From Candidatus Pelagibacter sp. (lineage in GTDB: Bacteria > Pseudomonadota > Alphaproteobacteria > Pelagibacterales > Pelagibacteraceae): a stretch of DNA of 41,038 nucleotides. Within the stretch, counting starts at the first letter, position 1, and each line of letters starts with the position of its first letter. Below the pieces are notes generated by a model, which ran no database searches, had not been told where the DNA came from, and saw only the letters and a program-made list of their open reading frames with translations. This document shows, piece by piece, positions 1 through 41,038 of this stretch. The position numbers were made by a program, and so were the translations under genes. Where the stretch lies: the NCBI GenBank assembly GCA_002689925.1, contig NZIO01000041.1, positions 1 to 41,038 on the forward strand, in the 5' to 3' direction.

Positions 1-355
1 ATGCTAAGTTGTCAATACCAACTCCACCACCAGCTACTGGCGAACCAAATAACATAGCAGCAGGGTGATCACCTGACCAATAGTGAGTCCAAGCAAATCC
101 ACAATCGATTAATCCTTTGTCAACTGCATCTAAAGTTTCTTTAACTCCAACAACTGCACCAGCAGGTAGTATTTCAAATTTTAACGACCCAGCTGTTAAT
201 GCTGTTACTGTATCTGTAAAGTCCTTTAACATTTTCACTTCATCAGCTTTAGTGTTAAGAACTGTCTGACATTTTAATGTTTTTGCATTAGCGCTTGATA
301 CTGATAAAACAGCAAAAAAAGCTATACCAAAAAACAGAGAAATGAATTTTTTCAT
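1..355 (-). CDS. TRAP transporter substrate-binding protein, DctP family (partial, N-terminal part)
   Basis: Reading the minus strand from an ATG at 355 gives about 118 residues before the window edge cuts the gene. The N-terminus is a Sec signal peptide: MKK, a hydrophobic stretch, and a likely cut after SSANA near residue 24. The mature part begins KTLKCQTVLNTKADE and continues through ILPAGAVVGVKETLDAVDKGLIDCGF, which resembles the opening domain of periplasmic TRAP binding proteins. An AGAGGA-type ribosome site lies just upstream of the ATG. Such proteins deliver organic acids or similar solutes to a DctQM membrane pair, presumably encoded beyond the window. The gene is divergent from the GMC dehydrogenase gene, which may act on the imported compound. 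The substrate cannot be read from this fragment. Confidence 0.82.
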   Translation of the reverse strand, partial: MKKFISLFFGIAFFAVLSVSSANAKTLKCQTVLNTKADEVKMLKDFTDTVTALTAGSLKFEILPAGAVVGVKETLDAVDKGLIDCGFAWTHYWSGDHPAAMLFGSPVAGGGVGIDNLA

Positions 356-475
356 ATTGTTCCTCTTTATTATTTAATTAAAAAAACAAATTAAACTATA
401 AAGAGAATGAGATATCAAATTAAAAAGTGTACAAAGATTTATAAATTAGTAATTAATGATTAAATACAACTTAAA
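356..475. promoter_or_regulatory. divergent promoter region between TRAP binding protein and GMC dehydrogenase genes
   Basis: This 120-bp AT-rich spacer separates two divergent genes, so it must carry both start regions. I see the purine-rich ribosome site of the TRAP gene at its left edge. I see no convincing operator dyad, and no -35/-10 pair can be named with confidence in such AT-rich DNA. Confidence 0.3.
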
Positions 476-2077
476 ATGGAAAAATTTGACTATATAGTTA
501 TTGGCGCTGGATCTGCAGGATGTGTTCTAGCAAATAGATTAACGGCTAACAAAAATACTACAGTTCTTTTGTTGGAAGCTGGTGGTAAAGATAATAATCC
601 ATGGATACATATTCCTGTTGGTTATTACAAAACGCTTCATAATCCAAATACAGATTGGTGTTTTAATACAGAGCCAGATGAAACAATGAATAATCGCTCA
701 ATACCTTATCCTCGAGGTAAAACTTTAGGGGGAAGTTCATCAATTAATGGTTTGTTATATATTAGAGGGCAAGAACAAGATTATAATTTATGGCGTCAAT
801 TAGGAAATGCTGGTTGGAGCTGGAAAGATGTATTACCATATTTTATTAAATCAGAAAATCAAGAAAGAGGTGCTGATAAATTTCATGGAATAAATGGCCC
901 TTTGTCAGTTTCTAATCAAAGAATAAAATTAGAAATTCTAGATAAGTTTATGGATGCTGCAGAAGAAGTTGGTATCCCAAAAGTAAATGATTTTAATAGA
1001 GGAGATAATTTTGGATGTGGTTATTTTCAAGTTACTGAAAAAAATGGCTTACGTTGCAGTACCGCTGTAGGTTATCTAAACCCTATAAAAAAAAGGAAAA
1101 ATTTAAAGATTGAAATAAAATCTCATGTTAAATGTGTAAACTTTGAAAATAAAAAAGCAATAGGAATTTCTTACTGGAAAGATAATCAACTTAAAACAGT
1201 TCAAGTAAATAAAGAAGTAATTTTATCAGCAGGATCAATTGGTACTCCTCAAATTTTACAAACATCTGGTATTGGAGATGCAAATAAATTAAAAAACTTA
1301 GGTATTAATATTGTAGAAAACCTTTCTGGAGTTGGTAAAAATTTACAAGATCATTTAATGTTCAGACCTGTTTACAAAGTTAAAAATATTAAAACCTTAA
1401 ATAAAAAAATTAATAGTTTATTTGGTAAAATATCCATAGGAATGGAATTTATCTTTTTTAGAAAAGGTCCTATGACAATGGGTGCCAGTCAATTATGTGG
1501 ATTTGCAAAAAGTGACTCTAGTAGAGAAACTCCAAATTTACAATTTCATATTCAACCTATAAGCACTGATAAATTAATAGGTGGGGCTAAACTTCATGAC
1601 TTTGAATCATTTACACCGACCGTTGCTAATATAAGACCTACCAGTAGAGGAGAAATAAACATTATAAGTAGTGATTCAAGAGAATATCCTAAAATTAAGA
1701 TGAATTATTTGTCAACTCCTGAAGATCGATATGTTGCCGCTCAAGGTTTGAAGTTAATTAGAAAAATTGTGTTAGAAACTGATACTTTTAAAAAGTATAG
1801 TCCTGAAGAATATAGGCCAGGTATCGATATACAAGACGATGAAGAGCTTGTTAAAAAGGCAAGTGAATTTTCACAAACTATTTTTCATCCAGTAGGAACA
1901 TGTAAGATGGGAAATGACGATACTTCAGTCGTCTCAGATAAATTAAAAGTAAATGGAATTCAAAATTTAAGAGTAATAGATGCGTCTATTATGCCTAATA
2001 TAACATCTGGAAATACTAACGCACCTACTATCATGATTGCTGAAAAGGGTGCAGATATGATACTTAATAATAACTAA
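476..2077 (+). CDS. GMC family FAD-dependent alcohol/choline dehydrogenase-like protein
   Basis: A 533-aa flavoprotein of the glucose-methanol-choline family, which oxidises alcohols to aldehydes. The N-terminal FAD dinucleotide motif is GAGSAG at residues 10-15. The first GMC signature (PRGKTLGGSSSINGLLY) starts near residue 79. The C-terminal catalytic region has HPVGTCKMG near residue 470 and the NITSGNTNAPTIMIAEKGAD segment that closes the FAD site. Length and motifs match BetA/AlkJ-type enzymes. The substrate is uncertain, so no gene symbol is given; choline is only one option. The stop codon overlaps the next gene's ATG by one base (TAATG), so the two are probably translationally coupled. 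The divergent TRAP binding protein suggests that uptake and oxidation of one solute are linked. Confidence 0.9.
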   Translation: MEKFDYIVIGAGSAGCVLANRLTANKNTTVLLLEAGGKDNNPWIHIPVGYYKTLHNPNTDWCFNTEPDETMNNRSIPYPRGKTLGGSSSINGLLYIRGQEQDYNLWRQLGNAGWSWKDVLPYFIKSENQERGADKFHGINGPLSVSNQRIKLEILDKFMDAAEEVGIPKVNDFNRGDNFGCGYFQVTEKNGLRCSTAVGYLNPIKKRKNLKIEIKSHVKCVNFENKKAIGISYWKDNQLKTVQVNKEVILSAGSIGTPQILQTSGIGDANKLKNLGINIVENLSGVGKNLQDHLMFRPVYKVKNIKTLNKKINSLFGKISIGMEFIFFRKGPMTMGASQLCGFAKSDSSRETPNLQFHIQPISTDKLIGGAKLHDFESFTPTVANIRPTSRGEINIISSDSREYPKIKMNYLSTPEDRYVAAQGLKLIRKIVLETDTFKKYSPEEYRPGIDIQDDEELVKKASEFSQTIFHPVGTCKMGNDDTSVVSDKLKVNGIQNLRVIDASIMPNITSGNTNAPTIMIAEKGADMILNNN

Positions 2078-2652
2078 TGTCTGATCAAATAATCATTTTT
2101 TTTCAAATTGTCCTTATAGATTTAGTGCTAGCTGGTGATAATGCAATAATAATAGGAATGGTAGCTTCTCAATTTCCAACTGAACAGAGAAAAAAAATTA
2201 TATTTTGGGGTATTGGAGCAGCTGTTATTCTTAGAATAATTTTTACTCTCATAACTGCTTATTTACTTCAAATTAATGGTTTAAGAATGATAGGAGGAAT
2301 TTTATTACTTTATATCGTTTACAAACTATACAAAGATGTGATTAAGAACTCAGAAAATTCTGAAGAAAATATTAAAGTAGACAATTCAAGCTTTTTCAAA
2401 GCAATAACGACAGTAATTATTGCTGATGTCACAATGAGTTTAGATAATGTTTTGGGCGTAGCGGGAGCTGCAAAAGACCACTACATTTTGTTAATTTTTG
2501 GTTTGGTATTATCAATAATATTAATGGCAACAGCAGCAACTTTAATATCTAAATTGATAAAAAAACATAGATGGATTGCTTGGTTGGGCTTGATTGCAAT
2601 ACTAGTAGTTGCTATTGAATTAATTTATAGTGATTTAAAATTATTTTTATAA
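2077..2652 (+). CDS. TerC/YjbE family integral membrane protein
   Basis: A 191-aa multi-pass membrane protein with the two acidic intramembrane motifs of the TerC superfamily: DLVLAGDNAIIIG near residues 15-27 and DVTMSLDNVLGVAG near 116-129. These repeated D..GDN/SLDN motifs are thought to bind a divalent metal; several relatives are manganese exporters under riboswitch control, although no such switch is visible here. About six to seven hydrophobic helices are seen, with one charged loop (about residues 90-105). It starts at the one-base overlap with the dehydrogenase gene and ends two bases before the SDR gene, so it sits inside a tight operon. Its role with catabolic genes is unclear. Confidence 0.85.
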   Translation: MSDQIIIFFQIVLIDLVLAGDNAIIIGMVASQFPTEQRKKIIFWGIGAAVILRIIFTLITAYLLQINGLRMIGGILLLYIVYKLYKDVIKNSENSEENIKVDNSSFFKAITTVIIADVTMSLDNVLGVAGAAKDHYILLIFGLVLSIILMATAATLISKLIKKHRWIAWLGLIAILVVAIELIYSDLKLFL

Positions 2653-2654
2653 TC

Positions 2655-3422
2655 ATGTATTTAAAAAAAATAAACTTAAAAAATAAGATAGCTTTAGTCA
2701 CTGGCGCAGGTAAAGGTCTAGGTAAAGCTTGTGCAATTGCTTTAGCAGAAGCTGGTTCTGATTTAATAATTTTAAGTAGAACTGAGAGCGATTTAAATAA
2801 AGTTTCTAAAATTATTAAAAAATTTAAAGTTAAGTGTAAAAAATACGCTTGTGATGTAACAAATTATAATACAGTTAAAAAGATTATTAATGAACAAAAA
2901 AAAATTGATATATTAGTAAATAACGCTGGCATTAATATTCCAGAACATTTTACAAAAATAAAAAAAAAAAATATGGAATATATTGTAAATTTAAACACTA
3001 TAGCAACTTTTCATTTGGCACAATTATGTACATTTAAAATGTTAGAAAATAAAAATAGAAAAAAGATTGGTGGTTCAATAATTAACATGTCATCTCAGTT
3101 AGGTCATGTTGGTGCCCCTATAAGAAGTGTTTATAATATGACAAAATTTGGTCTAGAAGGTTTAACAAAAGGTATGGCTATTGATCTGGCAAAAAATAAC
3201 ATTAGAGTTAATACAGTTTGTCCTACCTTCGTAGAAACACCAATGATTAAAAGATTTTTTAAAAATAAAAAATTTAAAAAAGAAGTAATTAGTAATATTC
3301 CATTGGGGCGCGTTGCTGATGCTAGTGATGTTGCTACTGCAGTTGCATTTCTTGCTTCAGATGCTTCATCAATGATTACTGGAACATCTATTTTGGTAGA
3401 TGGTGGTTGGACAGCTAAATAA
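2655..3422 (+). CDS. SDR family NAD(P)-dependent oxidoreductase
   Basis: A 255-aa classical short-chain dehydrogenase. The cofactor motif TGAGKGLG is at residues 16-23, NNAG near 89-92, the catalytic serine in INMSSQ near 147, and YNMTK (Tyr160, Lys164) completes the triad. The C-terminal signature PLGRVADASDVATAVAFLASDASSMITG, ending in DGGWTAK, is typical of the gluconate 5-dehydrogenase/3-oxoacyl-ACP reductase-like group. The position behind GMC dehydrogenase and TerC genes favours a catabolic reductase or dehydrogenase over fatty acid synthesis. The substrate cannot be inferred from sequence. The antisense ORF over its 3' half is a shadow. Confidence 0.9.
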   Translation: MYLKKINLKNKIALVTGAGKGLGKACAIALAEAGSDLIILSRTESDLNKVSKIIKKFKVKCKKYACDVTNYNTVKKIINEQKKIDILVNNAGINIPEHFTKIKKKNMEYIVNLNTIATFHLAQLCTFKMLENKNRKKIGGSIINMSSQLGHVGAPIRSVYNMTKFGLEGLTKGMAIDLAKNNIRVNTVCPTFVETPMIKRFFKNKKFKKEVISNIPLGRVADASDVATAVAFLASDASSMITGTSILVDGGWTAK

Positions 3423-3439
3423 AAAAGGAGAAAAATTTT

Positions 3440-3811
3440 ATGAGTAATTTTGAAAGTGTAAGAAAATTTATGGAGACTTTTGGTCAAAAAGTTAGAACAA
3501 AACCAGAGATTCCCGATGAAAAAACTATGCAGCTTAGATTAGATCTTATTCAAGAAGAATTAGATGAATTAAAAGAGGCAATGAAACAAAAAAATTTAAA
3601 AGAAATTGCTGATGCTTTAACAGATATTTTATATGTAACTTATGGTGCTGGATTTGCTTATGGAATAAATTTAGACAAATGTTTTAAAGAAGTACAAAGA
3701 TCAAATATGAGTAAATTAGGAGAGGATGGTAAGCCAATTTTTAACGATAAAGGTAAAGTTATGAAAGGACCAAATTATTCTGAGCCTAATTTAAAACAAT
3801 TTGTAGAATAA
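3440..3811 (+). CDS. MazG-like nucleotide pyrophosphohydrolase
   Basis: A 123-aa all-alpha NTP-PPase. The metal-binding pattern of the MazG/dUTPase-2 superfamily is clear: EExxE at Glu39, Glu40 and Glu43, then ExxD with Glu55 and Asp58 and a further Asp62 (EIADALTDILY). The short C-terminal tail (GEDGKPIFNDKGKVMKGPNY) is typical of the subgroup often labelled phosphoribosyl-ATP pyrophosphohydrolase-like. It probably hydrolyses a non-canonical or damaged NTP to NMP plus pyrophosphate. A strong ribosome site (AAAAAGGAG) lies just upstream. It is too divergent from HisE to assign to histidine synthesis. Confidence 0.8.
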   Translation: MSNFESVRKFMETFGQKVRTKPEIPDEKTMQLRLDLIQEELDELKEAMKQKNLKEIADALTDILYVTYGAGFAYGINLDKCFKEVQRSNMSKLGEDGKPIFNDKGKVMKGPNYSEPNLKQFVE

Positions 3812-3818
3812 AATATAC

Positions 3819-4970
3819 GTGGCTGTTCATTTTACTAAAGAAGAATTTAAAAAAAGAAAATTAGCTGTTTTGCAATCAATGAAAGAGCAAAATTTAGATG
3901 CTCTTTTAATTTTTAAGCAAGAATCTATGTATTGGCTAACTGGCTACGATACTTTTGGGTATGTTTTTTTTCAATCATTAGTTTTAGATCAAAAAGGTAA
4001 TGTAGTTCTTTTAACTAGGGCTCCCGATTTAAGACAAGCACAAAATACTTCCAACATTAAAGATATTCGAATTTGGGTAGATAAAGATAACTCTAATCCA
4101 ACAGATGATCTTAAATCAATTTTAAATGAACTAAGCCTTAAAGATAAAAAAATTGGTATTGAATATGAGGCTTATGGTCTGACAGGTCGTAGTGCTTTAA
4201 AATTAAATAATTCATTAAAAAATTATTGTGAATTTAAAGATAAATCTGAACTAATAAATAAATTAAGAGTAATAAAATCTAAAGAAGAAATTGTATATGT
4301 TAAAAAAGCTGCTGAACTGGCAGACAAAGCGCTTGATGAAGCATGGAAATATACAAAAGCTGGGGCTAATGAAAGTAAAATTTTAGCAGAAATGCAGAGA
4401 GTAGTTTTGGAGGGGGGAGGAGATTATCCCGCTAACGAATATATAATAGGCTCTGGACACAATGCTTTGCTGTGTAGATATCAAGCTGAAAAAAGAATTT
4501 TATCAGATCAAGATCAACTAAGTATTGAGTGGGCAGGAACTTATAAACACTATCATTCAGCCATGTTTAGAACAATTCCTATAGGTAGAGCAGATCCTAG
4601 ACATATAAAGATGCATGAAGCTTGTCTTAAATCCTTAAAAAATTGTGAAAAAAAATTAATAAAAGGAAATACTGTTGGAGAAGTTTTTGACGTTCATGCA
4701 AAAACATTAGATGATCTAGGATTTAAAAAAGCAAGAATGAATGCTTGTGGCTACTCCTTAGGTACAACTTTCTCTCCTAATTGGATGGACTGGCCAATGC
4801 TTTACACGGGTAATCCTTATGTGATCCAACCAGGTAATGTCTTCTTTATGCATATGATATTGATGGATAGCGCAAATGAATTAGCGATGAATTTAGGGGA
4901 AACATATCTTGTTACTGAAAATGGTAACGAGAGATTAGGAAAGAAAAAACTCGATTTAGTGGTCTTATAG
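3819..4970 (+). CDS. M24/creatinase-fold hydrolase with degenerate metal site
   Basis: A 383-aa protein starting at GTG, 7 bases after the previous stop. It has the creatinase-type N-terminal domain (about 1-150) and the pita-bread C-terminal domain (about 155-383). Aligned by eye with canonical M24 peptidases, most metal ligands are replaced: Glu237 for the first Asp (IEWAG), Ala248 for the second Asp (HSAMFRT), Tyr312 for the His of GHGxG (CGYSLG), and His345 for the Glu of the MEP region (FFMHMI). Only the last Glu (Glu361, LGETYLVTENG) is obvious. This argues against a standard aminopeptidase and for the C-N hydrolase branch (creatinase or ectoine-hydrolase-like); a DddP-like DMSP lyase is a weaker option. 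Context is catabolic. Confidence 0.75.
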   Translation: MAVHFTKEEFKKRKLAVLQSMKEQNLDALLIFKQESMYWLTGYDTFGYVFFQSLVLDQKGNVVLLTRAPDLRQAQNTSNIKDIRIWVDKDNSNPTDDLKSILNELSLKDKKIGIEYEAYGLTGRSALKLNNSLKNYCEFKDKSELINKLRVIKSKEEIVYVKKAAELADKALDEAWKYTKAGANESKILAEMQRVVLEGGGDYPANEYIIGSGHNALLCRYQAEKRILSDQDQLSIEWAGTYKHYHSAMFRTIPIGRADPRHIKMHEACLKSLKNCEKKLIKGNTVGEVFDVHAKTLDDLGFKKARMNACGYSLGTTFSPNWMDWPMLYTGNPYVIQPGNVFFMHMILMDSANELAMNLGETYLVTENGNERLGKKKLDLVVL

Positions 4971-5000
4971 GCCTCTGTCTTCTAGTAATCCTATAAAATC

Positions 5001-5042
5001 CTATAACAAACCCAGAAACATGATCCCTAGAAGTTTTTTCAT
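5001..5042 (-). pseudogene. 13-codon remnant of a short lipoprotein leader
   Basis: Just past the alpha/beta hydrolase stop, the minus strand reads ATG and then MKKLLGIMFLGLL before a TAG. The first 12 or so codons nearly match the start of the 28-codon lipoprotein ORF at 5845-5931, but here it stops before any lipobox. It looks like a decayed second copy of that leader. It could still be translated as a tiny peptide, which the sequence alone cannot exclude. Confidence 0.5.
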
Positions 5043-5043
5043 T
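5005..5043 (-). repeat. 39-bp direct repeat, copy A
   Basis: It matches 5894-5932 at 37 of 39 positions in the same orientation. On the minus strand it encodes the opening of a hydrophobic leader (MKKLLGI...). The two copies bracket the alpha/beta hydrolase gene, with 889 bp between equivalent points. Confidence 0.85.
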
Positions 5044-5861
5044 TAATTTAATCTCTCTAAATATTCCTTCAAAATTACTATCATCTTTTCATTGTATTCC
5101 ATCATATGATTATCTTTTTCAGAAAAATAAAAATATTTTGGTTCATTAGCTAATTCATACATTTTTTTACCCATCCAAAATGGCACTATTTTATCTGCTT
5201 CTCCATGCATAATCAAAATTGGAGACTTAAGATTTTTAATTTTTTTATCACTTTCGTATTTATCTTTAAGTAAAAATCTAATTGGAAAATATGGATACAC
5301 ATTTTTTGCTGCATCAACCATAGATGTAAATGGGGATTCCAATATAACGCCTGCGAATTTACGGTTTTGAGCAACATGAGTTGCAATTCCAGTACCTAAA
5401 GACTCACCATACAGAACAATGTCATTATCTTTGAGGCCTTTTCCTTTTAACCAATTAATTGCACTCTCACCATCTTCATATAAGCCTTTTTCTGATGGTT
5501 TGCCTAAGTTTCCACTAAATCCTCTCCAAGAAATAATTAGAAAGTTTATATTCATGTCTTTAAAATGATTAATTTTATGTATTCTATTTTCTAATGTTCC
5601 TGCATTACCATGAAAGAAAATTATAGTTTTAAAATTGCTAAGATCTTTTTCGTGAAACCATCCAAGTAATTCAAAATTATCACGCGTCATAATTTTTACT
5701 TTTTCTATTTTAACTTTTAATTCATCGCCAAAATAATTATTTTCTTTTGGCTCGTATAATAAGTTTCGTTGAAATATAAATATAATAAAAAGTAAAGAAA
5801 AGTAAACTATCGGTATAATTAAAATTATTTTCAATAAATACTCTTTAATTTTTTTTTTCAT
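5043..5861 (-). CDS. alpha/beta hydrolase, BEM46/ABHD13-like, membrane-anchored
   Basis: A 272-aa serine hydrolase. One N-terminal transmembrane segment (about residues 9-30) is followed by a linker ending in an NLLYEPKEN-type motif, as in BEM46-like proteins. The core has HGNAGT (oxyanion region, about 85), the nucleophile elbow GESLG near Ser153, the acid in HGEADKIVP (about 220), and the His in KDNHMME (about 250). The substrate is unknown; relatives include thioesterases and lipases. Its ATG overlaps the last codons of the small lipoprotein ORF (5845-5931), so translation may be coupled. The gene lies exactly between two direct repeats, which suggests it arrived, or can be lost, as a cassette. 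Confidence 0.85.
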   Translation of the reverse strand: MKKKIKEYLLKIILIIPIVYFSLLFIIFIFQRNLLYEPKENNYFGDELKVKIEKVKIMTRDNFELLGWFHEKDLSNFKTIIFFHGNAGTLENRIHKINHFKDMNINFLIISWRGFSGNLGKPSEKGLYEDGESAINWLKGKGLKDNDIVLYGESLGTGIATHVAQNRKFAGVILESPFTSMVDAAKNVYPYFPIRFLLKDKYESDKKIKNLKSPILIMHGEADKIVPFWMGKKMYELANEPKYFYFSEKDNHMMEYNEKMIVILKEYLERLN

Positions 5862-5931
5862 CTTCTTCTTTGTTTTTAAAACAAGAAACCAACAACAAAC
5901 CCAGAAACACGATCCCTAAAAGTTTTTTCAT
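5845..5931 (-). CDS. 28-aa putative small lipoprotein
   Basis: The minus strand reads ATG at 5931 to TAA at 5845. The peptide starts MKKLLGIVFLGLLLVSC, with a lipobox LVSC placing the lipidated Cys near residue 17, and ends in a very charged tail (FKNKEEDEKKN). It has the layout of a processed lipoprotein with only about a dozen mature residues. It ends inside the hydrolase gene, overlapping its start in another frame. A near-identical leader is repeated at 5042. It could be a real microlipoprotein, a leader peptide controlling the hydrolase, or a truncated lipoprotein gene. Confidence 0.5.
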   Translation of the reverse strand: MKKLLGIVFLGLLLVSCFKNKEEDEKKN

Positions 5932-5932
5932 T
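5894..5932 (-). repeat. 39-bp direct repeat, copy B
   Basis: Partner of 5005-5043 with two mismatches. It covers the first 12 codons of the 28-aa lipoprotein ORF. No third copy is visible in this window. Confidence 0.85.
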
Positions 5933-5989
5933 CCCAAATGCTAACAAAAAGCAGTCTCAATTTCGAGTCTAAAGTAGAAAATTTAAATA

Positions 5990-6682
5990 TTATATATTTT
6001 CGGGAAATGATTTATCAAAATTAATTTTTTTAAAAAGCGACAAACCTAAATCATCTGATTTAAAAAATTTTTTATCTTTTCTTCCCCAGGTAGCTTTTTG
6101 ACTAATTCTGATTTTATAAACTAGTTTAAATAACCCACTTTCTTCTAAAAAATTATCATGACTCATCTTATAAGATTTAACTTTTTTAGTATGAATATTA
6201 TTATTACTATGTTTAAATAAAGGATCAAAATCCTCAATTAGTAAATAACCATCAATATTCAGTTTTTTATAAATCTTATTAAATTGATTAAATATCTCTT
6301 CTCTATCAAGTAGATACAGAAAATGATTACAAATTATAAAATCATATTTATATTTTTCTATAATTTCTAATGATGACATGTTGAATAATTGGATGTCTTT
6401 ATATCTTTTTTTCCCAGTTTGTATTGCAGAATTTGAAAAATCTATTCCACAATTAATTTTCGATTTTAAAATTTTTTTATAATAATAAAGTTTGTTGCCA
6501 TCACCACAACCTAACATAAGTATGCTTTTTGGCTTAACATCATTTGTTTTTAATAAATTTATAACTTTATTAAAATAAAGTTTAAAGTGAGTGTTTTTTT
6601 CATTATAAATATCTTCATAGTATTTAAAATTTCTTTTATAATAACTATCTACATGTTTTTTAATTAACTTTAGATTTTTCAC
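5990..6682 (-). CDS. class I SAM-dependent methyltransferase
   Basis: A 230-aa protein with the Rossmann-fold SAM-binding motif I (ILMLGCGDGNK, about residues 54-64), an acidic end of strand 2 (GIDFS, about 80) and a strand-4 segment (YDFIICNHFLYLL, about 113-125). No substrate-specific motif is recognisable, so the methyl acceptor is unknown. It lies 22 bp downstream of xsc on the same strand and could be read through from it, but a role in sulfonate metabolism is not supported by anything in the protein. Confidence 0.8.
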   Translation of the reverse strand: MKNLKLIKKHVDSYYKRNFKYYEDIYNEKNTHFKLYFNKVINLLKTNDVKPKSILMLGCGDGNKLYYYKKILKSKINCGIDFSNSAIQTGKKRYKDIQLFNMSSLEIIEKYKYDFIICNHFLYLLDREEIFNQFNKIYKKLNIDGYLLIEDFDPLFKHSNNNIHTKKVKSYKMSHDNFLEESGLFKLVYKIRISQKATWGRKDKKFFKSDDLGLSLFKKINFDKSFPENI

Positions 6683-6704
6683 AATTTTATATTTTTGATC
6701 TATT

Positions 6705-8489
6705 TTAAGTGACTAAAGAGATTTGTTTCTTCATGTCTTTTTTGTTAATTCCCGCCACTTTTACAGGTTTTTTCATTGCATCTCTTCTAAAAGGTTCGCC
6801 TAATTCCTGGTTAAGAATTACTTCAATAAAGGTCGTAATTCCTTTCTTTTGATCTTCACAAGATTGTTTAATTGCTTTAGTAGTTTCTTCCATCGTTTTA
6901 ACTGTAACCCCTTTTAAGCCACAGGCAACTGCAACTTTTGCATAACTTAATTCTGGGTCAAGTTCAGTGCCTATAAAATTATCATCAAACCAAAGTATTG
7001 AATTTCTTTTTTCTGCTCCCCATTGATAATTTCTAAAAATTACCATTGCAATTGCAGGCCATTCTTTTCTAGCGCATGAGCTCATTTCATTCATGCTAAT
7101 CCCAAATGCACCATCACCTGCAAAACCAATCACTGGTGTATTTGAACAACCTATTTTTGCTCCTAATATAGATGGAAATCCGTATCCACAAGGGCCAAAT
7201 AAACCAGGTGCTAAATACTTTCTTCCTTTTTCAAAAGTTGGATAAGCATTACCAATCGCACAATTGTTTCCTATGTCACTAGAAATAATTACATCATCCG
7301 GCATACCAGCTTGAATAGCTCTCCACGCTTGTCTTGGTGACATTCTATCACTATCTCTTTCTCTTGCTTCTTTATTCCAAACTGTACCTTTGTCATCTTC
7401 CTCATGATCCAAACTTGATAATTTTTGAAGCCATGCTGACTTAGTTTGATGAATAATATCTTTTCTTTTTTGTCTATCTACATCTCCAGCTTTAGAAGAA
7501 AGTTGTTCTAAAAGTTGTTGGGAAACTAGCTTAGCATCTCCACAAATACCAACAGTAACTTTTTTTGTTAAACCAATTCTATCAGAGTTCATATCTACTT
7601 GAATTATACTTGCATCTTTAGGCCAATAATCCATGCCATATCCAGGTAAAGTGGAAAAAGGATTAAGTCTCGTTCCTAATGCTAATACAACATCTGCTTT
7701 TTGAATTAATTCCATTGCAGCTTTTGATCCATTGTAACCTAAAGGCCCTGCAGCTAATGGATGACTTCCTGGAAAACTATCATTATGTTGATAGCCAGAA
7801 CAAACTGGTGCATCTAATTTTTCAGCAAGTTTTTTACAATCTTCAATAGCTCCACCTATTACAACACCTGCTCCAGATAAAATTACTGGAAATTTTGCGT
7901 CAGATAATAATTTTGCTGCTTTTTTAATTGCATCTACTCCTCCCGCTTGTCTTTCTAACCTAACTATTGGAGGTAAATCAATATCAATTACTTGTGTCCA
8001 ATAATCTCTTGGGACGTTTATTTGAGCTGGTGCAGAACCTCTGATTGCTTTTTCTATTACTCTATTTAAAACTTCAGCCATTCTTGATGGATCTCTCACT
8101 TCTTCTTGATAACAAACCATATCTTTAAATAAATTCATTTGTTCAACTTCTTGAAACCCACCTTGCCCCATAGTTTTATTTGCTGCTTGAGGTGTAACTA
8201 AAAGTAAAGGTGTGTGATTCCAATAAGCAGTTTTAATTGGTGTAACTAATCCTGTAATACCTGGACCATTTTGAGCAATAACCATAGACATTTTTCCAGT
8301 AGCTCTTGTATATCCATCAGCTATTAACCCTCCATTTGTTTCATGAGCAACGTCCCAAAAAGTTATTCCAGCATCTGGAAAAATATCTGAAATAGGCATG
8401 AAAGCCGAGCCAATAATTCCAAAAGCATGTTCTATTCCATGCATTTGAAGGACTTTAACAAAAGCTTCTTCTGTGGTCATTTTTGTCAT
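6705..8489 (-). CDS. xsc: sulfoacetaldehyde acetyltransferase
   Basis: A 594-aa thiamin-diphosphate enzyme that cleaves sulfoacetaldehyde with phosphate to acetyl phosphate and sulfite, the key step of taurine and isethionate catabolism. The Pyr domain opens EEAFVKVLQMHGIEHAFGII and includes QNGPGITG and QGGFQEVEQ. The ThDP/Mg motif GDGAFGISMNE begins near residue 458 and is followed by NYQWGAEKRN, which supplies the Asn of the GDG-N motif. Length and the AFGIIGSAFMPISDIFP and KTAYWNHTP segments fit Xsc rather than acetolactate synthase. It is divergent from suyAB, so two sulfite-releasing enzymes share a 109-bp spacer. The acetyl phosphate would need Pta or AckA encoded elsewhere. Confidence 0.93.
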   Translation of the reverse strand: MTKMTTEEAFVKVLQMHGIEHAFGIIGSAFMPISDIFPDAGITFWDVAHETNGGLIADGYTRATGKMSMVIAQNGPGITGLVTPIKTAYWNHTPLLLVTPQAANKTMGQGGFQEVEQMNLFKDMVCYQEEVRDPSRMAEVLNRVIEKAIRGSAPAQINVPRDYWTQVIDIDLPPIVRLERQAGGVDAIKKAAKLLSDAKFPVILSGAGVVIGGAIEDCKKLAEKLDAPVCSGYQHNDSFPGSHPLAAGPLGYNGSKAAMELIQKADVVLALGTRLNPFSTLPGYGMDYWPKDASIIQVDMNSDRIGLTKKVTVGICGDAKLVSQQLLEQLSSKAGDVDRQKRKDIIHQTKSAWLQKLSSLDHEEDDKGTVWNKEARERDSDRMSPRQAWRAIQAGMPDDVIISSDIGNNCAIGNAYPTFEKGRKYLAPGLFGPCGYGFPSILGAKIGCSNTPVIGFAGDGAFGISMNEMSSCARKEWPAIAMVIFRNYQWGAEKRNSILWFDDNFIGTELDPELSYAKVAVACGLKGVTVKTMEETTKAIKQSCEDQKKGITTFIEVILNQELGEPFRRDAMKKPVKVAGINKKDMKKQISLVT

Positions 8490-8598
8490 AATTGCTTTCT
8501 AAAAATTATTTTTTTATCTATTTACTTGTTTTTTATTAATTTAATTAAAAAACATACTTTAAATATATCAAATTTAAGGTTATATCCAGTAAGAAAAA
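8490..8598. promoter_or_regulatory. divergent xsc / suyAB control region
   Basis: This 109-bp spacer separates the divergent starts of xsc and suyA. Its middle (8529-8552) is an almost pure A/T run with imperfect dyad symmetry, T6 at one end and A6 at the other. That could be a regulator site or merely AT-rich promoter DNA. No regulator gene is adjacent, so common control of both sulfite-releasing branches is an inference. Confidence 0.35.
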
Positions 8599-8886
8599 AT
8601 GTCTCAAACAGATTTAATAATTCATGATGAAAAAGACAACGTTGCAGTCGTTGTTATTGACAAAACATCAAAAAATCAAGAATGTAGTGGTTGGATCATG
8701 GAAAATGATAAAACCATCAAGATTAATTCACTTGATGAAGTTCCTTTAGGTCATAAAATTGCTTTAAAAGATTTAAAAGAAGGAGACACTATATTAAAAT
8801 ATGGTCATGACATTGGTAAAGTTGTAAAGTCAATAAAAAAAGGTGAACATGTTCATGTTCATAATGTAAAAACAAAGAAATGGTAA
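8599..8886 (+). CDS. suyA: (2R)-sulfolactate sulfo-lyase, alpha (SAF-domain) subunit
   Basis: A 95-aa protein consisting of a single SAF domain, as in the N-terminal part of altronate/galactarate dehydratases. Visible hallmarks are [22 protein letters not shown] and a C-terminal GEHVHVHN. In sulfolactate lyase this small subunit pairs with the roughly 42-kDa SuyB to split (R)-sulfolactate into pyruvate and sulfite. Subunit sizes, the split arrangement and divergent xsc favour SuyA over an altronate dehydratase fragment; UxaA-type enzymes are usually one chain near 500 aa. It overlaps suyB by 7 bases. Confidence 0.8.
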
Positions 8887-10058
8887 AAATGGAAATTCCA
8901 AAAAGTTTTTTAGGTTATAAAAGAGAAAATGGTAGAGCTGGTACAAGAAATTATGTAATAATTTTACCTGTAGATGATATTTCGAACGCTTGTGCAGAAG
9001 CAGTAGCAAATAATATTAAAGGAACAATAGCTATACCTCATTCTTATGGAAGGTTACAATTTGGTGCGGATTTAGAATTATTTTTTGACACTATCATTGG
9101 TACAGGAAAAAATCCAAATGTAGCAGCTGTTATAGTAATTGGTATTGAGCCAAAATGGACTAAAAGAATAGTTGATGCAATTGGGACAACTGGTAAGCCA
9201 GTTGAAGGTTTTAGCATAGAAGGCAATGGGGATATCACGACTACAATGAAGGCTTCAAAAAAAGCTCAAGAGTTGTCACAATGGGCTTCAGAAAAACAAA
9301 GAGAAGAATGTCCTTTGAGTGATTTGTGGATTTCAGTTAAATGTGGTGAATCAGATACAACGTCAGGTCTTGCATCAAATCCAACAGTTGGAAACTTGAT
9401 GGACAAACTTGAACCTTTAGGTGTTCATTTATGTTTTGGTGAAACATCTGAAATTACAGGAGCGGAAAAAGTTTGTGCGACTAGAGGTAAAACACCAGAA
9501 GCAACAAAAAAATTTATGAAAACTTGGAGTGAATATAATGATTTCATTCTTAAAGAAGCAACAGATGATCTTTCAGAAAGTCAACCCACAGCGGGTAACA
9601 TTGCTGGTGGCCTCACAACTATTGAAGAAAAGGCTTTTGGTAATTTACAAAAAATTGGAAAAAAAGTTAAATATATAGATGTACTTAAACCTGCCGAAGA
9701 GCCAAAAAAAGGTCCAGGTTTATATTTCATGGACACTTCTTCTGCGGCGGCCGAATGTGTGACTTTGCAAGCAGCAGCAGGATTTAATATTCATTTATTT
9801 CCCACTGGACAAGGAAATATTATAGGTAATCCAATTGAGCCTGTAATTAAATTAACAGCTAATCCTAAAACTGCAGTTTCAATGAGTGAGCATGTTGACC
9901 TAGATGTTTCTAAAATATTACAAAGAGAAATGAATTTAGATCAAGCTGGTGATGAATTAATTAAAACTACCCTAAGAGTTGCTAATGGAAGACTTACTTG
10001 TGCTGAAGCTCTTGGCCACAAAGAATTTGTTATTACGAAACTATATAGAAGTGCATAA
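8880..10058 (+). CDS. suyB: (2R)-sulfolactate sulfo-lyase, beta subunit
   Basis: A 392-aa catalytic subunit of the UxaA/GarD C-terminal family. Recognisable segments are [21 protein letters not shown] (about 6-26), IPHSYGR (about 50), the Cys-containing [19 protein letters not shown] (about 150-170), [14 protein letters not shown], and [22 protein letters not shown] near the C-terminus. These enzymes carry an iron-sulfur or Fe2+ centre held by conserved Cys. The product sulfite is what the downstream apr and TSUP genes would remove. An alternative in-frame ATG lies 9 bases downstream of the chosen start. A hexuronate-type dehydratase cannot be fully excluded without alignment, but context supports SuyB. 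Confidence 0.82.
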
Positions 10059-10148
10059 GATTAAAAAATTAAAATTTCCAATAAGAAATCAAGTCTGTAA
10101 TCCTTAAAGCTTTTTCATTAATAAAAAATAGTATATATTTTAACGATT

Positions 10149-10394
10149 ATGGATGAAAAAATAAAAAATAACTTACAGTCTGCTGTTTTAAATAGATTAA
10201 TTGAACATTTGCGTGGAAGAAATGATGTTCAAAATATAGACTTGATGAATTTAGCTGGTTTTTGTAGAAATTGTTTATCTCGATGGTATAGGGAAGAAGC
10301 TAAAAAAAAAGGATTAGAAGTGTCTGACTCTGATGCTAGAAAACATATATACGGAATGCCTTACCCTGAGTGGAAAGAAAAATACCAAAAATAA
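10149..10394 (+). CDS. DUF1244 family protein
   Basis: An 81-aa protein matching the small DUF1244 family: an N-terminal helix (NRLIEHLRGRNDVQNIDLMNLAGFC), the conserved FCRNCLSRWYREEA motif with two Cys (about residues 38-50), and a HIYGMPYPEWKEKYQ ending. The function of the family is not known. The paired Cys could bind metal or be redox-active, which is speculation. It is followed 12 bp later by the EamA gene. Confidence 0.85.
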   Translation: MDEKIKNNLQSAVLNRLIEHLRGRNDVQNIDLMNLAGFCRNCLSRWYREEAKKKGLEVSDSDARKHIYGMPYPEWKEKYQK

Positions 10395-10406
10395 ATATTT
10401 TCTTAA

Positions 10407-11255
10407 GTGATTAGATTATATCCATTAATATTTATTTTACTCTGGTCTTCAGCTTTTATAACAACTAAACCTATTGTAGATAATAGCAGTCCTTTTGCAG
10501 CTTTAGCATTTAGATTTTCGATTGTATTTTTTGGATTCTTCTTATTTTCATTTTATAAAAAATATAAAATTTTTATTAATAAAAAAAATTTAATAGAATC
10601 TTTTTTAAGTGGAGTTCTATTTCATGGCATTTATCTTGGTGGAGTTTTTTTTTCTATATCTAAAGGACTTCCTACTGGGATAGCTGCATTAATAGTAACA
10701 TTGCAACCAATACTAACTAATGCTTTAGCTGGACCTTTATTAAATGAAAAAGTTACAAAAAAACAGTGGGTAGGGGTTTTTTTGGGTTTTTCAGGAGCTG
10801 TGTTAGTTTTAGGTTTTGATATTGGTACTAGATTACCAATTCTAGGAGTTATAGCTACTTTTGTTTCTTTATTAGCTGTCACAGCAGCAACACTATGGCA
10901 AAAAAAACTAAGCAATAATTTACCCTTACCAGTTAGTAACATGTATCAAGCGGTAGGTGGATGTACTTTTCATTTAATATTAATTTTATTAATTGAAAAG
11001 CCTTTTATAATTTTTTCATCGAATTTTATATTTGCTATGAGTCATCAAATATTTTTGGTATCTTTTGGTGCTTTTACTATATTAATGTATTTAATAAAAA
11101 AAGGTTCTGCTAGTAAAACTGTTACACTTTTCTTTTTAATACCACCTACTTCAGCATTAATAGCTTGGATATTTCTAAATGAAAATCTTACAGGAGTTGA
11201 TATAATAGGTTTTTCTATTGCTTCTTTAGGGGTTTATATTTCAACAAAAAAATAA
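10407..11255 (+). CDS. EamA/DMT-family transporter
   Basis: A 282-aa protein starting at GTG with about ten hydrophobic helices in two EamA repeats. The typical first-helix motif (LLWSSAFITTKPIVD) and the end-of-repeat motifs (LNEKVTKKQWVGVFLGFSGAVLVL near residue 115 and LNENLTGVDIIGFSIASLGVYIS at the C-terminus) are clear. Such proteins usually export amino acids or other metabolites. The substrate is unknown, and the link to neighbouring sulfonate genes is only positional. Confidence 0.88.
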   Translation: MIRLYPLIFILLWSSAFITTKPIVDNSSPFAALAFRFSIVFFGFFLFSFYKKYKIFINKKNLIESFLSGVLFHGIYLGGVFFSISKGLPTGIAALIVTLQPILTNALAGPLLNEKVTKKQWVGVFLGFSGAVLVLGFDIGTRLPILGVIATFVSLLAVTAATLWQKKLSNNLPLPVSNMYQAVGGCTFHLILILLIEKPFIIFSSNFIFAMSHQIFLVSFGAFTILMYLIKKGSASKTVTLFFLIPPTSALIAWIFLNENLTGVDIIGFSIASLGVYISTKK

Positions 11256-11271
11256 ATCTAATTTTAATAAA

Positions 11272-11454
11272 TTAAATATTTGTTCTATCTTTTGTATAAA
11301 ATTTTTCTGTAAAAAATAAATTATTTTTTTGATCTTTTTGAAATAGACTTGTTGTTTTTGAAGTGAGAATAATTGGAAGAAATAAACCCAAAATATATAA
11401 AAGTATTATTATGATTGAAGCGATTATCATTGCTCTTATGCCTGTTATTTTCAT
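11272..11454 (-). CDS. 60-aa single-pass membrane protein, unknown
   Basis: The ATG lies two bases after the moaB stop on the same strand, so it is likely translated from the moaB message. The protein has one strong hydrophobic helix (about residues 8-31, RAMIIASIIIILLYILGLFL) and a polar tail ending FYTKDRTNI. No family is recognised. The overlapping plus-strand ORF has no such context and is treated as a shadow. Confidence 0.5.
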   Translation of the reverse strand: MKITGIRAMIIASIIIILLYILGLFLPIILTSKTTSLFQKDQKNNLFFTEKFYTKDRTNI

Positions 11455-11456
11455 TT

Positions 11457-11957
11457 TTATCTTTCTTTTAACCTTGGAAATAATTCTACAAAATTACAAG
11501 GTTTATGATTTATATCTAGTTGATATTTTAATATACCATCCCACGCATCTGTAACACCACCAGAGGAACCTGGCAAAGCAAAAATATATTTTCCGTTTGC
11601 TAAAACAGCGCATGCTCTTGATTGCATTGCTGAAGTACCAATAGTTTTATAACTTAATTCTCTAAACAACTCTCCAAATCCAGGAATTTCTTTATCTTTA
11701 ATATCTTTGATTGCTTCTGGTGTAATATCTCTGCCTGTTAAACCTGTCCCTCCAGTAGTTATAATTACATCTAAATCGTTTCTTTTAATCCATTCAGTTA
11801 AAATTTTCTTTATTTCTCCTTTTTCATCTTTAACTATTTTTCTATCAACTAAATTGTGATTTTGTTCTTTAATCTTATTTACAAGAATGGCTCCAGATTT
11901 ATCCGTTTGAAGAGTTCTGGTATCAGTGACTGTTAAAAGTGCTATATTAACTTGCAT
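11457..11957 (-). CDS. moaB: MoaB/MogA-family molybdopterin biosynthesis protein
   Basis: A 166-aa protein of the MoaB/Mog fold, which adenylylates molybdopterin before molybdenum insertion. The MPT-binding signature TTGGTGLTGRDITPEAI (about residues 66-82) and the ALPGSSGGVTDAWDGIL segment (about 128-144) are present. The N-terminal LLTVTDTRTLQTDKSG is typical. Some MoaB proteins are inactive, which sequence alone cannot decide. It shows the cell makes a molybdenum cofactor; the target enzyme is not in the window. Confidence 0.9.
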   Translation of the reverse strand: MQVNIALLTVTDTRTLQTDKSGAILVNKIKEQNHNLVDRKIVKDEKGEIKKILTEWIKRNDLDVIITTGGTGLTGRDITPEAIKDIKDKEIPGFGELFRELSYKTIGTSAMQSRACAVLANGKYIFALPGSSGGVTDAWDGILKYQLDINHKPCNFVELFPRLKER

Positions 11958-12011
11958 AATGTATATAGTGTTAAATATTCAATTTTAAAAAACTTTATTA
12001 TATAGATAATT

Positions 12012-12758
12012 ATGGTTTTATTAACAATATTATTTTTTATTACATCATTATTTTATTCAAGTGTAGGTTTTGGGGGTGGCTCTACTTATTTAGCTTTACT
12101 TTTGGTTTGGAATATACCTTATTTTATTTTTCCAGTAATAGCACTATCCTGTAACATTATTGTAGTATCTGGAAATTGCTTTAATTATATCCGAGCAGGT
12201 AACCTTAATTTAAAATTATTAACTCCATATTTAATAGGGTCAATACCAATGGCTTTTATTGGTGGTTCTTTACCTATTGATAAACAATTATTTGAAATAC
12301 TGCTTTTTTTTATCTTATCTATTTCTGGCATCTTGTTGTTATTAAAGTTCAACTCTTTTAATAACAATGATAAAAAATATAGAAAAATACCAATCCCTAT
12401 TTCCATATCTATTGGTGGATTATTAGGTCTTATTTCTGGTGTTATTGGAATTGGAGGTGGAATTTTTTTAAGCCCAATACTTTTTTTAATAAAAGCTGAA
12501 AAACCAAAAAACATAGCTACCTCAGCTTCATTATTTATTCTTATTAATTCAATTTCAGGAATTATTGGTCAATTAACTAAAAATGAAGTTTTAAATGAAA
12601 TTTCGTCTTATTGGTATTTATTAATAGCTGTTTTGATAGGAGGTCAAATTGGTAATTATTTAAATTTAAAAGTATTCCCAAATCGTATTCTAGTTTTATT
12701 GACTTCTTTTCTTGTTATCTTTGTAGCGATTAGAATGGGTTTTAAAATTTATAATTAA
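12012..12758 (+). CDS. TSUP (TauE/SafE) family permease, short form
   Basis: A 248-aa membrane protein with about eight helices in the inverted TSUP repeat. The paired signatures are SVGFGGGSTYLALLLV near the N-terminus and GVIGIGGGIFLSPILFL near the middle (about 144-160). TSUP proteins export sulfite, sulfoacetate or related small anions. Placed between the sulfite-releasing xsc/suyAB block and aprMBA, a sulfite or sulfonate export role is plausible but not proven. It converges on the second TSUP gene with only 4 bp between stops. Confidence 0.87.
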   Translation: MVLLTILFFITSLFYSSVGFGGGSTYLALLLVWNIPYFIFPVIALSCNIIVVSGNCFNYIRAGNLNLKLLTPYLIGSIPMAFIGGSLPIDKQLFEILLFFILSISGILLLLKFNSFNNNDKKYRKIPIPISISIGGLLGLISGVIGIGGGIFLSPILFLIKAEKPKNIATSASLFILINSISGIIGQLTKNEVLNEISSYWYLLIAVLIGGQIGNYLNLKVFPNRILVLLTSFLVIFVAIRMGFKIYN

Positions 12759-12762
12759 ATTA

Positions 12763-13839
12763 TTATATAGTTTTTTTATTAATTTTTTGACTTATTTGTC
12801 TTCTTATATATGAAACTAATACACCAGCGCCTAAAGCAATAAAGATTGATGAGACACCATAAACAATTGGGTATTTATCAGATAAATTAAAAATTATTTT
12901 TCCCATTTCGCTAATTTGAGCAACTTGGTCTGTTGGAATTCTAAGACTTGCAGTTCCTTTTTTGAAAAAAGTTTCATAAGCCATTAAAACTCCAACTGAA
13001 AGCATAAGCAAAGCAAGTAAAGTTTTTAATTCTGATCCTTTTAATTTTTGACCGATCTTTTGTCCTGAGTGCACTCCTACAATTGAACCTGTAATTAATA
13101 TTAAAACAAGAAGTAAATCAATTGTATGATAGGTGAAAGCGTGAGATATTGTAACAAATGCAGTTACAAAAATTGTTACAAATAAAGAAGTACCTGGAAC
13201 TAGCTTAGTTGGCATACCAATTAAATATATCATGGCGGGCACCATCAAAAATGCACCTCCTACTCCCATTATGGCCGCAATAAATCCAACAATGATTCCT
13301 AAAATAATTGGTACTAAAGCACTTTCGTACAATTTAGAAGTCTTAAATCTCATTCTGAAAGGTAATCCATGTATCCAGTAATGAGTGTGTAATTTTTTTT
13401 TAATTATAACTTTTTTTTTAATTCTATCAATTTCCATGATTCCATCTCTAAGCATGAAACTTCCAATAATTGCTAATACATACATGTAAGATAAAGCAAT
13501 TATTAAATCTATTTTACCAATTCCTTTAAAATAACTAAACGTAAGTATTCCTAAAAAAGTACCAAGCAAACCACCACTAATTATTAACCAACCAATTTTA
13601 ATATCTAATGTTTTTTTAAACCAATGAGTTAAAGCACCTGAGCTTGATGAAGCTAAAATATTATTTGCTTCATTTGCTACTGCATAAGCTGGGGGTATAC
13701 CCATAAAAATTAAGAAAGGTGTCATTAAAAATCCCCCACCAACACCAAATAATCCTGATAAAAAACCAATAACAAAACTTACAAAGAGTATTAAAATTAC
13801 ATTTATCTGAACTTCGGCTATAGGTAAAAATACTTCCAT
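12763..13839 (-). CDS. TSUP (TauE/SafE) family permease, long form
   Basis: A 358-aa protein with two TSUP halves. The first has GLFGVGGGFLMTPFLIFMGIPPAYAVANEA (about 29-58); the second has AAIMGVGGAFLMVPAMIYLIGMPTKLVPGTSLF (about 188-220). A basic cytosolic insert (about 135-170, KKVIIKKKLHTHYWIHG) separates the halves and is absent from the short paralogue at 12012. It is the last of a minus-strand series starting at aprM, so it is a good candidate for removing excess sulfite from the same pathway. It could also import or export sulfate. Confidence 0.88.
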   Translation of the reverse strand: MEVFLPIAEVQINVILILFVSFVIGFLSGLFGVGGGFLMTPFLIFMGIPPAYAVANEANNILASSSSGALTHWFKKTLDIKIGWLIISGGLLGTFLGILTFSYFKGIGKIDLIIALSYMYVLAIIGSFMLRDGIMEIDRIKKKVIIKKKLHTHYWIHGLPFRMRFKTSKLYESALVPIILGIIVGFIAAIMGVGGAFLMVPAMIYLIGMPTKLVPGTSLFVTIFVTAFVTISHAFTYHTIDLLLVLILITGSIVGVHSGQKIGQKLKGSELKTLLALLMLSVGVLMAYETFFKKGTASLRIPTDQVAQISEMGKIIFNLSDKYPIVYGVSSIFIALGAGVLVSYIRRQISQKINKKTI

Positions 13840-13929
13840 ATATTTGTAATTAATAAGTATTCTTCAAATATAAGAAAGTCAATAAATAGATATTATATGA
13901 AATTATTAATTAAATAATTGCTAAGTTTT

Positions 13930-14064
13930 TTAGCTTACTAACATGAAAGTGCCAAATAAAATCACACCCCAGCAAATTGCTAATAATAAATAAAGAGTTG
14001 CCTTAAAGGATTTTTCAGGTAATTTTTTGATAATTTTTTGATAATTTTCGTTAAAAGTATACAT
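13930..14064 (-). CDS. 44-aa single-pass membrane microprotein in apr/TSUP run
   Basis: The minus strand encodes MYTFNENYQKIIKKLPEKSF, then KATLYLLLAICWGVILFGTF and MLVS before TAA: a charged cytoplasmic head and one hydrophobic helix (about residues 23-43). It fills most of the 314-bp gap between the 116-aa gene and the TSUP gene and points the same way. No strong ribosome site precedes it. A clean helix, a sensible start and matching orientation support coding, but the length makes chance possible. Conceivable roles are a small subunit or assembly factor for AprM or the permease. Confidence 0.5.
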   Translation of the reverse strand: MYTFNENYQKIIKKLPEKSFKATLYLLLAICWGVILFGTFMLVS

Positions 14065-14153
14065 TATTGATTTTAATTAACATAACTTTAGCAATTTACC
14101 AAATGTTATTTCAATAATGTAAAAAAAAAATTAATTCACCTTTTTAAAATAAA

Positions 14154-14504
14154 TCAATAGATTGTTGCACCAAAAACTTTAACCTCATCATCTTCAATGC
14201 CTAGAACTAAACGACCTAAAAACTCACCTGGAATATCTTTGCTTTTCTGTTTAAAAAGTACAGTAATATTAAGACCTCTTCGTAAACATCCAAAAGCCTC
14301 ATAATCTTCAGATAAACTAGTTAAAAGTTTATTGTTGGACCATTGTTTGCCTAACTCTACCTCGTTAGCACCAAATAACATTTGAGTCCCAAAATCTTTT
14401 GTAAAACCACCATAATTTTTCATATTTGAGCTTTTAACTAGATTATCCCAAATTGGCTTGGCAATTTCTATGATTTCATCATCAGATTTCTCTAGAAGAT
14501 CCAT
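14154..14504 (-). CDS. uncharacterised 116-aa soluble protein downstream of aprA
   Basis: Lies 34 bp after aprA in the same direction. It is a soluble alpha/beta protein without signal peptide or helix-spanning segment: an acidic N-terminal helix (DLLEKSDDEIIEIAKPIWDN), a middle segment with YGGFTKDFG and FGANEVELGKQW, and a C-terminal half with RRGLNITVLFKQK and FLGRLVLGIEDDEVKVFGATIY that looks like beta strands. A single Cys sits at FGCLRRG. I recognise no family. Operon position suggests an accessory role to AprBA. Confidence 0.75.
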   Translation of the reverse strand: MDLLEKSDDEIIEIAKPIWDNLVKSSNMKNYGGFTKDFGTQMLFGANEVELGKQWSNNKLLTSLSEDYEAFGCLRRGLNITVLFKQKSKDIPGEFLGRLVLGIEDDEVKVFGATIY

Positions 14505-14538
14505 AAATTTATTCTAACCTTTTAAAGTCTAGTTGATA

Positions 14539-16398
14539 TTAAGAGGCTTGTTTTTTCTCTTTTTCATCAACAATATGATAAACGGGAACTTTTTCTAATG
14601 TAAATTTGCCGGTCTCTGGGTCTCGTCTGGAAACGGTTAGGCAATGCCAATTATCATCATCTAATTTCATATGATCGCCTCTATAATAGTAACCAGGCCA
14701 ACGAGTTTCTTCTCTAAATAAAGTGTGTTCTGTAACACATTGTGAGGTTATAGCACGATGTTTTAATTCCCAAGCTCTCATAAGCTGATGATAGTCTTCA
14801 GCACCAACATTTTCTAAGTCTTCCTCTAACCACTTTAATAATTCTAAGCCTCTTTTAAGCATATTTTCATTAGTCATATAATTTGTAGCAATACCACCTA
14901 CATACTCATCCATAATTCTTTGAAGACGCTGAAGACCTTGAATTGGCGAAATATAACTTGGTGAAACTGTGCCACCAGTAATCTCATTTCTTCCAACTGT
15001 ATAATTTTCTAATGGTTTATATACTGCTGTTTTAAATTCATCACATTGCTTATCACTAACTTTGATATTTTCAGCCATTTTATCTTCTATATATTTAATT
15101 GCAGCTTTTGCAGCTAAACGTCCTTCGGTAAAAGAACCTGATGAAAATTTATGTGCACTTCCACCTACTGTATCACCTGCACCAAAAAGCCCTTCAACAG
15201 TAAGCATTCTGTTATAACCCCAAAAATACTCTGGGGGTGAAAGATCTTCAGGTCCACTTACCCAAGCTCCTGAACAAGTAGCGTGAGAACCCATTACATA
15301 TGGCTCTGATGTTGTTAATTCTGGATTTGTATATTTTGGATCAATATTTTGAGACGCCCAAACAACTGCTTGTCCAACAGTCATACCAAGAAAATTTTCC
15401 CATCCAACGGTTTCTAAATGAGGGTCTTGAAAAGCCTCTGTGGTAACCATTTGGATTGGTCCACCACCAGCCATTGTTTCTTGAATAAAAGCATGGTTTC
15501 TTAAGCATGTTGGAGTTGGATGATGGTCTATATAATCTCCAACTAACTCTTTGGTTTGATTATACCATTTTTTTTCATAATTTTCTCCGTTAGCGTTTTG
15601 AGTATATGTTTTAAGATGTAAAAAATAAGCTCCTACTGGACCGTAACCATCTTTAAATCTACATAACACTATTCTATTTTCCATTTGTGTCATTTTAGCT
15701 CCTGCAGCAATTGGTAATGCGTAAGCAGATCCGTTGCTCCAAGGCGCATACCAAGTTCTTCCCATTCCTTCACCTACTGCTCTAGGTTTGAATATATGAG
15801 AAGCTCCACCAGCAGCAACAATTACAGTTTTTGCTCTAAAAACATAAAAATCACCAGTCCTCATATTAAAACCTACAGCACCCCCCACTCTATTATTTTT
15901 TTCTTCATCCATAAGAAGATGTGTGACCATAATTCTGTTATATATTTTATCTGCTGATTTTTTTGCTGCTTCTGCCACTATTGGTTTATAGCTTTCGCCA
16001 TGAATCATAATTTGCCATTTACCTTCTCTAAGATAACGACCTGTTTTTTCATTTTTCATCATGGGTAAACCCCATTCATCAAACATATGTACTGTTGAAT
16101 CCACATGACGTGCCATATCGTATCCTAAGTCTTCTCTAACCATTCCCATTAAATCATTACGGGCATATCTAACGTGATCCTCGGGTTGATTTTCACCCCA
16201 CTGCATTCCCATATAACAATTAATTGCATATAAACCTTGCGCAACAGCTCCACTTCTATCAATGTTAGCTTTTTCAACACAAACAATTTTTAAATCTCTT
16301 CCCCAGTGCCTAGCTTCAAATGCAGCACCCGTACCAGCCATACCTCCACCTACTACAAGAACATCACAATCTTCATAATGAGTTTTATGCTTAGCCAT
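14539..16398 (-). CDS. aprA: adenylylsulfate reductase (reverse direction likely), alpha subunit
   Basis: A 619-aa flavoprotein that, with AprB, interconverts sulfite plus AMP and APS. The FAD motif VVGGGMAGTGAAFE begins near residue 15, SGAVAQGLYAINCYMG (about 49-64) follows, and GGASHIFKP, SGSFTEGRLAAKAAI and a C-terminal HYRGDHMKLDD-like segment match AprA. Length is typical. The aprM-aprB-aprA order is that of sulfur-oxidiser lineage I, so oxidation of sulfite is inferred. In this window the sulfite would come from Xsc and SuyAB. Its start overlaps the aprB stop by one base. No ATP sulfurylase is in the window to release sulfate from APS. Confidence 0.94.
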   Translation of the reverse strand: MAKHKTHYEDCDVLVVGGGMAGTGAAFEARHWGRDLKIVCVEKANIDRSGAVAQGLYAINCYMGMQWGENQPEDHVRYARNDLMGMVREDLGYDMARHVDSTVHMFDEWGLPMMKNEKTGRYLREGKWQIMIHGESYKPIVAEAAKKSADKIYNRIMVTHLLMDEEKNNRVGGAVGFNMRTGDFYVFRAKTVIVAAGGASHIFKPRAVGEGMGRTWYAPWSNGSAYALPIAAGAKMTQMENRIVLCRFKDGYGPVGAYFLHLKTYTQNANGENYEKKWYNQTKELVGDYIDHHPTPTCLRNHAFIQETMAGGGPIQMVTTEAFQDPHLETVGWENFLGMTVGQAVVWASQNIDPKYTNPELTTSEPYVMGSHATCSGAWVSGPEDLSPPEYFWGYNRMLTVEGLFGAGDTVGGSAHKFSSGSFTEGRLAAKAAIKYIEDKMAENIKVSDKQCDEFKTAVYKPLENYTVGRNEITGGTVSPSYISPIQGLQRLQRIMDEYVGGIATNYMTNENMLKRGLELLKWLEEDLENVGAEDYHQLMRAWELKHRAITSQCVTEHTLFREETRWPGYYYRGDHMKLDDDNWHCLTVSRRDPETGKFTLEKVPVYHIVDEKEKKQAS

Positions 16399-16868
16399 TA
16401 ATAATAAACTCCTTTTTTAAATGATTTTTTTGGAACTGATGGTAATTCACCATTTATATTTAAACCTTCTGGTTCAGTGTAGAGTCTTTGAGAATTAATT
16501 TCACCCTGATTTGGTTTATCACCTTCAGATAATTTTGGAATAAATTTACCCCAAGGTTTAGTAGTAATTGGTGATACAAAGTTTTTTTCTGTACCATTTC
16601 TAAATTTAATTTTCCAAGAAATTGTTCCTTTTTCTTCTTCACGTCTAACTCTAACGCTGTGACCCATAGGAGCAAAATCTGCATAACCACGGACATCAAT
16701 TGCATGGTTTGGACAAGCTTTAACACATGAATAACACTCCCAACAAAAATTGGGTTCAATATTTTTAGCACGTCTAATAGTTTCATCTATGTGCATAATA
16801 TCAGATGGGCAGATATCTACACAATGGCCACATCCATCACATCTAGTCATGTATACAAAAGTTGACAT
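16398..16868 (-). CDS. aprB: adenylylsulfate reductase beta subunit, ferredoxin-like
   Basis: A 156-aa electron-transfer subunit with two 4Fe-4S clusters: Cys10, 13, 16 and 20 (CDGCGHCVDIC) and Cys42, 45, 48 and 52 (CWECYSCVKAC). The following beta-sheet segment (GHSVRVRREEEKGTISW) and the extended C-terminal arm (PKLSEGDKPNQG...) that wraps AprA are both present. It passes electrons from the AprA flavin to AprM. An overlapping minus-strand ORF in another frame (16460-16786) is a shadow of this gene. Confidence 0.95.
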   Translation of the reverse strand: MSTFVYMTRCDGCGHCVDICPSDIMHIDETIRRAKNIEPNFCWECYSCVKACPNHAIDVRGYADFAPMGHSVRVRREEEKGTISWKIKFRNGTEKNFVSPITTKPWGKFIPKLSEGDKPNQGEINSQRLYTEPEGLNINGELPSVPKKSFKKGVYY

Positions 16869-16906
16869 TTTAATTTTTTCCTTTCTTTGAGAGTTTAGTG
16901 TTCATA

Positions 16907-17728
16907 TTAATAATGCTTCGGTGCTTCACGTTTAATTCCTAAACCAAATTGTTCTGGCGCATCTGCTTCTGGTGGTAAATTATCTCTTGATCCATCTGCT
17001 TCTGCTAAATTTTTTTGTAATGCTGCTCCTGGTTTATAAAACATATGGGCAAATTTAGACCAGTAAACTCCACCAAACAAAACAAGATTAGAAACAATAT
17101 ATAAAACTAAAAATACTTTATCATCCCATCTATCATTTAAGTTCAATGATTGTAAATAAGACCAAATTAATCCAAATAAAGATGTAGATATAAGTGCAAG
17201 TACGAATAAATCTGCTTTGATAATCCTATACCAAGGTTGCGCTTCTGAATAAACATCAACTCTCAAGAAAAACCAAAACCAACAACCACCTAAAACAGTC
17301 ATGATTGCTCCTACATGCCAAATTATTGGCCATGCAGCTGGAGTGTTTGATGATACAGAAGAATAACAAAAAATCATAACAGCTGAAGCTATCCAAAATA
17401 AAATAGTTCCATACATTCCTAGTAAATGTGCAATCCTTCTTTTTCCAGCACCTAATTCTGATGTAGTGCCAATATCGTAAACAATTGTTTTAGCAATTAC
17501 TGAAGCTCTTTCTCCAGTTTTTAATTCTTTTGTTGCAGATTGTTTTGCCTTTTTAGCATTTTGAAAAAAATATTTTACATTTTTCTTATGAATTATATCA
17601 ACTAATGTTCCAACTATAACTAAAGAAACCATTATAATTACAAATCCTTGCATAAATATAGGGGCAATAGAATCTGCTAATGTAGAAAATGGATTAATCA
17701 TCATCATAAAAGTGCTTCCCTCACGCAT
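16907..17728 (-). CDS. aprM: AprM, membrane anchor/electron acceptor of AprBA
   Basis: A 273-aa membrane protein upstream of aprBA on the same strand. About five to six hydrophobic segments are visible (around residues 20-45, 100-125, 135-155, 170-190, 205-225), joined by basic loops, with a soluble Pro/Ala-rich tail. Genes of this kind (aprM) precede aprBA in lineage-I sulfur oxidisers and are thought to link electrons from sulfite to the quinone pool. Two starts are possible: the ATG at 17728, or Met8 at 17707, which has GAGGGAAG upstream and may be the real start. It follows the pab genes by 50 bp. Confidence 0.85.
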   Translation of the reverse strand: MREGSTFMMMINPFSTLADSIAPIFMQGFVIIMVSLVIVGTLVDIIHKKNVKYFFQNAKKAKQSATKELKTGERASVIAKTIVYDIGTTSELGAGKRRIAHLLGMYGTILFWIASAVMIFCYSSVSSNTPAAWPIIWHVGAIMTVLGGCWFWFFLRVDVYSEAQPWYRIIKADLFVLALISTSLFGLIWSYLQSLNLNDRWDDKVFLVLYIVSNLVLFGGVYWSKFAHMFYKPGAALQKNLAEADGSRDNLPPEADAPEQFGLGIKREAPKHY

Positions 17729-17778
17729 TAAAAGAATCTTAAGATATTGAATATTTTTAGTATAAAAGGTTTAATAGA

Positions 17779-18552
17779 TCAACCGTTATATCGAGGACAG
17801 TTTGTAACAGCTTCAAGGTAAATTTTTGATAAAAGTCTATAAATTTTTGAACTTTTTCTGTACCAATCAGGTTTTTTAATGGACTTGACAGAAACTACAC
17901 CTTTTCCAGAGCCAATCAAAATAATCTCTTCAAAATTATTTAAAGATTTAATTAAAATATTCTTTTTTATAATATTACCTAATTTTTTTTCGAAAAATTG
18001 AAAAGTAATTCCTTTATAAATATTATTAATCGGAGAATATATCTTTCCTTTGTTTACAAAAAGTATATTAGAAGTTCCACTTTCTAATAATCTATTATTA
18101 ACACACAAACCTATATCTGAGCTTGATGGGTTCATTTTAGATAAATATTTTAATATTTTTTTATACTTTAAATTTTTAAATTCAGGCTTTGTTCTTTTAT
18201 GTTTAACTAGTTTTAAATTAAAACTTAATTTTGGTTTTATTCTTTTTCTTAAAGAAATAGAAATCATATTTTTATTAATAGCAACTCTTAATAAATGATT
18301 ATACTTTTTATCTTTACTTAAATTCATTTTTATAAGCTTAAGAATATTATTTTCAATATTTGATTTTTTTAATCTGTATACTTTAAGTGATTTAATTAAA
18401 TTTTTAATATGTTGTTTAAAAAAAAGAATTTTGGCTGGTTTTCCAAAAATCCACATAGTAGTAAAAACTCCATGTGAGTTCCAAAGATCTTTAAAATTAA
18501 CTTCTTTAAGATCTTTATGCAGATAGGATTTTTTTAATAAATAAGTTACCAT
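17779..18552 (-). CDS. pabC: aminodeoxychorismate lyase-like PLP enzyme (class IV)
   Basis: A 257-aa fold-type IV PLP enzyme. Conserved points are RVAI near residue 90, a candidate PLP lysine in LKYKK (Lys129), LLESGTSNILFV with Glu157 holding the pyridine nitrogen, and the late ILIGSGKGVVSVKSI loop. It would convert aminodeoxychorismate to p-aminobenzoate and pyruvate, finishing the route begun by the overlapping pabA and pabB. It is short and divergent, and branched-chain aminotransferase relatives look similar, but the operon makes PabC most likely. It overlaps pabA by 38 bases. Confidence 0.82.
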   Translation of the reverse strand: MVTYLLKKSYLHKDLKEVNFKDLWNSHGVFTTMWIFGKPAKILFFKQHIKNLIKSLKVYRLKKSNIENNILKLIKMNLSKDKKYNHLLRVAINKNMISISLRKRIKPKLSFNLKLVKHKRTKPEFKNLKYKKILKYLSKMNPSSSDIGLCVNNRLLESGTSNILFVNKGKIYSPINNIYKGITFQFFEKKLGNIIKKNILIKSLNNFEEIILIGSGKGVVSVKSIKKPDWYRKSSKIYRLLSKIYLEAVTNCPRYNG

Positions 18553-19075
18553 TTTCCGTTAAAAAAGATTCAGGATGAAATTGAAAACCATAAATTTGAT
18601 CTATTTTATTTTCTATTGCCATTGCAATATTTGAGTTTTTACACCTCATGGTTATCTCAAAATTTTTAGCAAAAAATGGTTCTTTTAATTTTAAAGAGTG
18701 ATATCTGCCTACTTTAAATACTGCGTGGTTATTAAATATTGATTTTTTATTAGTTACTCTAATTGTTGATTGATATCCATGATAAATTTTATTTTGTTTT
18801 ACTATTTCTCCCTTTTCGTTAAAAAGAATTTGTTGAAAGCCTAAGCAAATTCCAATTATTTTTTTCTTTTTTTTGTAGCGTTTATAAATATTTAAACTTA
18901 GTGGATAATCTTTTGGTGATCCAGGCCCGGGTGAAAATACAATAACTTTTGCTTTATTTAATTTTTTATAATCTATTTTATTAAAATTTTGACACTCTAC
19001 ATGCTCATCAAATTTAGAAAATTGATGAACTATATTATTAGTAAAGGAATCTTTATGATCAATTATATAAATCAT
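18515..19075 (-). CDS. pabA: anthranilate/aminodeoxychorismate synthase glutamine amidotransferase
   Basis: A 186-aa class-I glutaminase that feeds ammonia to PabB. It begins MIYIIDHKDSFTNNIVHQF and has FSPGPGSP (about 48-55). The nucleophile Cys77 is in GICLGFQQ, and His167 and Glu169 are in FQFHPES, so the catalytic triad is intact. TrpG is nearly identical in sequence, and one protein may serve both pathways. Pairing with pabB (4-base overlap) and pabC points to folate synthesis. Confidence 0.87.
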   Translation of the reverse strand: MIYIIDHKDSFTNNIVHQFSKFDEHVECQNFNKIDYKKLNKAKVIVFSPGPGSPKDYPLSLNIYKRYKKKKKIIGICLGFQQILFNEKGEIVKQNKIYHGYQSTIRVTNKKSIFNNHAVFKVGRYHSLKLKEPFFAKNFEITMRCKNSNIAMAIENKIDQIYGFQFHPESFLTENGNLFIKKILSA

Positions 19076-20247
19076 TTATAAAGATCCATAAGTGATTTAG
19101 CTTTAATAAAATTTTCATTAAACTCATGTTTTACATTACTGTCCACTACCACACCAGAAGCAACTGATATTTCGGAAATATTTTTATAATTTAAAATAGA
19201 TCTAATGATTATATTAAATCGCATGTCTCCATTAAACCTTATAAACCCAAAGCTTCCTGTGAAAATATTTCTACTTTCTTTTTCTTGTTTGTTTAATAAA
19301 TTTAAAGTACTAATTTTTGGACAACCAATCACGGATCCTCCTGGCATCATAGCTATTATAATATCTTTAGTATTAATATTTTTTTTTATTATCCCTTTTA
19401 TCTCTGTAACATAATGATACAGATCCTTATATTCTTCTACATATTTTATTTTTGATAATTTTACAGTCCCAGGTCTGCAGATTTTAGATAAATCACTTCT
19501 TTCCATGTCTACTATCATATTATGTTCTTTTGTTTCTTTAATATTATTTCTGAAATAAGAAAGTGCTTTCTTAATGTTAGTTGTTTTTTTTTTTTCTAAT
19601 GTTCCAGCAATAGGTTTTGTTATAATTTTATCACCAACTTTTTCTATTAATGTTTCTGGTGAACAACTAATGATTGAATAATTTTTATCTTTAATCAAAA
19701 ATGACTCTGGTGCAGCATTGGTTTTCATTAACTTCCAAAATAAAGATAATGGATTTATTGAAGATTTATTTTTATATTTTGTACAAATTTTTATTTGATA
19801 AGTTTCTCCTTCTTTAATTTTTTTTGAGAATTTATTAAAAATTTTTTTATATTTATCTAAGTTAATATTAATTTTAAATTTATTAGATGTTCTGGTTGAA
19901 TAAAAATTTTTAAAAAAACTTTTTATTGTAATATATTTTCTTATTTTAATTATTGTTTCCGGTTTATAAAATATACCTTTGGGAAGATTTAATTTTTTTT
20001 GTTTTGGTATTTTAATACTATTTAAATTACAAAGAATTTCATATCCAAAAAAACCAATATATAAACTTTGAAGACTTTTTTTATCTTTTTTATTTTTAAT
20101 CTTTTTAAAAAAATTATCTATATTATGTTTATTTAAAATAATTTTTTCAGAAAAATCAGTAAATAAATCATACCCACCTTTTACTTTATAAATTATAAAA
20201 GGTTTTTTGGAACTAGATAACTTTTCTAAATAATCATTTTTTTTCAT
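19072..20247 (-). CDS. pabB: aminodeoxychorismate synthase component I
   Basis: A 391-aa chorismate-utilising enzyme. The C-terminal catalytic half has the family hallmarks KIKEGETYQIKICTKY (about 145-160), APESFLI, SCSPETLI, the KPIAGT motif, an EHNMIVDMERSDLSKI segment and the late MMPGGSVIGCPK and GSFGFIRFNGDMRFNI motifs. The KPIAGT form with Lys favours PabB over anthranilate synthase. It makes 4-amino-4-deoxychorismate from chorismate with ammonia from PabA. The N-terminal domain is short and Lys-rich, as expected for this AT-rich genome. Confidence 0.88.
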   Translation of the reverse strand: MKKNDYLEKLSSSKKPFIIYKVKGGYDLFTDFSEKIILNKHNIDNFFKKIKNKKDKKSLQSLYIGFFGYEILCNLNSIKIPKQKKLNLPKGIFYKPETIIKIRKYITIKSFFKNFYSTRTSNKFKININLDKYKKIFNKFSKKIKEGETYQIKICTKYKNKSSINPLSLFWKLMKTNAAPESFLIKDKNYSIISCSPETLIEKVGDKIITKPIAGTLEKKKTTNIKKALSYFRNNIKETKEHNMIVDMERSDLSKICRPGTVKLSKIKYVEEYKDLYHYVTEIKGIIKKNINTKDIIIAMMPGGSVIGCPKISTLNLLNKQEKESRNIFTGSFGFIRFNGDMRFNIIIRSILNYKNISEISVASGVVVDSNVKHEFNENFIKAKSLMDLYK

Positions 20248-20323
20248 AAATATTTTTTTACAGATTATCTTATAATTATTAGTTAAGAATGTAATATATT
20301 TAAAAAGTTTAAGATTATTTAAA

Positions 20324-20698
20324 CTACTTTAGTTCACCTTTTTCTCTCATCTTTTTTCTAATTTTTGTTGCTGAGATTTTTTGAATTTCTTCAGGCAAAA
20401 CAATTTCTTCGATTTTATAACCCACACCTCTGCCATAACAAATATTGGTAATATTTGGTACTAGAACTACTTTAAACCTGTTTTTATATTTAAAATTTAA
20501 TTTATTTGAAATTTTAGATTTAACATCTTCAAAATCAAAAGGGTTGTCATCAACTCCTTGTACATCTCTAACTTGAATACATACTTGTCCAGTTTTTTTT
20601 ATGATTTCCTCAAACAATGCGTAATGACCCTCATGAAATGGTTGCCATCTTCCAAGCATTTGGGCTGTTGGTTTTTTATTATCCCATTCATATGGCAT
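20324..20698 (-). CDS. HxGH-motif nucleotidyltransferase (cytidylyl/NMN adenylyl-like)
   Basis: A 124-aa nucleotidyltransferase-fold protein. GRWQPFHEGHYALFEE (about 16-31) carries the HxGH motif at His22 and His25. IQVRD follows near residue 43, and the C-terminal ISATKIRKKM is the SxTxIR phosphate-binding motif. This best fits short NMN adenylyltransferases or cytidylyltransferases. It starts at a one-base overlap with the APS-kinase-like gene, so the two are likely a functional pair. Substrate is unknown. It lacks the larger domains of a bacterial ATP sulfurylase. Confidence 0.75.
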   Translation of the reverse strand: MPYEWDNKKPTAQMLGRWQPFHEGHYALFEEIIKKTGQVCIQVRDVQGVDDNPFDFEDVKSKISNKLNFKYKNRFKVVLVPNITNICYGRGVGYKIEEIVLPEEIQKISATKIRKKMREKGELK

Positions 20699-21105
20699 TA
20701 TTTTATTTCCTCTGCTATTTGCTTAGCCCACTGTTTAGCATTTTGTGTTATAACATGGCAATCAAATTTTTTTGGATTAACAAACATTGCATTTGTATCA
20801 TCGAAACGACCTTTTTTAATTGTATCTACCCAAACAATATAATCAGCTGGAAATAAATTTCTAGTTTCTGGAGTTGGGCAAATAAAATCTGCTATAACAT
20901 AATTTCCATTTTCTTTATATTTTGTTGCAAGATCTGCCATACGTTTTGCTTGTCTCAGTCTTCCCTCTTCAGAAAAATCCCAATCATTTGCTGTTTTTCT
21001 TACCTCGTCTGCATTAATTCTTTTTGCATTTATTAATGGAGCTAATTCTGATGCTAAAGTTGTTTTGCCTGACCCGGGTAAACCCATTATTAAAATTATT
21101 TTCAT
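20698..21105 (-). CDS. APS-kinase-like P-loop protein (short CysC-like)
   Basis: A 135-aa P-loop kinase: Walker A GLPGSGKTT at 8-16, NADEVRK (about 31-37), and the IADFICPTPETR segment that mirrors the SPxxxxR motif of APS kinase. It is shorter than the usual 170-200 aa, and the C-terminal lid region is compact. As an APS kinase it would make PAPS from APS, which AprBA could supply, but related short kinases act on other substrates. The coupled downstream nucleotidyltransferase argues for a shared nucleotide-activated product. Confidence 0.7.
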   Translation of the reverse strand: MKIILIMGLPGSGKTTLASELAPLINAKRINADEVRKTANDWDFSEEGRLRQAKRMADLATKYKENGNYVIADFICPTPETRNLFPADYIVWVDTIKKGRFDDTNAMFVNPKKFDCHVITQNAKQWAKQIAEEIK

Positions 21106-21111
21106 AAGCTA

Positions 21112-22338
21112 TTATGTTGTTGCAAGTCTAGGTAAAGGTTTTTCATTAATAGGTAAATGTATTAGAGTGGCAAAAAAACATAAACCAATTGATAAGTACC
21201 ACGCATAATCATAAGAACCAAATTTATCAAAAAAATAACCACCTAAAAATGCTCCTAAAAAGGATCCAATTTGGTGGCTAAAAAAAACTATCCCATATAA
21301 CATAGCAGCATATCTTGTTCCAAATACTTGTGAAATTATTCCACTAGTTGGTGGAACTGTTGATAACCAAAGTGCCCCAAACAATATACCAAATCCAACG
21401 GCTACATAGGATGAAGTTGGTAAAGTTAAGAATAATATCATTACTATTCCTCTAGCAAAATATATAAAGCTAAGAATAATTTTTTTACTATTTTTTCCAC
21501 ATAGATATCCCGCGATTAAGGTTCCAAAAATATTAAATAAACCAATTAATGATAAAATTGCTACCGCTGTCCATATTTCAAATCCTCTTTCTTGAATATA
21601 ACCAGGTATGTGGGAAGAAACTAAAGTAATATTAAAACCACATACAAAAAAACCAAAAAGCAAATAAAGATATCCTTTGTGACTTAATGCTTCTTTAAGA
21701 GCATTAGGAATTGTTTGAGTATCATTTGAATCTTTGTTTTTATATTTTTCTTTTTTAGTAGGTAAAATAAAAATTGCTGCAATCATTGCAAAAAAAATAA
21801 AATATAAAAAAGTTTGTAAAGTTTTTTCCCATCCAAAATTTGTTAAAGCAAATTTTGTATACAATGGTGAGAAAAAATATCCTATAGAAGCTGAAGCAAC
21901 TACTATACCAACAGCCAAACCTCTATTTTCGTTTGAAAAGTGTTTACCTGTTTCAGATATTTGAACACTTAAGGCAGTACCTCCCAGCCCTATACCAATA
22001 AGCAAACCAAGGTTAACCTGAAAAAAAACTCCCGTATTAGGCCCCGAGTAAAGCAAATAAATTCCAAGTGCCATAAATAAAAAAGATATAATTGTAACTT
22101 TGTTCCCTCCTATCTTGTCAGCTAAGGCTCCAAAAATAGGAGCAAACAAACCCCACATTAACATTTGAATTCCAATCGCTAAACCAAATTGAGTAATAGT
22201 GCATTGCAAATCCTCAACAAAAAAATCTGAAAATAGACCAAAAATTTGTCTTAGTCCCATTGAAACAGAAACAACTAAGCAGGCAGATACAGTTGTTATT
22301 AAAGCTAATTTATTTGGAAAGAAGCTTTCTTTAATCAT
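21112..22338 (-). CDS. MFS transporter
   Basis: A 408-aa major facilitator protein with twelve predicted helices. The loop 2-3 motif is seen as GALADKIGGNKV (about 69-80), preceded by WGLFAPIF. The sequence GLGLGGTALSVQ-like segment, the central charged loop (KKEKYKNKDSNDTQ, about 197-210) and the second-half GTLIAGYLCGKNSKK motif are typical. Substrate is unknown; such carriers often move organic acids. It overlaps the upstream PLP enzyme gene by 4 bases, so it may move that enzyme's substrate or product. Confidence 0.88.
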   Translation of the reverse strand: MIKESFFPNKLALITTVSACLVVSVSMGLRQIFGLFSDFFVEDLQCTITQFGLAIGIQMLMWGLFAPIFGALADKIGGNKVTIISFLFMALGIYLLYSGPNTGVFFQVNLGLLIGIGLGGTALSVQISETGKHFSNENRGLAVGIVVASASIGYFFSPLYTKFALTNFGWEKTLQTFLYFIFFAMIAAIFILPTKKEKYKNKDSNDTQTIPNALKEALSHKGYLYLLFGFFVCGFNITLVSSHIPGYIQERGFEIWTAVAILSLIGLFNIFGTLIAGYLCGKNSKKIILSFIYFARGIVMILFLTLPTSSYVAVGFGILFGALWLSTVPPTSGIISQVFGTRYAAMLYGIVFFSHQIGSFLGAFLGGYFFDKFGSYDYAWYLSIGLCFFATLIHLPINEKPLPRLATT

Positions 22339-23513
22339 TTTATAAATCTTAAAGAACTTTTTAAATCATTTATTAAATCTTTGGGGTCTTCAAGCCCTAT
22401 ATGCAAACGAACTAAATGTTCGTTTTTTTCTAATTTAAAATATCGTCTTTTTCCTAATTCTACAGGATCAGTATAAACTGCAAGACTTTCAAAACCACCC
22501 CAACTATAGCCAATGCCAAATAATTCTAACGTATTTACAAATTTATATACAGAATTTTTATTTTTACTTTTTATTATCACGCTGACTAATCCAGAAGCAC
22601 CAGAGTAATATTTTTTCCATAATTTGAATTCTTTTGATGAGGTTTTATATGGATATAGAATCTTGAATATTTTTTTTTGGTTTTTTAAAAAATTAATAAC
22701 TTTCTTTGTATTTTCTTGATGTTTGTCCATTCTTATATCTAAAGTTCTTAATCCTCTTATAATTAAATAAGCGTCATCAGGTGATAAACGATATCCAGAT
22801 ACGTGATTATACCACCAAACTTTTTTGTAAACTTTTTTATTAACAGCAACAGTTCCGCCCATCACATCACCATGTCCAGAATAATATTTAGTTGCAGATG
22901 TTATGGATATATCAAAGCCTAATTTTAATGGTTTAAAAAAATAAGCTGTAGCCCAGGTATTATCAATTGCTGTAATAATATTTTTACTTTTAGCTAAAGA
23001 AACTATTTTGCCCAAATCATTCATTTCAAAAGTATTACTTCCAGGGTTTTCAACATAAATTAGTTTAGTTTTCTTTGTGATCTTATTTTTTAAATCTTCA
23101 AAATTATTTGGATCATACCAAGTAACTTTAACATTAAATTCTTTAAGTAAATCATCAGTAAGTTTTTGGGTTGGTCTATAAACGCCATCTGAGATTACTA
23201 CTTCATCACCAGGTCTACACATACTCATAATCGCTAATGCAACTGCACTAAAGCCTGTTGGAGTTAAAAAAACTTGATGTGCTTCTTCTAGTTCTTTTAA
23301 TAGTTTTTGTAATTGAACTGTTGTTTGAGTTCCTTGCCTTCCATAATCCCAAAATTCTACATTTTTCCCTTTCACAATATCTTTTTGATGATTTCTTAAT
23401 TCTTTCATTGTTTTAAAAAGAACTGTGGATGCTCGAACAACTGGTGGGTTCACAGATCTGGAAATATGATCTTTTGCCTCAGATTTTAAAATTGTTCTTA
23501 TAGATTTTTTCAT
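22335..23513 (-). CDS. metC: Cys/Met metabolism PLP-dependent enzyme, cystathionine beta-lyase-like
   Basis: A fold-type I PLP enzyme of the trans-sulfuration family, 392 aa from the chosen ATG at 23513 (MKKSIRTILKSEAKDH). A TTG start at 23552 would add 13 residues with no family match. Landmarks are YGRQGTQTTVQLQKLL, the TPTGFSAVALAIMS helix, AIDNTWATAYFFKPLKLG with the cofactor Asp, the PLP lysine in ITSATKYYSGHGDVMGG, and the C-terminal GYSWGGFESL and RLHIGLEDPKDLI. It probably breaks a C-S bond to yield homocysteine, pyruvate and ammonia; other beta or gamma lyase specificities are possible. It is coupled to the MFS gene. Confidence 0.87.
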   Translation of the reverse strand: MKKSIRTILKSEAKDHISRSVNPPVVRASTVLFKTMKELRNHQKDIVKGKNVEFWDYGRQGTQTTVQLQKLLKELEEAHQVFLTPTGFSAVALAIMSMCRPGDEVVISDGVYRPTQKLTDDLLKEFNVKVTWYDPNNFEDLKNKITKKTKLIYVENPGSNTFEMNDLGKIVSLAKSKNIITAIDNTWATAYFFKPLKLGFDISITSATKYYSGHGDVMGGTVAVNKKVYKKVWWYNHVSGYRLSPDDAYLIIRGLRTLDIRMDKHQENTKKVINFLKNQKKIFKILYPYKTSSKEFKLWKKYYSGASGLVSVIIKSKNKNSVYKFVNTLELFGIGYSWGGFESLAVYTDPVELGKRRYFKLEKNEHLVRLHIGLEDPKDLINDLKSSLRFIK

Positions 23514-23599
23514 AAAATATTTGATAACAAATAAGGAGAATGCTATATCCAAGTAATAAGGTCAATTAATATTATTTATAAAAGTATAAAAGGATGAAT

Positions 23600-23683
23600 A
23601 TGGGATACCCAAAAAAACATAGAGGACGAAGAAAAATGGGATCAAAAAAAAGAAGAGCTCGTAAAAGAAATAAAAAAAAATAG
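23600..23683 (+). CDS. 27-aa extremely basic microprotein
   Basis: An ATG at 23600 with AGGA five bases upstream opens a 27-codon frame ending at a TAG. Sixteen of 27 residues are Lys or Arg, with the core HRGRRKMGSKKRRARKR. It ends eight bases before the membrane-protein gene on the same strand, and nothing else occupies this spot. Composition resembles tiny ribosome-associated proteins (bTHX- or bS22/AURKAIP1-like), but I cannot confirm homology. AT-rich DNA yields Lys-rich frames easily; the Arg content, which needs G, makes chance less likely. Confidence 0.5.
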   Translation: MGYPKKHRGRRKMGSKKRRARKRNKKK

Positions 23684-23691
23684 AGTAATAA

Positions 23692-24393
23692 TTGAATAAT
23701 TTAAAAGAAATTAAAAAGGTTAGTTTATGGATCTTTATAATACCTTTGTTGGCAGTTAATATATGCTGGTTAATAGTCACTCATCATCAATATTTTACAG
23801 AAACATTGTTTGAAGTAGACCATGTAAGTAGACTAAATTTTACCATTCCCTACTTGAGTGGTGAATTTTCGATAAGCAGAAGCGCTAGAGTATACCCCAG
23901 TTATCTAATATTTAAACCAGCTATGATATTTACAGCTTTTCTACTTATTAAATATTGGATTTATAACTCTAGATTGTTTAGTTCTCTTGATTCACACTCT
24001 TCGCTTATAAAATATTTTAGATTTTTTGGTATAGCTTCTGCGGTATTCTTGGTTTTGCACTCTATATTTCTAGGTGTTAACATTGATATGGAAATATATA
24101 AGTTTTTTAGAAGATTTGTGCTTTTGTCTTTTATAATTTTTGAATTAATAGCTCAAACTCTGCTTGTAATAAATTTTATAAAATTTAAAAAAAATATCAA
24201 AAATTTATTCAGGCAATGGGTTTTAAATATAAAAATTTTTTTAGTAATAACATTAATTATTGTGGCTTTAGTTACTATTCCTATATTGTCTTCTTCTGGA
24301 TTTAAAGATTTAAAACATATCTTAGAGTGGAACTACTTCGTGGCTATAATAAGTTTTTACTTTCTTACATTTTTATTTTGGAAAAAAAAGTAA
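23692..24393 (+). CDS. multi-pass membrane protein, possibly Frag1/DRAM-like
   Basis: A 233-aa protein read from a TTG start, with about six hydrophobic helices (around residues 11-30, 71-90, 108-127, 140-162, 182-203, 214-230). The long first loop between helices 1 and 2 contains RLNFTIPYLSGEFSISRSARVYP, loosely resembling the Frag1/DRAM/Sfk1 pattern of a polar ectoloop followed by five helices. That assignment is weak. It may be co-transcribed with the basic microprotein. The hairpin at 24415-24450 lies shortly after the stop. Confidence 0.65.
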   Translation: MNNLKEIKKVSLWIFIIPLLAVNICWLIVTHHQYFTETLFEVDHVSRLNFTIPYLSGEFSISRSARVYPSYLIFKPAMIFTAFLLIKYWIYNSRLFSSLDSHSSLIKYFRFFGIASAVFLVLHSIFLGVNIDMEIYKFFRRFVLLSFIIFELIAQTLLVINFIKFKKNIKNLFRQWVLNIKIFLVITLIIVALVTIPILSSSGFKDLKHILEWNYFVAIISFYFLTFLFWKKK

Positions 24394-24414
24394 ATTTTTA
24401 GAAGCTTCTTTAGG

Positions 24415-24450
24415 TTAGCGGTAGATTAAGTCTCCCGCCTCTACCGCTAA
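24415..24450. repeat. perfect 11-bp inverted repeat downstream of the membrane protein gene
   Basis: The arms TTAGCGGTAGA and TCTACCGCTAA are perfectly complementary around a 14-base loop that is unusually GC-rich for this genome. It lies 21 bp after the membrane-protein stop. It could act as a plus-strand transcription end, although no T-run follows directly, or as the 3' domain of the minus-strand RNA candidate at 24545-24720. Confidence 0.7.
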
Positions 24451-24544
24451 AGTCATCATATATGAGTCGCTATAAAAATTATTGTAATAAATTTTAATTA
24501 AAGTGCTTAAGATTGGTAAAATATAATTTGAATTTTTGCCCCTA

Positions 24545-24720
24545 AAAAACCAAAAGACTATGTAGGTTTCCCTACATAATCTAAAAGTTTGAGACGCTGT
24601 TGAAGTACTACCTTCGTCTCGCCGCAAAAGGTGGTTAGTACTACTACCTTTCACTTTCTGCCCGTTAAATTTGAACCTCTCGGTTTTTCTTTAACTGGCC
24701 AGTTAAGAGTTGCCTCTTAA
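24545..24720 (-). ncRNA. candidate structured non-coding RNA of unrecognised class
   Basis: A gene-free stretch with far more structure than other spacers. Read on the minus strand: a 7-bp hairpin at 24703-24720 with a GCAA loop; a long stem at 24658-24702 (CTGGCC.../...GGGCAG plus GTTAAA/TTTAAC) capped by AACC-GAGA-GGTT; a stem GAGACG/CGTCTC at 24591-24620; and a 12-bp hairpin at 24555-24582 with a GAAA loop, followed by the T-rich run CTTTTGGTTTTTT. All three tetraloops are GNRA only on the minus strand, which sets the direction. The last hairpin plus T-run may be the terminator. I could not match it to tmRNA, RNase P, SRP, 6S or 5S RNA. Confidence 0.55.
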
Positions 24721-24815
24721 TTAATTACATTACATCACAATACAATAATATTAGCTATCACTTTATAGTTGAGTTTAAAAAAAAAAGATTGTTGTTAATT
24801 GTGTGGATAAATAAT

Positions 24816-25931
24816 TCAGTTAGTTTGCTCTATCCAGCCTCCTCCTAAAAGTTTATCCCCAATTTTATTTTTAGAGTAAAAAACACACGCTTGACCAGGA
24901 GAAACACCATTTTCTTTTTGTTTTAATAAAACTTTAGCTTTGTCATTTTTTATTTTAACTTCAGCTTTTAATAGTTTTCCAGTAGATCTAACTTTTATAA
25001 ATATCTCTGAATTTTCTTCATTAAAACTTTCTAACAGATTTAAATCTTTTAAATAAATATTATTAATTCCTAATGCACTTTTGGGACCAACAATTATTTC
25101 ATCTTTCTGAGAATTTATTTTTATAACATAAAGAGGTTCTTTATCTGATATTCTAATACCTTTTCTTTGCCCTATAGTATAATTAATTATACCTTCGTGT
25201 TTTCCTAAAATTTTATTATTTAAATCCACTATATTTCCTTCTTTAAAAGACTCTGGTCTATATTTCATTATAACAGATGCATAATCACCATTAGGAACAA
25301 AACAAATATCCTGACTTTCAGGTTTTTCAAACACATTTAATTTTAGTTCTCTAGCTATATTTCTTGTTTCTTTTTTTGTTATTTTTCCCAAAGGAAATCT
25401 CAAATAGTTAAGCTGTTCTTGAGTGGTATTAAATAAAAAATAACTTTGGTCTTTTGTAATATCTGTCGCTCTATAAAGTTCGCCATTCTCTTTATTTTGA
25501 ATTCTATTTACATAATGCCCGGTAACTAACGCATCTGCATTTATTTCTTTTGAAAATGAATATAAATCTCTAAATTTTACAGATTTATTACACTGAACAC
25601 AGGGTATTGGTGTTTCACCAGAAATATAACTATCTACAAAATTATCTATAACATCCGTTTTAAACTTTTTTTGGTAATATAAAATTTTATGAGTTATATT
25701 TAGCTTGTTAGCAACTCTTTTAGCATCCATTATGTCTTGACCGGCACAACATTGTCTCGTGGATTTAGTTTTTGTGTCATCATAAAGTTTTAAAGTCACA
25801 CCTATAACATTATAACCTTCTTTTTTCATTATTCCTGCTACTGTTGAAGAATCTACTCCACCAGACATAGCCACAACTACTTTTGTGTCTTTAGGTATCT
25901 TTTCAATGTCTATAGAATTAATTTTTTTCAT
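24816..25931 (-). CDS. mnmA: tRNA-specific 2-thiouridylase MnmA
   Basis: A 371-aa PP-loop ATPase that installs the 2-thio group on U34 of Lys, Glu and Gln tRNAs. The SGGVDSS ATP motif lies near residues 24-30. The first catalytic Cys is in [12 protein letters not shown] (about 102-113) and the second in [12 protein letters not shown] (about 203-214). GHYVN, DQSYFLF and the C-terminal SPGQACVFY and LGGGWIE segments complete the match. Sulfur would come from a desulfurase relay encoded elsewhere. The structured RNA candidate lies downstream on the same strand. Confidence 0.95.
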
Positions 25932-25989
25932 TGTTATTGTTTTTAATTTAAGTATATATTTTAATACATAAATAATTTTATTTCCATTA

Positions 25990-26184
25990 ATGTTTTTTGA
26001 ATTTGAACCTGGTGATTTTGTTATAAACCCAAAAAATAAAGATTGGGGAATTGGGCAAATACAGACTATAGTTAAAAATAAAGTAACTGTTAATTTTGAA
26101 AATGTTGGAAAGAAAGTTTTAAACCTTGATATTGTAAATTTAGATAAATTAGATGCAAGTAGAACAACTAAAAAAAATTACTGA
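25990..26184 (+). CDS. DUF3553 domain protein
   Basis: A 64-aa protein that is almost entirely the DUF3553 module: [23 protein letters not shown] followed by [16 protein letters not shown], a small beta barrel related in pattern to the CarD/Tudor-like fold also found at the ends of some UvrD-type helicases. Its function is not known. The last 32 bases overlap the start of cysQ in another frame, implying tight co-expression. Confidence 0.8.
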
Positions 26185-26932
26185 AGATTTATTAGATCCT
26201 TTTTTTGAGGCCGGTGAAGAAGCAAAAAGATATATAAAAAAAGGCATTAAGATTACAATTAAACCAGATAAATCACCTGTAACAGATGGAGATATCGCTG
26301 TTGATAAAATTTTAAGAACTAATATTTCAAAAATTACTCCTAATATACCCATTATATCTGAAGAAACTGTTAATTTGAAAGTTGAGAATAGTTTTAAAAC
26401 ATTTTGGCTTATAGACCCTATAGATGGAACAAGAGAATATATTAAAAAGAAGGATGAATATACTTTAAATGCTGCTTTAATCATTGATAAAAAACCAGCT
26501 ATTGGAATAATTTTTGCCCCTGAAAAAAAAAGGATGTTTTTTTCCTACGGTGATCAAAAAGCTTACCAAATAATAGATAATAAAAAAGTAATTTTAAGTT
26601 GCCAAAAAAAAACTAAAAAAAATAAAGTATTCGCACTAACAAATTCAACAGAACCTAGCGAAGATGTTCTTAAAATTTTAAAAAAAAATAATGCTAATGA
26701 TTTTACTAAGGTGTCTAGTTCATATAAATTCTGCCTTATTGCTGCAGGTGAAGCGGATATTTATACTTGTAGAGCTAGAGCCTATGAATGGGATATTGCG
26801 GCAGGACATGCAATAGTAAAGCATGCGGGTGGAATATTTCAAAATATAAATGGTGAAGAAATTTTATATGGGAAGAAAGATTATAAGAATCCTCCATTAT
26901 TAGTAAAAAGATCAAAGCAATTACATTTATAA
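26153..26932 (+). CDS. cysQ: 3'(2'),5'-bisphosphate nucleotidase CysQ
   Basis: A 259-aa inositol-monophosphatase-fold enzyme. The metal site is visible in SEET (about 67-70), in [10 protein letters not shown] (about 86-95) and in the late [17 protein letters not shown] (about 209-225). The TREYI ending of the second motif is the CysQ/SAL1 form rather than SuhB. It recycles 3'-phosphoadenosine 5'-phosphate to AMP, relieving the inhibition left by PAPS-using reactions. That fits the sulfur context, including the APS-kinase-like gene, though it is not adjacent. The start overlaps the DUF3553 gene by 32 bases. Confidence 0.88.
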
Positions 26933-27040
26933 TCACCTGTGGGTTGTATTTTAAAATAATTTAAGAATTAATGACATCTTTTATTCTAAGCGAATCTTCT
27001 ATAAGGTTTATTAAGATTAAATTAAAAAAGGTTTTAAATA

Positions 27041-27325
27041 ATGAGAGTAATACTTTTGCTCGCAGTCGGTATAATTTTAAATGGTTGTTATATGCTGCCT
27101 ATGGCTTTTATAGGGCCAGCAACTTCGGGTTTTACAACAGCATCAATAATACAATCAGGTATAAGCTCATCCGCTAACTATATTGTAAAAAAAAGTACTG
27201 GAAAAAGTATTACTGAACACGCTATACAAACAATTGACTCTCAAACTCTGAAAACCTCATACTTTCCTGAAATAAAAAAAGTACAAAAAATTGATAAATT
27301 AAAACATAGAAATCTTAAGAAATAA
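27041..27325 (+). CDS. small conserved lipoprotein
   Basis: A 94-aa protein with a lipoprotein signal: MRVILLLAVGIILNGC, lipobox LNGC with the lipidated Cys near residue 16. The mature part holds GPATSGFTTASIIQSGISSSANYIVKKSTGKSITEHAI, a pattern I associate with small alphaproteobacterial lipoproteins of unknown role, and a basic tail. The frame at 26971-27177 overlapping its start is a shadow. Confidence 0.75.
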   Translation: MRVILLLAVGIILNGCYMLPMAFIGPATSGFTTASIIQSGISSSANYIVKKSTGKSITEHAIQTIDSQTLKTSYFPEIKKVQKIDKLKHRNLKK

Positions 27326-27350
27326 TAAAAAATAATCTTTTATTTTTGTT

Positions 27351-27491
27351 ATGTTAAAAACAATTTTGATTATCATAGTTTCAGTTTCTATTTTTGGTTT
27401 AATTGTTTTTGTGATTGTCAAAAATATTTTAAGAAGAACGCTAAACGAATATATATCAAAAGATAAAAAAACAAAAAAACTACATAAATGA
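27351..27491 (+). CDS. 46-aa single-pass membrane microprotein
   Basis: An ATG at 27351, 25 bp after the lipoprotein stop, opens MLKTILIIIVSVSIFGLIVF, then a short hydrophobic run and a basic tail (KNILRRTLNEYISKDKKTKKL). One transmembrane helix covers about residues 4-24 with the tail predicted inside. It overlaps the end of recX on the other strand by 12 bases. Arrangement suggests a small two-gene unit with the lipoprotein. No family is recognised. Confidence 0.5.
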   Translation: MLKTILIIIVSVSIFGLIVFVIVKNILRRTLNEYISKDKKTKKLHK

Positions 27492-28040
27492 TAGCATTTT
27501 CTTTAACTTGTCTTTCGAGATATCTAAAATTTTTTTTGATGTTTCGTAACTAAATCCAGCTCTAGCTAAAATATTAATATCTTTTTTATAAAATAAAGAC
27601 CTATTACTTTCATTTCTAAAGGGTCCAATATTACGTCTTTTACAATGTTTTATTGCTGAAAAATAATCTGGGTTATTATCACCTTCAGTAACTTTAGAAA
27701 TGCTTTCTTTTATATATTCATCTTCTATTCCTTTTTTAAAAAGAACAGATTTTATTTTGTTTATAGAATAACCACGTCTAATAAATTTTTTTGTATTTGA
27801 GTCAGAATATAACTTATTACTAATTAAATTGTTTTTTTCTAGAGATAAAATAACTGCATCTATAATCTTAAGTATATCTTTTTTATCACGAATAGATTTA
27901 TTTTTTGAAATCCATTTTTTTAATAAATAAATTTTTATTTGTTGTTTAGAACAGCTGTATTTATCTAAATAAGATAAGGCCAATTCTCTGATTTCATCTA
28001 TTGTTTTTTCTAGAGTTTTTTTATTTATAAAAGAATTCAC
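27480..28040 (-). CDS. recX: RecX family regulatory protein
   Basis: A 186-aa all-helical protein with RecX three-helix repeats. ALSYLDKYSCSKQQIKIYLLKKW (about 17-39) is the classic first repeat, NNLISNKLYSDSNTKKFIRRGYSINKIKSVLFKKGI (about 75-110) the second, and ILARAGFSYETSKKIL near the C-terminus the third. RecX binds RecA filaments and limits recombination. The sequence is Lys-rich and divergent but the spacing is right. recA is not adjacent. Confidence 0.82.
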   Translation of the reverse strand: MNSFINKKTLEKTIDEIRELALSYLDKYSCSKQQIKIYLLKKWISKNKSIRDKKDILKIIDAVILSLEKNNLISNKLYSDSNTKKFIRRGYSINKIKSVLFKKGIEDEYIKESISKVTEGDNNPDYFSAIKHCKRRNIGPFRNESNRSLFYKKDINILARAGFSYETSKKILDISKDKLKKMLSFM

Positions 28041-28073
28041 AAATTTTTCAATTTAATGTATAGTTAATTTTAA

Positions 28074-28547
28074 ATGATGTCTAATTTACAATCTTATTTT
28101 GTAATTGATACAATTTATTTATGGATAAATATTGGAGTCTTGCCTTTTTGGCTAATAATATTTCTAACACCCTCTTCTAAAATTAACCAAATACTAATTA
28201 ATTCCTTTTTTCTACCCTTGGTTTTATCAAGTGTTTATATCTACATTGTATATAAAAATGTATTTTTTGATCAACATTTATTTAATGTATTTGATTTATA
28301 CTGGGGATTAGACGAACTATATACTTTATTTTCAGAAGAAAGCTTTTTGCTATTATTTTGGATACATTTTTTATCTATAAATCTTTTTATAGGTTCTTGG
28401 GTTTCAAGAGATGGCATAAAATATAGTATACCTAAATGGATAATGTTTTTGCCTCTTCTATTAATTTATTTAACCGGTCCAGTTGGCTTTTTTCTATACT
28501 GGTTAATTAGGGTCTTTTTTTCCAGAAAAATTATTTTATATGATTAA
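28074..28547 (+). CDS. ABA4-like (DUF4281) membrane protein
   Basis: A 157-aa protein with four hydrophobic helices. The conserved core VFDLYWGLDELYTLFSEESFLLLFWIHFLSINLFIGSWVSRD (about 78-120) and the following LTGPVGFFLYWLIR match the ABA4-like family, named for a plant carotenoid-epoxide factor. Bacterial members are uncharacterised. It overlaps the next gene by 8 bases. A carotenoid link would fit a marine bacterium but is inference. Confidence 0.82.
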   Translation: MMSNLQSYFVIDTIYLWINIGVLPFWLIIFLTPSSKINQILINSFFLPLVLSSVYIYIVYKNVFFDQHLFNVFDLYWGLDELYTLFSEESFLLLFWIHFLSINLFIGSWVSRDGIKYSIPKWIMFLPLLLIYLTGPVGFFLYWLIRVFFSRKIILYD

Positions 28548-29127
28548 AAGTTTTCAATTTTATTATGATTTTGTAAGTCCATATTCATACTTAGCTCATA
28601 AAGAAATAAAGAAAATAGAAGAAAAATTTCATATAAAAATAAATTACATGCCTATTTTTCTAGGAGGTCTTCATAAACTAGCTGCTATTCAAGCTCCAGC
28701 TTTTATTCCATTAAAGGCTAAATTTATGATTAGAGATTGCAAATTATTGGCTGAAAAAAATGATATTGAATTTAAATTTAATTCATATTTTCCAATTAAA
28801 TCATTAAACTTAATGCGTGGTGCTTTAATTGCAGAACAACAGGAAGTATCTAATGAGTATGTTAATATTTTTTTTGATGCGATTTGGAAAAATAATTTAG
28901 ATCTTAATAATATTCAATTAATTGAAAAATTATTAAAAAAGATAAATATTCCATCTAATAAATTTCTAAAAGATATTAATAATACTGAAACTAAAGAAAG
29001 ATTAAAAAAAAAAACTTTAGATGCTTTTGAAAAAGGTATTTTTGGAGTTCCTTCTTTTTATATAAATAATAAAATGTTTTTTGGTCAAGACAGATTGCAA
29101 TTTGTTTTAGATGAAGCAAAAAAATAA
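28540..29127 (+). CDS. DsbA-fold 2-hydroxychromene-2-carboxylate isomerase-like protein
   Basis: A 195-aa thioredoxin-fold protein. It starts IKSFQFYYDFVSPYSYLAHKE with the active-site Ser in the SPYSYL motif, and ends with the GVPSFYINNKMFFGQDRLQFVLDE segment of HCCA isomerases. These use glutathione as a cofactor rather than a CxxC pair, and none is present. The substrate may be a ring or conjugate degradation intermediate, but many relatives lack a known reaction. It follows the ABA4-like gene in an overlapping pair. Confidence 0.85.
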   Translation: MIKSFQFYYDFVSPYSYLAHKEIKKIEEKFHIKINYMPIFLGGLHKLAAIQAPAFIPLKAKFMIRDCKLLAEKNDIEFKFNSYFPIKSLNLMRGALIAEQQEVSNEYVNIFFDAIWKNNLDLNNIQLIEKLLKKINIPSNKFLKDINNTETKERLKKKTLDAFEKGIFGVPSFYINNKMFFGQDRLQFVLDEAKK

Positions 29128-29135
29128 TTAATTTT

Positions 29136-29525
29136 TTATTCTTTCTCTATTTCAAAACCTTCTTGTTTCATAGCTTGAAAACCTCCATTTATATGAGCAA
29201 CTTTTTGAAAACCCATATCTTGAAGTGTTTTTGCAGCTAAAGCTGATCTCATGCCTGCAGCACAAAATAAGACAATTGTTTTGCTAGGATCTATTTTACC
29301 TTCTTTGAAGTATGGGCTTGTTGGATCAAACCAAAATTCTAACATACCTCGAGGAATATGAAGTGCACCTGATATTTTACCATCTCTATTTAGCTCTCTG
29401 ATATCGCGTATATCAATAAGATTACAAATTTTGTCATTATTGAGCTTTTTTGCATCATTGGGTGAAATAGTTTCAATTTCTTCCAATGCATTTTTCACTA
29501 GATCGCTTGAAGTTTTTATTTTCAT
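29136..29525 (-). CDS. rhodanese-like sulfurtransferase
   Basis: A single rhodanese domain, 129 aa from the chosen ATG at 29525; a TTG at 29567 would add 14 hydrophobic residues without family match. LIDIRDIRELNRDGKISGALHIPRGMLEFWFDP gives the CH2 signature and FCAAGMRSALAAKTL carries the active Cys in a six-residue loop. INGGFQAMKQEGF closes the domain. It could transfer sulfane sulfur or act as a redox sensor. It is convergent with the plus-strand isomerase gene. Confidence 0.88.
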   Translation of the reverse strand: MKIKTSSDLVKNALEEIETISPNDAKKLNNDKICNLIDIRDIRELNRDGKISGALHIPRGMLEFWFDPTSPYFKEGKIDPSKTIVLFCAAGMRSALAAKTLQDMGFQKVAHINGGFQAMKQEGFEIEKE

Positions 29526-29588
29526 AGGTATTAAAAAATAACTTAAATTGATATAAAATGCAAACAATTGAATAAATAATGATTTAAT

Positions 29589-30605
29589 ATGAAAAAAATA
29601 CCTGTAATTAAAAAAAATACATTTTTAAAAAAATTATTTATCAAGCTATGCCGTAAAATTGGTTTTGAAATTATTGATCAAAGTAATTTCTACATCCCAA
29701 CAAAAAATACTTATTTAAATCAAAATTTGAATATAATTAATAAAAAAAATATCACTTTGCCTTTGGGTGAAATAAAAATTACAAGAAAAGTTAAAAGTTT
29801 TTTAATTATTTTTAGATCTTTCACAAATGAAAACAAACAATTAAGTCAAAATAAAAAAAGAATATTTGAAAAAGATAAAAAAGAATATACTTTTAGATCA
29901 CTACAATCTGTTTGTAATAATATTAAATTTGCCAAAAAGGAATTAAAAAATGTTAAATTCTTTTTAAAAATTATTGATGATAATTCTAAAACTGAAGTAG
30001 TTTCTAAACTAAAAAAAATTGTCAAAAAAAGTCGCATAAATTTTGAATTTTCTAATTTAGATATAAATAAATATAAATCTAAAATGAAATTTAAAAATAA
30101 TAAACGAATGCTTGCACATAACTCACATATTTTTGAGTCAAAGCTTTATGCTAAAAATTCTAACTTTGATTTAATATATTTTATAGAAGATGATTATATC
30201 CACACTTCTAATGCCTTTTTAGAGATGATATATTCTTATGAAAAATTTTCTACATTAATAAAAAAAGATGTAATTCTTTGTGCTGCTGATTACCCTTATT
30301 TATATAATAAATTTGAACCAACAAAAGTAATGGCTGGATATAAAAAACATTGGCGAAAAATTGATGAAAGTTTATGTACTTATTTAATTTCTAAAAAAAT
30401 CTTAATAGAAAACTGGAAAAATTATGAAAAAATGTATTTGAATACGTTTGATCCCTATGAAAAACCTCTACATGCTATTTATAAAAAATACCCTTGCTTT
30501 TCTCCAATGCCATCTTTGGCTTTACATATGACTAACGTTAATTCTATTTATGGATTGTCGCCCTTAGTAGATTGGTTGAAAATATGGAATGATAATAAAT
30601 CTTAA
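29589..30605 (+). CDS. glycosyltransferase-like protein (GT-A fold, EDD motif)
   Basis: A 338-aa soluble protein with a basic N-terminus. The clearest signal is DLIYFIEDDYIHTSNAFLEMI (about 196-216), which looks like the DxD metal-nucleotide motif of GT-A glycosyltransferases. Upstream FKSFLIIFRSFTNE and the series of Lys-rich helices could form the Rossmann half; downstream LCAADYPYLYN and PCFSPMPSLALHM follow. I cannot name a family or sugar. It may act on a surface glycan. It ends before a bidirectional terminator. Confidence 0.62.
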   Translation: MKKIPVIKKNTFLKKLFIKLCRKIGFEIIDQSNFYIPTKNTYLNQNLNIINKKNITLPLGEIKITRKVKSFLIIFRSFTNENKQLSQNKKRIFEKDKKEYTFRSLQSVCNNIKFAKKELKNVKFFLKIIDDNSKTEVVSKLKKIVKKSRINFEFSNLDINKYKSKMKFKNNKRMLAHNSHIFESKLYAKNSNFDLIYFIEDDYIHTSNAFLEMIYSYEKFSTLIKKDVILCAADYPYLYNKFEPTKVMAGYKKHWRKIDESLCTYLISKKILIENWKNYEKMYLNTFDPYEKPLHAIYKKYPCFSPMPSLALHMTNVNSIYGLSPLVDWLKIWNDNKS

Positions 30606-30637
30606 TATTAAGTTAAATATGCCTCTAATTTTACTTT

Positions 30638-30674
30638 AAACAGCCCTTATTAATTTGATTAATAAAGGCTGTTT
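30638..30674. terminator. bidirectional hairpin terminator between glycosyltransferase-like gene and HU
   Basis: Arms of 17 bases (AAACAGCCCTTATTAAT and its partner ATTAATAAAGGCTGTTT) pair with one C/A mismatch around a 3-base loop. The outer ends are T-rich on both strands. It sits between two convergent stops at 30605 and 30682, the expected place for a shared terminator. Confidence 0.8.
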
Positions 30675-30681
30675 TAAGAAA

Positions 30682-30957
30682 TTATTTATTAAACATTTCT
30701 TTTAAAGCTTTTGCAGGTAAAAACTTAACTTTTTGTGAAGCTGCGATTTGGATTTGTTCTCCTGTTCTTGGATTTCTACCAACTCTAGCTTTTCTTTTCG
30801 CAACTTTATAAGTTCCGAAACCAGCAATTTTCACTTGCTCGTCACTTTTCAAGCAATTAAGAATAATATCTGTTATTCCATCAAAAGTACGCTCAGCGTC
30901 TGCTTTACTTTGATTCATGCTTGCTGCTATTTTTCCTACTAGTTGTTTTTTGTTCAT
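30682..30957 (-). CDS. hup: HU family DNA-binding protein
   Basis: A 91-aa histone-like protein of typical length. MNKKQLVGKIAASMNQSKADAERTFDGI forms the helical dimer part; GFGTYKVAKRKARVGRNPRTGEQIQIAAS is the HU/IHF signature (about 46-74) with the DNA-wrapping arm, and VKFLPAKALKEMFNK ends the chain. It compacts the chromosome. An AAGGGG ribosome site lies upstream. The alternative IHF subunit is less likely since the RNPRTGEQIQI arm is HU-like. Confidence 0.93.
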   Translation of the reverse strand: MNKKQLVGKIAASMNQSKADAERTFDGITDIILNCLKSDEQVKIAGFGTYKVAKRKARVGRNPRTGEQIQIAASQKVKFLPAKALKEMFNK

Positions 30958-31121
30958 TTTGCCCCTTTTTTATTGCTTTTTTAACTATTCGTATAAAATC
31001 ACTATAAAATCAATGTTTTTTTTAGTAGTTATCAACTTCTTTAACACTATATATTGTAATAATCAAAAAAGTGTTGTTTTTAAAGGTTTTTTTAAACATT
31101 TTATTTTAAAATAATATTAAA

Positions 31122-32237
31122 TTAAAACAACCCCAGATCCTTTAAATCATTAAAAGTAACGAAAACCATTAAAGAAAGTAGTAAAAATAAACCGATTCGA
31201 AAAAAACCTTCTTGCGTTTTTTGTGTTAGTGGGCGACCTAAAATCTTTTCAAATGCATAAAACATTAAATGACCACCATCTAACATTGGTATTGGAAATA
31301 AGTTAATAAAACCAAGGCTAACTGAGATGTATGCCATTATACTTAAAAAGGGTATTAATCCATGTTCTGAAACTTGACCAGTAATTTTAGCTATCCTAAT
31401 AGGGCCTCCTAACTGAGAACTGTCAGATTTTCCCTTGATCATTGCAAACAAATATTCAATTGATGATGTTGTTACAAATATAACTTCTTTTAAAGAGTAA
31501 AACACTGCTTTAGCAGGGCCTAATTTATTTCTTTTAAACTCATTGTTCAACGGTGCAAGTTTAATGCCTATTATCTTTTTCTCCACTTCGTTTCCAAAAC
31601 TATCTTTGGTTAATACTAAATTAGGCTTTATATGAAATTCTAGCTCATCTCTATTTCTATCAATCGTAATTTTAATTTTTTCATCCATAGATGTGTTAAT
31701 TAAAGCTGAGACTTCTAAAATACTTTCAACTTTTCTACCATTTATACTTAAAATTTTATCATTTTTTTTAAGTCCCGTTACAAAAGCAGGGCTATCAATC
31801 ATAACTTCGTTTATTACCGCAGGAGTCATATCTTTTCCACTAAACATATATATAAAAGAAAAAATAAATATCGCTAAAACATAATTTGCAATTGGTCCAG
31901 CTGCTACTATTAATGATCTTTGATATAAAGGTTTAAAAACAAACAATTGGTCCTTTTCTTCTTTGGAGAATTTATTATAAGCATCATTTTGTTCTGATTG
32001 ACTAAAGACATTTCTGTCACCAAAAAATTTAACATATCCCCCAAGTGGAATTAAGCAAATTTTCCATCGGGTACCAGATTTATCATTCCATCCAAATATT
32101 TCTTTACCAAAACCAATTGAAAAATCTGTAACTTTTACACCATATCTTTTAGCAAAGTAATAGTGTCCATATTCATGAATAAAAACTACAACTGTTAATA
32201 AAATTAAAAAAGGTACTAAATAATTCATTAGTTCCAT
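31122..32237 (-). CDS. rseP: RIP metalloprotease RseP (site-2 protease)
   Basis: A 371-aa intramembrane metalloprotease. The HEYGH zinc motif is at residues 21-25 in the first helix, and the second half has NLFPIPMLDGGHLM carrying the third ligand Asp. One PDZ domain (about 130-200, GLKKNDKILSINGRKV) lies in between. It cuts anti-sigma factors or leftover signal peptides inside the membrane. Length fits the alphaproteobacterial form with a single PDZ. It overlaps the rhomboid gene by 10 bases, so two intramembrane proteases are made together. Confidence 0.9.
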   Translation of the reverse strand: MELMNYLVPFLILLTVVVFIHEYGHYYFAKRYGVKVTDFSIGFGKEIFGWNDKSGTRWKICLIPLGGYVKFFGDRNVFSQSEQNDAYNKFSKEEKDQLFVFKPLYQRSLIVAAGPIANYVLAIFIFSFIYMFSGKDMTPAVINEVMIDSPAFVTGLKKNDKILSINGRKVESILEVSALINTSMDEKIKITIDRNRDELEFHIKPNLVLTKDSFGNEVEKKIIGIKLAPLNNEFKRNKLGPAKAVFYSLKEVIFVTTSSIEYLFAMIKGKSDSSQLGGPIRIAKITGQVSEHGLIPFLSIMAYISVSLGFINLFPIPMLDGGHLMFYAFEKILGRPLTQKTQEGFFRIGLFLLLSLMVFVTFNDLKDLGLF

Positions 32238-32932
32238 GGTCCTTTAAATATTTTTCCTTTTTTTTTAGGTTTTTTGTTAAAAAATAATATCAAAAATATT
32301 CCTGATAAAAAACCCCCTATATGTGCTGCGTAAGCTACTCCACCACCTTGGGAAGAATTCATTGCGGAATTAATAAACTGAAGAACAAACCAAAATCCCA
32401 AAACATAAATAGCACGTATTTTAATTAATTGACTAAAAAAACCAAAAGGAATTAATACTAAAACTCGAGCATTTGGATGGTTTATCAAATACGCTCCTAG
32501 TACACCACCTATTGCTCCACTAGCACCAATCATTGGAATTTGAGAACTTGTATCCATCAAAACTTGGCTCATAGCTGCGCCAACCCCTGAAAGTAAATAA
32601 AAAATTAAAAATTTTTTAGGGCCTAAACCATCTTCAATATTATCTGCAAAAATCCACATATAAAGCATATTTCCAATTAAGTGCATAAAGCCACCATGCA
32701 AAAACATAGAAGAAAAAATAGTTGCTAGAGGTGGTATTTTATAAAGATCCTGAGGTAGTTGGTTTTGACCAGTTAAAACTGATGGTATTAAACCATAAGA
32801 ATAAAAAAACTCACCTGTTTTATATGATTGAGATGATATCTCTATAAAAAATAAAAATATACATAGTCCAATTATGAAATATGTAACGACTGGTTTACCA
32901 GAAGTTGGGTTGTCATCTTTTAAAGGAATCAT
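32228..32932 (-). CDS. rhomboid family intramembrane serine protease
   Basis: A 234-aa rhomboid with about six to seven helices. HLIGNMLYMWIFADNIEDGLG carries the oxyanion His/Asn region (about 84-104), GASGAIGGVLGAYL the catalytic Ser (about 138-141), and AAHIGGFLSG the partner His (about 203-212). A Ser-His dyad is complete, so it should be active. Its substrate is unknown. It is coupled to rseP in the same operon. Confidence 0.9.
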   Translation of the reverse strand: MIPLKDDNPTSGKPVVTYFIIGLCIFLFFIEISSQSYKTGEFFYSYGLIPSVLTGQNQLPQDLYKIPPLATIFSSMFLHGGFMHLIGNMLYMWIFADNIEDGLGPKKFLIFYLLSGVGAAMSQVLMDTSSQIPMIGASGAIGGVLGAYLINHPNARVLVLIPFGFFSQLIKIRAIYVLGFWFVLQFINSAMNSSQGGGVAYAAHIGGFLSGIFLILFFNKKPKKKGKIFKGPWN

Positions 32933-32979
32933 AGCTCAAACTACATCATATAAAAACTTTTTTTAAGATATAAAAAATT

Positions 32980-34416
32980 TTATTTTATTTTCCAGCTTAG
33001 TATTGGAACAAATGTCGCTAATAAAAAAGACCAAAATAATAAAGATTGTGAAATTATCACTGGATAAACCTCAACAGGAAGAATAATGCCTACCAAAATA
33101 CTCTTCGTGAAATCTGGAGATGGAAATAAAAGAAATCCACTTATTAATCCTATAATTATAGATATGTATGCAGTTTTTTCATTAATCGTTTTATTATGGA
33201 AGCTGTAAAAAACTGTGAGCACAAATGCACAACAAAATAAATCAGCTAACAAGAATAAATACAAAACACTAAATCCTTTAGACGCTATAATAAAAGCTAT
33301 AATAGAAAGAGCTATTATGAAATATTTAGAAAATTTCAAGTAGTTTGTTTTGTTTTTAAAATTAAATACAGCTTTACCATCAACAACTATTAAACTTGAA
33401 ATAGCATTAACCAGCGTATCGACAGTACTTATAGTTAAAGAAACTCCTAATATTATCACAACAATTGATAAAAATTCTGTTTGATCTTTTAGTAATAATG
33501 AAAAAAAACCTAAATCAGGAATTACTTTAGGGTTAGCTGATATTGCAACTAAACCACTAAAGCCCATAAAAAAAACTATTGGAATAATTAAAAAAAATGA
33601 AACGATCAAACTTTTTTTTAGTATCTTGTTATTTTTTGCTGCATATACTCTTTGCCAATTACCTTGGTGAAAAAGATTTGTTGCAGCAACTGCAATAAAG
33701 AAAGTTAATCCTGCTGTATAATTAGGTATATAATTAACACTTAATAAATGAGGACTATTTTTTTTTATAAAATCAAATGAAAACTGACTATCAGAAAATG
33801 ACAACAAATATAAAGCAGAAATTATTAATAAAATTAAAATAATCATTGATTGAATAGCATCTGTAAAAATTGATACCTTTAATCCTCCATAAAGAGTATA
33901 AACTAACGTACCAACAAGTATTATTAAAGCAGTCACCCATAAAGCTGTTCCAGATATATAATTAATTAACATAGCTATAGCTGTTACTTCAGCACATAAA
34001 AATATAAACATATAAAAAATAGTCATAGCAAGAATTAATTTAAATAAACTTTTACCAAAACTTTTTCTTAAAAACTCTATTAGAGTTGAGCCTTTGGGAA
34101 ACTTGTTTCTAATTTTTTTTCCTAAAGATATTAGAAAGATCATTGGAAATGCTGTACCAAGAGCATAACCAATAACTGCACCGACTCCTCCCCATGTTGC
34201 AGCGGATGCTGGGCCAAATAATATCCATGCCCCAAGTGCTGAAGCTACTAAACTTGTTGTTAATGAAAAAAAATCAACATTTCTATTTGCGGTCAAATAA
34301 TTTGAGAGACTTTGATGTTTTTTTGAATAAACTAAGCCTATTATTGTAAAGATTAAACTTATTGTAATAACTAATACTAATGATGATGATTGACTTAAAA
34401 AGTTAATTTTATCCAT
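32980..34416 (-). CDS. thiV: sodium/solute symporter, riboswitch-linked (ThiV-like, probable thiamin-precursor importer)
   Basis: A 478-aa SSS-family (LeuT-fold) transporter with about thirteen helices. Segments such as SLTTSLVASALGAWILFGPASAATWGG and TDAIQSMIILILLIISALYL are typical, and the Na+-site SLTISTVDTLVNAISSLIVVDG near 330-350 is clear. Its leader holds a TPP riboswitch, so the transported molecule probably feeds thiamin diphosphate. In SAR11 a transporter of this family next to a THI box has been proposed to import the pyrimidine precursor HMP. That assignment rests on the riboswitch and family, not on sequence motifs in the protein. Confidence 0.85.
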   Translation of the reverse strand: MDKINFLSQSSSLVLVITISLIFTIIGLVYSKKHQSLSNYLTANRNVDFFSLTTSLVASALGAWILFGPASAATWGGVGAVIGYALGTAFPMIFLISLGKKIRNKFPKGSTLIEFLRKSFGKSLFKLILAMTIFYMFIFLCAEVTAIAMLINYISGTALWVTALIILVGTLVYTLYGGLKVSIFTDAIQSMIILILLIISALYLLSFSDSQFSFDFIKKNSPHLLSVNYIPNYTAGLTFFIAVAATNLFHQGNWQRVYAAKNNKILKKSLIVSFFLIIPIVFFMGFSGLVAISANPKVIPDLGFFSLLLKDQTEFLSIVVIILGVSLTISTVDTLVNAISSLIVVDGKAVFNFKNKTNYLKFSKYFIIALSIIAFIIASKGFSVLYLFLLADLFCCAFVLTVFYSFHNKTINEKTAYISIIIGLISGFLLFPSPDFTKSILVGIILPVEVYPVIISQSLLFWSFLLATFVPILSWKIK

Positions 34417-34420
34417 TTAT

Positions 34421-34490
34421 TCTCCCTTTCTGAATTACCGGACAGGTTATTAGGGTATATTCTCAGTCGTTTTAAGACACCCCTTGAGTT
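34421..34490 (-). promoter_or_regulatory. TPP (THI-box) riboswitch upstream of the sodium/solute symporter
   Basis: Minus-strand landmarks in order match the TPP aptamer: GGGGTGTC, then ACTGAGAATATACCC (the CTGAGA/ACCC core), then AACCTGTCCGGTAAT, close to the usual ACCTGATCYGG element, and a closing GGGAG. That GGGAG is only four bases from the ATG and lies in the 3' half of the outer stem, so TPP binding would plausibly hide the ribosome site. The 5' stem limit is approximate. Confidence 0.85.
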
Positions 34491-34550
34491 ATTTATTAAA
34501 TATCATTATGATTAATGTAAGTAAAGTTTAAATTAACACTATTTATAAAA

Positions 34551-34865
34551 ATGACTAAAAAAGAATCAATTTTATTATCAGATGTTTCAGTCAATGGAGA
34601 TATTCTTGAAAAAGAAAATTTAAAACTAGACTGTAAAGTTACAGGTGATGTATCAGCAAAAGATGTTGAAACTTTTTCAAATTCTTATGTAAAAGGAAAC
34701 ATAAAAGCCCAAAAAATTTCTATTGGTGGAAAAACTAACGGAAATATAATTGGAGATTTAATTAAGCTTAAAAAAACAGCTGATGTAGAAGGTGTTTTAA
34801 ATCAAAAAAAATTATCTGTAGAAGAAGGTGCTTCTTTAAAAATTAAAACAGAAACTTATAAATAA
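34551..34865 (+). CDS. bactofilin family cytoskeletal protein
   Basis: A 104-aa bactofilin-type beta-helix protein. Repeating short strands are visible: LLSDVSVNGDILEKENLKLDCKVTGDVSAKDVE, VKGNIKAQKISIGGKTNGNIIGD and KKTADVEGVLNQKKLSVEEGASLKI. It forms filaments that scaffold cell shape or wall enzymes. It is short but within the family. It stands alone, divergent from the thiV region. Confidence 0.88.
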   Translation: MTKKESILLSDVSVNGDILEKENLKLDCKVTGDVSAKDVETFSNSYVKGNIKAQKISIGGKTNGNIIGDLIKLKKTADVEGVLNQKKLSVEEGASLKIKTETYK

Positions 34866-34867
34866 TT

Positions 34868-35758
34868 TTAAAATTTCCACTCACTCACTTTACTATATAA
34901 AAATTTCCTAAAAGCTTGAACTCTAGCAACATTTTTTAGTGATTCTGGATAAACAAAATGAGCTTGAGTTTTAGGGCCCTCTACTTCTGGTAAAATTTTA
35001 ACAATATTTGGAACGTTAACTGTAATATAGTCTGGTAAGGCTGCTAATCCAACACCACTTTGAACAGCTAACAACAATCCATAGACACTGTTGACTTTCA
35101 TTACTGGTTTTCTTTTTTTATTTTCTTTCATACCAATTTTTAAAGCCCATATTGGATTAAAAACAGGAGAAGGAGTTCCTTTTCCATAAGATATAAATTT
35201 ATGTTTGTTCAGTTCGCTTACATTTTTGGGATACCCGTATTGTTCTAAATACTTTGTTGAGCCATATATATGATAGTTAATGTCTATCAATTTTCTTTGA
35301 ATGTAATTAAGTTGCTTTGGCCTTCTCATCCAAATCCCGATATCTGCTTGTCTAGTACTTAAATCAAGTTCCTTGTCATCAAAAATTAATTCTACTTCTA
35401 TTTCGGGGTTTAAAGTCATAAATTCTTGAATTCTAGGAGTTAACCAAGTTGTTCCAAAACTTACAACTGTTGTTACTGTAAGTTTTCCAGAAGGTTTGTC
35501 TTTGTGTTCGGACAGAACAGTTTCAACATCTTTAAGTTTTGAAATAACCTCATGAGCAGTATTAAACAAATAATCTCCATTTTCAGTTAAAGATAAACCC
35601 CTTGCATGCCTTATAAATAGTTGAGATTTTAGATCATTTTCTAAAGATTGAATTTGTCTACTAATAGCTGATTGACTTAGATTTAAACTATATGCGGCTT
35701 TAGTAAAGCTTCCAGCTGAAGCAACAGCATGAAAAATTTTTAACTTATCCCAATCCAT
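34868..35758 (-). CDS. LysR family transcriptional regulator
   Basis: A 296-aa LTTR. The N-terminal winged HTH (MDWDKLKIFHAVASAGSFTKAAYSLNLSQSAISRQIQSLE) is complete, followed by the two-lobed effector domain (about 90-296). The effector domain is of the standard length. It is 4 bp downstream of acuI on the same strand, unlike the usual divergent LysR layout, so its target is not obvious. A possible role is acrylate or another acuI-linked signal. Confidence 0.9.
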   Translation of the reverse strand: MDWDKLKIFHAVASAGSFTKAAYSLNLSQSAISRQIQSLENDLKSQLFIRHARGLSLTENGDYLFNTAHEVISKLKDVETVLSEHKDKPSGKLTVTTVVSFGTTWLTPRIQEFMTLNPEIEVELIFDDKELDLSTRQADIGIWMRRPKQLNYIQRKLIDINYHIYGSTKYLEQYGYPKNVSELNKHKFISYGKGTPSPVFNPIWALKIGMKENKKRKPVMKVNSVYGLLLAVQSGVGLAALPDYITVNVPNIVKILPEVEGPKTQAHFVYPESLKNVARVQAFRKFLYSKVSEWKF

Positions 35759-35762
35759 AAAA

Positions 35763-36758
35763 TTATATTTTTACTAAAACTCTTCCTGCAATTTCACCCT
35801 TTAACATTTTAGGATATGTTTCTAACAGTTCACTTAAATCTACTTCATTAATACCTTTTTCTAAAATATCAAAATCAATAAACTTGCTAATTTCAGACCA
35901 AATAAATTTTCTTCTTTCCATGCTAACCATTACCGAGTCTATTCCCCATAGTTTTACTCCTCTAATAATAAATGGCATAACATTTGTATTTATCTTTATA
36001 TCTGAAGCGTTACCACAAGCTGCAACAATACCAGAATATTTAGTCTGTGAAATAGCATTAGATAATATTTTTCCTCCAACTGTATCTACAACTCCATCCC
36101 ATAAACTTTTATCTAAAAGCTTGGGTTCAGTTTCAAATTCTTTTCTATCAATTATATTTTTTGCTCCAAGTTCTTTTAAATAATCAGACTGATTATTTTT
36201 ACCTGTTACGGCTGTTACATTGTAGCCAAACTTTGATAATATCATAACAGCAATACTTCCAACGCCGCCTGTTGCTCCTGTAACTAATACATCTTTAACT
36301 TTTTCACCTAATAGAAGTTCTTCTCTAGCTTTAATTGCAAATGAACATAATAAGGCGGTAAAACCTGCTGTTCCTAAAATCATTGCTTGCCTATTAGAAA
36401 AATTTTTTGGTTTTTTTACTAAAAATTCTTTTTTAACCTTAGCTAGCTGAGAGTATCCACCATAATAAATTTCTCCTATTCTTCCTCCAGTAACTAAAAC
36501 ATCTTCTCCATTGCCAAAATTATTATCATTGCTTTCAATAACTGTACCTGAAAAATCAATCCCTGGAATATGAGGATATTCTTTTACTAACCTGGCTCCA
36601 TTTTTTAAAATTAAAGCATCTTTGTAATTTAAGGTGGAATATTGAACTTTAACTAAAACATCTCCTTGTTTAAGAAAATCTTTTTCGAGTGTTTTTATTT
36701 TTCTTGTAAACTCTCCATTAACTTGATCCAAAACTACAGCTTTGAAATTTTCACTCAT
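35763..36758 (-). CDS. acuI: acryloyl-CoA reductase-like MDR oxidoreductase (AcuI/YhdH)
   Basis: A 331-aa medium-chain reductase of the YhdH/AcuI clade. The marker YSTLNYKDALILKNGARLVKEYPHIPGIDFSGTV (about 41-74) is diagnostic, GTAGFTALLCSFAI follows, and VLVTGATGGVGSIAVMILSKFGYNVTAVTGK (about 157-187) binds NADPH. It lacks the zinc-ligand Cys residues of alcohol dehydrogenases. It reduces acryloyl-CoA to propionyl-CoA, the last step for acrylate from DMSP cleavage and a detoxifying function. No DMSP lyase is in the window. The folE gene is 23 bp upstream on the same strand. Confidence 0.88.
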   Translation of the reverse strand: MSENFKAVVLDQVNGEFTRKIKTLEKDFLKQGDVLVKVQYSTLNYKDALILKNGARLVKEYPHIPGIDFSGTVIESNDNNFGNGEDVLVTGGRIGEIYYGGYSQLAKVKKEFLVKKPKNFSNRQAMILGTAGFTALLCSFAIKAREELLLGEKVKDVLVTGATGGVGSIAVMILSKFGYNVTAVTGKNNQSDYLKELGAKNIIDRKEFETEPKLLDKSLWDGVVDTVGGKILSNAISQTKYSGIVAACGNASDIKINTNVMPFIIRGVKLWGIDSVMVSMERRKFIWSEISKFIDFDILEKGINEVDLSELLETYPKMLKGEIAGRVLVKI

Positions 36759-36781
36759 CTTTTTTATTATTATCTATAAAA

Positions 36782-37393
36782 CTATTTGGTATTAATTAAA
36801 TTCAAATATCTATTCTGATAACTTAAATCATCTTTAAGTAATCCAGTATAATAATTTGTAATAGTTGTAGTTTCATGTTGTTTAACACCTCTCATCGTCA
36901 TACAATGGTGAGCGGCATCTATTGAAACAGCTACTCCTCTGGCTTCAAGTGTCTTCATAAGAGAATTAGCAATTTGCATAGTAAGTCTTTCTTGTGTTTG
37001 CAGTCTTTTTGAAAAAACTTCAACAACTCTTGCTAGCTTGCTTAATCCTACAATTTTTTGATTTGGAATATACGCAACATGAGCAAGGCCAACTATAGGA
37101 GCCATATGGTGTTCACAATGACTTTCTACTTTTATATTTTTTACAATGACAATGTCGTTATAACCCTCAACGTCTCCAAATGTTTTGCTTAAAAATTCTT
37201 CAGGATCTTGTTTGTAACCTTTAAAATATTCCTTATAAGCCTTAATCACTCTCTTGGGAGTTTCAGTCAAACCTTCTCTACTTGGATTCTCTCCAATCCA
37301 TTCAAGTATAGTTTTAATTGCTTGTTCTGCCTCAAAATCAGAAACTTTTTTTAAATTTTCTTTGCTTTCTTTTAAATTTTTAACTAATTTCAT
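36782..37393 (-). CDS. folE: GTP cyclohydrolase I
   Basis: A 203-aa type-I enzyme. EPSREGLTETPKRVIKAYKEYFKGY is the N-terminal signature (about 36-60), VESHCEHHMAPIVGLAHVAYIP (about 88-109) holds a zinc Cys and His, and the SKLARVVEVFSKRLQTQERLTMQIA and HHCMTMRGV segments complete the site. It makes dihydroneopterin triphosphate for folate (compare pabABC earlier in the window). Length is standard. Confidence 0.95.
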   Translation of the reverse strand: MKLVKNLKESKENLKKVSDFEAEQAIKTILEWIGENPSREGLTETPKRVIKAYKEYFKGYKQDPEEFLSKTFGDVEGYNDIVIVKNIKVESHCEHHMAPIVGLAHVAYIPNQKIVGLSKLARVVEVFSKRLQTQERLTMQIANSLMKTLEARGVAVSIDAAHHCMTMRGVKQHETTTITNYYTGLLKDDLSYQNRYLNLINTK

Positions 37394-37472
37394 AATTCAA
37401 CAATTTATATATGGTATTTGGTTATTGTAAAACATTAATTAACAATAATAATAGAAAATATTTCTAATTAAA

Positions 37473-37940
37473 ATGTTTAAAAAAAGAGAAAATGTCACAG
37501 AGATAGAAGAAGGTAAGTACTTATCTCCAAAATTTGATAAAGAAGGTCTAATTCCTGTGGTAACAACCTGCGTAAAAAACAACGATATTCTTATGGTCGG
37601 TTATATGAATGATGAAGCGCTAAAAAAAACAATAGAAACAAAAGAAGTTCATTATTGGAGTAGATCTAGAAATGAAATTTGGCATAAAGGATTGACCAGC
37701 GGATTTGTTCAAAAGGTAATAGAAGTAAGAATTGATGATGACCAAGATTCTATTTGGGTAATAGCTGATATTGGACAAGGAGCTAGTTGCCATGTTGGTT
37801 ATCGATCTTGTTTTTTTAGATCTATACCATTAGGCAAGATTAAAAATAATGAAAGAATTGAAATGAATTTTAAAGAAAAAAATAAAATTTTTGATCCAAA
37901 AAAAGTTTATAAAGATAAACCAAATCCTACTAAAATTTAA
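37473..37940 (+). CDS. hisI: phosphoribosyl-AMP cyclohydrolase
   Basis: A 155-aa HisI. The canonical segments VGYMNDEALKKTIETKEVHYWSRSRNEIWHKGLTSG and DDDQDSIWVIADIGQGASCHVGYRSCFFRSI are present, with the Asp metal cluster and two zinc Cys. It opens the adenine ring of PR-AMP in histidine synthesis. The C-terminal extension (about 30 residues, Lys-rich) is longer than the minimal enzyme, without HisE. It is the first gene of a 3-gene plus-strand run. Confidence 0.92.
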   Translation: MFKKRENVTEIEEGKYLSPKFDKEGLIPVVTTCVKNNDILMVGYMNDEALKKTIETKEVHYWSRSRNEIWHKGLTSGFVQKVIEVRIDDDQDSIWVIADIGQGASCHVGYRSCFFRSIPLGKIKNNERIEMNFKEKNKIFDPKKVYKDKPNPTKI

Positions 37941-37942
37941 AT

Positions 37943-38563
37943 ATGCATTCAAAAATAAAAATATTAAGTCCTTTTGGGCCAAAAATAGCAAAATTAAAAT
38001 TAACAAAAAAATTGGTTAATATAATTAATAAGGAAGTTGATAGAATTATATCTAATAAAAAAATTTTAAAAAAGAATGATTATTCAAAAAAAGTTGTTGG
38101 TCAAGTTTACCAAGAGATTAGTTTAACTAAAAATTTTATTAATAAAAACTTAAATAATTTTATAAAAAAGAATATTAATAATTATTTAAAAAAAACTACA
38201 AATAAAACTTCTTCTAAGATTAAGTTAAAAAACTTTTGGGTGGTTAGACAATTTTCAAATGAATATAACCCTATTCATTATCATGATGGTGATATTTCTG
38301 GAGTCGGTTATTTAAAAATACCAAAAAATTTAAATAAAAGTAAAAAAAAAATTAAAACAAATGGAACTATTGATTTTATAAATGGAACTAGAATGTTATT
38401 AAATAATAGTATTTATAATCATAACCCTAAAGTTGGAGATATAATACTTTTTCCAAATTATTTAATGCATACTGCTTATCCTTTTATAGTTGATGGTGAA
38501 AGAAGATCTTTTTCTTTTAATGTAAAAATAAATAAAAAAAACTTGGGTATATTCAATGAATAA
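37943..38563 (+). CDS. 2OG-Fe(II) oxygenase-like protein
   Basis: A 206-aa protein. The jelly-roll signature is partly visible: NPIHYHDGDISGVGYLKIP (about 110-128) gives the HxD pair, LFPNYLMHTAYPF (about 170-182) the distal His, and GERRSFSFNV the Arg that would hold 2-oxoglutarate. The N-terminal half is Lys/Asn-rich with no clear match. Related short proteins hydroxylate proteins or metabolites; substrate is unknown. It starts 2 bases after hisI and overlaps the DUF2237 gene by 8 bases. Confidence 0.72.
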   Translation: MHSKIKILSPFGPKIAKLKLTKKLVNIINKEVDRIISNKKILKKNDYSKKVVGQVYQEISLTKNFINKNLNNFIKKNINNYLKKTTNKTSSKIKLKNFWVVRQFSNEYNPIHYHDGDISGVGYLKIPKNLNKSKKKIKTNGTIDFINGTRMLLNNSIYNHNPKVGDIILFPNYLMHTAYPFIVDGERRSFSFNVKINKKNLGIFNE

Positions 38564-38936
38564 ATTAAAGATTCAAAAAAATGTTTTAGGAGAAAAGCTA
38601 GAAGAGTGTTCTTCTAATCCTTTAACTGGTTGGTTTAGAGATGGTTGTTGTAACACTGATGAAAATGATCATGGTATACATACTGTTTGTGCAAAGGTAA
38701 CTAATGAATTTTTAGAATGGGGTAAGGAAGCGGGAAATGACCTCATAACTCCGCACCCAGAATTTGGATTTCCAGGTTTAAAAGATGGAGATAATTGGTG
38801 TGTTTGTGCTAGTTGGTATGCAAAATCTTTAGAGGTTGGCAAAGCATGTCCAATTTTTTTAAAAAGAACACATGAAAATACCTTAAAAATAATATCTATA
38901 GATAAATTAAAAAAATATGCCATTGATTTATCTTAG
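38556..38936 (+). CDS. DUF2237 family protein
   Basis: A 126-aa protein of the DUF2237 family. The conserved N-terminal NVLGEKLEECSSNPLTGWFRDGCCNT and HTVCAKVTNEFLEWGKEAGNDL, then FPGLKDGDNWCVCASWYAKSLEVGKACPI, are all present. Several conserved Cys (CC, C, C, C, C) suggest metal or redox chemistry. No function is known. It overlaps the oxygenase-like gene, so the pair may work together. Confidence 0.87.
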   Translation: MNKLKIQKNVLGEKLEECSSNPLTGWFRDGCCNTDENDHGIHTVCAKVTNEFLEWGKEAGNDLITPHPEFGFPGLKDGDNWCVCASWYAKSLEVGKACPIFLKRTHENTLKIISIDKLKKYAIDLS

Positions 38937-38959
38937 TTAATTTAAAAAAATAATCTTAA

Positions 38960-40579
38960 CTACATATTTCCATATTTAGGACCGCCCCCACCTTCTGGTG
39001 TAACCCATGTTATATTTTGAGAAGGTTCTTTTATATCGCAAGTTTTGCAATGTATGCAATTTTGAGAATTAATTACAAATTTATTAATATTATTTTCTAT
39101 TTGTATTTCGTAAACACCCGCTGGACAATATCTTTGGGCTGGCTCATCAAACTCTTTTAATGTGTAATTAATAGGTAAATTAGGGTCTTTAAGCTTTAAA
39201 TGTACGGGTTGATTATCTGTATGATTTGTACCAGTCAAATAAACAGAGCTAGTTTTATCAAAAGTAATTACTCCATCTGGTTTAGGGTATTCAATTTTAG
39301 GCATCTTATTTGCTGGTTTTAATGTTTCATGATCAGCATGCTTATGACTTAAAGTAAAAGGCAGCCTTCCTCTAAATAATATTTGATCTATTCCAGTAAA
39401 TATTGTTCCAAGAATTAAACCCCAACTAAAACTTGGTTTAACATTCCTTGCTTTATATAATTCTTGGTATATCCAACTTTTCTTAAACTTATCTTCATAA
39501 ACTGACAAATCTTTATTTTCTTTTATATTTTCTATAATAGTTTCAGCTGCGATCATTCCACTTTTCATTGCGGTATGAGATCCCTTGATTTTCGGCATAT
39601 TTAAAGTTCCAGCATCACATCCTATTAATAAAGCTCCTGGCATAAACATTTTAGGTAGGCTTTGTAAACCTCCTTCAATTAAAGCTCTAGCTCCATAAGA
39701 AATTCTTTTTCCTCCACTTATTATATCTTTAATTGCTGAATGAGTTTTAAATCTTTGAAACTCATCAAAAGGAGAAAGATGAGGATTCTTGTAGTCTAAA
39801 CCAATAACGTAACCTAAAAATATTTGATTATTCTCTGCATGGTACATAAAACTGCCTCCATAAGTTTTGCTATCTAGAGGCCAACCTATTGTATGCATAA
39901 TCATTCCTTCTTGATGATTTTTTTTATCTACTTCCCAGATTTCTTTAAAACCAATCCCATATTGCTGTGGATCTTTTCCTTTAGACAAATTAAATTTTTT
40001 AATTAATTCTTTTCCTAAATGACCTCTGCAACCCTCCGCAAATACTGTTACTTTTCCATATAATTCTATACCTGGTTCAAAACCATCTTTTTTATTTCCA
40101 TCTTTATCAATACCCATGTCTTGCGTTGCAACGCCCTTAACAGATCCGTCTTCATTATATAATATTTCGTTAGCTGAAAATCCTGGAAAAATTTCAACTC
40201 CAAGAGACTCTGCTTGTTCAGCTAGCCACCTACATAAATTAGCTAAACTAATAATATAATTTTTATGATTTTGTTGTACAGATGGAAGTAACCACGTAGG
40301 CCAACTTAAAGATTTATTTTTTCCAAGAAACAAAAATTTTTCTTTTGAAACTTTTGTTTTAATTGGAGCGTTTAACTCTTTCCAATTAGGAATTAATTCA
40401 TCTAGAGCTCTAGTTTCAAAAACATTTCCACTTAAAATATGAGCACCTATTTCTGATGCTTTTTCAATCAAACAAACATTAATATTTGGATCTAATTGTT
40501 TGAGTTTAATTGCTGAAGATAGCCCTGATGGACCTCCACCCACAATAACCACATCATATTCCATCGACTCTCTGGACAT
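38960..40579 (-). CDS. electron transfer flavoprotein-ubiquinone oxidoreductase
   Basis: A 539-aa membrane-associated flavoprotein. The N-terminal FAD motif VVIVGGGPSGLSSAIKL (about 10-26), IEKASEIGAHILSGNVFE, HILSGNVFETRAL, the central GCDAGTLNMPKIKGSHTAMKSG and the C-terminal 4Fe-4S cluster motif CIHCKTCDIKEPSQNI are all typical. It passes electrons from reduced ETF to ubiquinone, supporting oxidation of acyl-CoAs, choline-type amines and others. etfA follows upstream on the same strand, so this is an ETF operon. Confidence 0.94.
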   Translation of the reverse strand: MSRESMEYDVVIVGGGPSGLSSAIKLKQLDPNINVCLIEKASEIGAHILSGNVFETRALDELIPNWKELNAPIKTKVSKEKFLFLGKNKSLSWPTWLLPSVQQNHKNYIISLANLCRWLAEQAESLGVEIFPGFSANEILYNEDGSVKGVATQDMGIDKDGNKKDGFEPGIELYGKVTVFAEGCRGHLGKELIKKFNLSKGKDPQQYGIGFKEIWEVDKKNHQEGMIMHTIGWPLDSKTYGGSFMYHAENNQIFLGYVIGLDYKNPHLSPFDEFQRFKTHSAIKDIISGGKRISYGARALIEGGLQSLPKMFMPGALLIGCDAGTLNMPKIKGSHTAMKSGMIAAETIIENIKENKDLSVYEDKFKKSWIYQELYKARNVKPSFSWGLILGTIFTGIDQILFRGRLPFTLSHKHADHETLKPANKMPKIEYPKPDGVITFDKTSSVYLTGTNHTDNQPVHLKLKDPNLPINYTLKEFDEPAQRYCPAGVYEIQIENNINKFVINSQNCIHCKTCDIKEPSQNITWVTPEGGGGPKYGNM

Positions 40580-40602
40580 ATATTAATTTTTTACAGTATC
40601 TA

Positions 40603-41038
40603 TTATTTTTGTATAGTATTTAATTTATTTAATTCTTCCAAGAATTGAGGCAGAGCTTCAAATAGATCAGCTTCTAGGCCATAATCAGCTACACTAAAAA
40701 TTGGTGCTTCTCCATCTTTATTTATTGCTACAATTATTTTACTTTCTTTCATTCCTGCTAAATGTTGAATCGCTCCAGAAATTCCCACTGCTATGTACAA
40801 ATCTGGAACAACAACCTTGCCTGTTTGTCCAACTTGATGTTCATTACTAATGTACCCAGCGTCAACTGCGGCTCTTGATGCTCCAATTGCAGCATTTAAT
40901 TTATCAGCAACTGCGTTTATCAATTTAAAATTTTCTCCATTTTGCATTCCTCTACCACCTGAAATTACAACTCTGGCAGTTCCAAGTTCAGGTCTATCTG
41001 ATTTAACTTCTTCTCTTTTAATAAATTTTGATGCCAAA
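40603..41038 (-). CDS. etfA: electron transfer flavoprotein alpha subunit (partial, C-terminal part)
   Basis: The C-terminal 144 or so residues; the gene runs off the window, so the Met at the edge is not the real start. [85 protein letters not shown] match the FAD-binding domain of ETF-alpha. It carries electrons from several dehydrogenases to the ETF-QO encoded 23 bp downstream. Confidence 0.93.

Follow-up and report, generated by a model that had tools for sequence, protein, structure and literature searches.

The structured RNA encoded on the minus strand at positions 24589 to 24727 of the window, the 41,038-nucleotide stretch of Candidatus Pelagibacter DNA analyzed here, is almost certainly IMES-2, an already catalogued RNA family, as judged from its match to the Rfam model. 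To the known features of this family we add a kissing contact between two loops, a promoter element, a terminator, the distribution of the RNA, and its gene neighborhoods. IMES-2 is a noncoding RNA of SAR11, bacteria that are abundant in the ocean. We take its source to be Weinberg et al. (2009, Nature). The literature on SAR11 or marine RNAs that we searched did not name IMES-2.

Results

The RNA lies in a gap of 422 bp (24394 to 24815) that separates two convergent genes, encoding a 233-aa membrane protein on the plus strand and mnmA on the minus strand, and the initial annotation had described this gap as gene-free. Using cmscan, we found that Rfam family RF02035 (IMES-2) matches 24589 to 24727 on the minus strand over the complete model (positions 1 to 141), with 126.1 bits compared to a gathering score of 54.7 and an E value of 2.7e-32. 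Our own models R1 and R2, the latter built in this analysis from 25 sequences, gave 136 and 133.5 bits, respectively. The initial annotation had considered the RNA unassigned, a view that it was prepared to give up upon a confident Rfam hit. The Rfam search that it proposed returned exactly such a hit, and a permissive scan of 24300 to 24900 revealed no other Rfam family up to an E value of 1. Its statement that the RNA is none of tmRNA, RNase P RNA, SRP RNA, 6S RNA, and 5S rRNA holds: tmRNA, RNase P, SRP, and 5S rRNA had no Rfam match at the IMES-2 site, 6S RNA (RF00013) was not found in 24300 to 24900 at E ≤ 1, and ARAGORN detected neither a tRNA nor a tmRNA anywhere in the window, this site included. 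The RNA thus combines a score above the gathering threshold over the full model with compensatory changes in the hairpins and a SAR11 host. Its hairpins and conserved letters are like those of RF02035, and none of its features falls outside the range of the family.

In agreement with this, the minus-strand RNA of 24540 to 24735 had a predicted folding energy of −62.1 kcal/mol, compared to −40.5 ± 4.0 kcal/mol in dinucleotide shuffles (z = −5.5), and none of 200 shuffles folded as well as the native sequence. A 79-aa open reading frame on the minus strand (24415 to 24654) overlaps the IMES-2 RNA; we treated it as a chance frame and not as a real gene.

The five Rfam hairpins of IMES-2 are backed by covariation in 90 distinct relatives. 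In an alignment of these sequences that was fitted to the structure, 95.0% of the cells were in standard pairs and 36 of the 44 pairs, the proposed kissing helix included, showed two-sided changes. None of 500 shuffles attained these pairing and two-sided-change values, and pairing fell to 34 to 41% when the partners were shifted by one to three columns. Similarly, an independent MAFFT alignment of 19 sequences was 95.6% paired and contained 26 pairs with two-sided changes, again counting the kissing helix. Compensatory changes, which the initial annotation had proposed to look for in relatives, are therefore seen in the sets of 90, 25, and 19 sequences, strongly so in the first and the last. 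Hairpin 1 (24703 to 24720, minus strand as for all hairpins) has 7 bp and a GCAA loop; it was paired in 100% of the cells of the 90 sequences, with two-sided changes in 5 of 7 pairs. Hairpins 2 and 3 (24658 to 24702) consist of an outer helix with an internal loop and of a closing hairpin with a GAGA tetraloop, with 95% and 94% of the cells paired, respectively, and two-sided changes in 13 of 15 pairs. Hairpins 4 (24624 to 24654) and 5 (24591 to 24620) both carry a large loop and showed two-sided changes in 8 of 8 and 7 of 8 pairs, respectively, with 99.6% of the cells of hairpin 5 being paired. All three GNRA loops that had been read on the minus strand are present, GCAA in hairpin 1, GAGA in hairpin 3, and GAAA in a 12-bp stem at 24555 to 24582. 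The chain of hairpins described at the outset is likewise real as far as the named hairpins are concerned, but it lacked the two large-loop hairpins, which are those carrying the kissing contact. Its span, 24545 to 24720, takes in the terminator (about 24544 to 24588), which lies downstream of the Rfam model.

A perfect 11-bp inverted repeat, TTAGCGGTAGA...TCTACCGCTAA, is located at 24415 to 24450, just past the plus-strand gene, and had been put forward as a possible additional 3' domain. The repeat itself exists, but it is not part of the RNA. Indeed, its arm was present in no IMES-2 locus of any other genome in the set, and the repeat occurs only once in its own genome and had no above-chance match in 40 related ones. 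Being private to this genome, it was ruled out as a 3' domain.

Covariation indicates that loops 4 and 5 of IMES-2 pair with each other as a kissing interaction. In the window, both loops contain the sequence AGUACU (24637 to 24642 in loop 4 and 24604 to 24609 in loop 5, minus strand), and these two stretches are complementary. The general motifs are AGNNCU for hairpin 4 and AGNNCN for hairpin 5. In the first set of sequences, the loops covaried and their inner five pairs were complementary in 25 of 25 cases, through the loop 4/loop 5 combinations GCGC/GCGC, GCAC/GUGC, GUGC/GCAC, GUAC/GUAC, and GUUC/GAAC. Furthermore, the innermost four pairs were complementary in all 97 loci having both loops. 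One group with UCGC/GCGC loses the outer G-C pair, and one of its members regains pairing via UCGC/GCGA. On a tree built without the kissing columns, the kissing state changes about 10 times. When the kiss alone was evaluated in the 25 sequences, 18 cells showed two-sided changes, compared to 5.3 in shuffles, and none of 500 shuffles reached this value; the number of pairs with two-sided changes, two, was not unusual compared to the shuffles. The contact is absent from the printed Rfam structure line for RF02035. Because such lines carry no pseudoknots, the contact may already be known and may predate the present description.

The kiss could in principle join two molecules, so that IMES-2 would be a small RNA-only homodimer or ring, which on our analysis of the loops appears quite unlikely. 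Hairpins 4 and 5 are separated by a joint of 4 to 5 nt in nearly all sequences, and the intermolecular reading is entertained because this is sterically tight for a straight coaxial kiss of two 8-bp stems within a single molecule. It also draws on the nonpalindromic variants, in which each of the two loops is complementary to the other one and not to itself. A side-by-side kiss inside one molecule is the simpler reading.

Conserved flanking sequences suggest that IMES-2 is a free-standing gene with its own putative promoter and terminator. Upstream of the RNA, we identified a conserved −35-like element, TCAACNNNAAAGTGATA. In 94 of 99 loci, its GTGATA begins 33 to 36 nt ahead of the RNA. In the window, this element (element B, TCAACTATAAAGTGATA, 24756 to 24772, minus strand) occupies the −35 position of the putative promoter; the −10 box shows only loose conservation, and the window's own copy is ambiguous. 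Within the window's genome, the element B pattern has its one exact match at the IMES-2 site, and an exact element B was absent from genomes without IMES-2 and present in G061, an IMES-2 carrier. The alignment of 25 upstream regions additionally revealed a DnaA-box-like element A further upstream (TTATCCACACAATTAACA, 24793 to 24810, minus strand), which is kept in part of the family, is degenerate in genus g4, and has a single exact match in the window's genome. In this same interval of the window and at the corresponding place in most mnmA-linked loci, the conserved sequence TTATCCACANNATTNACA, resembling a DnaA box, was observed about 65 to 85 nt upstream of the RNA. A regulon sharing element A or B was considered and rejected, the non-IMES-2 matches in the window's genome being no commoner than those of a reversed-pattern control.

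On the downstream side, the 12-bp stem with the GAAA loop is followed by TTTTTT and forms a predicted intrinsic terminator (24544 to 24588, minus strand; −18.5 kcal/mol). In 87 of 92 distinct loci, the RNA was directly followed by a stem of 8 bp or more and then by a T-rich stretch, in good agreement with the earlier suggestion that the last stem and its T-rich run may end the transcript. Taken with the Rfam match, the folding energy, and the covariation, this supports the strong minus-strand structured RNA with a terminator that had been proposed from the letters.

The promoter element, the RNA, and the terminator are kept together in at least five gene neighborhoods: mnmA with a membrane protein gene, as in the window; a tyrosine recombinase with an O6-methylguanine-DNA methyltransferase (MGMT); DUF2938 with MGMT; an SNase-like protein with SRAP; and SelO. 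Because the two flanking elements travel with the RNA across these neighborhoods, we consider IMES-2 to be its own gene and not a leader or tail of mnmA. In genus g4, a divergent tyrosine recombinase gene (Phage_integrase, PF00589) lies about 350 bp from IMES-2 at some 30 loci in addition to L118 and L132. Since integrases often take RNA genes as attachment sites, IMES-2 may mark an island boundary there. Carriage by phages was rejected: the only viral contig with a conserved 19-mer of IMES-2 carries this 19-mer within a gene for a tail protein and gave no model match.

Within SAR11, IMES-2 is not universal but restricted to a single family. It was detected as a single-copy gene in 25 of the 61 related genomes, each of them a member of the window's family, and 200 of 397 genomes from the order had a match to model R2, with one family accounting for all the matches listed. 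In a sample of 385 genomes from the class, RF02035 had no match outside the window's family. Similarly, in a scan of public genomes with the 19-mer, all matches among those listed came from Pelagibacteraceae/Pelagibacterales (SAR11). Several complete genomes of the same family lacked IMES-2 even with a wider model and laxer filters, suggesting that its role is dispensable or is done otherwise in some genomes. A diverged IMES-2 in the apparently lacking genomes was rejected, since these searches gave chance-level matches only and no exact element B. In two complete genomes without IMES-2 (G003 and G066; loci L144 and L145), apparently the same convergent gene region follows mnmA within a few dozen bases, as a clean excision of the RNA gene would leave it.

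Discussion

We propose, with a probability of roughly 0.6 for the explanation as a whole, that IMES-2 is its own transcription unit, folds into five hairpins with a kiss, and acts in trans by binding protein. Judging from the conserved sequence, minus-strand transcription would start from a promoter immediately upstream of 24727 and would end at the RNA's own terminator near 24545. The resulting RNA of about 140 nt would fold into the five hairpins, and the kissing large loops of hairpins 4 and 5 would lock the 3' half into a compact shape. Abundant regulatory RNAs act in trans by binding protein or ribonucleoprotein complexes, and IMES-2 most likely does the same. We infer this from the use of its conserved letters, which lie mostly in helices, in the kissing loops, in the small GNRA loops, and in short purine-rich joints, leaving no long exposed conserved stretch.

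The absence of such a stretch may also be compatible with antisense action through a short seed, and an antisense small RNA whose exposed loop nucleotides pair with target mRNAs is the first alternative to be weighed. A free-standing unit with a putative promoter and terminator of its own would suit it, as would the few conserved unpaired stretches that are left, the 5' leader and the AGAAA joint among them. However, the most strongly conserved loop sequences pair together and co-change, which an mRNA target would not readily allow, and the conserved runs that stay unpaired span only a few bases each. We therefore regard antisense action as unlikely.

Binding of RNA polymerase by IMES-2 in place of 6S RNA is an improbable alternative to protein binding of another kind. 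Like IMES-2, 6S RNA is free-standing and measures 140 to 190 nt, and the Rfam 6S model had no match in 61 genomes of the SAR11 order, or in 10 genomes at E ≤ 10, while the same search recovered 6S RNA in the E. coli, B. subtilis, and Caulobacter controls. Within this order, 6S RNA is thus either lost or too divergent for the Rfam model, and indeed this model may miss divergent members. Against a replacement, IMES-2 and 6S RNA share no sequence or model match, and five short hairpins with a kiss differ from the fold of 6S RNA, a long bulged rod. Furthermore, the genomes without IMES-2 also lack a 6S match, so that the two RNAs do not show complementary distributions.

Action in cis, with IMES-2 as a 3' untranslated region element or a riboswitch of either mnmA or the convergent gene for the membrane protein, would account for the location of IMES-2 just downstream of mnmA in 44 of 99 loci, including the window, but it is very improbable, since more than half of the loci have other neighbors while promoter, RNA, and terminator stay joined, and since the next gene at the mnmA site is convergent. 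A part of a replication origin, as TTATCCACA upstream of many loci and a DnaA-box-like element A beside a structured RNA might suggest, is scarcely credible: in G009, a complete genome, the minimum of the cumulative GC skew is at about 160 kb and the maximum at about 772 kb, whereas IMES-2 lies at 303 kb, about 143 kb from the minimum in this one genome, its site has no DnaA-box cluster, and other loci carry a degenerate element A. The two skew extremes of G009 (contig 1) are half a genome apart and are likely the origin and terminus of its chromosome.

A kissing contact is not peculiar to IMES-2 among bacterial structured RNAs. OLE, ROOL, and GOLLD, whose function is unsettled, have intermolecular kissing loops, and GOLLD is credited to the 2009 Weinberg paper (PMC12286853). 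Kissing loops are common to all of these RNAs and IMES-2, but IMES-2 is far smaller, and its kiss is known from sequence covariation. Presumably, IMES-2 has the same 2009 paper as its source.

Identifying the RNA as IMES-2 keeps it from entering the literature as a new one, and both its promoter element and its kissing contact offer concrete sites to mutate or probe. SAR11 bacteria, which rank among the most numerous marine bacteria, possess few protein regulators. Because of this, a free-standing structured RNA that is kept in much of one SAR11 family and lost in some of its members makes a good target for study.
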